A stretch of 33,541 bases of DNA. Source: Actinomycetes bacterium (lineage in GTDB: Bacteria; Actinomycetota; Actinomycetes; Prado026). The stretch's first letter is position 1. Each line of letters starts with the position of its first letter. The notes under the pieces are model-generated. The model was not told the DNA's origin. It ran no database searches and saw nothing but the letters and a program-made list of their open reading frames with translations. This document shows, in pieces, positions 1-33,541 of this stretch. The stretch is from assembly GCA_036510875.1 (NCBI GenBank), contig DATCDE010000174.1, positions 1 to 33,541 of the forward strand, given 5' to 3'. Made by a program: the position numbers and the translations under genes.

Positions 1-1995
1 CAGCTCGTAGAGCGCCGCGGCCTCGATGTCGTCGCGCCGGTCCGGGTCCTGGACGCCGTCGGCGGTCGGGATCGCCCAGCCGTTTTCGCCATCGTACATC
101 TCGTCCCACCACCCGTCCCGGATGGACAGGTTGAGGCAGCCGTTCAGCGCGGCCTTCATCCCCGAGGTCCCGCACGCCTCCAGCGGGCGCAGCGGGTTGT
201 TCAGCCATACGTCGCAGCCCGCGTACAGGTAGCGGGCCATGGCCATGTCGTAGTCGGGAAGGAAGACGAGCCGGTGCCGCACGTCCGGCCGGTCGGAGAA
301 GGCGACCAGCTGCTGGATCAGCCGCTTGCCGCCGTCGTCGGCCGGGTGCGACTTGCCGGCCACGATGATCTGCACCGGCCGGTCGGGGTCGAGCAGCAGC
401 GAGCGCAGCCGCTCCTCGTCCTGCAGCATCAGGGTCAGCCGCTTGTACGACGGCACCCGGCGGGCGAACCCGATGGTCAGCACGTCAGGGTTGAGCACGT
501 CGTCGACCCACTTAAGCTCGGCCAGGCTCGCCCCGCGCTGCACCCACGAGGCCCGCAGCCGCCGGCGCGCTTCGTCGACCAGCTGCGCCCGCAGCACCGA
601 GCGGGTCTGCCAGATCTCGGTGTCCCCGATGTGCTCGATGGCCTCCCAGCCGCGGGCCTCCTCGACCAGCTCGGCGCCCACGGCGCGCCGGGCCAGGTCC
701 ATGACCTCCCTGGCCACCCAGGTGGGGGCGTGCACCCCGTTGGTCACCGACGTGATCGGCACCTCGTCGGAGTCGAAGCTCGGCCACAGCCCGTGGAACA
801 TCTCCCGGCTGACCTCGCCGTGCAGCTGGGCCACCCCGTTGGCCCGCTGGCCCAGCCGCAGTCCCATCACGGCCATGTTGAAGACGTTGGGGTCGCCGCC
901 CTCGTACGTCTCGGCGCCCAGCGCCAGGATCCGGTCGAGCGGGACGCCGGGCGAAGCGTTGTCACCGCCGAAGTGCTGCTCGATGAGCGTGCGCGGGAAC
1001 CGGTCGATCCCGGCGGGCACCGGGGTGTGGGTGGTGAACAGGGTGCCGGCCCGCACCTCCTCGAGGGCCGCGTCGAAGCTGAGCCCGGCGCTCTCCGTCA
1101 GCTCCCGGATCCGTTCCAGCCCGAGGAAGCCCGCGTGCCCCTCGTTGGTGTGGAATACCTCGGGCGCCGCCGCCCCGGTCAGCGCGCAGTGGGCCCGGAT
1201 CGCCCGGACTCCCCCGATGCCGAGCAGCATCTCCTGCTCGAGGCGGTGCTCGGTGCCGCCGCCGTACAGCCGGTCGGTGACCGACCGCTCGGCCGGCGCG
1301 TTCTCCTCGATGTCGGAGTCCAGCAGCAGCAGCGGGACCCGGCCCACCTGCGCCTTCCAGATCTGGGCGACCAGCCGGCGCTGCCCCGGCAGGTTCACCG
1401 TGACCAGCACCGCCCGGTCCGCGGCGTCCCTGAGCAGGGTGATCGGCAGGCCGTTGGGGTCGAGGACGGGGTAGGTCTCCAGCTGCCAGCCCTCCGGTGA
1501 CAGCGACTGCCGGAAGTACCCGCTGCGGTAGAGCAGGCCAACCCCGAGCACCGGGACGCCCAGGTCGCTGGCCGCCTTCAGGTGGTCGCCCGCGAGGATG
1601 CCCAGACCGCCGGAGTACTGCGGCAGCACCGCGGTGATGCCGTACTCCGGCGAGAAGTAGCCGATCGCGGCCGGCGGCGGGCTGCTGTGGTGCTGCTCCA
1701 GGCTCTGGTACCACAGCGGCTCGCGGAGGTAGCGGCGCAGGTCGGCGTGCTCCGCGTGCAGCCGCTCCAGGAAGCCGTCGTCGTTGGCCAGCTCGGTGAA
1801 CCGCTCGAGCGGGACCGCTCCCAGCAGCCGGGTCGGGTCGTGCTCGACGTCGTCCCAGACCTGCTGGTCGATGGACGCGAACAGGTCCGTGGTCGGCGGG
1901 TGCCAGGACCAGCGCAGGTTCATGACCAACTCCTCCAGGGGCGCGAGCGCCTCGGGGAGCACAGTGCGGACGATGAAGCGACGGATGGCACGCAT
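1..1995 (-). CDS. glgP: Alpha-glucan phosphorylase (GlgP/MalP type), 3' end cut by window edge
   Basis: Releases glucose-1-phosphate from alpha-1,4-glucans in the cytoplasm with a pyridoxal-phosphate cofactor. The frame is open from an ATG at 1995 to the left edge (665 codons); actinobacterial members have about 850 residues, so roughly the last fifth is missing. The N-terminus ([17 protein letters not shown]) and the segment [14 protein letters not shown] match the DUF3417-containing phosphorylase branch. The motif [14 protein letters not shown] carries the expected PLP-binding lysine, K614, and [10 protein letters not shown] and TNGVHAPTW are also family motifs. No strong ribosome site precedes the ATG; a TAGGTT hexamer on the coding strand (2004-2009) ends eight bases before it and could be a -10 box for a nearly leaderless message. 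It is divergent from glgE, pairing glucan breakdown with glucan synthesis. Confidence 0.93.
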
Positions 1996-2252
1996 GGGGG
2001 TAGAACCTACCGAACGTCGGGGGGTGCCCAGGGGCGGGTTGCCGGATTCTTGCTCGGCCTGGAAGCATCTTGCATGGTCCCGGCGACGCGCCGGGCAGGA
2101 ACGGGAGAAGGACGGATGCAGGGGGTTCCGCAGGTGCCGCAAGCCGATCCCCCACGCCCGGCCGTCCGGCTACCGTGATCGACACCCGGCGTGGAGGCGG
2201 GCCCAAACCGGGACGACGCCCGCCCGCCCAGCAGGAAGGTGGCACCGGACCA
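1996..2252. promoter_or_regulatory. Divergent glgP/glgE intergenic region
   Basis: This 257-base gap separates the divergent starts of glgP and glgE and must hold promoters for both. No convincing paired -35/-10 set is visible. The frame of glgE stays open upstream to about 2070, but the translated segment is Arg/Gly/Pro-rich and unlike GlgE N-termini, so it is treated as leader. Confidence 0.4.
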
Positions 2253-4250
2253 GTGGCGCCTCGGACCGGACGCATCCCCATCGTCGATGTGCAGCCCGTC
2301 GTCGACTGCGGTCGTTTCCCCGCCAAGGCGGTGCCCGGCGAGGAGTTCACGGTGAGCGCCACCGTGTTCCGCGAGGGGCACGACGCGGTCAACGCCAACG
2401 TGGTGCTGCGCGGCCCCAGGGGCGTCCCCGACGTCGGCTGGGTGCCGATGGTCCCCGGCACCCCGGGCACCAACCGCTGGTCCGCCCCGGTGGCCCCGAC
2501 CGCCGAGGGCGACTGGACGTTCCATGTGGAGGCGTGGGGCGACCCGATGGCCACCTGGCGGCACGCCGCGGAGATCAAGATCCCGGAGCACCAGGACGTC
2601 GAGCTCACCTTGGAGGACGGCGCACGGCTGTTCGAGCGAGCCGCCAAGAACGTCCCCAAGGGCGCCGTCCGCACCCTGCTGCAGGACGTCGTGACGGCTC
2701 TGCGGGACGCCGAGCGCCCACCCGGGGTCCGGCTGGCCGCCGCGACCGCGCCCGAGGTGCTCGCCGCACTGCACCGGCACCCGTTGCGGGACCTGGTGAC
2801 CCGCTCGGACCGCTTCCCGCTTCGGGTGGACCGGGAGCGGGCGCTCGTCGGCTCCTGGTACGAGTTCTTCCCACGCTCGGAGGGCGCGGTCGTCGACCCC
2901 GAGGGCGGCCCGCCGCTGCGCAGCGGCACGTTCCGCACCGCCATGGAGCGGCTGCCCGCGATCGCTTCCATGGGCTTCGACGTCGTCTACCTGCCGCCGA
3001 TCCACCCGATCGGCCGCTCGTTCCGCAAGGGTCCGAACAACACCCTGTCCGCGGACAGCCACGACGTCGGGGTGCCCTGGGCGATCGGCTCGGCCGAGGG
3101 CGGCCACGACGCGATCCACCCCGACCTCGGCACGCTCGAGGACTTCGACGACTTCGTGGCCCGCGCCCGCGAGCTGGGCCTGGAGGTCGCCCTCGACTTC
3201 GCGCTGCAGTGCTCGCCCGAGCATCCCTGGGTGACCCGGCACCCCGAGTGGTTCAGCATCCGCTCCGACGGCAGCATCGCCTACGCCGAGAACCCGCCGA
3301 AGAAGTACCAGGACATCTACCCGCTCAGCTTCGACCACGACTACGACGGCCTGTACGCCGAGGTGCTGCGGGTGCTGCGGCACTGGATGAGCCACGGGGT
3401 GCGCATCTTCCGGGTGGACAACCCGCACACCAAGCCGGTCCCGTTCTGGGAGCAGCTGCTCGGCGAGGTCCGCGGCACCGACCCGGACGTGCTGTTCCTA
3501 GCCGAGGCGTTCACCCTGCCGCCGATGATGCGGATGCTCGCGAAGGTCGGCTTCCACCAGTCGTACACGTACTTCACCTGGCGCACCGCGCGCTGGGAGC
3601 TCGCGGGGTACCTCACCGAGCTGGCCACCGAGACCGCGGCCTACTTCCGGCCCAACCTCTTCGTCAACACCCCCGACATCCTGCACGCGTACCTGCAGTA
3701 CGGCGGGCCGGCCGCCTTCAGGATCCGGGCCGTGCTGGCCGCGACCATGTCCCCGACCTGGGGGGTGTACTCCGGCTACGAGCTGTTCGAGCACGTCGCG
3801 CTGCGGCCCGGCAGCGAGGAGTACCTCGACTCGGAGAAGTACCAGCTGCACCCCCGCGACTGGGCGGCCGCAGAGGCCGGCGGTCACAGCCTGGCCCCGT
3901 ACCTGACCCGGCTCAACGAGATCCGCCGCCGGCACCCGGCGCTGCAGCGGCTGCGCAACGCGACCCTGCACCACGTCGACGACGAGTCGGTGATCGCCTA
4001 CAGCAAGCGGGTGTCCACCGACCACGGCGACGACACGGTCATCGTGGTGGTCAACCTCGACCCGCACGGCGCGCGCGAGTCCACCATCCACCTGGACATG
4101 GAGGCCCTGGGCATGGGCTGGCACGAGTCGTTCGCCGTCCACGACCTGCTCAGCGGGGAGACCTGGCTGTGGGGGCAGCACAACTACGTGCGGCTCGACC
4201 CGTTCGTCGAGCCCGCGCACATCCTCGTCATCCGCCGGTCGGCGTCGTGA
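2253..4250 (+). CDS. glgE: Alpha-1,4-glucan:maltose-1-phosphate maltosyltransferase GlgE
   Basis: Transfers maltose from maltose-1-phosphate to the non-reducing end of alpha-1,4-glucan (GH13 subfamily 3), the polymerising step of the trehalose-to-glucan route. The GTG at 2253 gives 665 residues beginning close to the conserved [18 protein letters not shown] 2175 or a start near 2070 is also in frame. An AGGAAGG lies at 2233-2239, a somewhat long spacing. With this start the nucleophile is D389 ([10 protein letters not shown]), the acid/base E418 (FLAEAF) and the third carboxylate D475 (NTPDILH). Spacings of 29 and 57 residues equal those in the Streptomyces enzyme (D394, E423, D480). [12 protein letters not shown] is another GlgE hallmark. 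The stop overlaps the treS start (GTGA). The enzyme acts with TreS, Mak and GlgB encoded downstream. Confidence 0.95.
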
Positions 4251-5953
4251 GCCTCGCACCCGGGACCCCGGTCCCCGACGCCTTCGACGAACGGAACCCG
4301 CGCGACCCCGCGTGGTTCAAGCGGGCGGTCTTCTACGAGGTGCTGGTCCGGTCGTTCTTCGACTCCACCGGGGACGGCGTGGGCGACCTGGCCGGGCTCA
4401 CCGAGAAGCTGGACTATCTGCAGTGGCTGGGGGTGGACTGCCTGTGGCTGCCACCGTTCTACCCGTCCCCGCTGCGCGACGGCGGCTACGACGTGGCCGA
4501 CTACACCGACGTGCACCCCGACCTGGGCACGCTGGGCGACTTCGTGCAGTTCGTGGACGAGGCGCACCAGCGCGGCCTGCGCGTGATCACCGACTTCGTC
4601 ATGAACCACACCTCGGACCAGCACCACTGGTTCCAGGCCAGCCGCACCGACCCGGACGGGCCCTACGGGGACTTCTACGTGTGGGCCGACACCGACGCGG
4701 GGTACCCCGACGCGCGCATCATCTTCGTCGACACCGAGACGTCGAACTGGACGTTCGACCCGGTCCGCAAGCAGTACTTCTGGCACCGCTTCTTCAGCCA
4801 TCAGCCGGACCTCAACTTCGACAACCCCCGGGTGCAGGACGCGATCCTCGAGGCGCTGCGGTTCTGGCTGGACCTCGGAATCGACGGGCTCCGGCTGGAC
4901 GCCGTCCCGTACCTGTTCGAGGAGGAGGGCAGCAACTGCGAGAACCTGCCGCGGACCCACGAGTTCCTGCGCCGGGTGCGCACCGAGGTGGACCGGCTGT
5001 ACCCGGATCGGGTGCTGCTGGCCGAGGCCAACCAGTGGCCGGCCGACGTCGTCGACTACCTCGGCGACCCCGAGGTCGGGGGCGACGAGTGCCACATGGC
5101 GTTCCACTTCCCGGTCATGCCGCGGCTGTTCATGGCGGTGCGGCGCGAGTCGCGCTACCCGATCTCGGAGATCCTGGCCGAGACCCCGCCGATCCCCAGC
5201 AGCTGCCAGTGGGGCATCTTCCTGCGCAACCACGACGAGCTGACCCTCGAGATGGTCACCGACGAAGAGCGCGACTACATGTGGAGCGAGTACGCCAAGG
5301 ACCCCCGGATGCGCGCGAACATCGGGATCCGGCGGCGGCTGGCGACCTTGCTGGAGAACGACCGAGACCAGATCGAGCTGTTCACCGCGCTGCTGCTGTC
5401 GCTGCCCGGCTCCCCGGTCCTGTACTACGGGGACGAGATCGGGATGGGCGACAACATCTGGCTGGGTGACCGGGACGGCGTGCGCACGCCGATGCAGTGG
5501 ACGCCGGACCGCAACGCCGGCTTCTCCACCTGCGACCCCGGCCGGATGATGCTGCCCGTCGTCGCCGACGCCGTCTACGGCTACCAGGTGACGAACGTCG
5601 AGGCTCAGCTGCGCAACACGTCGTCCCTGCTGCACTGGACCCGGCGGCTCATCGAGGTGCGCAAGCAGAACCCGGCGTTCGGGCTCGGCGGGTTCCACGA
5701 CCTCGGCGGCAACAACCCGAGCGTGTTCAGCCTCGTCCGCGAGTTCGGCGACGACCGGGTGCTGTGCGTGAACAACCTGTCGCGCTCCGCCCAGGCCGTC
5801 GAGCTGGACCTGCGGGCCTACGAGGGGGTCTCCCCGGTGGAGATGCTCGGCGGTGCGCACTTCCCCCGGATCGGCGAGCTGCCCTACCTGCTCACCCTGG
5901 GCGGGCACGGCTTCTACTGGTTCCGCCTCCCCCGTCCCGAGCAGGCGACGTGA
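4247..5953 (+). CDS. treS: Maltose alpha-D-glucosyltransferase (trehalose synthase) TreS
   Basis: Interconverts trehalose and maltose by intramolecular transglucosylation (GH13 subfamily 16). The 568-residue product starts at a GTG overlapping the glgE stop; the N-terminal [17 protein letters not shown] is typical of TreS. Catalytic residues are D218 ([11 protein letters not shown]), E260 (LLAEANQWP) and D330 ([11 protein letters not shown]). Their 42- and 70-residue spacings equal those of mycobacterial TreS (D230, E272, D342). The frame remains open far upstream (from about 1784), but that part lies across glgP and glgE and is not coding. There is no fused maltokinase domain; the kinase is the next gene. 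In this operon TreS most plausibly feeds maltose to Mak. Confidence 0.95.
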
Positions 5954-5978
5954 ACGAGCCGACCTGGAGGACGATGAC

Positions 5979-7298
5979 GTGACCCTGCCCGATGGCCTCA
6001 CACAGTTCCTGGACCGACAGCGCTGGTTCGCCGAGAAGGGCCGCGAGTACCACGTGCTCGGGCTGCGCTCCCTGGGGCGGGTCCACGACGCGCCACCGGT
6101 GGACATCGTCCTGCTGGACGTCGAGGCGGACGGCCGCCGGTCGGTCTACCAGCTGGTGCTCGAGCGCCGCGACAACGCCGAGGAGCGGCTCGAGCACGCG
6201 TTCGTGGGACGGGACGGGCAGGGGTACGTCTACGACGCGCTGCACGACCGGGAGGTCACCGGCAGCCTGCTCGAGCTGATCGGGGCCGAGGCCACCCGCG
6301 ACCAGCTGCGGTTCCACCGGATCGGCGGGCAGCCGGTACCGCCGAGCGGACCGAGCCTGGTGATGACCGCGGAGCAGTCCAACACCTCCCTGCTGTTCGG
6401 CGACTCCCTGATCATGAAGATCTACCGGCAGGTCGCGCCGGGGGTGAATCCGGACGTCGAGGTGCACGCCGGCCTGGCCGCGGTGGGCTGCACGGTCATC
6501 GCGACCCCGCTTGGCTACGTGGACAGCCCCGAGGGGACCCTCGCGTTCCTCCAGGAGTACCTGGCGGACGGCGCCGACGGCTGGGAGATCGCCAAGGCCA
6601 GCGTGCGCGACCTGTTCGTCGAGGCCGACCTCCATCCCGGCGAGTGCGGCGGGGACTTCGCGAGCGACGCCGAGCGGCTGGGGGCCACCACCGAGCAGAT
6701 GCACGCCGCGCTGACCGAGGCGTTCCCCACCGGCTCGCTGACCCCGGCCGACCTGGCCGGGCGGGCCGCCCGGATGAGCGAGCGGCTCGCGGACGCCGTC
6801 GCCCAGGTCCCTGACCTGGCCCCGTTCGAGCCGGGTCTGCGTCGCCACTTCGACGCGCTGGCGGCGCTCGGCCAGGAGGTGCCGTCCCAGCGGGTGCACG
6901 GTGACTTCCACCTGGGGCAGACCCTGCGTATCACGTCCGGGTGGAAGGTGCTGGACTTCGAGGGCGAGCCGCAGACGCCGTCGGCCGAGCGCCGCGCGCT
7001 GGACACCCCGCTGCGCGACGTCGCCGGCATGCTCCGCTCGATCGACTACGCCGCCCGGCAGGTGCTACTCGACCACCCGGACGACCAGCAGCTGGCCTAC
7101 CGGGCCGCCGAGTGGGCGGAGCACAATCGGGCCGCCTTCCTGCGGGGGTACGGGTACCTGCCGGAGGATGGCAGGGACGCGGTGCTGCTGCGGGCCCTGG
7201 AGACGGAGAAGGCGGTGTACGAGGTGGTCTACGAGTCCCGGATGCGACCGACTTGGCTGGCGATCCCGCTGGCCGCGATCGAGAGGCTGGCCGGATGA
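5979..7298 (+). CDS. mak: Maltokinase
   Basis: ATP-dependent phosphorylation of maltose to maltose-1-phosphate, the GlgE donor. The GTG at 5979 has GGAGG at 5966-5970 with an eight-base spacer and gives 439 residues, close to mycobacterial Mak (about 455). The N-terminal cap contains [10 protein letters not shown] (residues 13-22). The kinase core has the aminoglycoside-phosphotransferase-like loop VHGDFHLGQ (D309) and the metal-binding DFEGEP (D326). It lies 25 bases after treS, and its stop overlaps the glgB start (ATGA), so translation with glgB is probably coupled. It is a separate protein here, whereas some genomes fuse it to TreS. Confidence 0.94.
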
Positions 7299-9490
7299 CG
7301 ACCAGCCAACCTCCGGCCGGCCGGCGGCCTGTCCCGGTGCCCACCGGCGAGCTCGACCGCCTCATCGGCGGCGCCCACCACGACCCGCACGGCATGCTGG
7401 GCCCGCACCTCGGACCGGACGGGGTGACCGTGCGGGTGCTGCGGCCGTGGGCCGAGTCGGTGGAGGTGCGGGTTGGCGACCAGACGTACCCGCTCGAGCA
7501 CGAGCACGAGGGGGTGTGGGTCGCCCTGCTCCCGCTGACCCAGGTGCCGGACTACCGAGTGGTGGTCGACTACGGCGACGGCCCGACCACGTCGGACGAC
7601 CCGTACCGGTTCCTGCCCACCCTGGGGGAGCTCGACCTGCACCTGATCTCCGAGGGCCGACACGAGCGGCTGTGGGAGGTCCTCGGGTCGCACGTGCGCA
7701 CCTACGGCGAGGGCGCCGACGCCGTCACGGGTACGTCGTTCGCCGTGTGGGCGCCCAACGCCCGGGGCGTGCGCGCCGTGGGTGACTTCAACCACTGGGA
7801 CGGCCGAGGCTTCCCGCTGCGCTCACTCGGCTCGAGCGGCGTGTGGGAGCTGTTCGTCCCCGGTGTGGGCGAGGGCACCCGGTACAAGTACGAGGTGCTG
7901 GGCCGGGACAGCGTGTGGCGGCAGAAGGCGGACCCGATGGCCAGGGCGACCGAGTGCCCCCCGGCCACGGCCTCGGTGGTCGAGCGGTCCAGCTACGAGT
8001 GGCAGGACACGGCCTGGCTCGAGCGCCGGGCCGCCAGCGCCCCGCACCGCGACCCGGTGAGCATCTACGAGGTCCACCTCGGCTCGTGGCGGCAGGGGCT
8101 GGGCTACCGCCAGCTGGCCGAGGAGCTGGTCGAGTACGTCACCGAGCTCGGCTTCACCCACGTGGAGCTGCTGCCCGTGGCCGAGCACCCGTTCGGCGGG
8201 TCGTGGGGCTACCAGGTCACCTCCTACTACGCCCCCACCTCGCGGTTCGGCTCGCCCGACGACTTCCGCTACCTGGTCGACCGGCTGCACGAGGCCGGGA
8301 TCGGCATCATCGTCGACTGGGTCCCCGCGCACTTCCCGCGGGACGCGTGGGCCCTGGCCCGCTTCGACGGGACGCCGCTGTACGAGCACGCCGACCCGCG
8401 CAAGGGCGAGCAGCCGGACTGGGGCACGCTCGTGTTCGACTTCGGCCGCCGCGAGGTGCGCAACTTCCTGGTGGCCAACGCCGTCTTCTGGCTCGAGGAG
8501 TACCACATCGACGGCCTGCGGGTCGACGCGGTGGCCTCGATGCTCTACCTAGACTACTCGCGCAAGGACGGGGAGTGGCTGCCCAACATCTACGGCGGCC
8601 GGGAGAACCTCGACGCGGTGGCCTTCCTGCAGGAGACCAACGCCACGGTGTACCGCCGGGTGCCCGGTGCCATGATGATCGCCGAGGAGTCCACCGCCTG
8701 GCCTGGCGTCACGCGGCCGACCCACCTCGGCGGCCTCGGCTTCGGCTTCAAGTGGAACATGGGCTGGATGCACGACTCGCTGGACTACCTGGGCCGCGAG
8801 CCGGTCCATCGGCAGTACCACCACAACCAGATGACGTTCTCGATGATGTACGCCTGGACCGAGAACTTCGTGCTGCCCATCTCGCACGACGAGGTGGTCC
8901 ACGGCAAGGGCTCGCTGCTGCGCAAGGTCCCCGGTGACCGCTGGCAGCAGCTGGCCACGGTCCGGGCCTACCTGGCGTACATGTGGGCGCACCCCGGCAA
9001 GCAGCTGTTGTTCATGGGCGCCGAGATCGGCCAGGAGTCAGAGTGGTCGGAGTCCCGGTCCCTGGACTGGTGGCTGCTCGACCACCCCGACCACCGCGGC
9101 GTCCAGAAGCTGGTCGCCGACCTCAACCGGGTCTACCAGGAGACGCCGGCGCTGTGGCGGCTAGACGTCGACCCGACCGGGTTCGAGTGGATCGACGCGA
9201 ACGACGCCAGCGGCAACGTGTTCTCGTTCCTGCGCAAGGGGGACGACGGCTCGGTGCTGGCCTGCGTGTCGAACTTCTCCTCGGTGCCGCACGAGTCCTA
9301 CCGGCTCGGCCTGCCGTCCACGGGTCGCTGGGACGAGGTGCTCAACACCGACGCCACGGACTACGCCGGCAGCGGCGTCGGCAACCTGGGCCAGGTGTGG
9401 GCGGGCGACGACCCGTGGCACGGCCGTCCGGCGTCCGCGACGGTCCGGGTACCACCGCTCGGCACGGTCTGGCTGCGCCGCGCGGACTGA
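7295..9490 (+). CDS. glgB: 1,4-alpha-glucan branching enzyme GlgB
   Basis: Introduces alpha-1,6 branches into glucan made by GlgE. The ATG at 7295 overlaps the mak stop and gives 731 residues, a normal length. The N-terminal carbohydrate-binding regions contain [10 protein letters not shown] and [20 protein letters not shown]; the GH13 barrel follows. Catalytic residues are D411 ([17 protein letters not shown]), E464 ([10 protein letters not shown]) and D532 ([12 protein letters not shown]). Spacings of 53 and 68 residues match E. coli GlgB (D405, E458, D526). Its stop lies 12 bases from the convergent stop of the thioredoxin-TPR gene and no obvious intrinsic terminator separates them. Confidence 0.96.
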
Positions 9491-9502
9491 CCCGTCGCCC
9501 GG

Positions 9503-10414
9503 CTAGAACAGCGCGCTGGCCAGCCCGGTGCGCCCCTTGGCCACTCGCGGGTCGTCCGGCCCGATGACGTCGAACAGCGCGATCAGGTGCGCCCTGGCCC
9601 GGTCCCGGTCGTCGCCGGACGAGCGCCGGACCAGGTCGATCAGCCGGTCGAAGGCGTCGCTGACGTTGCCGCCCACCACGTCCAGGTCGGCGGCCAGGCA
9701 CTGGGCGTCCACGTCGTCGGGCCGTTCCGCCGCCGCCTGCCGGGCGGCGGCCACGTCGGTGGTCTGCGTCCGTCGGATCAGCTCCACCTGGGCCAGCCCG
9801 AGGCGGGCCTCCTCGTTGCCGGGTGACCCGGCGAGCACCGTCCGGTAGGCCTCGGCGGCGGCGTCCAGGTCGCCGCGCTCGAGCGCGTCGAGGGCCTGCT
9901 CCACCCCCGGGTCGAGCGGCTGCTGCGCGGCCATGTCCTCCCCCGCGGCCAGCGCCAGCACCTGGTCGATGAACTCGCGCACCTGCGGCTCGGGCAGCGC
10001 GCCGCTGAACCCGGGCACCAGCTGGCCCTGCCACACCACGTGGACTGTGGGGATGCTCTGCACCTGGAAGGCCGCGGCGACCCGCTGGTTGGCGTCGACG
10101 TCGATCTTCGCCAGCGTCCAGGCGCCATCCGCCTCGGCGGCCAGCCGCTCGAGGATCGGGCTGAGCTGCTTGCACGGCCCGCACCACTCGGCCCAGAAGT
10201 CGACGACCACCGGGACGGTCATGGACCGGTCGATGATCTCGGCCTGGAAGGTGGCCTCGGTCACGTCGACGTGGGACGGTGCCACGGTGGGGGCATCCGG
10301 GCCGGCTGCGGCGGCAGCCGCCCTGGCCTCCTCGGCGCGGGCGCGGGCCGCGTTCTGCGCGGCGAGGGCCCCGAGGTCGACGGCCCCGGGCAGGTTGAAG
10401 CTCGGTGTGGACAT
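9503..10414 (-). CDS. Thioredoxin-domain/TPR protein (CnoX/YbbN-like)
   Basis: Probably a cytoplasmic chaperedoxin-type stress protein. The 303-residue product starts at an ATG with GGGGAGG nine bases upstream (10424-10430). Residues 1-45 are an Ala/Arg/Glu-rich extension. A thioredoxin fold follows with VVDFWAEWCGPCKQ (C78, C81) and the cis-proline motif SIPTVHVVW (P122). The C-terminal half is helical, with TPR-like units such as ALDALERGDLDAAAEAYRTV and NEEARLGLAQVELI, as in YbbN. Unlike E. coli CnoX, which lacks a full CXXC, this protein keeps WCGPC and may be redox-active; that is inference. The gene stands alone, between glgB and the mutase gene. Confidence 0.88.
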   Translation of the reverse strand: MSTPSFNLPGAVDLGALAAQNAARARAEEARAAAAAAGPDAPTVAPSHVDVTEATFQAEIIDRSMTVPVVVDFWAEWCGPCKQLSPILERLAAEADGAWTLAKIDVDANQRVAAAFQVQSIPTVHVVWQGQLVPGFSGALPEPQVREFIDQVLALAAGEDMAAQQPLDPGVEQALDALERGDLDAAAEAYRTVLAGSPGNEEARLGLAQVELIRRTQTTDVAAARQAAAERPDDVDAQCLAADLDVVGGNVSDAFDRLIDLVRRSSGDDRDRARAHLIALFDVIGPDDPRVAKGRTGLASALF

Positions 10415-10469
10415 GCGCCCCATCCTCCCCGAAATCACCGGGTGCGCCCAACCGGTGCGGCCGGGCGGG

Positions 10470-12164
10470 TCAGAAGCGGGCCGGCTCCCGGTACGGGCCG
10501 AACACGTCACCCAGCGCCGCGCAGATCTCGCCGAGGCTCGCCTCCGCGCGGGCCGCGACGAGTATCGGCTCGACCAGGTTCGCGGTGCCCCTCGCGACCG
10601 CCTCCAGCTCGACCAGCGCTGCGCGGACGGCCGCCTCGTCACGCACCTGGCGGCGGCCGGCCAGCTCGGCGACCTGGTCCCGCTCGACCTCGTGGCTGAT
10701 CCGGAGGATCTCCAGCGGCTCCTCGATAGACTGGGTGTGCACGTTCACGCCCACGACCGACTTGTCGCCCTTCTCCAGCGAGCGCTGGTAGGTAAAGGCG
10801 GCGTCGGCGGTCTCCGAGGTGAACCAGCCGTCCTCGATGCCGCGCAGGATGCCCGAGGTCATCCCGTTGTGGGTCGTGCCGTCGCCCATCTGCTTGATCT
10901 TGGCGAAGATCGCCTCGGCCTCGGCCTCGATCCGGTCGGTCAGCTCCTCGAGGTACCAGGACCCGCCCAGCGGGTCGGCCACGTTGGCCACCCCGGTCTC
11001 CTCGAGGATCACCTGCTGGGTGCGCAGCGCGATCTCCGCGGCCTTGGCGCTGGGCAGCGCGAGCACCTCGTCCAGGGCGTTGGTGTGCAGCGAGTTCGTT
11101 CCGCCCAGTACGGCGGCCAGCGCCTCGATCGCTGTGCGCACCACGTTGTTGTCCGGCTGCTGGGCGGTCAGCGACACCCCGGCCGTCTGGGTGTGGAACC
11201 GCAGCCACTGGGCCTTCTCGGTCGTCGCGCCGTACACGTCGCGCATCCAGCGGGCCCAGATCCGGCGGGCGGCCCGGAACTTCGCGATCTCCTCGAAGAA
11301 GTCGATGTGTGCGTCGAAGAAGAACGACAGCCCGGGCGCGAACACGTCGATGTCCAGCCCGCGGGCCAGCCCGAGCTCCACGTAGCCGAACCCGTCGGCC
11401 AGGGTGAACGCGAGCTCCTGCGCGGCCGTCGACCCGGCCTCGCGGATGTGGTACCCGGACACCGACAGCGGCTTGTAGGCGGGCACCCGGTCGGCGCACC
11501 ACTCCATCAGGTCGCCGATCAGCCGCAGGTGCGGCTCAGGCGGGAACAGCCACTCCTTCTGCGCGATGTACTCCTTGAAGATGTCGGTCTGCAGGGTGCC
11601 GTTGAGCACCGACGGATCCACGCCCTGGCGCTCGGCGGCAACCACGTACATGCAGAACACCGGGACGGCGGGGCCGCTGATCGTCATGGACGTCGTCACC
11701 TCGCCGAGCGGGATGCCGTCGAAGAGCACCTCCAGGTCGGCGACCGAGTCGATCGCCACGCCGCAGTGGCCGACCTCGCCCAGGCTGCGCGGGTCGTCGG
11801 AGTCGCGGCCCATGAGCGTGGGCATGTCGAAGGCCACGCTGAGCCCGCCGCCACCGGCGTCGAGGATCATCCGGTAGCGCTCGTTGGTCTGCTGGGCGTT
11901 GCCGAACCCGGCGAACTGGCGGATGGTCCACGGCCGGCCGCGGTACCCCGTGGAGTGCAGCCCACGGGTGAACGGGTACTCCCCCGGCCAGCCGATCCGC
12001 TCGAACCCGGGCACGACGACACGAGGCGGCGGTCCATAGACCGGGTCCACCTCGACACCCGAGAGCGTGGTGAAGTCAGCGTCGCGCACCTGCCCGCGGG
12101 ACAGCGCCGCGTCGTAGCGCTCCTGCCACCGTTGCCGGCCGGCGTCGATGTCCTTCGCCTCCAC
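10470..12164 (-). CDS. icmA: Coenzyme B12-dependent acyl-CoA mutase large subunit, isobutyryl-CoA mutase (IcmA) type
   Basis: Catalytic barrel subunit of an adenosylcobalamin acyl-CoA mutase; it lacks the C-terminal B12-binding domain, so a separate small subunit is needed and none is in the window. The GTG at 12164 is chosen because AGGAGG (12170-12175) precedes it by five bases and the 564-residue length matches IcmA (566); an in-frame GTG at 12206 would add 14 residues. Substrate-pocket residues tell the type: F84 (IRQFAGFG) replaces the Tyr of methylmalonyl-CoA mutase, and Q202 (YIAQKEWLF) replaces its Arg. Their 118-residue separation equals F80/Q198 of isobutyryl-CoA mutase. SGYHIREAG holds the catalytic H239. 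Isobutyryl-/n-butyryl-CoA interconversion is therefore likeliest; pivalyl- or other branched acyl-CoA mutase activity cannot be excluded. Confidence 0.87.
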   Translation of the reverse strand: MEAKDIDAGRQRWQERYDAALSRGQVRDADFTTLSGVEVDPVYGPPPRVVVPGFERIGWPGEYPFTRGLHSTGYRGRPWTIRQFAGFGNAQQTNERYRMILDAGGGGLSVAFDMPTLMGRDSDDPRSLGEVGHCGVAIDSVADLEVLFDGIPLGEVTTSMTISGPAVPVFCMYVVAAERQGVDPSVLNGTLQTDIFKEYIAQKEWLFPPEPHLRLIGDLMEWCADRVPAYKPLSVSGYHIREAGSTAAQELAFTLADGFGYVELGLARGLDIDVFAPGLSFFFDAHIDFFEEIAKFRAARRIWARWMRDVYGATTEKAQWLRFHTQTAGVSLTAQQPDNNVVRTAIEALAAVLGGTNSLHTNALDEVLALPSAKAAEIALRTQQVILEETGVANVADPLGGSWYLEELTDRIEAEAEAIFAKIKQMGDGTTHNGMTSGILRGIEDGWFTSETADAAFTYQRSLEKGDKSVVGVNVHTQSIEEPLEILRISHEVERDQVAELAGRRQVRDEAAVRAALVELEAVARGTANLVEPILVAARAEASLGEICAALGDVFGPYREPARF

Positions 12165-12260
12165 CGGGGCCTCCTCGAGAGTGACGGCGGTGACGGCGTG
12201 GGCCACCGGATCCGGCGAGCCGTCACCGCCGAGCCTAGCCGACCGTTCCGGACCCCTCGG

Positions 12261-12912
12261 TCAGCCGCCGGACGGGAGTGCGGGCACCGCCAGCCGGCCG
12301 TCGACGAGGTGCACCTCGGCGTCGCAGCGGGCGGCGACCTCGGGGTCGTGGGTGGCCAGCACGACGATTCCACCGGCGTCCGCGCGGGCCCGCAGCACGG
12401 CCAGCGCGACCTCCGCGGTGTCCGAGTCCAGCTCGGCGGTCGGCTCGTCGGCGACGAGCACGTGCGGGTCCACCACGAGGGCCCTGGCCAGCGCCACCCG
12501 CTGTCGCTGCCCGCCGGAGAGCACCTCCACGAGCTGCTCGTGGCCCTCCGCCAGGCCGGCCTCGACGAGCGCCACAGCTGCCCGCTCCCGCACCTCGCCC
12601 CGCGGCCGCCCCGCGAGCTGGAGCGGCAGCTCCACGTTCTCCGCGGCCCAGCACGGCCAGCAGCCCGTAGCCCTGGAGCATGGTCACGACCCGCAGCGGC
12701 TCCGTGGTCGACGGCAAGGTCGCCCGGCCGCCGTCCGGCGGGATGATCCCGGCCAGCACCGCGAGCAGGGTCGACTTCCCGGAGCCGGACGGGCCGGTCA
12801 CCGCGAGCAGCTGGCCCGGGAGCGCCTCGAGGGAGACGTCGTCGAGCACCAGCCGGCCGTCACGGCGCACGGTCACGGCCTCGGCGTGCATCCGGCCGCT
12901 CAGGTCGGTCAT
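12261..12912 (-). pseudogene. ABC transporter ATPase, frameshifted (second ATPase of decayed transporter)
   Basis: From an ATG at 12912 (overlapping the stop of the preceding ATPase gene as ATGA) the frame encodes a normal ABC N-terminal half, including Walker A GPSGSGKST and the Q-loop region [13 protein letters not shown]. It then runs into out-of-frame Arg/Gly/Ala-rich sequence. The C-terminal half continues in another frame from about 12646 with ENVELPLQL, signature [15 protein letters not shown], Walker [13 protein letters not shown] and H-loop LATHD, ending at 12261. One extra base in the GGG run at 12647-12649 explains the break: removing a G gives a continuous [15 protein letters not shown]. 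Mutation is favoured over a read error because the associated permease is also multiply broken. Confidence 0.85.
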
Positions 12913-13748
12913 GGGGTCCTCCGACGCAGCCGCAGGTCGGCGCCGTCCTGGTCGATCCGCACGAGCGTCCCCGGCGGCCAGTCGGCCAGGACGTGGTCGG
13001 GGAGGTGGACCGTGCCGTCCTTGCCGACCACCGCGAACTGCTCGCCGAGCCGGCCCTCCTGGCCGAACCGCATCGAGACCGTCCGGTCCAGCCGCGCGCC
13101 GACGTCCGGGTCGTGGGTCACCACGACCACCGTCGTCCCGAAGTGGGCGTTGACCTGCTCGAGCAGGTCCAGCACGGCATCCCGCGCCTCGTGGTCCAGC
13201 TGGGACGTCGGCTCGTCCGCGAGCAGCAGCCCCGGGCCGTTGGCCACTGCCACCGCCAGGGCCACCCGCTGCTGCTCCCCGCCGGACAACCCGCTCAGCG
13301 CGTGCGCGGCGACCGACGACAGACCGAGGGTGTCCAGCAGCTCCGCCGGCCGCATGCCCTGCCGGCGGGCAGCGCGGCCGGACGAGCGCTGGGCGAACCG
13401 CACGTGGTCCAGCGGGGAGGCGTCGGCGAGCAGGTTGCGCGCGGCACCCTGAAGGACGATGCCGACCCGGTCGGCGCGCAGCCGGAGCAGGCCGGCCTGC
13501 CCGAGCCGGCTGATCTCCTCGGCACCCACGAAGACCCGGCCCGCGGACGGCGGGAGCAGCCCGCCCATGAGCGCCAACAGCGTGGACTTGCCGGAGCCGG
13601 ACGGTCCGAGCAGGGCCAGCCGCTCGCCGGCCGCGACGTCCAGGTCGACACCGTGCACGGCCACCACCTCGGTGCCGCCGGCACGGTAGATGTGGACCAG
13701 CTCCTCGCGGCGCACGGACAGCCCGCGCGGCGGGGCAGCGACGGTCAC
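12909..13748 (-). CDS. ABC transporter ATP-binding protein (open survivor of a decayed transporter)
   Basis: A 279-residue nucleotide-binding subunit with all expected motifs: Walker A GPSGSGKST (48-56), Q-loop Q100, signature LSGGEQQRVA (from 154), Walker B GLLLADEPTSQLD (E179) and H-loop VVVTHD. An acidic C-terminal extension of about 65 residues follows the core. The start is GTG 13748; TTG 13754 is also in frame and overlaps the permease stop (TTGA). Gene order is permease, this ATPase, second ATPase, with overlapping ends, so this was one transporter operon. Permease and second ATPase are both broken, so this subunit has no intact local partner and may be relaxed from selection. Substrate unknown. 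Confidence 0.82.
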   Translation of the reverse strand: MTVAAPPRGLSVRREELVHIYRAGGTEVVAVHGVDLDVAAGERLALLGPSGSGKSTLLALMGGLLPPSAGRVFVGAEEISRLGQAGLLRLRADRVGIVLQGAARNLLADASPLDHVRFAQRSSGRAARRQGMRPAELLDTLGLSSVAAHALSGLSGGEQQRVALAVAVANGPGLLLADEPTSQLDHEARDAVLDLLEQVNAHFGTTVVVVTHDPDVGARLDRTVSMRFGQEGRLGEQFAVVGKDGTVHLPDHVLADWPPGTLVRIDQDGADLRLRRRTP

Positions 13749-13750
13749 GG

Positions 13751-16286
13751 TCAAGCCTGCACCTCCCGCAGCCGGTCGGGCACCGCCAGGTGGACGGCGC
13801 GCCGGGCCGCGACGTGGGCCAGCACCGCGAGCACGCCGATCGTGACGGCGAGGAGCACGGCCAGGGCACCCCAGGCCGGCGCAGCTCATGGGTGGGCCGT
13901 CCCCGGATCCGCTGAGCTGGTCCAGGGCGGGCAGCCAGACCGTGGCCGCGACCGCCGGAGCCGCCGCGCCGAGCCAGACCTGCTCCTCCACCGGGGTCAT
14001 GGTGGGGCCCCGCTCGGCGAGGGCGTACCGGAGGTCGGCCATCGCCCCCGCGCGGCCCAGTCGAGGGAGCGGGCCCTGGGCCACCGGCTGCCAGCGATCT
14101 GTGTCCCCGCTGACCCCGACCCCGAGCCGGGCCCCGGACGAGTCGCCGGCGGTGACCTGTGGGGTCCGGTCGCCGAGCACGACCGGCAGCACCGCCGGGT
14201 GGTCCGCCACCGCTGCCGCGGCGTCCAGCGTGACGTCCAGCGTCAGGGCCACGCTGAGGCCGGCACCGCTGGTCGTCACCGTGGTCCCGGTGGCGGGGGG
14301 GGTCCCGGTGCTGTCCCACACGCCGCTGCGCCACTGGACGCCCTGGCCGGTCAGGTCCACCGGGCCGCGCGCGTCCTCGGCCTGCGAGAGGGTGACCGGC
14401 CCATCCACCGGCTACCCGGCCAGCCCCCCGACGGGGGCCGCAACGTCCCGGCCAGGTGGTCGAAGCTGGTCCCGGCCCAGGCCGGGTCCCAGGCCGTGAC
14501 CGCGGCCAGCCGCGCCGTGCCGACGGCCAGCAGCCCGCCGCCCTGGGCCAAGGTGCGCAGCGCAGCCATCGCCCAGTGCCCGTCCGGGTCGACCGAGTCC
14601 ACCGCGGCGCGCAACGCGTCGGGCGACGACCCCGACACGGTGAGCACCGCGCTGGCCCCGACCTGCACGTCGGCGTTCGCGGTGCGGTGCTGGGCCGCCA
14701 GCACCCAGCCGTCCACCGTGAACACCGCGAGCCCGGCGGCGACAGCGACCAGCACGACCAGCTGCAGGCTCTTGGGACGCCGGGCGATGTTGCGCGCCGT
14801 CAGGAACGAGGGGAGGCCGGACGACGCCCGGGTGGTGCCCTCCCTCCCTCGCGCGCGCGAGGGAGGGCTCCACCCGCACCGACAGCAGCCCCAGCGCCAG
14901 CGCGAGCAGCCCGGGGGCGAGGACGGCGGCGAAGTCGGAGCTGCCCTGCCGCAGCTCGTAGAGCCCCGCCGCCGCGAGCGCGACCGCCGCGGCGTCCACC
15001 GCCACGGAGCGGGCCAGCCGGGCCCGCCGGCCGCTGGTCCGGCGCAGCTCCTCGAGCACCGGGGCCCGCAGGATGCCGCGGGCGGCCAGAGCAGCGGCCG
15101 ACCGCCCGCCGAGGAAGGACACTCCGAGGGCCAGCCACACCCCCGGAGTCATCGTCACGGCGACGCCTGGCAGCAGGTAGGCGGACACCAGGGCCGCAGC
15201 GGCCAGTCAGCCCACGACCAGCCCCAGCGGGATGGCCGCCAGCAGGAGCAGCACGGACTCACCCATCCCGAAGAGCATGGTGGCCGAGGCCCGCATGCCC
15301 CGCAGCTTGGCCAGCGCGACCTCTCCCGAGCGCTCGTCCGCGGTAGCCGACACGATGAGGAACAGCACCGCCCAGGCCAGCAGCACGAGCTGGGCGGTCA
15401 CCGCGAACGCCGCCGTCCGGACCTGGAACCGATCCGGCGCCAGCTGATCCACGGCGTCCGCGAGCGTGCTCACACGCGACAAGTGGACGGTTCGCTGCGG
15501 GTCGGAGGTCGCGGCTGCCTCGCCGACCGACGCGACGACACCGGGCAGCGCATCCACGGTGAGCCGGTCGGGCAGCAGCGGCCGCAGCGCGGCCACCTGG
15601 ACCTGTCCCTGCGAACCGAGGATCTCGTCCTGCGGCACCAGGATCTCGTCCAGCCGGTCCGGATCCCCCTCGCGAACACCGGGGGACGCCTGGGCCGGGG
15701 TCGACGGACCCCACACCGACGGTTTCGCCGTCGCGGCGTCGTACACCCCCACGACCCGTACCAGGTTGCCGTCCGGGCGGTAGATGCCCAGGTCGAGCTG
15801 GGAGCCGACCTCGAGGTGGGCGCTCTGGGCCAGCCCGGCCGAGACCATGGCCTGCTTGCCGCTCTGCGGACACTGACCTCCCAGGACGACCCTGCCGCCC
15901 TCGCACATGCCGTCGTGCCAGCCCACCGCCGCGACCCCGAGCAGGTGGCCGCCCGACGTGACCTGGCCGTCGGTCACGCCGACCCCGAGCCTCGGCCGGC
16001 CCTACCGGGGGCCGAGCCGGGGGTCGAGGGCCGCGGCCTGGGCCGCCTGCATCACCTCGGTCGGAGTGAACGGGGTCTGTCCGGCCACCTGGCCGCGGAC
16101 CAGGTAGCCCGTCGTCACCGGGCTCAGCGCGCCGAGCCGGTCCCGGATGAGCGACTCCTCGGCGCTGTGGGCGTACATCGGGGCCGCGACAGCGGCCGCG
16201 GTGGCGACGACGGCGACGAAGAGGACGGCGAGGGACGCCCAGGCCCGCCAGCGGATCCCGCGGAGGATCAGGGCCACCGCGTGCAC
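13751..16286 (-). pseudogene. FtsX-type ABC transporter permease, multiply disrupted
   Basis: Remnant of a permease of about 845 residues. GTG 16286 has GGAGGAGG eight bases upstream (16295-16302). The N-terminal membrane segment WASLAVLFVAVVATAAAVAA and a long extracytoplasmic region are still readable. Lesions in reading order: in-frame TAG at 16002-16004; in-frame TGA at 15207-15209 inside PLGLVVG*LAAAALVSAY; a frameshift at 14838-14849 in a CCCT x3 run; a frameshift near the C6 run at 14424-14429 (one missing base would fit); an in-frame TAG at 14412-14414; and a frameshift near 13885 before the last membrane segment (WGALAVLLAVTIGVLAVLA). The tail ends at TGA 13753-13751. Sequence on both sides of each lesion remains protein-like. 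Substrate unknown. Confidence 0.88.
14842..14867. repeat. 26-bp perfect palindrome inside permease pseudogene
   Basis: Thirteen-base arms with no loop; the centre is alternating C/G and the outer parts are CCCT repeats. On the plus strand the left arm belongs to a CCCT x3 run (14838-14849), which is where the permease reading frame shifts. It could form a very stable hairpin or cruciform and promote slippage. Confidence 0.85.
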
Positions 16287-16341
16287 GGGCCGGTCCTCCT
16301 CCGAGCTGGTTGCCAGGGCAGGGGCGATCCTGGCACAGGGG

Positions 16342-17313
16342 TCAGCTCGGCTGGTCGACCAACCCGGCCACGAGAGTGTCGGCCGCCGAGAACGCGTCCA
16401 GCGCACCGGCCACCACCTGGGCGGCCAGCTCCTGCAGGTGCTGGCCGTCGCTGAGGCTGCCCATCCGCTGCCTCAGGTCGGCGACGGCGATGGCCTCGAT
16501 CTCCTCGGCGGCCCGGCGCAGCCGGCGGCCGTGCAGGTGCCCGGAGGCGCGCAGCCACTCCAGGTGCCGGTCGAGGGCGTCCAGGAGTTCGGGCAGACCC
16601 TCGCCGCGGGAGGCGACGGTCTTCACGATCGGCGGCTTCCAGGCGTCGACCGGCTGCTTCTCCCCGAGGCTGAGCATCGAACGCAGCTCGCGCACCGTGT
16701 TGTCCGCGCCGTCGCGATCGGCCTTGTTCACCACGTACACGTCGCCGATCTCCAGGATGCCGGCCTTCGCCGCCTGGATGCCGTCGCCCATGCCGGGTGC
16801 CAGCAGCACCACGGTGGTGTCGGCCAGGCCGGCCACCTCGACCTCGGACTGCCCCACCCCGACCGTCTCGACCAGGATGACGTCGCAGCCGGCGGAGTCG
16901 AGCACCCGGAGCGCCTGCGGGGTCGTCCAGGCCAGCCCGCCCAGGTGTCCGCGGGAGGCCATCGAGCGGATGAAGACCTCCGGGTCGGTGGCGTGCTCCT
17001 GCATCCGCACCCGGTCGCCGAGCAGGGCCCCGCCGGAGAACGGTGAGGACGGGTCGACCGCGAGCACGCCGACCCGTAGGCCGCGGGCCCGGAACCCGCC
17101 CACGAGGGCGGACGTGGACGTCGACTTGCCCACGCCGGGCGAGCCGGTGAGCCCGATGACGTGCGCCTGCCCGGTGTGCGGCGCGAGCAGCGCCATCACC
17201 TCACGCAGGTGCGGCGAGGCGTCCTCGACCAGCGAGATCAGCCGGGCGACGGCCCGTGCGTCAGCTGCACGCGCCCGTGCGACCAGGTCGGGGACGTCGA
17301 CGGCGCGGGCCAC
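16342..17313 (-). CDS. meaB: MeaB/ArgK-family G-protein chaperone of B12-dependent acyl-CoA mutase
   Basis: GTPase that gates adenosylcobalamin loading and protects acyl-CoA mutases from inactivation. The GTG at 17313 gives 323 residues, normal for MeaB. Motifs: P-loop GSPGVGKS (57-64), VLAVDPSSPFSGGALLGDR, the base-II/switch segment ETVGVGQSEVEVAGLAD (149-165) and nucleotide-specificity NKAD (196-199). The C-terminal dimerisation arm contains WKPPIVKTVASRGEGLPELLDAL. The start lies eight bases after the thiolase stop, so the two are co-transcribed. It probably serves the IcmA-type mutase encoded about 4 kb downstream on the same strand, beyond the broken ABC genes, or another mutase outside the window. 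Confidence 0.94.
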   Translation of the reverse strand: MARAVDVPDLVARARAADARAVARLISLVEDASPHLREVMALLAPHTGQAHVIGLTGSPGVGKSTSTSALVGGFRARGLRVGVLAVDPSSPFSGGALLGDRVRMQEHATDPEVFIRSMASRGHLGGLAWTTPQALRVLDSAGCDVILVETVGVGQSEVEVAGLADTTVVLLAPGMGDGIQAAKAGILEIGDVYVVNKADRDGADNTVRELRSMLSLGEKQPVDAWKPPIVKTVASRGEGLPELLDALDRHLEWLRASGHLHGRRLRRAAEEIEAIAVADLRQRMGSLSDGQHLQELAAQVVAGALDAFSAADTLVAGLVDQPS

Positions 17314-17321
17314 CGGCCGGG

Positions 17322-18509
17322 TCAGGCCTTCGGCACGCGGATCACCAGGGCGTCGCCCTGGCCGCCGCCGCCGCACAGTGCGGCCGCACCGGTGCCGCCA
17401 CCGCGGCGCTTGAGCTCGTGCGCCAGGTGCAGCACCAGCCGGGCGCCGGACATCCCGATCGGGTGCCCCACGGCGATCGCGCCGCCGTTGACGTTGACCT
17501 TCTCCTGGTCCAGCCCGAGGGAGCGCTGGGAGACCAGGCCGACCGCGGCGAAGGCCTCGTTGATCTCGACGACGTCGAGGTCGGCGACGCCGATGCCCTC
17601 CTTGGCCAGCGCGGCCTTGATGGCGTTGGCCGGCTGCTCCTGCAGCGAGGCGTCCGGGCCGGCGACCACGCCGTGCGCACCGATCTCGGCCAGCCAGGTC
17701 AGCCCGAGCTCCTCGGCCTTGGCCTTGCTCATGACCACGACGGCGGCGGCGCCGTCGGAGATCTGCGACGACGAGCCCGCCGTGATGGTGCCGTCCTTGG
17801 CGAACGCGGGCCGCAGCCGGGACAGGCTCTCCGTCGTCGTGTCGGCCCGGATCCCCTCGTCCTCCTTGAACAGCAGCGGCTCCCCCTTGCGCTGCGGGAT
17901 CTCCACCGGGACCACCTCGTCGTCGTACAGGCCGTTCTTCCACGCCTCGGCGGCCCGCTGGTGCGACCGGGCGGAGAACGCGTCCTGGTCCTCGCGGGTG
18001 AGGCCGTAGCGCTCGTTGTAGCGCTCGGTGGCCACGCCCATGGCCACCTGGTCGAAGGCGCAGAACAGCCCGTCGTACGCCATCGAGTCGACCAGCGCGG
18101 TGTCGCCGTACTTGAACCCCTCGCGGGACTTCGGCAGCAGGTGCGGCGCGTTGGTCATCGACTCCATGCCACCGGCCACGACGATCTCGAACTCGCCGGC
18201 GCGGATCAGCTGGTCGGCCAGGGCGATCGCATCCAGGCCGGACAGGCACACCTTGTTGATGGTCAGCGCGGGGACGGTCATCGGGATACCGGCCTTGACC
18301 GCGGCCTGGCGGGCGGGGATCTGCCCGGCACCGGCCTGCAGCACCTGCCCCATGATCACGTAGTCCACCTGGTCGGGCGCCACCCCGGCCTTGGCCAGCG
18401 CCCCTTTGATGGCCACGCCGCCGAGGTCGGTGGCGGAGAAGTCCTTGAGCGAGCCGAGCAGCCGACCCATCGGCGTGCGGGCTCCTGCGACGATGACGGA
18501 TCCGGCCAT
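17322..18509 (-). CDS. Acetyl-CoA C-acetyltransferase (biosynthetic-type thiolase)
   Basis: Condenses two acetyl-CoA to acetoacetyl-CoA, or the reverse, in the cytoplasm. The ATG at 18509 has GGAGGG (18518-18523) eight bases upstream and gives 395 residues. The active site is complete: nucleophile C88 ([12 protein letters not shown]), H349 ([10 protein letters not shown]) and C379 ([10 protein letters not shown]), with NEAFAAVG also present. These positions nearly coincide with the Zoogloea enzyme (C89, H348, C378). The gene is divergent from the epimerase and directly upstream of meaB. In this setting it could supply acetoacetyl-CoA for crotonyl-CoA and the carboxylase/reductase at 19146-20480, although the reductase and dehydratase steps in between are not in the window. 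Confidence 0.94.
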
Positions 18510-18592
18510 GGAAGGCACCCTCCTGACGCTGCGCATGCGGTCGATGCCACGATACCGAGCAGGGCAGGGAGTGCGGGCGGGAGGAGTCGGCC
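18510..18592. promoter_or_regulatory. Divergent thiolase/epimerase intergenic region with two ribosome sites
   Basis: Only 83 bases separate the two starts. GGAGGG at 18518-18523 serves the thiolase on the minus strand and GGAGGAG at 18580-18586 serves the epimerase. Back-to-back promoters must fit here or overlap the genes; no clear -10/-35 pair is seen. Shared control of the two arms is plausible. Confidence 0.4.
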
Positions 18593-19018
18593 ATGACCGA
18601 GCAGCTGTTCACCCGGATCGACCACGTAGGGGTCGCCGTCGCCGACCTCGACGAGGCGATCGCCTTCTACGAGCGGGTCTACGGCATGCGCTGCACGCAC
18701 GTGGAGACCAACGAGGAGCAGGGCGTCCGCGAGGCCATGATGGCGGTCGGCGACTCCGGCTCCTCGATCCAGCTGCTCGCGCCGCTGTCCCCGGACTCCA
18801 CGATCGGCAAGTTTCTGGACCGCAGCGGGCCCGGGATCCAGCAGATGGCCTACACGGTCGAGGACATCGCGGCGGTGTCCGCCCACCTACGCGCGGAGGG
18901 CCTGCGGCTGCTGTACGACCAGCCCCGTCGCGGCACGGCCGGGTCCAAGGTCAACTTCATCCACCCCAGGGACGCCGGCGGCGTCCTCGTCGAGCTCGTC
19001 GAACCCGCCAGGAGTTGA
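18593..19018 (+). CDS. mce: Methylmalonyl-CoA epimerase
   Basis: Interconverts (2S)- and (2R)-methylmalonyl-CoA; related enzymes also accept ethylmalonyl-CoA. The ATG at 18593 follows GGAGGAG by six bases; the product has 141 residues and one vicinal-oxygen-chelate fold. Metal ligands expected in the family align with H11 (RIDHVGVAV), Q60 (SSIQLL), residue 84 and E134 (VELVEPA). Position 84, usually the second His of an HH pair, is Gln here (GIQQMAYTV); from memory this variant occurs in other actinobacterial epimerases. The tail [20 protein letters not shown] is typical of the bacterial enzyme. It is followed by the crotonyl-CoA carboxylase/reductase gene. Confidence 0.92.
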
Positions 19019-19040
19019 CCAGGTAAGGGTGTGGTCCGAG

Positions 19041-19075
19041 CCGGATCGGGAGCCCGCCGGGCGGGACGGATCCGG
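19041..19075 (+). repeat. Nested inverted repeat between mce and ccr
   Basis: Outer arms CCGGATC (19041-19047) and GATCCGG (19069-19075) enclose an inner stem CCCGC/GCGGG (19053-19057 and 19061-19065) with a three-base loop. There is no T run, so it is not a classic intrinsic terminator. It could attenuate mce transcription or act as an operator for ccr, whose start is 71 bases downstream. Confidence 0.5.
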
Positions 19076-19145
19076 AGATCGCTAGGGTTGTAGGGGACGA
19101 CGCGTGCAGCGGCTGGACGGCAGCTGAACCTCAGTGGAGGCCGAG

Positions 19146-20480
19146 ATGCAGCAGATCCTGGAAGCGATCCTCGCGGACGAGCCGGCGGAGACCTTCGCGA
19201 ACCTCCCAGTCCCCGAGTCCTACACCGGCGTGACGGTCCACAAGGACGAGGTCGGCATGTTCGAGGGGCTGCTCTCGAAGGAGAAGGACCCGCGCCGGTC
19301 CCTCCACGTCGAGCAGGTCCCCACCCCCGAGCTCGGTCCCGGCGAGGCCCTGGTCGCAGTGATGGCCAGCTCGATCAACTACAACACCGTGTGGTCGTCG
19401 ATCTTCGAGCCGGTGTCCACGTTCGGGTTCCTCGAGCGGTACGGCCGGGTCTCCCCGCTGTCCAAGCGGCACGACCTGCCCTACCACGTCATCGGCTCGG
19501 ACCTGTCGGGCGTGGTGCTGCGGACCGGCCCTGGCGTCCACGTGTGGAAGCCCGGTGACGAGGTCGTGGCGCACTGCCTGTCCGTCGAGCTGGAGAGCCC
19601 GCTGGGGCACAACGACACGATGCTCGACCCCGAGCAGCGGATCTGGGGCTTCGAGACGAACTTCGGTGGCCTCGCGCAGATCGCCCTGGTCAAGGCCAAC
19701 CAGTTGCTCACCAAGCCCAAGCACCTGACCTGGGAGGAGGCTGCGGTCCCCGGCCTGGTCAACTCCACGGCCTACCGGCAGCTGGTGTCGCGCAACGGTG
19801 CCGGCATGAAGCAAGGCGACATCGTCCTGGTCTGGGGGGCCTCCGGCGGGCTGGGCTCCTACGCGACCCAGATCGCGCTCAACGGCGGGGCCATCCCGGT
19901 GTGCATGGTCTCCAGCCCGGAGAAGGCCGACCTGTGCCGGGCCATGGGCGCCGAGCTGATCATCGACCGCAGCGCCGAGGACTACAAGTTCTGGAAGGAC
20001 GAGCACACCCAGGACCCGAAGGAGTGGCAGCGCCTCGGCAAGAAGATCCGTGAGCTCACCGGGGGGGACGACGTCGACATCGTCTTCGAGCACCCCGGCC
20101 GGGAGACCTTCGGCGCCTCGGTCTACGTCGCGCGCAAGGGCGGCACGATCGTCACCTGCGCCTCCACCTCGGGCTACCTGCACGAGTACGACAACCGCTA
20201 CCTGTGGATGAACCTCAAGCGCATCGTCGGCTCGCACTTCGCGAACTACCGCGAGGCCTGGGAGGCGAACCGGCTGATCCAGCGGGGCAAGATCCACCCG
20301 ACGCTGTCCAAGACGTTCCCGCTCGCCGAGACCGGGCAGGCCGCGTACGAGGTCCACCGCAACCTGCACCAGGGCAAGATCGGCGTGCTCTGCCTGGCCC
20401 CGGAGGAGGGGCTCGGGGTCCGCGACGAGGTGCTGCGCGCGCGGCACCTGTCGCAGATCAACCGGTTCCGGGGCACCTGA
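19146..20480 (+). CDS. ccrA: Crotonyl-CoA carboxylase/reductase
   Basis: NADPH-dependent reductive carboxylation of crotonyl-CoA to ethylmalonyl-CoA, the key step of the ethylmalonyl-CoA pathway and a source of extender units. The ATG at 19146 has GGAGG at 19136-19140; an in-frame GTG at 19134 would add four residues. The 444-residue MDR-family protein has the nucleotide motif WGASGGLGSYA (230-240). The four CO2-pocket residues of the Kitasatospora enzyme (N81, F170, E171, H365) are all present one position earlier: N80 (NYNTVW), F169-E170 (GFETNFG) and H364 (GSHFANY). This argues for carboxylation rather than simple reduction. The gene ends 21 bases from a convergent hydrolase gene. Confidence 0.96.
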   Translation: MQQILEAILADEPAETFANLPVPESYTGVTVHKDEVGMFEGLLSKEKDPRRSLHVEQVPTPELGPGEALVAVMASSINYNTVWSSIFEPVSTFGFLERYGRVSPLSKRHDLPYHVIGSDLSGVVLRTGPGVHVWKPGDEVVAHCLSVELESPLGHNDTMLDPEQRIWGFETNFGGLAQIALVKANQLLTKPKHLTWEEAAVPGLVNSTAYRQLVSRNGAGMKQGDIVLVWGASGGLGSYATQIALNGGAIPVCMVSSPEKADLCRAMGAELIIDRSAEDYKFWKDEHTQDPKEWQRLGKKIRELTGGDDVDIVFEHPGRETFGASVYVARKGGTIVTCASTSGYLHEYDNRYLWMNLKRIVGSHFANYREAWEANRLIQRGKIHPTLSKTFPLAETGQAAYEVHRNLHQGKIGVLCLAPEEGLGVRDEVLRARHLSQINRFRGT

Positions 20481-20501
20481 CCGGACCGACCGGACGCCGG
20501 T

Positions 20502-21245
20502 TCACAGCCCGGACAGCCACCCCGAGACGGCGAAGGCGAACGCCTCGGGGGTTTCCACTGGGCTCAGGTGACCGGACCCCGGCAGCACCGCGAGCTGCCC
20601 GCCCGGCAGCACCTCGGCCATGGCCTGTGCGGCGTCCACGCTGGTGATCCGGTCCTCCTCGCCCACGATGACCAGCCCGGGGACGCGGGCACCGCGCAGG
20701 GTCTCGAACGAGTCCGGGCGGCCGGCCATCGCCCGCTGCCCGAAGGCCACGGACTCGGGAGCGGCCGCCGCGACCCAGCCGCGGACCCGCTCGACCACGT
20801 CCGGACGAGAGTGCTCGGTGGTGTCGCCGAGCAGCCGGGGAAACACCTCGGACAGGACCACCTCCACCGAGCCGTCCTCGAGCACGGTCCGGGCGATCCG
20901 CTCCCGGTTCTGCCGCGCCGGCTCGGCGTCAGCGGCGGCCGCGGTGTCGATGAGCACCACGCCGGCCACCCGGTCCGGGTGCCTGCGCAGCAGGGCCATC
21001 GTCACGTAGCCGCCCATCGACGTCCCGCCGACCACCGCCCGGTCCACGCCACGGTCGTCGAGCAGCCGGACGACGTCGTCGGCGTAGACGGCCAGCGACG
21101 GCGCGGCAGCACCAAGGGGGGCACCCCCGAAGCCGCGCAGGTCAGGGGTCACCAGGGCGCAGCCGTGGCCGAGCATCGGCCGGGCGGCGTCGTACATGGC
21201 CGACCACAGCGGGAAGGCGGGCAGCAGGACCAGAGTCGGGGTCAC
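20502..21245 (-). CDS. Alpha/beta-fold hydrolase
   Basis: A 247-residue single-domain hydrolase from GTG 21245. The catalytic triad is readable: nucleophile S76 in the elbow GGTSMGGYV, D198 in GEEDRIT and H226 in GSGHLSPVE. The oxyanion region LLPAFPLWSAMYD sits at the N-terminus and TPDLRGFGGAP follows strand 4, as in the 3-oxoadipate enol-lactonase/MhpC-like group. Substrate cannot be predicted; no aromatic-catabolism genes are nearby. It may form an operon with the small gene starting at 21664, whose stop lies 26 bases upstream. Confidence 0.87.
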   Translation of the reverse strand: MTPTLVLLPAFPLWSAMYDAARPMLGHGCALVTPDLRGFGGAPLGAAAPSLAVYADDVVRLLDDRGVDRAVVGGTSMGGYVTMALLRRHPDRVAGVVLIDTAAAADAEPARQNRERIARTVLEDGSVEVVLSEVFPRLLGDTTEHSRPDVVERVRGWVAAAAPESVAFGQRAMAGRPDSFETLRGARVPGLVIVGEEDRITSVDAAQAMAEVLPGGQLAVLPGSGHLSPVETPEAFAFAVSGWLSGL

Positions 21246-21271
21246 ACGCCGAACCTAGCCGAGCATCCCGG

Positions 21272-21664
21272 TCAGGGCTCGGTGCACATCCCCGAGGCCT
21301 CTCCCGCCACCGCCCGGTGCAGCGGCCGACCATCCGCAGCGATGCGCTGCCCGAGGAGCCGCACCCAGCACCGGCGACCCCCGTCGAACAGCTCGGCGGC
21401 CGCCCGGACCACGAGCAGCCCGCCGGCCCGACCTGCGTCGTCCGCCACGAGCCACTCGACGACGAGCACCAACCGGCCGGGTCCCGCGCTCTGCCACGCG
21501 CCCCGACCCGGATCGCCGACTCGACCCGCGACCGCAGCGGTCAGACCGCCGCCCGCATCCAGCTGAACGACGACATTGACCTGCTCGGGGCTCACGTCCT
21601 GAGCGGCTCCGAGTCGGCGCACGGTGAGCCGCCACTCGCCCTGCGCGGGGACGGGCTGCGTCAT
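21272..21664 (-). CDS. Hypothetical protein, 130 residues
   Basis: Not recognised. ATG 21664 to TGA 21272, with actinobacterial codon use (third positions mostly G/C). The sequence alternates hydrophobic strands (VNVVVQLD, LVLVVEWLVAD, GLLVVRAAAELFD, CWVRLLGQRI) without a signal peptide or membrane helix, suggesting a small cytoplasmic beta-rich protein. It lies just upstream of the hydrolase gene on the same strand and is divergent from the LuxR regulator, so the three could form a regulated unit. No ribosome site is obvious. Competing open frames on the other strand look like shadows. Confidence 0.5.
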   Translation of the reverse strand: MTQPVPAQGEWRLTVRRLGAAQDVSPEQVNVVVQLDAGGGLTAAVAGRVGDPGRGAWQSAGPGRLVLVVEWLVADDAGRAGGLLVVRAAAELFDGGRRCWVRLLGQRIAADGRPLHRAVAGEASGMCTEP

Positions 21665-21744
21665 CCACCCACCGTCCCGCGACCTCCGAGCAGGTGGCGC
21701 CCAGGCAATCCCTGTCAGCGGACCCGCGCGGCGTCTCCCGTCCC

Positions 21745-21758
21745 TAGACTCGGGCGTG
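21745..21758 (+). promoter_or_regulatory. Possible -10 box and leaderless start of LuxR-family gene
   Basis: TAGACT at 21745-21750 fits the actinobacterial TANNNT -10 pattern and ends five bases before the proposed GTG start at 21756. Transcription would then begin at or next to the start codon. No ribosome site and no clear -35 are seen. Confidence 0.35.
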
Positions 21759-24515
21759 CTGGTGGGCCGCGAGGAGGCGCTCGCGCGGATTGCTTGGGTG
21801 GTCTCCGGCGCCCGCGCCGGTCACGGCGGTGCCCTCCTCCTGAGCGGTGAGCCGGGTAGCGGCAAGTCCACACTGCTGGATGCGGCACGCGCCGACGCCG
21901 ACGGCATGACGGTGCTCCGCTGGGCGGGCGCGCAGGATGAACGCGAGTTCCCGTACGCGGGCGTCCACGCGCTGCTCCGGCCGCTGCAGCGCCATTGGGG
22001 CGAGCTCGTCCCCGCTCAGCACGACGCGCTCGAGCAAGCCCTGGGGAGCCTCAGCGGCGAGCCACCGGCGCCGTTGCTGGTCGGTGCAGCGGTGCTCTCG
22101 GTGCTCGACGCCGCCGCCGCGGATGCTCCCCTCCTGATCCTCATCGACGACCTCCAGTGGGTCGACATCGAATCGAGAGAAGCGATCGGGTTCGCGGCTC
22201 GTCGGCTGGCCGACGACCCGGTGGGGCTGCTCCTGGCTGCTCGGTCGGAGGGCGCGGAGCTCCTGGGTGTCGACCGGTACGACTTGCCTTCGCTCGAGCC
22301 GGCAGCCGCGCTTGAAGTGCTGGCCCTCAACGGCGTGGTGCGGTCGGTGGCCGAGCGGCTGGCCGCGGTGGGCGGCGGCAACCCGCTGGCGCTGGTCGAG
22401 CTGGCCACGCTGCTGGACGACGACCAGCGACGTGGTGCCGCTCCCCTCCCCGACCCGCTCCCTGCGACGAGCCCGGCCAAGGTCTATGCCACGGCGTTCG
22501 CCGCCCTGCCGCTGCCGGTCCGCCTGGCGGCGGCCACCGCCGCGATCGCCGGGAACGCGCCGGCCTGGGTCCTGGCCGCCGCCCTCGAGGGGGTCGGGAC
22601 CGACCACAGGCGGCTGGCCGAGGCGGAGCCCACCGGCCTGGTGCTGTGCAGCCCTCGCGGCGTGATCTGGCGTCATCCGCTGGTCCGCAGCGCTGCTGCT
22701 GCGGCGGTGAGCCCCGCGGAGCGCCGGCGGGTGCACGCGGCCGTCGCCGACGCCCTCGGCAGCGCGCAGGCCAGCGCACCCGCCGTGGTCTGGCACCGGG
22801 TCGAGGCCTCGACCGGGCCCGACGAGAGGCTCGCGGGCGCGCTGGAGGAGGTGGCCAGGACCGCAGCGTCCCGCGGAGCCCACCTGGCGGCGGCCCAGGC
22901 GTTCGAGGTCGCCTCTCGGGTGGGCACCGACCCGACGGCCGTCCCACGACGGCTGGGCGAGGCCGCCCTGGCCGCCTGGGCAGGCGACGACCCGGCCACC
23001 GCCGCACGGCTCATCGAGGAGGCCCTGCCGACCGTCGAGGACCCGGACCTGCGCTGGCGCCTGTCGTTGACGGCGGGTCAGGTCGCCCAAGCCACGGCGG
23101 CACCCCAGCAGGCGTGGGAGGCCTTCCTCCGGGCGGTCGACGAGGCCCGTGCCGCTGGACGCCAGGACCGGGAGGTGCAGGCGCTGGCCAGCGCGTTCAA
23201 CCCGGCGCTGCACCTCGACGACCCGGACTGGCTGCGCCGGCTGGCCGAGCAGATCGCCGTTGCGGCGGACCCCCACGACCCGGTGCAGGCCGTCCGCGCG
23301 CACGCCGTCCAGGGGTTCACGCTGCTCAACGCCGACCAGGCCGAGGCCGGACGGCGGCACCTCGAACAGGCGCTGGCCACCATCGAGGACGAGGATCTGC
23401 TGCGGACCCACACCGACCTGCTGCAGATGACGGTGCAGGCCGCGATGTGGTCGGGGAGCCCGATGCGGCTCCGCGAGGCGATCGACGAGACGGTGGCCCG
23501 GCTGCGCGCGGCCGGCGACACCCGCATGCTCACCGCCACGGTCCGCGGCCTGGCGTGGTGCGACTTCTCGGTAGCCGCGTGGGACGCCGCCGCCGTCCGG
23601 GCCGACGACGCGCTCGACCTGGAGCGGATCACCGGCCGGGTCACCGACGTCGCGGACTCGCTCACCCTGGTGGCCACCCTGGAGGGGGCGCGGGGCCAGA
23701 CGCAGGACGCCCTGGCTCACGCCCGCGAAGCCCGCCGGCTGGCGGAGACGCTGGGCAGCCCCTGGCGAACCGCGGACGCGCTGTGGTGCGAGGTGCTGGC
23801 CCTTCTCTCGGTCGGCGACCTCGCCGCCCTCGTCGAGCCCACCGACGCACTGGTCGCGCTGCTGAGACCAGGACGAGTGGCCGCCGTCCAGCCGGAGTAC
23901 CTGGACGCCCCGGTGGCGCTGGCCCAGCTCGGACGACGCACCGACGCGACGGCGCTGCTGGACCTGCTCCAGCAGCGGGCCGGGCAGGACGCCAGGCCCG
24001 AGACCCGGGCGGGGGTGCTGCTCGTCCGCTGCGCCGTCGAGCCGGACAGCCTGCCGCTCGCGGAGGAGGCGGCGGAGCTGGCCGCCGAGCTGGAGGGCGT
24101 TGAGTACGTGTTCCCGCGCGCCCGGCTGCTGCTCGCAGGCGGGGCGATGCGGCGCCGGCTGGGGCAGCGGATCGAGGCCAGAAACCTGTTGCGGGGCGCC
24201 GAGAGCGACTTCACCGCCCTCGGCGCGGCCCCGTGGCTGGCGCGAACCCGCGAGGAGCTTCGAGCCTCGGGGGCGACCCTGCGCAGCCGGGCCGCCCCGG
24301 ACGACGCGCTGACGGCCGCGGAGGTGCGGGTGGCACGGTGCGCCGCCGACGGCCTGACCAACAAGGAGATCGCCGCCACGCTCTTCCTGTCCGGGAAGAC
24401 CGTGGAGTTCCACCTGGGTCGCATCTACCGCAAGCTGGGCGTCCGCAGCCGCTCCGAGCTCGTGCTGGCGCTCGTGGCCGGCGACCGAGACTCGCGGGTC
24501 AGCACCGGAGACTGA
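21756..24515 (+). CDS. LAL-type LuxR-family transcriptional regulator (AAA+ ATPase, C-terminal HTH)
   Basis: A 919-residue large ATP-binding LuxR regulator. GTG 21756 begins at VLVGREEALA, the normal N-terminus of the ATPase module; the frame is open further upstream but that sequence is not protein-like. Walker A is GEPGSGKST (31-39) and Walker B LLILIDDLQW (126-135). The middle 500 residues are Ala-rich paired helices resembling a TPR-like sensor region (for example QAWEAFLRAVDEARAAGRQ). The C-terminus (about 852-907) is a GerE-type HTH: LTAAEVRVARCAADGLTNKE, with recognition helix region SGKTVEFHLGRIYRKLGVRS. Such proteins are usually ligand-responsive activators of catabolic or secondary-metabolic genes. 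Likely targets are the divergent small gene and hydrolase, or itself; this is inferred from position only. Confidence 0.9.
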   Translation: MLVGREEALARIAWVVSGARAGHGGALLLSGEPGSGKSTLLDAARADADGMTVLRWAGAQDEREFPYAGVHALLRPLQRHWGELVPAQHDALEQALGSLSGEPPAPLLVGAAVLSVLDAAAADAPLLILIDDLQWVDIESREAIGFAARRLADDPVGLLLAARSEGAELLGVDRYDLPSLEPAAALEVLALNGVVRSVAERLAAVGGGNPLALVELATLLDDDQRRGAAPLPDPLPATSPAKVYATAFAALPLPVRLAAATAAIAGNAPAWVLAAALEGVGTDHRRLAEAEPTGLVLCSPRGVIWRHPLVRSAAAAAVSPAERRRVHAAVADALGSAQASAPAVVWHRVEASTGPDERLAGALEEVARTAASRGAHLAAAQAFEVASRVGTDPTAVPRRLGEAALAAWAGDDPATAARLIEEALPTVEDPDLRWRLSLTAGQVAQATAAPQQAWEAFLRAVDEARAAGRQDREVQALASAFNPALHLDDPDWLRRLAEQIAVAADPHDPVQAVRAHAVQGFTLLNADQAEAGRRHLEQALATIEDEDLLRTHTDLLQMTVQAAMWSGSPMRLREAIDETVARLRAAGDTRMLTATVRGLAWCDFSVAAWDAAAVRADDALDLERITGRVTDVADSLTLVATLEGARGQTQDALAHAREARRLAETLGSPWRTADALWCEVLALLSVGDLAALVEPTDALVALLRPGRVAAVQPEYLDAPVALAQLGRRTDATALLDLLQQRAGQDARPETRAGVLLVRCAVEPDSLPLAEEAAELAAELEGVEYVFPRARLLLAGGAMRRRLGQRIEARNLLRGAESDFTALGAAPWLARTREELRASGATLRSRAAPDDALTAAEVRVARCAADGLTNKEIAATLFLSGKTVEFHLGRIYRKLGVRSRSELVLALVAGDRDSRVSTGD

Positions 24516-24581
24516 CTCGCAGCCTCCCCCTGCCGGGGATTCACCCAGCGCCACCAGGGTGCCCCGGCTGGTCCCCTGTGC

Positions 24582-24604
24582 GTGCGGGCCCACCGCGCCC
24601 GCAC
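24582..24604 (+). terminator. GC-rich hairpin downstream of LuxR gene
   Basis: Arms GTGCGGGC (24582-24589) and GCCCGCAC (24597-24604) with a seven-base loop, 67 bases after the LuxR-gene stop. No T run follows; instead the GGAGG of the next gene remnant begins three bases later. It could end the regulator transcript or mask that ribosome site. Confidence 0.4.
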
Positions 24605-24617
24605 CCGGAGGTTCACG

Positions 24618-25066
24618 ATGACGCACCGCCTTGCCGTCCCCGCCGCCACCCTGCGGACCGCCGTCCTCGGCGTCGCCGGCTGCCCGGGCGCCGCGAGCAC
24701 GACCACCTCGACGGGCAGCACGAGCCCCGCCGCGGGTCCGGCGTCGACCGCGCCCGCGTCGTCGGCTTACCGGTCAAGGCCGGGATCGACTCCAAGGCCG
24801 CGGGTCCGAGGACGGCGTCCAGAAGCTCGACGGCTGCCTGTACCTCAGCGACACCAGCGGATCGCTGGGCTACACCGTGCAGAAGGTGTCGGCGCCGATG
24901 GGCCCGATGATGCTTTCGACGATCCAGGCGCTGGCCGCCCAGTCGTCAGGGTCCCCCGCCAAGCCGTTCCCGAGCGGCCTGCCGCAGGCGGTGGCGTTCA
25001 CCATGACGCTGCCCGGCGGCGTCGACGCCCAGGTCGCGCTGCTCACCGGTCGCGGCCGGCTGAGAC
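24618..25066 (+). pseudogene. Lipoprotein gene remnant with two frameshifts and no proper end
   Basis: ATG 24618 has GGAGG (24607-24611) six bases upstream. It encodes a short signal-like start, MTHRLAVPAATLRTAVLGVAGC, whose VAGC resembles a lipobox, then a Thr/Ser/Ala-rich linker. The frame is lost near 24768-24773, resumes as PVKAGIDSKAAG, and shifts again near 24802-24804 to EDGVQKLDGCLYLSDTSGS and on to QAVAFTMTLPGGVDAQVALL. That last frame runs into the antisense of the dehydrogenase gene without a natural stop, so the 3' end appears lost. The joined product resembles secreted actinobacterial lipoproteins, but the family is not recognised. Confidence 0.65.
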
Positions 25067-26176
25067 TCACGGAGCGGCCCGGTAGCTCATCGCCTCCTCG
25101 ACCCGCTGCTCGGCGATGCGCTCGGCGACCCGGCGGGGCGGCTCGCCGCTTTCGGCCACGCCGTCCAGCACCAGCCGGGTGTTGGTCCGGATCTTGTCCT
25201 CGATCGTGGCGAAAGCCTGCACCGACGTGCCCCCCGCGTACTCGACAGCCGCGCAGATGACCCCGCCGGCGTTGGCCACGAAGTCGGGGACGACGACCAC
25301 GCCGCCCGCGTGCAGCCTCTCCTCGGCCTCCCGGCTGGCCGGGATGTTGGCGCCCTCCAGCACCAGCCGGGCCCGCAGGTCAGAGACGTTCTCGACCGTG
25401 AGGACGTCCGGCCGAGCCGCCGGGACCCAGATGTCGCAGGGCCAGCCGACCAGGTCCTCCGGCGCGACCGGCGACCCGCCGGCGAAGGTCGAGACCGTCT
25501 CCCCGGTCGCCTTGTGCGCGACCAGCGCCTCGATGTCGAGCCCCTCGTCGTTGGCCACCGCGCCGCGGCTGTCGGACGCCGCCACCACGACCGCCCCGCG
25601 CTGGACCAGGAACCGCGCCGCGTGCGATCCGACCGACCCGAAGCCCTGGACGACGACGCGGGCACCGGCCAGCTGCACGGCCCCTCGCTCAGCGGCCACC
25701 TCGGCGGCGATCGCCACCCCGTACCCGGTGGCCCCCAGCACGTCGAGCGGGATGCCCCCGAGGACGGCGGGCAGCCCCACGGCCCGACCGCAGGCGTCGC
25801 GCAGGTGCGCCATCAGCGGCTCGTTCAGGCCCATGTCGGGGCCGGGGATGTAGCCCACCACGTCTCGGATCGCGCGCCCGAACGCGCGGACCAGGCGCAC
25901 CTTCTCCTCGAACGGCAGCCCCGGGTCGGCGACGATCCCGGCCTTCGCGCCGCCGTGCGGCAGCCCGGCCGCGGCGTTCTTCAACGTCATGGCCCTGGCC
26001 AGCCGGGCCACCTCGACCACGCTGACGTCGGTGGCCATGCGCAGGCCACCGATCGCGGGGCCGGCCGCGAGGTTGTCCACCACGAGGTATCCCAGCAGGT
26101 GGGCGGCCGGGTCGTTCACCACGATGACCTGCTCGGGCCCGAAGCGATCTACCTCAGGCAGCTCAACCATCGCCAT
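25067..26176 (-). CDS. Glu/Leu/Phe/Val-type amino-acid dehydrogenase
   Basis: NAD(P)-dependent oxidative deamination of an amino acid, or the reverse. ATG 26176 has GAGGAGG (26182-26188) five bases upstream and gives 369 residues; a second ATG at 26170 is possible. The N-terminal domain has MTLKNAAAGLPHGGAKAGI with substrate-binding K66 and catalytic-position K78, and D114 in PGPDMGLNEP. The Rossmann domain has VVVQGFGSVGSHAARF (GxGxxG at 178-183). The length is closer to Leu/Val dehydrogenases (about 360) than to most glutamate dehydrogenases (about 410-450), but GLRMATDVSV is glutamate-dehydrogenase-like, so substrate is left open. The stop lies next to the lipoprotein remnant, and a large near-palindrome lies upstream. 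Confidence 0.88.
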   Translation of the reverse strand: MAMVELPEVDRFGPEQVIVVNDPAAHLLGYLVVDNLAAGPAIGGLRMATDVSVVEVARLARAMTLKNAAAGLPHGGAKAGIVADPGLPFEEKVRLVRAFGRAIRDVVGYIPGPDMGLNEPLMAHLRDACGRAVGLPAVLGGIPLDVLGATGYGVAIAAEVAAERGAVQLAGARVVVQGFGSVGSHAARFLVQRGAVVVAASDSRGAVANDEGLDIEALVAHKATGETVSTFAGGSPVAPEDLVGWPCDIWVPAARPDVLTVENVSDLRARLVLEGANIPASREAEERLHAGGVVVVPDFVANAGGVICAAVEYAGGTSVQAFATIEDKIRTNTRLVLDGVAESGEPPRRVAERIAEQRVEEAMSYRAAP

Positions 26177-26288
26177 GACGACCTCCTCGGAGCGTGCCGA
26201 TCTCGACGGTCAACACGTACCGCGCCGGGGGTCGTCCCGACAGGGCCGTTGGACCGAGCCGAACGTCATCCAGGCTCTCCCCCTGCCT

Positions 26289-26416
26289 GCATGAGGGTGC
26301 CCTTCTGTGCGTGCTACCGAAACAACCCACCCTTCATGGACGACGTCCACCGGCGACGCCGCCGTCCGTGAAGGGCGTACTTCTTCGAGCACACGCACAG
26401 AAGGGCACTTTCATGC
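26289..26416. repeat. 128-bp near-palindromic element
   Basis: Two 56-base arms (26289-26344 and 26361-26416) around a 16-base centre. The outer parts include a perfect 17-bp match: GTGCCCTTCTGTGCGTG at 26297-26313 and its reverse complement at 26392-26408, flanked by matching GCATGA/TCATGC ends. The inner part pairs 13 of 15 bases (26330-26344 with 26361-26375). CCCTTC and GAAGGG recur in both parts. It fills most of the gap between the SDR gene's stop and the dehydrogenase gene's start, both on the minus strand. Candidates are a miniature or palindromic repetitive element, a complex terminator, or a structured 5' leader. Confidence 0.85.
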
Positions 26417-26428
26417 GGAAAGTGGGGG

Positions 26429-27190
26429 TCAGCTGACGGTCAGCCCACCGTCCACCACGAGCGCCTGACCGGTGACGAAGGAGGAGGCGTCGCTGGCCAA
26501 GAAGACTGCGGGGCCGGCGATCTCCTCCGGCCGCGCCCAGCGCTGCATCGGCACTCGCGAGATCAGCGCCTGCCCGGCCGCGCCGTCGCCGGCGCGGGCG
26601 AACTCGGTGAGGTCGGTGGACACCCAGCCGGGCACCAGCGAGTTCACCCGGACGTTCGCGTGCGCCCACTCGACGGCGAGGGTCCGCGTCAGGGACAGTA
26701 CGGCCGCCTTCGCGGCGCCGTAGTGCGCCATGAACGGCACCGAGGCGACGCCGGCCACCGAGGCCACGTTGATGACCGACCCCGACCCCTGGGCCAGCAT
26801 GCTCGGGCCCACCGCCTGGCATACGTGCACGATCGAGTCGACGTTGAGCCGCTGGGCCTTCTCCCAGCCGGCGAACCGAAGGTTGACGAAGGGGCTCATG
26901 AAGCTGTTGCCGCCGGCGTTGTTGACCACGACGTCCAGCCGACCGAGCTCGCCCAGCGCCCGCCCCACCGCCGCCTCGACGGCCTCCCGGTCGGTCACGT
27001 CCGCGACGAGCACGACGGCGCGCCGGCCGTGGCCCTCGACCGCCGCGGCCACCTCGTTGAGCAGCTCCTCGTTGCGAGCCAGGACAGCGACGTCCGCGCC
27101 GGCTGCCGCGTAGGCCTCGGCGATCGCCCGGCCGATCCCCCGGGATGCGCCGGTCACCAGCGCGGTCTTGCCCTGCAGGTCGATGCTCAT
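26429..27190 (-). CDS. SDR-family NAD(P)-dependent oxidoreductase
   Basis: A 253-residue classical short-chain dehydrogenase, resembling FabG and related 3-oxoacyl/alcohol reductases. ATG 27190 overlaps the upstream hydrolase stop (ATGA). Cofactor motif TGASRGIG (13-20) and NNAGG (90-94) are present. The catalytic set is N116 (RLNVDS), S144 (INVASVAG), Y157 and K161 (HYGAAKAA). The C-terminal PGWVSTDL and GQALVVDGGLTVS are typical. An Arg in ARNEELL after the second strand would suit NADPH. The substrate is unknown; translational coupling to the hydrolase suggests the two act on related compounds or are needed together. Confidence 0.92.
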   Translation of the reverse strand: MSIDLQGKTALVTGASRGIGRAIAEAYAAAGADVAVLARNEELLNEVAAAVEGHGRRAVVLVADVTDREAVEAAVGRALGELGRLDVVVNNAGGNSFMSPFVNLRFAGWEKAQRLNVDSIVHVCQAVGPSMLAQGSGSVINVASVAGVASVPFMAHYGAAKAAVLSLTRTLAVEWAHANVRVNSLVPGWVSTDLTEFARAGDGAAGQALISRVPMQRWARPEEIAGPAVFLASDASSFVTGQALVVDGGLTVS

Positions 27191-27939
27191 CGCAGCCCTC
27201 CGGTCAGGTCGTTCCACGTCTGCGAGGGACCCTCCCATGCCCAGGTCAGCGGCACCTCCCCGGGGGCCACCCGCACAACCACCTCCTCCAGCACCCGGCG
27301 GGCATGGGCCTCCCCCACCCACAGGTGCCGGGCTCCCTCGACGCCGACCACCTCGGCCTGGGGCACCCGCGCGAACCGCCGCCGGGCCTCCTCCGGACGC
27401 AGGTAGTCGTCCAGCTCGGGGACCAGCGCCACGAGCGGCTTCCCAGACGCCGCCCAGGTGTCCAGGTCGGCGTCCACCGAGTACCGCAGCGGCGGGGACA
27501 GCAGGATCGCGCCGTCCACCGCCGGGTCGCAGCCCCAGCGCAGCGCCAGGTCGGTGCCGAAGGACCAGCCCAGCAGCCACGGGTGCGACAGGTCGTGGTG
27601 CTCGACGTAGTCGAGGGCCGCGGCCACGTCGAGCCGCTCGTCCGTCCCGCCGCCGAAGCTGCCGTCGGAGGTGCCGGCCGCCGAGCTCGTGCCGCGCGTG
27701 TTGAAGCGGAGCACCGCGATCCCGGCCAGGGCAGGCAGCCACCAGGACGCCTTGCGCAGCAGGTGGCTGTCCATCATCCCGCCGTGGGTGGGCAGCGGGT
27801 GCAGACAGACCAGCGTGGCGACCGGGGAGCGGTCCACCGGCGTGGCCAGCTCACCGACCAGCCGCAGCCCGTCCGCCGTGTGCAGCACGAGCGGCTCCCG
27901 GCGCGCGGGCAACACGGTGTTCGACTTGATCTCGGCCAT
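27187..27939 (-). CDS. Alpha/beta hydrolase (dienelactone-hydrolase-like)
   Basis: A 250-residue cytoplasmic hydrolase from ATG 27939, with AGGA a few bases upstream. LVLHTADGLRLVGELATP opens the fold; CLHPLPTHGGMMDSHL is the oxyanion-hole region. The nucleophile is S126 in LGWSFGTDLA, the acid probably lies in PELDDYLRP and the base is His in EGARHLWVG. The architecture LRFNTRG...GWSFG resembles the small YfbB/YpfH-like alpha/beta hydrolases. It is the first gene of a two-gene operon with the SDR. A TAGAGT hexamer on the coding strand (27969-27974) may be a -10 box but has no good partner. The substrate is not predictable. Confidence 0.86.
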   Translation of the reverse strand: MAEIKSNTVLPARREPLVLHTADGLRLVGELATPVDRSPVATLVCLHPLPTHGGMMDSHLLRKASWWLPALAGIAVLRFNTRGTSSAAGTSDGSFGGGTDERLDVAAALDYVEHHDLSHPWLLGWSFGTDLALRWGCDPAVDGAILLSPPLRYSVDADLDTWAASGKPLVALVPELDDYLRPEEARRRFARVPQAEVVGVEGARHLWVGEAHARRVLEEVVVRVAPGEVPLTWAWEGPSQTWNDLTGGLR

Positions 27940-28018
27940 CGGTCCTCGGGGCAGGCGATTGTTCGCCGACTCTAACCAGCAAGCCGTGCAAGCGCCCGAT
28001 CCGGGGTTGCCGGTGGGG

Positions 28019-29443
28019 TCACCCGGTCGTCCCAGTGATCACGGCGTCACCCGCTCGGAGACCGGAGGTGATCTCGGTCAGGGACGTCGTGGACAGCCCG
28101 ATGCTGACTGCCGTGGTCTGCGGCTGGCCGTTGACGAGGACCTGGACGACGTCGCCGGTGTCGCCACTGCGCAGCGCACCGGTCGGCACGGCCAGGACGT
28201 TGGTCTTCGTGGCGGCGGTCCAGCTGACCTGCGCGGACATGCCGGGCAGCAGCCCGGGCGGTGGACCGGTGATCGCGAGAGTGACCGGGAAGGAGACCAC
28301 CGTCGCCCCAGCCGTCGAGCTGGCGTTGGATCCAGCGGTCGGCGCCTGGACGACGGCCACCGGTGCGGTGGCGCCCAGGGCGGTGAAGCTGGCCTGTCCG
28401 GTCTGGCCGACCGTGATGTAGGGCGCGTCCTGCTCTGCGACGTCGACCACCACCTGGTACCCAGCCGCGCGCAATACCACAGCCGGGGATCCCGGCAGAG
28501 TCCCGACCACGAGGTTCACCGAGAGCACCACGCCGTCCGATGGGGCGGTCAACGTGGTGGCAGCCAGTGTCGCCTGAGCCAGGGACACCGCAGCCTGGGC
28601 GGAGACCAGCGAGGTGGTGCCACCCGACCCGCCACCGCTCGAGCTTGCGCTGGAGCTTCCACTGCTTGTCGAAGCCGAACGGGCCGGGGTGGCTGTGCCG
28701 GTTGAGGTCGAGGGGCAGGGGCTGGCCGTCGCGGTCCTTGCCGCCGTCGTGGGCTTGGCGGTCGGGGCGGCCGTGGGGGTCGCAGCCCGGCTCGACACGG
28801 GGGTCGGGGTGGTGGACGGCGTCGGGCTGGACGAGGGTGCCGGTGGTCCCTGCCGGCCCGGGAAGGTCGTGGGGCTGGAGGACGTTGTCGGGCTCGCGCT
28901 GGGTGTCGGGCTGCTCGACGACGTCGGGCTCACCGTGGGGGTCGGGGTCGGGGACGGGGTGGGGGCGGCACCCGACCGTCCACCGGTCCCGGTGGTGCAG
29001 GCCGCGGCGGAGCCGGCCCTGGCGGTCGTCGTCGTGCTCGTGGTCGTCGTGTTCGTCGTCGGCGACGGACTGGCCGCCGCGCTGGCCTGGGCTTCGGCCA
29101 CGGCGAGCTGGGCCTCGGCGCTGGCCAGGGCCGCTGCCGCCGTGGTGCTCTCCACGGTGGCCAGCTGCTGCCCGGCCACAACGGTCTGCCCGGGATGCAC
29201 CGCGACCGATGTGACCGGCATGCTGCTGGTGCCGAAGGACAGGTTGAGGGTGCTCGCCGGCTGGACGGTGCCGGTGGCCGAGATCCGGTCCGTCACCGTC
29301 GTGACCGTGGCCGCTGTGGTCGTGTAGCTGATGGAGGCAGCCGAGCTCGACCCGCCGTTGGTCGCCAGCACCGCGGCGACGATCACGGCACCCACGACGA
29401 CGGCAACCTGCACCGTGCCGGCCGAGACCCGGACGCGAGCCAT
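28019..29443 (-). CDS. HlyD-type efflux adaptor with long Pro/Ser/Thr-rich insert
   Basis: A 474-residue membrane-anchored adaptor (periplasmic adaptor in diderms, extracytoplasmic here). Signal/anchor helix at residues 11-28 (VQVAVVVGAVIVAAVLAT). The first lipoyl half is around ISATGTVQPASTLNLSFG and VHPGQTVVAGQQLATVES; the second is TLTAPSDGVVLSVNLVVG. The two hairpin helices (about 105-121 and 280-296) are separated by about 155 residues of low-complexity Pro/Ser/Thr sequence with PTPSPTPTPT runs (roughly 28613-29080) and two cysteines, C149 and C243. Barrel and membrane-proximal domains follow (LPGMSAQVSWTA, VLAVPTGALR). Last gene of the export operon, one base after its upstream neighbour. 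Confidence 0.88.
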   Translation of the reverse strand: MARVRVSAGTVQVAVVVGAVIVAAVLATNGGSSSAASISYTTTAATVTTVTDRISATGTVQPASTLNLSFGTSSMPVTSVAVHPGQTVVAGQQLATVESTTAAAALASAEAQLAVAEAQASAAASPSPTTNTTTTSTTTTARAGSAAACTTGTGGRSGAAPTPSPTPTPTVSPTSSSSPTPSASPTTSSSPTTFPGRQGPPAPSSSPTPSTTPTPVSSRAATPTAAPTAKPTTAARTATASPCPSTSTGTATPARSASTSSGSSSASSSGGGSGGTTSLVSAQAAVSLAQATLAATTLTAPSDGVVLSVNLVVGTLPGSPAVVLRAAGYQVVVDVAEQDAPYITVGQTGQASFTALGATAPVAVVQAPTAGSNASSTAGATVVSFPVTLAITGPPPGLLPGMSAQVSWTAATKTNVLAVPTGALRSGDTGDVVQVLVNGQPQTTAVSIGLSTTSLTEITSGLRAGDAVITGTTG

Positions 29444-29444
29444 G

Positions 29445-30125
29445 TCAGCTGGTCGTGGTCGGGGCGGGCAGCACGAAGATGCTCGTGGCGGTCCGGCTGG
29501 TGCCGCTGGTGGTGGTGGTCACCACGACGCGCTGGCCGTTGGCCAGGTCGGACAGTGCCCCCGCAGTGGTCTTGGTCACCGTCGCGGTCGACGGGAGGGT
29601 GATGGTGACCGTGCCGGCCCGGGTGGTCAGCGACAGGTTGCCGTTGCCGACCGAGGCGATCGTCCCCGACACCGCGCCAGGACCGAACAGGCCGCCCAGC
29701 GCCCCGCCGCCGCCACCGGCGAACCCGCCACCGCCGCCTCCCGTGCCGATGCCGGTGCCGGTGCCGGTGCTGCCGGAGCTTTGGCACAGCCGGGCGACCA
29801 GGAAGCTCGACGCATTGCCACCGGCGCCACCGGTGCCGCCGCCGCTGGTCGCGGAGGGGGTGCCGCAGGGCAGCTTGCCGGCCTGGGCGTCGGCGACGGC
29901 GGCGACCAGGGTGGTCGGGCCGCTGGCGGTGTAGTGGCCGAGGGCGTAGCCGGCTCCCAGCAGGACGACGCCGACGACCGCCCCGATCGCGTACAGCGAG
30001 TTGCGCGAACCGGACGCCTTCGGCACGCGGGGCGGCTTGGCGGGGTTGGCGATGAACTCCGACAGGTCCGGCAGCGCCGGCTGGGCCGGGGGGATGGGCT
30101 GGGTCGGGTCGTAGGGCGTGGACAT
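29445..30125 (-). CDS. One-TM glycine-rich protein with C-terminal beta domain (DUF5666-like)
   Basis: A 226-residue protein from ATG 30125 with GAGGAG upstream. Residues 1-40 are cytoplasmic and Pro-rich (MSTPYDPTQPIPPAQPALPD), 43-63 a membrane helix, 64-115 a linker with two cysteines (C87, C114), and 116-150 a Gly/Thr-rich tract. Residues 152-220 (SGTIASVGNGNLSLTTRAG, VTITLPSTATVT, LANGQRVVVTT) form a small beta domain reminiscent of DUF5666 proteins; that comparison is from memory. It sits between the permease and the second adaptor with gaps of 16 and 1 bases, so it is probably part of the exporter, perhaps an extracytoplasmic accessory. Such a subunit is not in the textbook MacAB scheme. 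Confidence 0.75.
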   Translation of the reverse strand: MSTPYDPTQPIPPAQPALPDLSEFIANPAKPPRVPKASGSRNSLYAIGAVVGVVLLGAGYALGHYTASGPTTLVAAVADAQAGKLPCGTPSATSGGGTGGAGGNASSFLVARLCQSSGSTGTGTGIGTGGGGGGFAGGGGGALGGLFGPGAVSGTIASVGNGNLSLTTRAGTVTITLPSTATVTKTTAGALSDLANGQRVVVTTTTSGTSRTATSIFVLPAPTTTS

Positions 30126-30141
30126 GCGCGATTCTCCTCGA

Positions 30142-31362
30142 TCACTCGTAGCGGAGGGCTTCGACGGGGTCGAGCCGGGAAGCTTGCTGGGCCGGCCAGT
30201 AGCCGGCGACCACACCGACCAGCAGCGCGGAGGCGAAGGCCAGGGCGATGGCGGCCAGGGACGGGACGGCGGTCACGTTGACGGCGTGCCCCACCGGGAC
30301 GGTGGCGGCGGCGCCGAGCACGACGCCCACCAAGGCACCGCCCAGGGTCACGATCACCGCCTCGACCAGGAACTGCCGGCCGATGTCGCGCCGCCGAGCG
30401 CCGATGGCCTTACGGGTGCCGATCTCACGGACCCGCTCCCGCACCGACACGAGCATCGTGTTGGCGATCCCGATCCCACCCATGACCATGGCGATCACGG
30501 CGATCCCGATCAGGAACCGCTGCAGCGTCGCGGACTGCTGCCCGGCGACCGCCAGCAGCTGGTCCTGGCTGGCGAGGGAGAAGTCGTTGGTCGCGCTGCC
30601 GGACAGTCCGTGCCGGTAGCGCAGCGTCGAGGTGATCGCGCTGGACACGTAGGGGATCTGGGTCGGGTCGGACACCGACACGGCGACCGAGCGCAGCGTC
30701 GTGGTGCCGGTGAACAGCGTCTGCACCGTGGTGGTCGGCGCGAACACGAAGTCGTCCGGGTTGTTGAACCCGGTCGCGCCGCCCTTCGGCTGGGTGACCC
30801 CTACCACCCGGAACGGGATCCCGTTGACGTCAACGGTCGACCCGACGATCGTGGCCGGGGTGGCGCCCAGCGCGGTCACCGTGGCTGGCCCCAGCACCGC
30901 GACCCGCAACGCCTTGTCAGTCTCCACCTGGGTGAGGAACGTGCCGTACTGGACCTGGTAGTTGCGCACGCTCGCCTCGGCCGGCGTCGTCCCGGTCAAC
31001 GTGGTGGTCGTGTTGGTCCGCCCGTCGACCACCACCACGTTGCTCACCGGCATCTCCGGGGCCACCGCGGCCACCCCCGTGGTCGCGGCCACCGCGGTCG
31101 CATCCCCGACCGTCAGGGTCGAGGCGGACCCGGCGGCGCCGCGCACTCCACCGCTGAACGCCGAACCCGCCGTGATGCTCAGCAGGTTGGTGCCCAACCC
31201 CGCGATCCGCGCGGTCAGCTGGTTCTTCGTGCCCTGCCCGATCGCCAGCAGCACCACCAGCGAGCCCACCCCGATGATCACGCCGAGGGCAGTCAGCGCG
31301 GTCCGCAGCCGGTTGGTCCGCAGCCGCCGGACCGCCAGCCGCAACGCCTCGGTGAAGCTCAC
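30142..31362 (-). CDS. MacB-like ABC transporter permease
   Basis: A 406-residue permease with the MacB topology: one N-terminal membrane helix (about 22-43, TALTALGVIIGVGSLVVLLA), a large extracytoplasmic domain of about 230 residues and three C-terminal helices (FLIGIAVIAMVMGGIGIANT, VTLGGALVGVVLGAAATV, ALAFASALLVGVVAGYWPA). RVREIGTRKAIGARRRDI is the conserved cytoplasmic coupling segment, and the C-terminus ASRLDPVEALRYE is typical. The GTG start overlaps the ATPase stop (GTGA). It forms a mechanotransmission-type exporter with the ATPase at 31359-32042 and one or both adaptors. Substrate unknown; macrolides, peptides and lipids are known for the family. Confidence 0.94.
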   Translation of the reverse strand: MSFTEALRLAVRRLRTNRLRTALTALGVIIGVGSLVVLLAIGQGTKNQLTARIAGLGTNLLSITAGSAFSGGVRGAAGSASTLTVGDATAVAATTGVAAVAPEMPVSNVVVVDGRTNTTTTLTGTTPAEASVRNYQVQYGTFLTQVETDKALRVAVLGPATVTALGATPATIVGSTVDVNGIPFRVVGVTQPKGGATGFNNPDDFVFAPTTTVQTLFTGTTTLRSVAVSVSDPTQIPYVSSAITSTLRYRHGLSGSATNDFSLASQDQLLAVAGQQSATLQRFLIGIAVIAMVMGGIGIANTMLVSVRERVREIGTRKAIGARRRDIGRQFLVEAVIVTLGGALVGVVLGAAATVPVGHAVNVTAVPSLAAIALAFASALLVGVVAGYWPAQQASRLDPVEALRYE

Positions 31363-32042
31363 GCGCTCACCGTCGCTCGCTCGTCGCTGACCACCAGGCC
31401 GTCAGCGATGTGCAGCACCCGCTCGGCCTTCGCCGCGATGTCCACGTCGTGGGTGATGGTGACGACGGTCAGCCCGGAGGCGTGCAGGCCATCCAGCAGG
31501 GCCAAGATGTCCGCGGACGCGGCCGAGTCCAAGTTCCCAGTCGGCTCGTCTGCCAACAGCAGCGGCGGGTTGGTCACCAGCGCCCGGGCCACGGCCACCC
31601 GCTGCCGCTGCCCACCGGACAGCTGCGACGGATCGTGACCCAGCCGGTCGCCCAGACCGACCCGCTCCAGCGCGGCCCGCGCCCGGTCCAGCCGCTCCCG
31701 CCGCTTCACCCCCGCGTACACCAGCGGGGACGCCACGTTCTCCAGGGCCGACTCCCCCGACACCAGGTTGAAGCTCTGGAAGACGAACCCGATGACCTTG
31801 TTGCGCAGCCGGGCCTGGCTGTCGTCGGACAACGTCGACGTCTCCACGCCGGCGAACCGGTACGACCCGGACGTCGGCCGGTCCAACAGCCCCAGCAGGT
31901 GCAGCAGGGTGGACTTCCCGGACCCAGATGGCCCCATGATCGCGACGTTCTCTCCCGGGTGGATCGCGAACGACACTCCCCGCAGCGCCCACACGCCGAC
32001 CTCACCCATCCGGTACGCCCGGGTCAGGTTCTCGATCTCCAT
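31359..32042 (-). CDS. MacB/LolD-like ABC transporter ATPase
   Basis: A 227-residue ATPase driving the adjacent permease. Walker A GPSGSGKST (37-45), Q-loop Q89 (FVFQSFNLV), signature [10 protein letters not shown] (141-150), Walker B LLLADEPTGNLD (E166) and H-loop H198 (TITHD) are complete. The ATG at 32042 is chosen because MEIENLTRAYRMGEV matches the family N-terminus. GTG 32066 is in frame and overlaps the adaptor stop, and the frame stays open to 32108, so a short N-terminal extension is possible. No strong ribosome site precedes either, which fits coupling to the upstream adaptor. Confidence 0.94.
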   Translation of the reverse strand: MEIENLTRAYRMGEVGVWALRGVSFAIHPGENVAIMGPSGSGKSTLLHLLGLLDRPTSGSYRFAGVETSTLSDDSQARLRNKVIGFVFQSFNLVSGESALENVASPLVYAGVKRRERLDRARAALERVGLGDRLGHDPSQLSGGQRQRVAVARALVTNPPLLLADEPTGNLDSAASADILALLDGLHASGLTVVTITHDVDIAAKAERVLHIADGLVVSDERATVSA

Positions 32043-32058
32043 CAATGCCGTCCCGGGC

Positions 32059-33285
32059 TCAGCCACCGGTGACACCCCCGCCGCCGCGGAACCCGCCGCC
32101 CCCGCCACCGGTCAGCCCCCCGCCGCCGCGGAACCCGCCGCCCCCGCCACCGGTGAGACCACCCGTGGTCGTGCTGGTCGACGTCTGCGCGGTCGGGTTG
32201 ACCACCCCGACCACCACCGTCTCGCCCTCACTCAGTCCGGCGATGATCTCGGTGCTCGAGTTCGTGCTCAGCCCGATCTCCACCGGCTTGCTCACCGGGA
32301 CCCCGGACTGCAGCACCTGCACCGTCGGCGCCGTCGACGAACCCTGGATCGCGGTCGTCGGCACCTGCAGCACGTCGGCGTGCTGCGCGATGACGATGGT
32401 CACCTGCGCGCTCATCCCGGCGAGGAGGTCCGCGGGCGGGCTGGTCAGGTTCACCGTCACCGGGAACGTCACGGCCGACCCCGAGCTGGACGATGCCGCC
32501 GTCGGCAGCGCCGCCAACGTCCCGGCCACCGACTTCGACAGCGCCGGCAACGTCACGGTCGCCTTCTGCCCGGCCTGCAGACTGGCCATCGCGCCCTCTG
32601 GCACCGACGCGACCACCACCAGCCCGTTGGAACGCATGGTGATCGCGGGAGACGTCGGCGGAAGACCCACCGTGACGTTCACGGCGGTGACCACCCCGGC
32701 CACTGGTGCCTTCAACACCGTCGCGGCCACCGCCTGCTGCGCGCTGAGCACCTGCTGCTCCGCCTGCGCCACCGAGGCGGCGTCCGACGCGACCGTCGTC
32801 GCGCTCGTTCCGGACGGCTCCGCGGCCTGCCGGGCCTTCGCGCTGGACAGCTGAGCCTCGGCGCTGCTCAGCTGCGCCTGCGCAGCCGTGTCGTCCAGCG
32901 TGGCGAGCACCGCACCAGCGGCTACCTGCTCACCGACCTTCGCGGTCACCGTCCGCACGACGGTCGCGCCGCTGCTCACGCTCTGCGTCGTGCTCCCGGT
33001 TCCGGCTGAGCTGTTCGATCCCCCGGAGCTGCCCGAGCCGCTGCCAGCGCTGCCGGAGCCGCCTGAGGACCCCGCCCCGCTCGACGTGGACCCGCTGAAC
33101 GCCAGGCTCACCGAGATCTGCGGCTGCACCGACCCGGTCGTCGCGACCGTCTCGGCCACCGTCCCTCGCGTCACCGCCGCCGTGAGGTAGCGGGTCTGGG
33201 CCGCCTCCCCGTGGCGCGTACTCCAGAACAGACCCGCGCCCAGCAAGGCCAGGACCAGGACTCCGGTGAGCATCCATTTACGCAC
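32059..33285 (-). CDS. HlyD-type efflux adaptor with Ser/Gly linker and Gly-rich repeat tail
   Basis: First gene of the export operon, 408 residues from GTG 33285; ATG 33273 (MLTGVLVLALLGAGLF) is an alternative that keeps the membrane anchor. Lipoyl halves are around VAETVATTGSVQPQIS with VGEQVAAGAVLATLDD and TVLKAPVAGVVTAVNVTVG. A Ser/Gly linker (about 65-106) interrupts the first half. The helical hairpin (about 133-188) is short. The barrel and membrane-proximal domains contain LLAGMSAQVTIVIAQ and VLQVPTTAIQG. The last 35 residues are a glycine-rich tail built from two 14-residue repeats around GGGGFRGGGG. It differs clearly from the second adaptor at 28019-29443, so the operon encodes two non-identical adaptors. 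Confidence 0.9.
   Translation of the reverse strand: MRKWMLTGVLVLALLGAGLFWSTRHGEAAQTRYLTAAVTRGTVAETVATTGSVQPQISVSLAFSGSTSSGAGSSGGSGSAGSGSGSSGGSNSSAGTGSTTQSVSSGATVVRTVTAKVGEQVAAGAVLATLDDTAAQAQLSSAEAQLSSAKARQAAEPSGTSATTVASDAASVAQAEQQVLSAQQAVAATVLKAPVAGVVTAVNVTVGLPPTSPAITMRSNGLVVVASVPEGAMASLQAGQKATVTLPALSKSVAGTLAALPTAASSSSGSAVTFPVTVNLTSPPADLLAGMSAQVTIVIAQHADVLQVPTTAIQGSSTAPTVQVLQSGVPVSKPVEIGLSTNSSTEIIAGLSEGETVVVGVVNPTAQTSTSTTTGGLTGGGGGGFRGGGGLTGGGGGGFRGGGGVTGG
32068..32151 (-). repeat. Two tandem 42-bp units coding the Gly-rich adaptor tail
   Basis: Units 32068-32109 and 32110-32151 differ at three bases near one end, and a degenerate part-copy follows. Being a multiple of three, gain or loss of a unit changes the protein by 14 residues without a frameshift, so copy number may vary between strains. 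Confidence 0.85.
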
Positions 33286-33307
33286 CCCCGGAGTCTGGCT
33301 GGCGGCT

Positions 33308-33347
33308 GCTGGGAGGCTGATGAATGAATGCTGGGAGTTCGCTGGGA
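33308..33347 (-). promoter_or_regulatory. Three phased GCTGGGA repeats upstream of export operon
   Basis: Identical heptamers GCTGGGA (TCCCAGC on the coding strand) start at 33308, 33330 and 33341. Spacings are 22 and 11 bp, putting all three on one face of the helix. They lie 23 to 62 bases upstream of the adaptor's GTG start (33285). Direct repeats with 11-bp period are the usual target of OmpR/PhoB-type winged-helix response regulators and SARPs. No such regulator is in the window. Confidence 0.55.
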
Positions 33348-33357
33348 CCGTTGGGGC

Positions 33358-33541
33358 TCAGTATCGGGGCCGGCCCCGGCCGCGCTGCTGCGTGGGCCGT
33401 CGCCGGCCCCGCGCGGACCAGCAGGTCGTGTGCCAGTGCCGGCGGTCGCCCAGGTCACCGAGCCCGTCGGCCGGCCAGGCCACCACGTGCGGGGTGGCCG
33501 GGCGGATCTCCTGGTCGCAGCCGGGGCAGCGGTACACCTTG
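33358..33541 (-). CDS. Small Cys/His-rich (zinc-ribbon-like) protein, 5' end cut by window edge
   Basis: About 60 C-terminal residues are visible, ending at TGA 33360-33358. They begin KVYRCPGCDQEIRPATPHVV and continue with AWPADGLGDLGDRRHWHTTC, then a basic Arg/Gln tail. The CxxC plus HWHxxC pattern suggests one structural zinc site. From memory, small actinobacterial proteins with this sequence are common and have been given uninformative names; function is unknown. The stop lies 72 bases before the export operon start on the same strand, so it may be an upstream neighbour rather than part of the operon. Confidence 0.75.
   Translation of the reverse strand, partial: KVYRCPGCDQEIRPATPHVVAWPADGLGDLGDRRHWHTTCWSARGRRRPTQQRGRGRPRY

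Follow-up and report, generated by a model that had tools for sequence, protein, structure and literature searches.

The long hairpin at positions 26289-26416 of the window, by which we mean the whole 33,541-nt stretch of actinomycete DNA analysed, is very likely one copy of a dispersed, non-coding family of REP/REPIN-like palindromic repeats that probably spread by insertion. The element is of an ordinary kind, and no published description of the family itself was found, judged by titles or abstracts; its members are best named untagged REP-like repeats. The family was probably once a mobile, self-copying small non-coding element. The sequence-only reading of the window had proposed a REP-like or miniature inverted repeat present elsewhere in the genome, and this proposal is borne out by tens of copies, by their arrangement as inverted doublets, by their intergenic position near gene ends and by gene pairs that are occupied in one genome and empty in a relative. 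The hairpin is not single-copy, as a search of the host genome returned 44 elements.

Structure of the window copy and its repeat unit

The near-palindrome is self-complementary at 90 of its 128 positions, and its ends match better than those of any other 126-130-bp span of the window, with 24 of the outer 30 positions matching (next best elsewhere, 21). RNA covering 26270-26436 is predicted to fold at -99 kcal/mol on the plus strand (shuffle mean -58.5; z -9.7) and at -101.8 kcal/mol on the minus strand (shuffle mean -64.1; z -8.9), and none of 200 shuffles folded as well. The sequence-only reading described the 17-bp perfect stem (GTGCCCTTCTGTGCGTG) as the outer one; while the palindrome itself holds up, this stem starts 8 bp inside the outer end, and beyond it lie a perfect 6-bp GCATGA/TCATGC pairing and two mismatched positions, which become G.U pairs in the plus-strand RNA. 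CCCTTC/GAAGGG blocks are repeated within the element, as had been stated, and the lack of coding potential agrees with the gene calls, in which no gene overlaps the element and the flanking genes are bounded at 26176 and 26429. The window copy contains two weak terminator-like patterns, and its full palindrome is without a T-tract. The features of the locus are collected in Table 1.

Table 1. Features of the window copy and its flanking genes (positions in the window)
Feature	Position	Strand	Evidence or remark
Glu/Leu/Phe/Val dehydrogenase (PF00208, PF02812), downstream gene	25067-26176	-	start 112 nt beyond element
C-tract at left border, family-wide feature	26279-26283	+	sequence
Left half-unit	26286-26337	+	family profile 46.8 bits, E 8.8e-13
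Repeat element as a whole, a near-palindromic doublet with inverted half-units	26289-26416	.	folding, symmetry, genome copies
17-bp perfect stem, left arm	26297-26313	+	
Inner stem CCCTTCATGGACG, left arm	26330-26342	+	
31-nt inter-half spacer, partly self-complementary (GGACG...CGTCC)	26338-26368	.	
Inner stem, right arm (CGTCCGTGAAGGG on +)	26363-26375	-	
Right half-unit, inverted, tail-to-tail with left	26369-26418	-	family profile 41.0 bits, E 5.7e-11
17-bp perfect stem, right arm	26392-26408	-	
G-tract at right border, counterpart of C-tract; abuts SDR stop codon	26424-26428	+	
Short-chain dehydrogenase/reductase (SDR, PF13561), upstream gene	26429-27190	-	stop codon 12 nt before element

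The repeat unit of the family is a half of about 57 nt (C-tract, GCATGAAGGGtCCCTTCTGTGCG...CACCCTTCAT) that can fold by itself. Its consensus runs, in order, through the C-tract, GCATGAAGGGtCCCTTCTGTGCG, six variable bases, CGCACAaacc and CaCCCTTCAT, and contains a head dyad (GAAGGG-CCCTTC), an inner stem (TGTGCG/CGCACA) and a tail (CCCTTCAT). A lone half can fold on its own, pairing ATGAAGGG with CCCTTCAT as the outer stem and using the same inner stem, and the sequence at the end of the element is GCATGAAGGG. The C-tract border is a real feature: across positions -6 to -2, C makes up 73-75% in the host genome (G000, 52 halves) and 62-81% in a relative from another genus (G002, 47 halves). 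Each of the 16 clusters in G000 shares the plan of the window copy, an inverted doublet joined tail to tail ('+-'). The spacer measures 8-60 nt in 15 of them, 14 of these falling within 8-33 nt, and the remaining cluster (L029) is a 69-bp short palindrome that the family matches on both strands. Some single halves are likewise short palindromes bordered by a C-tract and a G-tract (e.g. L048, L071).

The sequence-only reading had pointed to covarying stems as a check, and none emerged among the copies in G000 or G002. Halves were aligned separately for G000 (50 halves, after 15 of 65 were dropped as truncated, from G002, or belonging to L068 or L029) and for G002 (49 halves, after 22 of 71 matches were dropped, all below 35 bits), and no covariation measure stood clearly above shuffles in either set. 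For one G002 structure as a whole, 11 cells changed on both sides, a value reached by 77 of 500 shuffles; the outer helix of this model was one column off, and of it only helix 2 (the inner stem) was usable. RNAalifold returned no structure for the G000 alignment, and a mutual-information scan picked up only a neighbouring GGGT/GGTG alternation. Arms paired within an element are as dissimilar as arms taken from different elements (p 0.29).

Copies in the host genome and their placement

The host genome is a 4.05-Mb draft of an uncultured actinomycete (377 contigs, 73% G+C). Searching it with the window element gave 76 matching pieces, and the half-unit consensus gave 46 matches at E<=0.001; a profile refined on the fetched loci recovered 65 distinct halves, of which G000 accounts for 61. 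For the analysis of genomic context we counted halves of at least 20 bits in G000 and above 30 bits in G002, and on this basis the 44 elements of G000 comprise 60 halves, arranged as 16 clusters and 28 single halves. A reversed-sequence control produced no matches, and 20 contigs picked by number rather than content (181 kb) held four good halves, two of them forming one doublet, together with two short partial matches. Because several copies sit at contig ends, these copy counts are lower bounds; the repeat probably breaks draft assemblies, leading to an underestimate of copy number. Copies at contig ends, or no more than about 60 nt from them, are found at L007 and L049 in G000 and at L127, L129 and L135 in G002.

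Genes were called with a codon-usage caller trained on the same DNA. Copies are nearly all intergenic, with 3 of the 36 G002 elements scored inside a called gene. In G000, 18 elements lie in codirectional, 13 in convergent and 9 in divergent gaps, and 4 others sit at the edge of a contig or locus; the corresponding numbers in G002 are 14, 9 and 3, with 7 more at edges. The 66 classified elements of both genomes (32 codirectional, 22 convergent, 12 divergent) depart from the 34.4, 10.6 and 20.9 expected from intergenic bases (p 0.0003), the background for both genomes being G000 stretches on long contigs that also carry copies. Convergent gaps are thus over-represented and divergent gaps under-represented, relative to a background of 20,000 codirectional, 6,176 convergent and 12,164 divergent intergenic bases in 413 kb.

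Placement is tightest at gene 3' ends. Among the outer ends of G000 elements that face a gene 3' end, 27 of 31 are positioned between -10 and +29 nt relative to the stop codon, and the TGA within the element's GCATGA is itself the stop codon of 12 of the 31 facing genes (from model offsets, by hand). Gene starts are faced by 27 of 58 outer ends in G000. Among single halves in codirectional gaps, 5 of 11 in G000 and 6 of 7 in G002 turn their outer end toward the 3' end of the upstream gene, indicating no strict polarity. The flanking genes belong to mixed families. One gene that closes at the element's TGA (L059:19-894) encodes a methyladenine glycosylase domain fused to a GrpB domain, and at L077 (about 1190-1230) short tandem CAGCCCT repeats share the intergenic region with an element.

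The position of the window copy, between two genes on the same strand and upstream of the dehydrogenase, would suit the suggestion that the Glu/Leu/Phe/Val dehydrogenase mRNA has a structured leader or riboswitch here. We regard this as extremely improbable: the element lies 12 nt past the SDR stop codon versus 112 nt from the dehydrogenase start, the other copies flank unrelated genes, only 27 of 58 outer ends in G000 face a gene start, Rfam gave no match on the window and five loci, and the 295 nt available upstream of the dehydrogenase orthologue in G002 (L081) contained no detected copy. The minus-strand SDR transcript would carry the hairpin at its 3' end.

Relatives and empty sites

The family and order of the host are represented in the analysis by three genomes (G000, G001 and G002). 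G002, which belongs to another genus of the same family, harbours a homologous repeat family with its own consensus (GCATCAAGGGnCCCTTGAGGCGAATAGAtCGCC...GGCGCCCTTCAt), represented by 46 matches and 36 elements, mostly single halves and inverted doublets. Its 13 clusters comprise nine '+-', three '-+' and one '+-+'. Head-to-head fused forms with one common long dyad (TATTGGCATCAAGGGTCCCTTGATGCCAATA) occur at L114, L116 and L137 of G002, and none was seen in G000; at L145 (about 975-1005) a GGAA-type repeat run (GGAAGGAAGGAAGG) adjoins a G002 element. Neither version turned up in G001, also of the same family: genome searches gave none, nor did 166 kb of its stretches at a threshold of E 0.01, and comparing 76 of its intergenic regions with one another yielded only a few short matches and nothing like such a family.

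Orthologous gene pairs were located through their flanking proteins, and seven were comparable. At six of the seven a copy is present in one genome and none in the relative: the G002 elements L107, L139, L145 and L146 correspond to gaps in G000 or G001 without a copy, and the G000 elements L071 and L077 to gaps in G002 without a copy. The element-free gaps measure 38, 23, 69, 83, 29 and 101 nt, where the values for L139 and L145 come from G001; the G000 counterparts of these two gaps, 126 and 432 nt long, are likewise copy-free. At L071, the G000 and G002 sequences are common up to the stop codon, where the G000 copy begins. These comparisons are between different genera, so simple loss could also leave an empty gap. 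At the seventh pair (L051:1012-1070 in G000, L108:295-430 in G002) both genera have a copy, and each follows the consensus of its own genus. This double occupation has to be explained by a common target or by concerted evolution, and could be a conserved position that has undergone the latter.

Further afield, a sequence-only model of the G000 half matched G000, G002 and one genome of a distant family (G287, E 6.8e-4) among 393 genomes of the class, and one chance match of this kind among so many genomes is not unlikely. In 365 kb of G287, however, the first copy (L086:1501-1548, identical to L237:1228-1275) led to two further halves in a tail-to-tail pair (L240:15082-15128 and 15183-15230), together defining a third version, GATGARGGGnCCCYH...ACCARTAGAGCC. 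The G287 copies, three halves in all, suggest a wider superfamily. We tentatively entertain the possibility, to which we give somewhat less than even weight, of an old and fast-diverging Actinomycetes superfamily with at least three lineage versions (host genus, G002 and G287), characterised by an RGGG-n-CCCY head dyad and inverted doublets and spread without RAYT by an unrecognised enzyme. When named genomes were scanned for one pattern of the G000 type, the only contig to match was L068, in a genome (G393) that gave one match in 1.9 Mb; since L068 is 86-93% alike to G000 in places, it is possibly a stray contig in the G393 bin, and it was left out of the counts.

Probable mode of spread and comparison with known repeats

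We propose that copies inserted as a non-autonomous element, that recognition would have proceeded through sequence and through hairpins formed as single-stranded DNA, which analogy makes probable, and that copies would have survived where they lie next to stop codons and at a distance from promoters. Alternatively, the elements may be bidirectional transcription terminators, or hairpins protecting mRNA 3' ends, that were selected for that job. Such a role would suit their tight placement after stop codons, the convergent excess, the high stability of the hairpin on both strands, the terminator-like patterns of the window copy and the gene pair occupied in both genera. Against it, 12 of the 66 classified elements stand in divergent gaps, the T-tract is missing from the full palindrome, the arms do not covary and are no more similar within an element than between elements, and a relative lacks a copy at six of seven comparable gene pairs; we therefore think this origin unlikely. 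Given that sites elsewhere are empty, we argue that termination or stabilisation is not the family's reason to exist. As a by-effect, the window hairpin may nevertheless end or protect the SDR transcript and so separate SDR from the dehydrogenase unit.

More improbable again is a classical MITE, in which the palindrome would be a deletion derivative of a DNA transposon, mobilised by a DDE transposase that shares its terminal inverted repeats. Inverted ends, a size near 130-150 bp, dispersed intergenic copies and occupied and empty sites would all be expected of one, but a target-site duplication signal is missing from 25 doublets (mean longest flank repeat 5.0, versus 4.92 when shuffled; p 0.38), single halves outnumber doublets (28 versus 16), and among the Pfam families of 75 flanking proteins the 25 most frequent include no transposase, beyond which lie 113 further families. 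Spread of a REP-like repeat by insertion is the explanation that we favour. Phage and plasmid records gave no match, and viral contigs held no exact pattern; plasmid matches in five records had E values of 0.2-0.8 and were taken as chance.

Most of what is known of REP-type repeats comes from proteobacteria that have a RAYT transposase. The RAYT domain Y1_Tnp (PF01797) was detected in none of four draft genomes (G000, G001, G002, G393), in a search for which 6 of 14 controls were positive and in assemblies of a type that easily loses multi-copy transposases. No GTAG tetranucleotide is present at the ends of the G000 or G002 consensus, and a constant CGTC-type tag is absent. Without defining tags or a RAYT enzyme, the family is not filed as a GTAG REP, a CGTC REP or a REPIN/RAYT system. 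A literature search combining RAYT, 'repetitive extragenic palindromic' and 'actinobacteria' found no paper.

The resemblance to REPs is nonetheless close. Published accounts describe placement near 3' ends, inverted doublets, donation of stop codons and scarcity between divergent genes (PMC3733652; PMC3116915). In common with the GTAG-tagged, RAYT-associated REP/REPIN repeats as portrayed there, the present family consists of short palindromic intergenic units, found near 3' ends as singlets and as inverted doublets foldable into one long hairpin, in which the unit end gives stop codons (PMC3733652; PMC3116915). It differs in having a unit of about 57 nt with nested stems rather than 20-40 bp, a C-tract instead of the GTAG tag, no detected Y1_Tnp and only tens of copies. 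CGTC-tagged REPs also form inverted dimers and have no dedicated transposase known (PMC3733652); the spacers of several doublets here contain CGTC/GACG as well, but inconstantly and not in the G002 consensus, and the stems given for the published repeats are of 8-9 bp with loops of 4-5. ERIC/IRU, a 127-bp enterobacterial MITE, and YPAL share with the present element a similar total length, a long stem-loop and an intergenic location, and YPAL also has filled and empty sites (PMC2229807). ERIC is set apart by TA at its ends and by target duplications (PMC2229807); target duplications were not found here, and the host is a 73% G+C actinomycete. The family can also be likened to REP-like repeats mentioned for Mycobacterium tuberculosis and Deinococcus, which have no constant terminal tag either (PMC3733652).

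Looking forward, a well-populated untagged family, with a sister family of other consensus and no detectable Y1, makes a clean test case for the question of what mobilises repeats of this sort, and it equally suits the question of how whole-family sequence turns over between genera. On the practical side, the hairpin is explained and serves as a warning against riboswitch annotation, and the repeat may explain some of the contig breaks in these draft genomes.
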